From Desulfobulbaceae bacterium (GTDB taxonomy: Bacteria > Desulfobacterota > Desulfobulbia > Desulfobulbales > Desulfocapsaceae), in contig JAUVON010000044.1 in the NCBI GenBank assembly GCA_030599175.1, positions 1 through 12,757 of the forward strand: a stretch of DNA of 12,757 bases, given 5' to 3'. This document shows positions 1 through 12,757 of the stretch, in pieces. Below the pieces are notes generated by a model, which was not told the origin of the DNA, did no database searches, and was given only the letters and a program-made list of their open reading frames with translations. The translations under genes were made by a program, and so were the position numbers. Position 1 is the stretch's first letter. Each line of letters starts with the position of its first letter.

Positions 1-2
1 CA

Positions 3-70
3 AGGCAACCCGGCTATCTGATACAAGACCCGTAGCTTTCCGTCCCTACCTTACAGCAGGTTTGGCTTTA
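3..70 (-). ncRNA. GEMM-I (cyclic di-GMP class I) riboswitch aptamer, gene off the left edge
   Basis: Read on the minus strand, the segment carries the GEMM hallmarks in order. GCCAAACC lies at 66-59. A hairpin CCUGCU / GGUAGG follows, capped by a GUAA (GNRA) tetraloop. Next come GGACGGAAAGC, then ACGGGUCU, and finally AUAGCCGGGUUGCC near positions 17-4. This order (AAACC, GNRA hairpin, GACGnAAAGC, tetraloop-receptor arm, closing GGGUUGCC) is that of class I c-di-GMP aptamers. A consensus-like promoter sits 27 bases upstream. The base at the presumed ligand-selectivity position (before CCAAACC) is G, which favours c-di-GMP over 3',3'-cGAMP if my alignment to the cGAMP variants is right. The expression platform and controlled gene are beyond position 1, so whether it is an on or off switch cannot be told. 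Confidence 0.8.
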
Positions 71-96
71 TCTTATTTGAATATCATTCTAACTGA

Positions 97-126
97 ATTA
101 TATGTGAAGAGGCTGCTCCGGGTCAA
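97..126 (-). promoter_or_regulatory. Sigma-70-type promoter for the GEMM riboswitch transcript
   Basis: On the minus strand a TTGACC -35 element (126-121) and a perfect TATAAT -10 element (102-97) are separated by 18 bases. Transcription would start near 90 and enter the riboswitch aptamer at about 70. The placement just upstream of an independently recognisable riboswitch makes chance unlikely. Confidence 0.75.
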
Positions 127-166
127 GGGAACAACGTGGCACAGGGAGGATAAAGGACAAGCTTGA

Positions 167-490
167 GATGTTCTGTACATATTATCCGGCCTCTGTTCTA
201 CAATTTTTGTTGTCGCTTGTATTCAGATGGTGCAAAAGGCTGTATATGATAAAGACCTGCCGGGAGTCATCCTGCCGACACTTGCCGGTTGTTTCTTTAT
301 TGCTAAAACACTCTTTGAGTTTATCACCGGCCAGGCTCTATTCGTACAGGGTACCACTCTCTTCACCTCTGTGCCGTTGGCCCATCTGGCAGGCGCTCTG
401 GTTGGCGTGATAACATCTATTGTCACAGGGCACAGGAAAGGATATGGTAGAAACGACTCAGAGACATTGGTTGCAATGTATAACAGATAA
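167..490 (+). pseudogene. 5'-truncated rhombosortase-like intramembrane protease remnant
   Basis: This reading frame is open from just after an in-frame TGA at 164-166 to the stop at 488-490. It reads as the C-terminal half of a rhombosortase (rhomboid-family serine protease that processes GlyGly-CTERM proteins at the inner membrane). It starts with YILSGL, where the Ser (185-187) would be the catalytic Ser of the rhomboid SG motif. A hydrophobic helix follows, then an AKTLFEF segment like the K-x-x-W-E region of the family, and finally the PLAHLAGALVG helix with the catalytic His. The N-terminal membrane helices and HxxxN motif expected upstream are missing: that DNA is riboswitch and promoter on the other strand plus a stop codon. 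An ATG at 227 would give an 87-residue product without the Ser. I therefore call it a decayed fragment. The family assignment rests on motif pattern only. Confidence 0.5.
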
Positions 491-568
491 TTTAAGAAAA
501 TATATTGTCCTGAAACTGTGAATAAGATAAGTTTGATTGAATGTGTGAAAACCCCAAGGAGAATACGC

Positions 569-718
569 ATGGAAAAAGATAAAGAGATAAAGACAGTAGA
601 GGTTAAAGAAGTTGATATCCCTGAGGAAAGTGTAAAATGGGATGATAAGATTGTCAATATCTTTAAAATAATGCTGGGATATAACTGGCATACGATGGGG
701 ACAAAAAAAGATTTCTAA
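569..718 (+). CDS. Small hypothetical protein (49 aa)
   Basis: I do not recognise this protein. The ATG at 569 is preceded by AAGGAG (556-561) at a good 7-base spacing, which is the main reason to treat it as a real gene and to prefer it to an in-frame ATG at 518. The product begins with a strongly charged stretch (MEKDKEIKTVEVKEVD) and ends with a hydrophobic-aromatic patch (IFKIMLGYNWHTMG); there is no signal peptide or transmembrane helix. Directly after the stop, ACAGATGA (718-725) can pair with TCATCTGT (744-751) in an 8-bp stem with an 18-base loop and no U-run. Codon use resembles the neighbourhood. It may be a stand-alone small gene or a relic of the eroded region on its left. Confidence 0.35.
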   Translation: MEKDKEIKTVEVKEVDIPEESVKWDDKIVNIFKIMLGYNWHTMGTKKDF

Positions 719-776
719 CAGATGATGTTGTGGCAAAATTTCTTCATCTGTGTTGTTGTTGTGCCCCGCAGGAGAT

Positions 777-806
777 AAAAAAGGACTTCAAGTGGCTTTC
801 TGGAGT
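777..806 (-). terminator. Weak candidate terminator after metF
   Basis: Read on the minus strand, ACTCCAG (806-800) can pair imperfectly with TTGAAGT (791-785), with one mismatch and one G-U pair around an 8-base loop. It is followed by CC and a run of six T (782-777). It lies 16-45 bases after the metF stop, where the operon would end. The stem is weak, so this is only a candidate. Confidence 0.3.
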
Positions 807-821
807 GCAAATTTTCTATTA

Positions 822-1712
822 TTATGGCGTCAAATCGGCCGCAGCCATAATATCCGGCACTAACTCCTCTTTTCCTATGGCCATAATGTGGACACCATCA
901 CATATTTTCTCAGTGTGGATTGCTTTAATCATCCGTCCGGCAATTTCTATTCCTTTTACTATTGCGCCTCCCTTGGGTGCCTGGGCCATTTCATCAATCA
1001 GCGGTTGAGGAACATTAACCCCGGCAATGTTTTTATTCATAAACCTGGCCATGGGAGCAGATGTCAGTAAGATAATGCCAACAAGTATTTTTACGGGAAA
1101 TTGTCTTGCGTATTCCATAAATGATTTGAATTTATCAAGATCAAAAACGGCCTGTGTCTGGATGAATTCAGCACCGGCTTCGATTTTTTTCTCAAATTTT
1201 ATAAGCTGAGGTTCAAGGGGTTTTGCTTCAGGTGTGACAATGGCACCTGCACAAAAAGCAGGGGATCCGTCCAGCTCATTGTCGCCAAGGTCTTTTCCTT
1301 TTTCAAGGATCCTGATGGCAGCCAAAAGCTGGCTGGAATCAAGATCAAAAACACCTTTTGCCTTTTTATGATCTCCCAGCATGACCGAATCACCGGTAAG
1401 GCACAGAACGTTGTGAATCCCGCGGCTTGCTGCAAAGAGAAGATCCCCCTGCAAAGCCAGTCTGTTGCGATCCCTGCAAGTCATCTGTAATATGGGCTCA
1501 CCCCCCATTTCTTTTACCATGAGCGCCCCGCCAAGGGAGGGGTAGCGCATCACGGAACTCTGATGATCCGTAAGGTTCATGGCATCGACTTTGTCTTTCA
1601 GCAAATCAATATGGTGGGCAGTCTTTTCCAGGTTTATGCCTTTCGGGGGCGCAACCTCGCAAGTAACGATAAACTTCCCTGAGTCAAGTGCTTTTTGAAA
1701 TGAGGAGATCAT
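822..1712 (-). CDS. metF: 5,10-methylene-tetrahydrofolate reductase, flavoprotein subunit MetF (anaerobic type)
   Basis: Catalyses the flavin-dependent interconversion of 5,10-methylene-THF and 5-methyl-THF in the methyl branch of the Wood-Ljungdahl pathway, in the cytoplasm. The 296-residue protein is a single TIM-barrel MTHFR domain. FIVTCEVAPPKG carries the conserved Glu (E19), TDHQSS follows strand 2, LQMTCRDRNR covers residues 75-84, and LCLTGD (103-108) ends in the conserved Asp that corresponds to the ALRGD Asp of E. coli MetF. The length and lack of a regulatory extension fit the short anaerobic enzymes that partner MetV. The start is an ATG with an AGAAAGGA ribosome site upstream. 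It follows metV by 107 bases, a gap longer than elsewhere in the operon and holding small hairpins. The direction (methyl oxidation or synthesis) cannot be told. It is intact and the family call is firm. Confidence 0.93.
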   Translation of the reverse strand: MISSFQKALDSGKFIVTCEVAPPKGINLEKTAHHIDLLKDKVDAMNLTDHQSSVMRYPSLGGALMVKEMGGEPILQMTCRDRNRLALQGDLLFAASRGIHNVLCLTGDSVMLGDHKKAKGVFDLDSSQLLAAIRILEKGKDLGDNELDGSPAFCAGAIVTPEAKPLEPQLIKFEKKIEAGAEFIQTQAVFDLDKFKSFMEYARQFPVKILVGIILLTSAPMARFMNKNIAGVNVPQPLIDEMAQAPKGGAIVKGIEIAGRMIKAIHTEKICDGVHIMAIGKEELVPDIMAAADLTP

Positions 1713-1746
1713 AGCTTAATGGTCCTTTCTGGCCTTTGTAGTTTAC

Positions 1747-1790
1747 GGCAACATTGCAAAATTGCCTTTTCACCCGAGATCTGGATCTCG
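1747..1790. other. Intercistronic hairpins between metV and metF
   Basis: The 107-base metV-metF gap holds two small inverted repeats. CGAGAT (1775-1780) pairs with ATCTCG (1785-1790) around a four-base loop. GGCAA (1747-1751) pairs with TTGCC (1762-1766). Neither is followed by a U-run in the direction of transcription, so they are not convincing terminators. An mRNA-processing or stabilising role is possible. Confidence 0.35.
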
Positions 1791-1819
1791 AATGAAAACT
1801 CTAATTTTTCAAGGTAACC

Positions 1820-2473
1820 TTACGATTTCGATATTTCATATTTCCCGGGTGTTGGCTCACCCAGAAAATTTCTCGGGCCCTGGAGTTTTCGCATGGAATC
1901 CAGTCGGCCAAGTTCGGTCAGCCGATTATATATAAGGGTCCATGCACAATCTTTATTGCTGTCGATTTCACACTTACCTTGATTCGTTCCACCACAGGGT
2001 CCGTTTACCAGCCCTTTATGGCAATTGGTTACCGGACAGATCCCTCCGGTTTCACCTATTATACAGGTTCCGCATTGAGTACAAATTTCATTAAACTGGC
2101 CATACCCGGTCTCTTTTCCAATAAAAAGCGTATCAAGAGCCGGTACTACCATTCTTTTCAACTGGCTTGAAACAGTCTGAACTCCAAAAGCACAAGTCAT
2201 AATCAAAAGGACATCGGCCTGCTCGATTTTCTCCATTTCCTCATTTAAAATCTCGGATGTCAGGTTGTCACAAGCCACGGGAACAACGACCTGGCCGGTA
2301 ACAAGCTTTCCTGAGTCCAGAAGGGCTTCCTTCATGGCAGCTACTTCAGGAGCACCACCGGTGCGTGTAAGGGTTACGCAGGTTCCACAACCGATGATAA
2401 AAATTCGATTAAGCCCGTCTAGAAGAGTGTCAATCTCTTCTTTTGATTTTGGTTTGGTAATCGATCTGATCAT
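1820..2473 (-). CDS. metV: Methylene-THF reductase iron-sulfur subunit MetV
   Basis: MetV (MTHFR C-terminal/zinc-iron-sulfur family) binds MetF and passes electrons between its flavin and an outside donor. The 217-residue protein is of usual length. The N-terminal half has GCGTC (C29, C32), a VACDN Cys (C68) and MTCAFG (C94). The C-terminal cysteine-rich domain runs from ICTQCGTC (C131, C134, C137) through GGICPVTNC (C146, C151), GPCGG (C160), GKCEI (C168) and DCAW (C176). This is the diagnostic MetV pattern, enough for 4Fe-4S and Zn sites. The ATG lies 2 bases after the upstream NuoF-GltD stop, and its GGAGGAGAG ribosome site is embedded in the end of that gene. This points to translational coupling and hence to a shared complex. 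In known systems MetVF uses RnfC2 (Acetobacterium) or HdrABC-MvhD (Moorella). Neither is here; the flavin module upstream is the obvious partner. Confidence 0.9.
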   Translation of the reverse strand: MIRSITKPKSKEEIDTLLDGLNRIFIIGCGTCVTLTRTGGAPEVAAMKEALLDSGKLVTGQVVVPVACDNLTSEILNEEMEKIEQADVLLIMTCAFGVQTVSSQLKRMVVPALDTLFIGKETGYGQFNEICTQCGTCIIGETGGICPVTNCHKGLVNGPCGGTNQGKCEIDSNKDCAWTLIYNRLTELGRLDSMRKLQGPRNFLGEPTPGKYEISKS

Positions 2474-2475
2474 AA

Positions 2476-5400
2476 TTATCTCTCCTCCAGATCACATCTT
2501 AAACATCTTCCCGCTTCCATACGGGCCTGGTCTTCGGTAAAGCCCTTTTCAACTTCACGGAAGTCTTTTGTCCTAGTCACTGAATTTTCAATTTCAATCT
2601 GGATCCTCGGACTTTCTTCCATTGTCTCTCCATCAAGTGCTAGTCCGGCAGTTTCCTCAAATTGTGTTTTTTCATCAAGTATCATTACTGGGCCTTTAGC
2701 GCCTATCAGGTATTTATCAATGGCAATAGCAGCTCTTCTGCCTGAAGCAATGGCCGATATTACTGTTGTCGGACCTGTGATATAGTCACCGCCGGCAAAA
2801 ATACCATCAACGTTTGTCGTCAAGCTGTTGCTGTCTACTTCCAGGCTGCCCCACAACGACCTCTCCAGTTGGCTGTCTTCTGAAATAAAAGAGGAGTCCG
2901 GTGCCTGGCCTATTGCAATAATAATTGTATCTGCATCGACCTTCAGGGTTCTATCTTTTTCAACCTTTATATAAGACCTGCCATCCGGTTCCAAAATGGC
3001 TTTGCTCCCTGTGAATTCAATGCCTGTAACACTGCCGTTTTCATGGATGATTCTCCCTGGTGACCAGAAAGGCTTTATAATAACGCCTTCTTCAACAGCC
3101 TCTTCAATATCTTTTTCCCAGGCGGGCATCTCTTCGATACCGCGGCGGTAATAGATATGGACATCCTGAGCACCGACTCGAAGAGCAGTTCTGGCTGTGT
3201 CAAAAGCAACATTTCCTCCCCCGATGACGACAACTTTACCTTCCAGCGCAATCTTTTTTCCGAGCCTTATGTCCGTTAAGAACTGAAGTCCATAAAAAAG
3301 CCCGTCCAACTCCAGCTCTTCGCCTGGAATTCCTACCTGTTTACTGGCTTGAGCACCGGCTGCGATAAACACAGCATCGAATCCTTCTCTCAAGAGATCG
3401 TTTACTGTGCGCTTTGCATCGATGGGGGTGTTGTAGCAAATTTCAATGCCGCAACTCTCAATATATTTTATCTCTTCCTCAATAATTTCACGGGGAAGCC
3501 TGAATTCAGGAACGGCAATACCCAGCATCCCGCCACCAACTTTTTGAGATTCAAACACGGTAGTTTTATATCCCATCTGGGATAGAAAATATGCACAGGA
3601 CAGCCCGGCAGGGCCAGCACCCACAACAGCAACTTTCTCGGAGTAAATGATGGGGAAGGACTTTTTTGCCATACCGATATTTTCAAAATACCAGTCAGAG
3701 GCAAACCGTTTGAGTGTTCTAATGGCAATGGCTTCGTCAAGTTCTCCACGCCTGCATTTAGTTTCGCATGGATGAATGCAGATTCGACCGCAAACTGCAG
3801 GGAACGGGTTGCGCTCCCTGATAATATCAACGGCTTGTTCGTAGTTGCCGCAGGCAATAGCAGCAACATAATTGGGAACATCAATTCCGGCAGGGCAGGC
3901 ATGCTGGCATGCTGAAATCACCATAGAATCGCATACTGCACCGGCACAGCGATGTTCCTTGATATGATCCTCATATTCCTTGGTAAAATATCTTAAAGTG
4001 GATAGGGCAGGATTTGCGCAGCTTTGTCCAAGACCGCAGAGGGAGGCAGATGTAATTGTCTCACCCAGATCTTTAATGGCCTGGATATCTTCCATACGAC
4101 CCTCGCCATTTGTGATCTTTGTTAATATTTTTAAAAGCTGGGTAGTACCCAGACGGCAGGGCGCACATTTTCCGCAGGACTCAGATTGGGTAAAGCTCAG
4201 GAAGAAGCGAGCGATTTCGACCATGCAATTATTTTCATCCATCACCACCATTCCACCGGACCCCATGATTGCTCCGATTCGCTGGAGCGTGTCATAATCA
4301 ATAGGGAGATTTAAAAACTGCTTTGGAACGCAGCCACCTGAAGGCCCACCCATCTGAACGGCTTTAAAATCTCTTCCTTGAGGAATACCACCACCAATTT
4401 CAAACACCACATCTTTTATAGTGGCTCCTATTGGAACTTCTACCAGGCCGGTATTATTAACCTTTCCAGCTAGAGAGAATATCTTGGTGCCTTTGCTTTT
4501 TTCAGTACCGACCTTTCCATACCAGGCAGCACCTTTATTTATAATAAGAGGAATATTGGCAAAGGTTTCCACGTTGTTGATGTTGGATGGTTTTCTGTCC
4601 AGCCCCTCCTGGGCGGGGAAAGGTGGCCTTGCTGTCGGCATGCCGCGTTTTCCTTCAATAGATGCCATGAGAGCAGTTTCCTCTCCGCAGACAAAAGCAC
4701 CAGCGCCCATTTTCAGGGATAGATTAAAGTCAAAGCCCATACCAAGAATATTTTCGCCAAGGAGGCCCAGCTCTTTCAGTTGTTCAATTGCAATGTTAAG
4801 ATGATCAATGGCGATCGGATATTCTTCCCTTACGTAAATGTATCCATAAAGGGCTCCCAGGGCATAGGCCCCGATCAGCATTCCTTCCAGTACCGCATGG
4901 GGATCTCCTTCCAGCATGGCCCGATCCATAAATGCGCCGGGGTCTCCTTCATCTGCATTGCATATGATATATTTTGGTTGTCCTGCTGCCTGACGTGCGA
5001 ATTTCCATTTCAGGCCAGTAGGAAAACCCGCCCCCCCCCGGCCCCTTATTCCAGCCGAAAGCACCTCTTCAATCACTTCATCCGGACTCATTTTTGTCAA
5101 CGCCTTGACAATGCCCTGATAACCACCTGCTGCAATATAGTCCTCTACTCTTTTCGGATCAATTCGCCCGCACCGTTTCAAAACTCTCTTTTCCTGTTTA
5201 GCATAGAATGGGATTTGATCAAGGTGGTAGACAGGTACTTTTGTTTTAGGGTCTTTGTATGCAAGTCTTTCGATTAACAGGTTTTTCTTAAGGGTTTTGG
5301 CGGTAATCTCAGGTGCATCTTCGGGAGCCACTCCCTGGTATTGTATACCTAAGGGTTCAATGGCAATAACAGGAGCTTTTGCGCAGAAACCATGGCATCC

Positions 5401-5595
5401 TGTTGATCGGATTTCAATCGTTTCGGAAAGACCTTGTTTCTTTACTTCTTCCACCAGTGCATCTTTAACTGAAGCTGCACCGTAGGCGCGACAGCCGGTC
5501 ATGCAGACATGTACCACAGATTTATCTTCTGCGGTTTTTGACAGGATTCTGTTGCGGAGCCACTCAAATTGTCCGATGGATGAAAGTTTCTCCAT
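2476..5595 (-). CDS. NuoF/HydB-like NADH subunit fused to a GltD/NfnB-like NAD(P)H oxidoreductase
   Basis: A 1039-residue multi-cofactor flavoprotein. Residues 25-100: thioredoxin-fold [2Fe-2S] domain with C31, C35, C67, C71. Residues 140-460: NuoF FMN/NADH domain with GRGGAGFPTGLKW (185-197), NADEGDPGAFMDR (213-225) and GAGAFVCGEETAL (297-309), then an SLBB part. Residues 474-520: [4Fe-4S] motif ESCGKCAPCR plus C520. Residues 544-555 (H544, C550, C555) match the short segment that holds zinc in bifurcating HydB/BfuB proteins and is absent from complex I NuoF (from memory). Residues 560-620: GltD-type ferredoxin domain (C563, C567, C602, C606, C610, C614). Residues 654-1015: two-dinucleotide oxidoreductase with FAD motif GAGPAG (659-664), NAD(P) motif GGGNVA (792-797), an RR pair (817-818) typical of NADP(H) binding, and an IFAGGD motif. 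So NAD(H) and NADP(H) sites share one chain. It starts 3 bases after nuoE behind AGGGAGAAG. Confidence 0.92.
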   Translation of the reverse strand: MEKLSSIGQFEWLRNRILSKTAEDKSVVHVCMTGCRAYGAASVKDALVEEVKKQGLSETIEIRSTGCHGFCAKAPVIAIEPLGIQYQGVAPEDAPEITAKTLKKNLLIERLAYKDPKTKVPVYHLDQIPFYAKQEKRVLKRCGRIDPKRVEDYIAAGGYQGIVKALTKMSPDEVIEEVLSAGIRGRGGAGFPTGLKWKFARQAAGQPKYIICNADEGDPGAFMDRAMLEGDPHAVLEGMLIGAYALGALYGYIYVREEYPIAIDHLNIAIEQLKELGLLGENILGMGFDFNLSLKMGAGAFVCGEETALMASIEGKRGMPTARPPFPAQEGLDRKPSNINNVETFANIPLIINKGAAWYGKVGTEKSKGTKIFSLAGKVNNTGLVEVPIGATIKDVVFEIGGGIPQGRDFKAVQMGGPSGGCVPKQFLNLPIDYDTLQRIGAIMGSGGMVVMDENNCMVEIARFFLSFTQSESCGKCAPCRLGTTQLLKILTKITNGEGRMEDIQAIKDLGETITSASLCGLGQSCANPALSTLRYFTKEYEDHIKEHRCAGAVCDSMVISACQHACPAGIDVPNYVAAIACGNYEQAVDIIRERNPFPAVCGRICIHPCETKCRRGELDEAIAIRTLKRFASDWYFENIGMAKKSFPIIYSEKVAVVGAGPAGLSCAYFLSQMGYKTTVFESQKVGGGMLGIAVPEFRLPREIIEEEIKYIESCGIEICYNTPIDAKRTVNDLLREGFDAVFIAAGAQASKQVGIPGEELELDGLFYGLQFLTDIRLGKKIALEGKVVVIGGGNVAFDTARTALRVGAQDVHIYYRRGIEEMPAWEKDIEEAVEEGVIIKPFWSPGRIIHENGSVTGIEFTGSKAILEPDGRSYIKVEKDRTLKVDADTIIIAIGQAPDSSFISEDSQLERSLWGSLEVDSNSLTTNVDGIFAGGDYITGPTTVISAIASGRRAAIAIDKYLIGAKGPVMILDEKTQFEETAGLALDGETMEESPRIQIEIENSVTRTKDFREVEKGFTEDQARMEAGRCLRCDLEER

Positions 5596-5598
5596 GAT

Positions 5599-6084
5599 TT
5601 AATCTTCTCCCTTGTCCTTCCGGTACTCGCCGAGAACACTGGTAACCTTGATCGGATTCAGTTTGCCGTAATATTCGCGATCGACCATCATCGCCGGTGC
5701 CAGAAAACAGGCTCCCAGACAGGCTGCGGTTTCAAGGGTAAACTGATAGTCAGGGCTTGTTTCTCCCTCTTCCAGATTGAGGTCTTTTTGTATCATTCTC
5801 AGAATAGATTTGCCTCCCTTAACGTGACAGGCAGTTCCCCGGCATACTTTAAGAACGCATTTTCCCTTAGGCTCCGTGGAAAAACCAGAATAAAACGTGA
5901 TGACACCCTGCACCTGGCTGGGGTGGAGATTGAGGGTATCAGCAATAGATTCGATGGCCTCGGGAGGAATGAACCCGATACTCTCCTGGATTTCCTGGAG
6001 GAGGGGGATCAACCCCCATTTTTCTCCTTGGTGCTTTCCTGTAATTTCAGAAAATTTTTCCCAGTCTATTTCACTTGGATTCAT
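5599..6084 (-). CDS. NuoE/HydC-like [2Fe-2S] subunit
   Basis: A 161-residue thioredoxin-like ferredoxin of the complex I 24 kDa family (NuoE, HndA, HydC, StnA). It has an N-terminal helical bundle (residues 8-60, ending GVITFYSGF) and the four [2Fe-2S] ligands in CRGTAC (C81, C86) and CLGAC (C122, C126). In HydABC and Stn, this subunit and the NuoF-like one form the flavin core. The frame stays open upstream to an ATG at 6291, but that extension lies inside the previous gene. Two adjacent ATG codons at 6087 and 6084 follow GAGAAAGGA (6099-6091). I chose 6084 because its 6-base spacing is better; 6087 would add one Met. The stop lies 3 bases before the NuoF-like start and the upstream stop 13 bases before this start, so this is a tight operon member. 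Confidence 0.9.
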   Translation of the reverse strand: MNPSEIDWEKFSEITGKHQGEKWGLIPLLQEIQESIGFIPPEAIESIADTLNLHPSQVQGVITFYSGFSTEPKGKCVLKVCRGTACHVKGGKSILRMIQKDLNLEEGETSPDYQFTLETAACLGACFLAPAMMVDREYYGKLNPIKVTSVLGEYRKDKGED

Positions 6085-6097
6085 CATTTTTCCTTTC

Positions 6098-8809
6098 TCA
6101 CCTTTCCAGCTGCCTGTCGTTAACCCTATCAACCTTGATAATGGAAACCTGGCATGAATCCCACCCGTTTGAGCTGGCGTCGAGAAGGGGTGCCAGTTGG
6201 ATAAGGTGTCTCGCATCATTATGATTATAGGCTGTAGGGATATGAATGAAACCTGACCGGATATCGCGATTAACTTTAACCGTTCTTTCAAGCTCTCCTG
6301 TCAGTGAGGTTACTTTGATCCGATCATCTTTAATCAGATTCATTTTTTTTGCGTCAACTGGAGACACTTCAATTTCTCCTTTAGAATCACAAGTACTTAT
6401 TCGGATGGAATGTTCAGTCCTTGTGCCGCTTCCTAAATGAAACCGAAGTGATTCGAAAAGAGCGGTATATGGATAATCATTGTCCCAGAGAGTTTCTTTG
6501 CTCGAAGCTACAGGTGAAAAACGAATCTGTTCTTCATCGATGTTGCCTTGTTCTTGATTTCTCTCCCTGATCCATATCGGATGTTTGCAGGCAGTTGTCT
6601 CTGAATAGGTGGAGAGAGTACTGCTGATCTCCTTTCTGATACCTTCATGAGTGTTTTTGTATTCAGGGAAGCCCATTTTTTCAGCAATGAGACCTAAAAT
6701 CTCCAAGTCAGATTTTGCATTTCCCGGAGGTCGTAGGGCAGGGGAAAAACATTGAATTTTCCCTTCCATATTTGTAAAACTCCCGGCTTTTTCAGAAAAT
6801 GCTGCACCTGGCAATACTACATCTGCAATAGTAACCGTTTCGTTAAAAAGAATGTCCTGAACGACAACAAATTCGAGGGATTCAAGTGATTTAAAAAGGA
6901 GATTTGGCTGAGGCAGGCTGCGGAGAGGATTTTCTCCCATAATGTAGATTGCTTTGAGACGCCCTTCTTCAGCCTTTTTAATCATTTGAAAAAGATCTAA
7001 CCCTCTGGTCCTGGGAATCTTTGTTTCCCAGGCTTTTTCCCATATATTGCGATCATTCTCATCATTGATCATCAGCCGGCCTGGAAGGGTTTCCGGGACT
7101 GTTCCCATGTCCCATGCCCCTACCAGGTTGTTTTCTTTTGCAAGAACATGAAATCCAGCACCTTTGTAGCCAATGGATCCGGTCATTAGGGCAAGGTTGA
7201 GGAGTGCTTCCATGACCTCTTTGCCATATCGCTGCAACATCAACTCGTCTCCGATCACAAACGTTATTTTTTTCCCTGCTAATAAATCGACCGCGTTATT
7301 TATTGCGTGGATATCGAGATTTGCTTTTTTGACAGATACTTTCTGATCCAGTGATAAAAGATCTGTTTTATATTTCTCATAGCCGTTAGTGAAACGGGAC
7401 ATAAACGAGGTGTCAGTTGCTTCTTTTTCAAGAAGCTGGACTGAGATCAAATTGATCAGCTCAAGATAAAAAGTGTCTAAAAAATTCTGGTTCGACAGAG
7501 GGGATCCAGAAGGGTGAATCGAGATGGAAGAGTGGCCTGTCAGGCTGCCTTTACCAGGATTAGCCACAATCAGCGGTATACCCTTTTTAACACTTCTTTT
7601 AAGATAGTAGTCCAATACCGGCGCAGTTTGAGCTGGCTCTGCCCCTAAAACAAAGATAACTTCAGCCTGCTCCAGTCCGGAAAGAGGACCGGCAAAGAAG
7701 TTAAAACGGCCTGCCTTGTCAGCTCTTCCTTCGATCAGGCTGAGAAAAAGTCTTCCGGAGATATATCCGCCGCTATCAACATTGTTTGTTTCTACGATCC
7801 CCCGTGCAATTTTCTGAAAAAGGTAGTTCTCTTCGTTCGAACATTTTGAGGAGCCGAGAAATGCAATACTTTCCGGTCCGTGCTGCTTTTTTATTTCCAA
7901 CAGTTGATTTGCAATGGTTCCCAACGCCTCATCCCAGGAGGCCGGGGTGAGTTTTTTTTCTTTTCGAACAAGGGGTTTGGTGAGTCTTTGCGTAGAGTTC
8001 AGAAAATCATGGGCAAAATGCCCCCGAACACAAAGTGTGGCATCATTAACACTTTTTTCAATGTGGGAAGGGTTAACATCGACAATCTGGTTTCCGACCA
8101 CACCCAGGGTCAGGTTGCAGCCAATACCGCAAAAACCGCAAATTGAAGCCGACTCCCGTTCCGGGGTTCCTGCAAAGTCAGTTTTTGTTGATAAGGCACC
8201 TGTAGGGCAGATAGACACACATGTGCCGCAGAAGGTACATGTAGATTTTTCCAGAGGCAGTTCATGAAGTGTTGCCGGACGAGATTTGAAACCTCTTGAA
8301 TTATAATCAATAGCGCCGGCACAAACCAGCTCGTGATCTGCCCGAATGCATTTGCCGCAGAGAATGCATTTAGATAAGTCCCGAATGATAAAAGGATTGG
8401 CCTGTTCCAGCGGTTTAGGATTTGGCATGGGATAGAGATGGTTTTCGCCAATACCCAGCTCTGCTGCAATCATCCGCAGCTGGCAGCGATTACCTTTGTT
8501 ACACACGATGCAGGACTCAGGATGTTCGGCCATCATCAGGGAGATAATGTTTCGCCTGTGTTTTATGATTTGAGGCGAGTCTGAGAGAAGAACCATATCC
8601 TGGGCCGCAGGAGTGACGCAGGATGCGAAAAGCCGTCCCGTTTTTTTATCTTCCACCAGGCAAAGTCGGCAGGCGCCAAAAGGTTGAAGACTATGGTGAT
8701 AACACAGTTTCGGGATTTTTATACCGTGCGATTCTGCTGCTTCGAGTATACTTTTCCCCTCAGGGCAGCTGATCCTTTTCCCGTTGATCGTTAGAGCAAT
8801 GGTTTCCAC
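6098..8809 (-). CDS. FdhA/NuoG-like iron-sulfur molybdopterin-fold subunit lacking the catalytic Cys/Sec
   Basis: A 903-residue homologue of NAD-linked formate dehydrogenase alpha subunits and NuoG. Iron-sulfur sites in order are: [2Fe-2S] C36, C47, C50, C64; NuoG-type His-Cys [4Fe-4S] H96, C100, C103, C109; ferredoxin domain CILCGKC (148-154), with Asp158 where a fourth Cys is usual and a Cys at 163, and CTFCGTCVSIC (191-201); and the pterin-proximal cluster C224, C227, C231, C260. The rest follows FdhA closely (SNEENYLFQK, NNVD, NNLVGAWDMG, DVVLPGAAFSEKAGSFTN). At the active site, however, the expected Cys/Sec-His pair after NNVD is Ser351-Gly352, the Ser being a TCC codon and not UGA. It is therefore probably not a formate dehydrogenase but an electron wire, as NuoG is. 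GTG start, with GAGGAG (8823-8818) 8 bases upstream. It heads the tight nuoG-nuoE-nuoF/gltD-metV run. Confidence 0.9.
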   Translation of the reverse strand: METIALTINGKRISCPEGKSILEAAESHGIKIPKLCYHHSLQPFGACRLCLVEDKKTGRLFASCVTPAAQDMVLLSDSPQIIKHRRNIISLMMAEHPESCIVCNKGNRCQLRMIAAELGIGENHLYPMPNPKPLEQANPFIIRDLSKCILCGKCIRADHELVCAGAIDYNSRGFKSRPATLHELPLEKSTCTFCGTCVSICPTGALSTKTDFAGTPERESASICGFCGIGCNLTLGVVGNQIVDVNPSHIEKSVNDATLCVRGHFAHDFLNSTQRLTKPLVRKEKKLTPASWDEALGTIANQLLEIKKQHGPESIAFLGSSKCSNEENYLFQKIARGIVETNNVDSGGYISGRLFLSLIEGRADKAGRFNFFAGPLSGLEQAEVIFVLGAEPAQTAPVLDYYLKRSVKKGIPLIVANPGKGSLTGHSSISIHPSGSPLSNQNFLDTFYLELINLISVQLLEKEATDTSFMSRFTNGYEKYKTDLLSLDQKVSVKKANLDIHAINNAVDLLAGKKITFVIGDELMLQRYGKEVMEALLNLALMTGSIGYKGAGFHVLAKENNLVGAWDMGTVPETLPGRLMINDENDRNIWEKAWETKIPRTRGLDLFQMIKKAEEGRLKAIYIMGENPLRSLPQPNLLFKSLESLEFVVVQDILFNETVTIADVVLPGAAFSEKAGSFTNMEGKIQCFSPALRPPGNAKSDLEILGLIAEKMGFPEYKNTHEGIRKEISSTLSTYSETTACKHPIWIRERNQEQGNIDEEQIRFSPVASSKETLWDNDYPYTALFESLRFHLGSGTRTEHSIRISTCDSKGEIEVSPVDAKKMNLIKDDRIKVTSLTGELERTVKVNRDIRSGFIHIPTAYNHNDARHLIQLAPLLDASSNGWDSCQVSIIKVDRVNDRQLER

Positions 8810-8817
8810 GAGGCTGA

Positions 8818-8823
8818 CTCCTC
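8818..8823 (-). promoter_or_regulatory. Ribosome binding site fixing the GTG start of the FdhA-like gene
   Basis: GAGGAG on the minus strand lies 8 bases before the GTG at 8809. No ATG sits at a comparable distance, so a GTG start is the best reading. Confidence 0.65.
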
Positions 8824-8877
8824 ATCTGCAGGCTTTTTATGTTTTACTATGGGCACCTATTGTTTTGACATACTTAT

Positions 8878-8943
8878 AAAAAACTTCAGTTTCGATGGAT
8901 AAGTAGGTAAGCGAGCTTGCGAGACTCCGGATGAAGAGTTTTT
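8878..8943. repeat. Imperfect intergenic stem-loop between metF2 and the FdhA-like gene
   Basis: AAAAACTTCA on the left (8879-8888) pairs with TGAAGAGTTTTT on the right (8932-8943) with a two-base bulge. The loop holds a further dyad around GCGAGCTTGC. Read on the minus strand, the stem ends in a T6 run 13 bp past the metF2 stop side, so it could act as a partial or bidirectional terminator. The right end (8936-8955) matches 16 of 20 bases with the end of the repeat at 12733-12752, which suggests a dispersed intergenic repeat family. Confidence 0.4.
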
Positions 8944-8955
8944 ACGACTCCATCA

Positions 8956-9831
8956 TTATTTTAGCTTCGCTGCGTCCAGATATTGCCGTAGCCGCTGCTC
9001 TCCCCCTATCGTAATAATGTGTACTCCCTGACATATATCCTTTAGGCCTGAAACAATGTCGGCGAAGATTTCAATGGAAGCTTTTTGCTTTTCCGGAGCC
9101 TGGGACAGTTTTTTTATGACCCAGTCCGGTACCAGACCGGGTTTCATATGTCGGTTAAGGAATTGGCCCATTCCTGCTGTCCTGATGATCAGGACTTCGG
9201 CGATAACAGGGACTCCAAAGGTATTGACGTTTTTAATGAATTTTTCAAATGAATCCAGATTGAACACCGGTGTTGTTAGAAAATAACCTGTTCCGATTTT
9301 TGTCATTTCTTCCATTTCCTTCATTTCAAGGTCAGGAATGTTTTTCCCCCAGGAAGATTCTACGCCGGAACCAAGCAGAAATTCAGTTTTTTCTGGAAGC
9401 GCATCACCCTCTATGGTATGGCCTTCCTTCATATGATCTAAAACAGAAGATAGCTTTCCAGCATCAACATGGAAAAACATCATTTCCTGAAGGCTGTCTC
9501 CAGTGAGGCGGTAGTCTTCTGTAAAAACAAGCAGGTTTTCGATACCGGCTTCATGGGCACCGATGAGGTCTTTTTGCAGCTGCAGCCTGTTTTTATGGCG
9601 GGTTGTTGTTTGGTAAATTGGATCGAACTTACTCTTTTTTAGAAGGTCGCAGGTCTTTATGGTGTCTCCTACCACACCATCGATTTCTATTTCAGAAACA
9701 GAAACTCCGTCAACACGACCTCGAATGAGTTGTAAATTTTGTATAAGCTTTTCCGGGTCATCTTCAACCGGTGACTGGACTTCGGAAGTAACAATAAACT
9801 GATTTTTTTTCAGTGCATCCTTTAACTTCAT
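8956..9831 (-). CDS. Divergent MetF-family methylene-THF reductase paralogue
   Basis: A 291-residue TIM-barrel protein of the MTHFR family, clearly related to the metF product of this cluster but far from identical by eye. FIVTSEVQSP retains the conserved Glu (E17). TTTRHKNRLQLQ (75-86) matches the substrate/flavin loop. The LTGD motif has become FTED (103-106), keeping the Asp but replacing the preceding Gly with Glu. The C-terminal GVHIITIGGE matches the family end. The protein could be a second reductase, a subunit with another C1 folate, or a non-catalytic partner; the sequence does not decide. It has a strong AAGGAGGT site 5 bases before the ATG. It follows the response regulator by 45 bases and precedes the FdhA-like gene by 146 bases, so it may be co-transcribed with either. 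No MetV is adjacent to it. Confidence 0.85.
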   Translation of the reverse strand: MKLKDALKKNQFIVTSEVQSPVEDDPEKLIQNLQLIRGRVDGVSVSEIEIDGVVGDTIKTCDLLKKSKFDPIYQTTTRHKNRLQLQKDLIGAHEAGIENLLVFTEDYRLTGDSLQEMMFFHVDAGKLSSVLDHMKEGHTIEGDALPEKTEFLLGSGVESSWGKNIPDLEMKEMEEMTKIGTGYFLTTPVFNLDSFEKFIKNVNTFGVPVIAEVLIIRTAGMGQFLNRHMKPGLVPDWVIKKLSQAPEKQKASIEIFADIVSGLKDICQGVHIITIGGEQRLRQYLDAAKLK

Positions 9832-9876
9832 TTTTACCTCCTTGCCCCAATAAACTCGAAAAGGTACTCCCAGTTT

Positions 9877-10449
9877 TTATCTTAGCTCCAGCAGGCGGGC
9901 CACTTCTTCCTTGAGCTGGGGCAATGGCAGCGGCTTTGAAAAACAGACATCAGCGCCATGTTCCTTCATCTGTTTGAATTTCTCCTCATCCAGATATGCT
10001 GAAAGTACAATAATTTTGGTATCTTTTGTTTCAGGATTCGATTTGACCTTTTTACATACTTCATAGCCTTTAATATCCGGCATCATTATATCAAGAATAA
10101 GGAGGTGAGGTTTGAAGTGATTGACCTGAAGACCTGCCTCAAACCCATCAGCTGCGGAAATGACTTCATAGTCAAATTTATCCTCTTCCAGGGCCATGAC
10201 AATAGTTTCAACTATAATTGGATCATCATCCACCACCAATATTCTCTTTCTTTTCTCTTTCATTTCGTCTTTGGGAATGGGGATGCCCTGTTTTTCCATG
10301 AAGGTTTCGAGATTTTTCTTTTTTATGCGACGATGCCCGCCAACTGTTTTGTAAGCCTCGATATGACCGGCCTCTACCCAGTTGATTATCGTTTTAGAAG
10401 AGACGCGACAATATTCGCTGGCTTTTGCTACTGTTAATATATCATCCAC
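9877..10449 (-). CDS. Response regulator with N-terminal MerR/excisionase-type HTH and C-terminal receiver domain
   Basis: A 190-residue two-component regulator in the reverse of the usual order. Residues 4-51 are a DNA-binding domain of the MerR/excisionase type: LTVAKASEYCRVSSKTIINW is the helix-turn-helix, followed by the wing-like GHIEAYKTVGGHRRI. Residues 68-188 are a receiver domain with acidic residues D75 and D76, phospho-acceptor D120 in LILDIMMPD, switch Ser S150 and Lys K172 in FSKPLP. The frame is open further upstream to an ATG at 10605, but that part is low-complexity and not domain-like. The GTG at 10449 with AAGGGAG (10461-10455) 5 bases upstream is much better. A histidine kinase lies upstream on the same strand, and metF2 follows at 45 bases, so the C1/redox operon is the likeliest target. 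Target and signal are inferred. Confidence 0.88.
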   Translation of the reverse strand: MDDILTVAKASEYCRVSSKTIINWVEAGHIEAYKTVGGHRRIKKKNLETFMEKQGIPIPKDEMKEKRKRILVVDDDPIIVETIVMALEEDKFDYEVISAADGFEAGLQVNHFKPHLLILDIMMPDIKGYEVCKKVKSNPETKDTKIIVLSAYLDEEKFKQMKEHGADVCFSKPLPLPQLKEEVARLLELR

Positions 10450-10746
10450 GGTAACTCCCTTGTTATAAATACTGGTAATATGTTTATTATAGATATTATA
10501 GATTTGCTTCGCTGTCAAGAACTTTCTATATAAACACCTCATTACCCCTTGCTCTAGGGTGTAAGGTGTTATAATATTAAGAATATTATTAATTTGGCTA
10601 AACAATTAAAAGAATACTGAGTTTATAGTTATTCTAGAAATTATAGATTTATAATGAGAAAATGGAGGGCAGGGATAAAAGTGCAAGCACTCAATGGCAA
10701 GATAACAGGAAAAAGGAAACTATAAAGATGGGAAGGAAATGTTGAG
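10450..10746 (-). promoter_or_regulatory. AT-rich kinase-regulator intergenic region with promoter-like elements
   Basis: These 297 bases hold no gene. On the minus strand a perfect TTGACA lies at 10518-10513. TATAAT hexamers follow at 10500-10495 and 10491-10486, but at 12 and 21 bases, so the -10 assignment is uncertain; TATCTA sits at the ideal 17. The 11-mer ATTATAGATTT (plus strand) occurs at 10495-10505 and 10640-10650, and the palindrome TTCTAGAA at 10632-10639. A short hairpin AGTGC/GCACT (10691-10680) followed by four T could be a weak terminator for the kinase gene. The region probably carries the regulator's own promoter. Confidence 0.4.
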
Positions 10747-12570
10747 TTATTCGGGTTGACTGTGAACAGGAAGTGTGATTATGAAATTGGTACCGGCCCC
10801 CTCTGTGCTTTCAACCTTGATATCTCCTCCATGCTCTACGATAAAACCATAGCAAACTGACAGACCAAGGCCAACGCCTTTCACACTGCTTTTAGTGGTA
10901 AAGAATGCATCGAATATTTTAGTTTTATTTTCTTCATTGATCCCCATCCCGGTGTCTGATATTTCAATCACAATCTCTCGATCTTCGGCACTTGTCTTTA
11001 CGGTTAGTGTCCCGCCATCCGGCATGGCGTCTCCGGCATTATTGAAAATGTTCAGAAAAACCTGCCGCAACTGATTTTTTGATGCGTAGACCAGATCCAG
11101 ACCATCGGATAAGACCATAGATATTAAGATATCATTTTCACGGAACTGCTTTTTGTGTAAAAGAAGGATCTCATCAAGAATGGTATTGATATCAACAGGC
11201 TGTTTTTCTTTCTGGTCGGGCTTTGAAAAAGTCAGCATTTTACGCAGCAGTTCGCTGAGACGGACAATTTCAGAAAGAGCCATGTCTAATAATTTTCTTC
11301 GTTTATTGTCTGGAGAGATTTCAGTTTTCATCAGCTCAAGAGTGTTCATTATACCGTATAACGGATTATTCAACTCATGGGCGATTTGTGAGGTAAGGCG
11401 GCCCATTGCCGCAAGTTTTTCAGATTGGAGCAACTGTTCTTGAGTTGTTTTCAGCCGTCTTTCCATCTCCAGTCTTTCTTTTAAGTCTGTAAATATTCCA
11501 ACAGTGGCTATTTCCTTATGGTTTTCATCATAAACAATAGATGCGGAGAGGTTGCCTTCAGCAATTGTGCCATCCTGTTTGATAAAAACCACAGGATAAA
11601 ATTTCAGGAGACCTTTGCGATCATTTTCATCTGTGCGAATCTTCTCCATTACCTTTTTAGCCATGCCTTCCGGGTATACTTTCGTAATGTTGAGCTTGCC
11701 GACAACATCTTTTGTTTTGTATCCGAGGATCTCTTCGGCAGACTGATTCCAGAGGATAATAGTCCCCTTCATATCCGCGGCCATGATAGAGTTGGCTGAA
11801 CTATGGATAATATTGTTAAGAAAATCGTTCGTTTCCCTGACCTCCCTTTCCATCTGCTTTCTTTGGGTTTGATCTACAATGATCCCTTCATAGCCTGTTA
11901 CATTCCCTTTGTGATCAAAACGTACATGTCCGGTTAAAAGTGCCGGCATAGGGGTGCCGTCTCTTTTTTTAAACTCCACATCAAGATCAATGACACTCCC
12001 TTCCCGCTCAATGGTCTCTACAAAACTCTGACGGTCTTCAGGGCTTAAATAGAGGTCATGGGCAATGTCAATTGTCAGGAACTCCTCCCTGTTCGAATAT
12101 CCGAGCATATCCAGCAACGCGAGATTGGCATCAAGAAACTTTCCCTCTTTACTGCTGATAAATACTCCGCATCCGACAAGCTCAAACAGCCTTCTATAAT
12201 GTTCTTCTGAAGCTTTTAGTTTCTCTTCCTGTTTTTTCTTTAGTGATATATCCCGGAAAATACTTAATTTAGATAGGGTTCCATCATCGTTTTTCAGGGG
12301 TACTTCGACGATATCATAGAATTTACCGGCTATTTTATTGTACACCTCCTGGTGAAGCGTTTCCCCGGTAAATACTCTTGCTGCTTCACAATTGGTGCAG
12401 ATTTTATTACGGTTTTCTAGAGTCTTGTAACATTTTGTCCCAATACCATCGGAAAAATTTTCCACCATTACCGAATTCATGAATTCAATGGTTAAGTCCT
12501 GGTTAACAATGCAGACACCGTCTGCCATGGTTTCAAAAATAGTGATGAGTTTCTGGAGGTCATTTTTCAT
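10747..12570 (-). CDS. Soluble three-PAS sensor histidine kinase
   Basis: A 607-residue cytoplasmic histidine kinase without transmembrane segments or signal peptide. PAS1 (about 5-110) has a cysteine group, C47 plus CTNC (C58, C61), and C20, which could bind a metal or sense redox. PAS2 covers about 122-238 (LGYSNREEF, GYEGIIVDQTQRK). PAS3 covers about 248-366 (ILGYKTKDVVG, GIFTDLKER). A short coiled coil then leads to HisKA with the phospho-accepting H398 in IAHELNNPL. The HATPase domain has the N box (N507, N511), DTGMGI (D539) and GVGLGL (565-570). The class is the NtrB-like family common in deltaproteobacteria. It is the natural partner for the response regulator 297 bases downstream on the same strand. 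No clear Shine-Dalgarno precedes the ATG (upstream is GGGTGCCCCAAA), so the start is somewhat uncertain. The signal is unknown. Confidence 0.9.
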   Translation of the reverse strand: MKNDLQKLITIFETMADGVCIVNQDLTIEFMNSVMVENFSDGIGTKCYKTLENRNKICTNCEAARVFTGETLHQEVYNKIAGKFYDIVEVPLKNDDGTLSKLSIFRDISLKKKQEEKLKASEEHYRRLFELVGCGVFISSKEGKFLDANLALLDMLGYSNREEFLTIDIAHDLYLSPEDRQSFVETIEREGSVIDLDVEFKKRDGTPMPALLTGHVRFDHKGNVTGYEGIIVDQTQRKQMEREVRETNDFLNNIIHSSANSIMAADMKGTIILWNQSAEEILGYKTKDVVGKLNITKVYPEGMAKKVMEKIRTDENDRKGLLKFYPVVFIKQDGTIAEGNLSASIVYDENHKEIATVGIFTDLKERLEMERRLKTTQEQLLQSEKLAAMGRLTSQIAHELNNPLYGIMNTLELMKTEISPDNKRRKLLDMALSEIVRLSELLRKMLTFSKPDQKEKQPVDINTILDEILLLHKKQFRENDILISMVLSDGLDLVYASKNQLRQVFLNIFNNAGDAMPDGGTLTVKTSAEDREIVIEISDTGMGINEENKTKIFDAFFTTKSSVKGVGLGLSVCYGFIVEHGGDIKVESTEGAGTNFIITLPVHSQPE

Positions 12571-12615
12571 TTTGGGGCACCCTATTCAGAGTTGTTTTTT
12601 CTTGTACCAGGTAAA

Positions 12616-12752
12616 TCTGACAAACTCGTAAAAACCTTCCCGCGCCGTCATTCCCGCCCAGGCGGGAATCCCGAAGATATTTAAATAACTATATTACCGC
12701 CGGCGCGGGAATGACGGGATAACGCAGAATTAGACTTTTTAAGACGCCAACA
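12616..12752. repeat. REP/MITE-like intergenic repeat element at the right edge
   Basis: A 13-bp perfect inverted repeat, CCGTCATTCCCGC (12645-12657) and GCGGGAATGACGG (12705-12717), encloses an AT-rich centre. A nested hairpin ATTCCCGCC-CA-GGCGGGAAT lies at 12650-12669. The flanks, ACTCGTAAAAA on the left and GACTTTTTAAGACGCC on the right, resemble each other as inverted ends and match the repeat end at 8936-8955. CGTCATTCCCGC-type palindromes are widespread in deltaproteobacterial genomes. It lies upstream of the kinase gene and contains no coding sequence. Confidence 0.7.
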
Positions 12753-12757
12753 AATCG

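Follow-up and report, generated by a model that had tools for sequence, protein, structure and literature searches.

A candidate X-type methylene-THF reductase with a Bfu-type electron module that lacks the ferredoxin arm

Results

A five-gene block encoding MetVF and a Bfu-type module

The window, that is, the whole stretch of 12,757 nt that was analyzed, encodes an FdhA-like protein, a NuoE-like protein and a NuoF-GltD fusion that probably (we put this at about 0.6) constitute a Bfu-type electron module working together with MetVF in an MTHFR of the X type. In the best reading of the data, a disabled formate dehydrogenase module has been re-used and would link methyl-/methylene-THF to pyridine nucleotides. 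For organisms with the acetyl-CoA pathway, it is not settled how methylene-THF reductase receives its electrons or passes them on (discussed for acetogens in PMC8760232). If true, the proposal would show a Bfu core operating without a ferredoxin arm, and a disabled enzyme that has been retained as wiring. The following genes were assigned:

822..1712, minus strand, MetF (MTHFR, 296 aa), putative site of methylene-/methyl-THF conversion; Pfam MTHFR, 134.7 bits
1820..2473, minus strand, MetV (217 aa), FeS/Zn electron-transfer partner of MetF; Pfam DUF5981, 118.1 bits, residues 111-203
2476..5595, minus strand, NuoF-GltD fusion (1039 aa), a Bfu-type BfuB (FMN, NAD(H), B1, B2, B5) joined to a GltD/NfnB-like FAD/NAD(P) module
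5599..6087, minus strand, NuoE/BfuC-like thioredoxin-fold [2Fe-2S] subunit (162 aa); Pfam 2Fe-2S_thioredx, 165.4 bits
6098..8809, minus strand, FdhA/NuoG-like BfuA-type subunit (903 aa, GTG start) with the FeS chain kept and the formate site spoiled; Pfam, NCBIfam
8956..9831, minus strand, MetF2, a second, divergent MTHFR-like protein (291 aa) with altered motifs, accessory and not part of the core; Pfam MTHFR, 57.8 bits
9877..10605, minus strand, HTH/MerR-like response regulator; Pfam Response_reg and HTH_17, synteny
10747..12570, minus strand, histidine-kinase-like gene of the upstream block; ORF and synteny, the kinase assignment being a reading of the sequence

According to the ORFs, Pfam, NCBIfam and the sequence itself, the order on the minus strand is FdhA/NuoG-like gene, nuoE, nuoF-gltD fusion, metV, metF. 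The gap between the FdhA-like gene and nuoE is 10 nt, or 13 nt if translation starts at the second of two tandem ATGs, and is followed by gaps of 3 nt (nuoE to fusion) and 2 nt (fusion to metV). The spacing of 13, 3 and 2 nt given in the initial annotation thus holds with the second ATG, but metF does not adjoin metV: 107 nt separate the two genes.

Conservation of the gene order

The five-gene order is deeply conserved, beyond chance. The fusion gene directly precedes metV at 71 of 80 database loci, the other nine having no readable room; nuoE precedes the fusion at 74 of the 80 loci, and the FdhA-like gene precedes nuoE at 66. Across the loci, the median gap is 2 nt between the fusion gene and metV and 76 nt between metV and metF (some rows of the latter are mis-assigned), so that MetV, rather than MetF, is closest to the module. 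In a set of 118 genomes from the phylum, 17 members of the MetV clade of the window were found, each of them adjoining the fusion; at the 20 other MetV loci examined, the fusion was never present. The proposed five-gene unit is therefore kept, and the opposite outcome, MetVF occurring without the other three genes in most relatives, was not observed for this clade. The block is also present in named isolates, Desulfonema magnum, in which the FdhA-like gene is cut, and three Desulfoluna species; with the partner module fixed by strict synteny in this group, purification should be feasible.

MetF and MetV

E19 and D108 of MetF are kept in 51 of 51 orthologues (rows selected from 59 by Q187), 12 Cys residues of MetV are kept in 65 of 65, and the window MetV carries NGPCGG, the MetV motif named in PMC8515935, as is characteristic of a MetVF-type MTHFR. 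Genes for HdrA or MvhD, as in type IV MTHFR, were not found by Pfam among the seven window proteins searched. The same genome, however, also carries MetVF clusters with HdrA/MvhD-type genes (locus L125; locus L127, MvhD judged by eye), the MetV proteins of which are 34-38% identical to that of the window. The partner module, suggested earlier as a way to solve the electron-donor problem of MTHFR, is therefore not the sole solution in this lineage.

A formate dehydrogenase subunit with a spoiled active site

The large subunit has its best matches among formate dehydrogenases. Judged by its residues, it is a formate dehydrogenase with the FeS chain kept and the catalytic pair gone. At the position of the Cys/Sec-His pair, the window has Ser351-Gly352, and the pair is absent from all 57 FdhA-like sequences: Cys or Sec is lost in 54 of the 57, and the following His is missing in every one. 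Ser occupies the Sec column in 28 of the 57, including the window, and Cys in only three (Desulfoluna loci L055, L056 and L066). Related fusions, in contrast, pair with intact selenocysteine formate dehydrogenases that keep Sec-His (L104, L105, L108, L110, L111 and L122).

A Bfu core in which GltD takes the place of the ferredoxin domain

In the NuoE-like subunit, a BfuC in terms of the Bfu family, the four Cys residues (82, 87, 123 and 127) are kept in 70 of 70 sequences, and it is accompanied by the BfuA-like FeS subunit. The BfuB domains FMN (51K), SLBB and NADH_4Fe-4S were all found in the fusion by Pfam, and the ligands of the B2 cluster, including the conserved His, as well as those of B5 are intact in 69 of 69 fusions. 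These residues mark the NuoF half as HydB-like and of the Bfu type and show its special B2 cluster site to be intact, which bears out, at the level of sequence, the NuoEF-like core of the bifurcating type proposed earlier.

The C-terminal ferredoxin-type motif CxxCxxCxxxC of BfuB (B3/B4), in contrast, is absent from 68 of 68 fusions. As judged by the Cys motif and Pfam, the 4Fe-4S ferredoxin domain IPR017896 is missing; a Fer4_20 domain of the GltD type stands where it would be, and the GltD FAD/NAD(P) module occupies its place. The ferredoxin path of Bfu enzymes passes via B3/B4 (PMC9304861), and the earlier suggestion that ferredoxin probably takes part finds no counterpart in the fusion. 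The suggested NAD(P)-binding GltD domain is supported by Pfam, by the fold of the predicted model and by the nucleotide motif. For NADP(H) as its substrate, the picture is divided: the motif of the window, YRR, fits NADP(H), and the motif is NADP-like in 29 of the 69 aligned fusions, but the remaining 40 have an NAD-like motif, of which CLE is an example.

Discussion

The arrangement of metFV downstream of a NuoEFG homologue has been described for Dethiosulfatarculus sandiegensis under the name "X type", an MTHFR for which bifurcation was speculated on; it is said to occur "widely in Desulfobacterales and Chloroflexi", with its MetFV in phylogenetic group III (PMC8515935). The window shares the gene arrangement, the host group Desulfobacterales and the proposed bifurcation and, judged by what that paper states, belongs to the X type. 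The initial annotation had considered the system different from the described types; the arrangement is already in print, and what is added here is a likely internal wiring of the module. How the module is built is not treated in the main text of PMC8515935: the terms GltD and glutamate synthase are absent from it, and formate dehydrogenase turns up once, among the references.

Formation of a complex by the five products is likely. In this complex, MetF would interconvert methyl-THF and methylene-THF, and electrons would leave through MetV, travel along the FeS chain of the FdhA-like subunit and reach the NuoF FMN, the site of reaction with NAD(H). The B2 cluster beside the FMN would pass electrons to the FAD of GltD and no longer to a ferredoxin-docking domain; in the window, this FAD would exchange electrons with NADP(H), and for many relatives NAD(H) is the probable partner. 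The enzyme is expected to act mainly as a methyl-THF oxidase in these sulfate reducers, which have the acetyl-CoA pathway. Bifurcation or confurcation has, in our estimate, slightly less than an even chance; a possible confurcation, methyl-THF + NADPH + 2 NAD+ -> methylene-THF + NADP+ + 2 NADH, would run near equilibrium. The full scenario, which we consider less likely than not, is that a selenocysteine formate dehydrogenase complex turned into an MTHFR. Its formate site would have died and MetVF would have become the new catalytic end; a Bfu bifurcation core would now connect methyl-THF, NAD(H) and the NAD(P)(H) bound by GltD, with no part for ferredoxin, and the GltD nucleotide would have switched repeatedly between NADP and NAD.

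A five-protein complex that is a plain NAD(P)-linked MTHFR, in which the FMN and GltD are alternative nucleotide ports for the electrons of MetVF, like RnfC2 in Acetobacterium woodii, is less likely; in its favor are the lost ferredoxin-type motif, the many NAD-like GltD motifs, which would leave two NAD sites with no obvious potential difference, and the predicted fold of the fusion, which is also near that of non-bifurcating formate dehydrogenase beta chains. Furthermore, an NADH-linked type III enzyme is reported not to reduce ferredoxin (PMC8760232). Against such a complex stand the invariant B2 ligands, which are lacking in non-bifurcating homologues (PMC9304861); in addition, at the potentials adopted, methyl-THF on its own faces an uphill step of ~15 kJ/mol in reducing NAD+. 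By calculation, confurcation with ferredoxin would be more strongly exergonic (about -27 kJ/mol), and the kept Bfu core as well as the bifurcation speculated on in PMC8515935 would suit a ferredoxin-coupled X-type enzyme. Ferredoxin would then dock at the FdhA-like subunit or the GltD clusters, and NADH-driven methylene-THF reduction would power its reduction, or the reverse; since the motif for the B3/B4 path is missing, we regard this coupling as rather improbable.

Two further explanations separate the module from MetVF. The three proteins could be an Stn-like transhydrogenase that is merely co-regulated with a two-subunit MTHFR. StnABC of Sporomusa ovata, which adjoins metVF, sets the precedent and combines the same modules, NuoE, BfuB, GltD and a NuoG with an inactive FdhF domain (PMC7483475, PMC10482914), and the wider gap between metV and metF would agree with this, although it leaves MetV rather than MetF nearest the module. 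Yet the strict association of one MetV clade with the fusion, and its absence from the other MetV loci, speak against it, and with the NAD-like motif seen in 40 of 69 fusions a transhydrogenase would have no NADP to work with; we therefore deem it improbable. A formate dehydrogenase (NAD(P)-dependent) or other molybdoenzyme merely neighboring metVF could be invoked from the best matches of the large subunit and from the Cys or Ser in its Sec column. Ser is the Mo ligand in DMSO-reductase-type enzymes, so that other Mo chemistry is possible. Nevertheless, with the His missing throughout and Cys/Sec nearly always lost, while the related formate dehydrogenases keep Sec-His, this is highly improbable.

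The X-type module with MetVF, our preferred reading, resembles several known systems. Stn carries GltD on the NuoG-like subunit StnC, and its BfuB retains the C-terminal cluster domain, whereas in the window GltD is fused to NuoF (Pfam) in place of that domain and the FdhA-like subunit is separate. With the Bfu family (HydABC-like, PMC9304861), the window shares the BfuB domains FMN, SLBB and NADH_4Fe-4S, the B1, B2 and B5 ligands, BfuC and the BfuA-type FeS chain, but not the C-terminal Fer4 motif; as a third substrate it would use methyl-/methylene-THF, not listed in that paper (the words methylene and folate do not occur in it). The type IV (6S) MTHFR of Moorella (MetVF-HdrABC-MvhD) likewise joins MetVF to a flavin/FeS electron module, there HdrA and here Bfu, and in the type III (3S) enzyme of A. 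woodii (MetVF-RnfC2) NADH is also brought by an extra subunit, RnfC2 instead of NuoEF/GltD.

In many relatives, synteny extends upstream to a divergent MTHFR-like gene, a response regulator and a histidine-kinase-like gene. The MTHFR-like gene lies ahead of the FdhA-like gene at 43 of 66 loci and is absent from 13, the other 10 having no room. The true start of the response regulator is probably further in than called, because the alignments with most orthologues begin only near residue 50.

A conserved gene block around the NuoF-GltD fusion

The window (contig C409; L, G and C numbers denote loci, genomes and contigs of this analysis) belongs to an assembly of 2.9 Mb in 430 contigs (86.8% complete), in which both dsrA and CdhC are present. 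It contains the following genes:

8809-6098, minus strand, FdhA-like subunit
6087-5599, minus strand, NuoE
5595-2476, minus strand, NuoF-GltD fusion
2473-1820, minus strand, MetV
1712-822, minus strand, MetF
Upstream of the FdhA-like gene: MetF2 (8956-9831), then a response regulator, then a histidine-kinase-like gene

The gaps in the initial annotation were correct apart from the FdhA-NuoE distance, for which the choice between two tandem ATGs gives 10 or 13 nt. MetV indeed lies directly behind the three-gene module, but MetF, also placed there, is located 107 nt downstream of MetV.

Scanning genome contigs with the fusion confirmed 166 relatives, the best 80 of which were retained. Nearly all of these 80 are labelled Desulfobacterota or Deltaproteobacteria, with Desulfonema magnum and three named Desulfoluna species among them; the nearest named record is Desulfobulbaceae bacterium S3730MH12 (98% for the fusion). 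Single MAGs carry the labels Latescibacterota, Spirochaetes and Actinomycetes; the Actinomycetes MAG (L085) is just 52% identical. The five-gene order, proposed from the window as a check, is conserved: among these best 80 loci, MetV lies directly 3' of the fusion in 71 (in the other nine, an end is less than 300 bases away in eight, and a scaffold gap interrupts L082), and NuoE lies upstream in 74, the remaining six lacking room. Of these 74 loci, 66 have FdhA upstream of NuoE (six without room; none seen in L051 and L085), and 57 of the 71 loci with MetV have an MTHFR gene next, the other 14 lacking room. The fusion-MetV gap has a median of 2 nt and is at most 30 nt in 53 of 66 loci. In addition, an MTHFR-like gene is found upstream of FdhA in 43 of 66 loci (absent in 13, no room in ten).

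MetV and the fusion were also searched for in 118 genomes drawn evenly from the phylum. MetV of at least 59% identity occurred at 17 places, the next best match being 49%. Sixteen of these places adjoin a fusion match, and the seventeenth (G114) adjoins the last 102 residues of a fusion after a run of N. Conversely, MetV is next to 16 of the 17 fusions of at least 58% identity, and in G019 the fusion ends at the contig end. Genome G057 (C168) has a 60% fusion match without GltD. At 20 other MetV loci inspected, no fusion was found alongside and an HdrA-like gene was nearby in 10. A strong CdhC occurs in 15 of these 17 genomes and only a weak one in G083, with none found in G093; the base rate is 82 of 118 at any strength. 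A MetV-Bfu neighbourhood of another kind is present near CdhC in G048 (L131:2688-8394); it comprises, in series, NuoE, an unfused NuoF, a BfuA-like gene of 221 aa, two further ORFs and MetV (48%).

Relation to the X type and proposed role

The arrangement had been taken for a possible new type of MTHFR. This claim was anticipated, because metFV behind a NuoEFG homologue has been reported from Dethiosulfatarculus sandiegensis and "widely in Desulfobacterales and Chloroflexi" and named X type, with bifurcation as speculation (PMC8515935, section 13). The main text of that paper does not mention GltD or glutamate synthase, and no anatomy of the X type was found in the literature searched (supplements and subscription journals lie outside it). 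Thus, the system in the window is real and conserved, and it is an instance of an MTHFR type already proposed but unstudied; the anatomy described here sharpens what to test on it. Against the role proposed below stand the case of Sporomusa, in which Stn is separate although it lies next to metVF, a NAD-like motif in most relatives and a conflict between trees (see below).

The FdhA-like subunit retains its FeS cysteines except at position 158 (Asp in 53 of 57 rows, Cys in four). Residue 351, the Sec column, is Ser in 28 of 57 rows, the window among them; three Desulfoluna loci have Cys here, and the remaining rows have other residues. The following His is absent in all 57. The gene is incomplete in D. 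magnum and broken in L047 and L091, which would be expected were the Mo domain dispensable. In D. magnum (L013:5216-7366), the match ends at about residue 748, and the next frame reads like an ATPase gene.

The module carries two nucleotide sites, FMN and GltD-FAD, together with an FeS chain terminating at the spoiled formate site, with MetVF encoded alongside. Most likely, it serves to exchange electrons between methyl-THF and pyridine nucleotides; complex formation, the electron route and bifurcation are what we infer from this layout. With −200 mV for methylene-/methyl-THF and −280, −380 and −500 mV for NADH, NADPH and ferredoxin, respectively, electron transfer from methyl-THF to NAD+ was computed to cost 15.4 kJ/mol, and confurcation to yield −3.9 kJ/mol with NADPH or −27.0 kJ/mol with ferredoxin, standard and physiological potentials being mixed in these values.

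Related fusions and other MTHFR-family genes

Related fusions of 45-53% identity (group B; 20 loci fetched) have partners that differ from those of the MTHFR-type fusions. Among the loci typed, FdhA of six (L104, L105, L108, L110, L111 and L122) has an in-frame TGA at the Sec column (DHCARL-TGA-H); in L107 and L116 the fusion is paired with an [FeFe]-hydrogenase and in L118 with a molybdopterin-type protein. One of the 21 group-B rows (L107:6-3101) has no NuoF part and was left out of the tree. When paired with a Sec formate dehydrogenase or [FeFe]-hydrogenase, NuoF-GltD makes up a set that resembles Bfu but lacks the ferredoxin motif of BfuB.

The careful NuoF tree, built from 69 rows, unites the 29 MTHFR-type fusions with the Sec formate dehydrogenase locus L104 (100/99) and pairs L104 with L076 (97/88). 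In the quick FdhA tree, 27 MTHFR-type rows (99) are separate from six Sec rows that include L104 (97). Both topologies are compatible with an origin of the MTHFR-type module near Sec formate dehydrogenases, but they disagree on whether the conversion step occurred once.

MetF2 is an MTHFR paralogue, conserved and divergent: of 42 rows chosen by Thr at residue 187, 41 have T-E-D at the TGD motif. Because regulator and kinase genes adjoin it, MetF2 might act as a folate sensor or form an additional subunit. The window's genome contains seven MTHFR-family matches; among them, MetVF is accompanied by HdrA- and MvhD-type genes at L125 and L127 (in L127, MvhD was judged by eye from two short frames) and by a regulator and a kinase at L126, and L128 has Hdr-type genes with a MetF-like gene adjoining a kinase.
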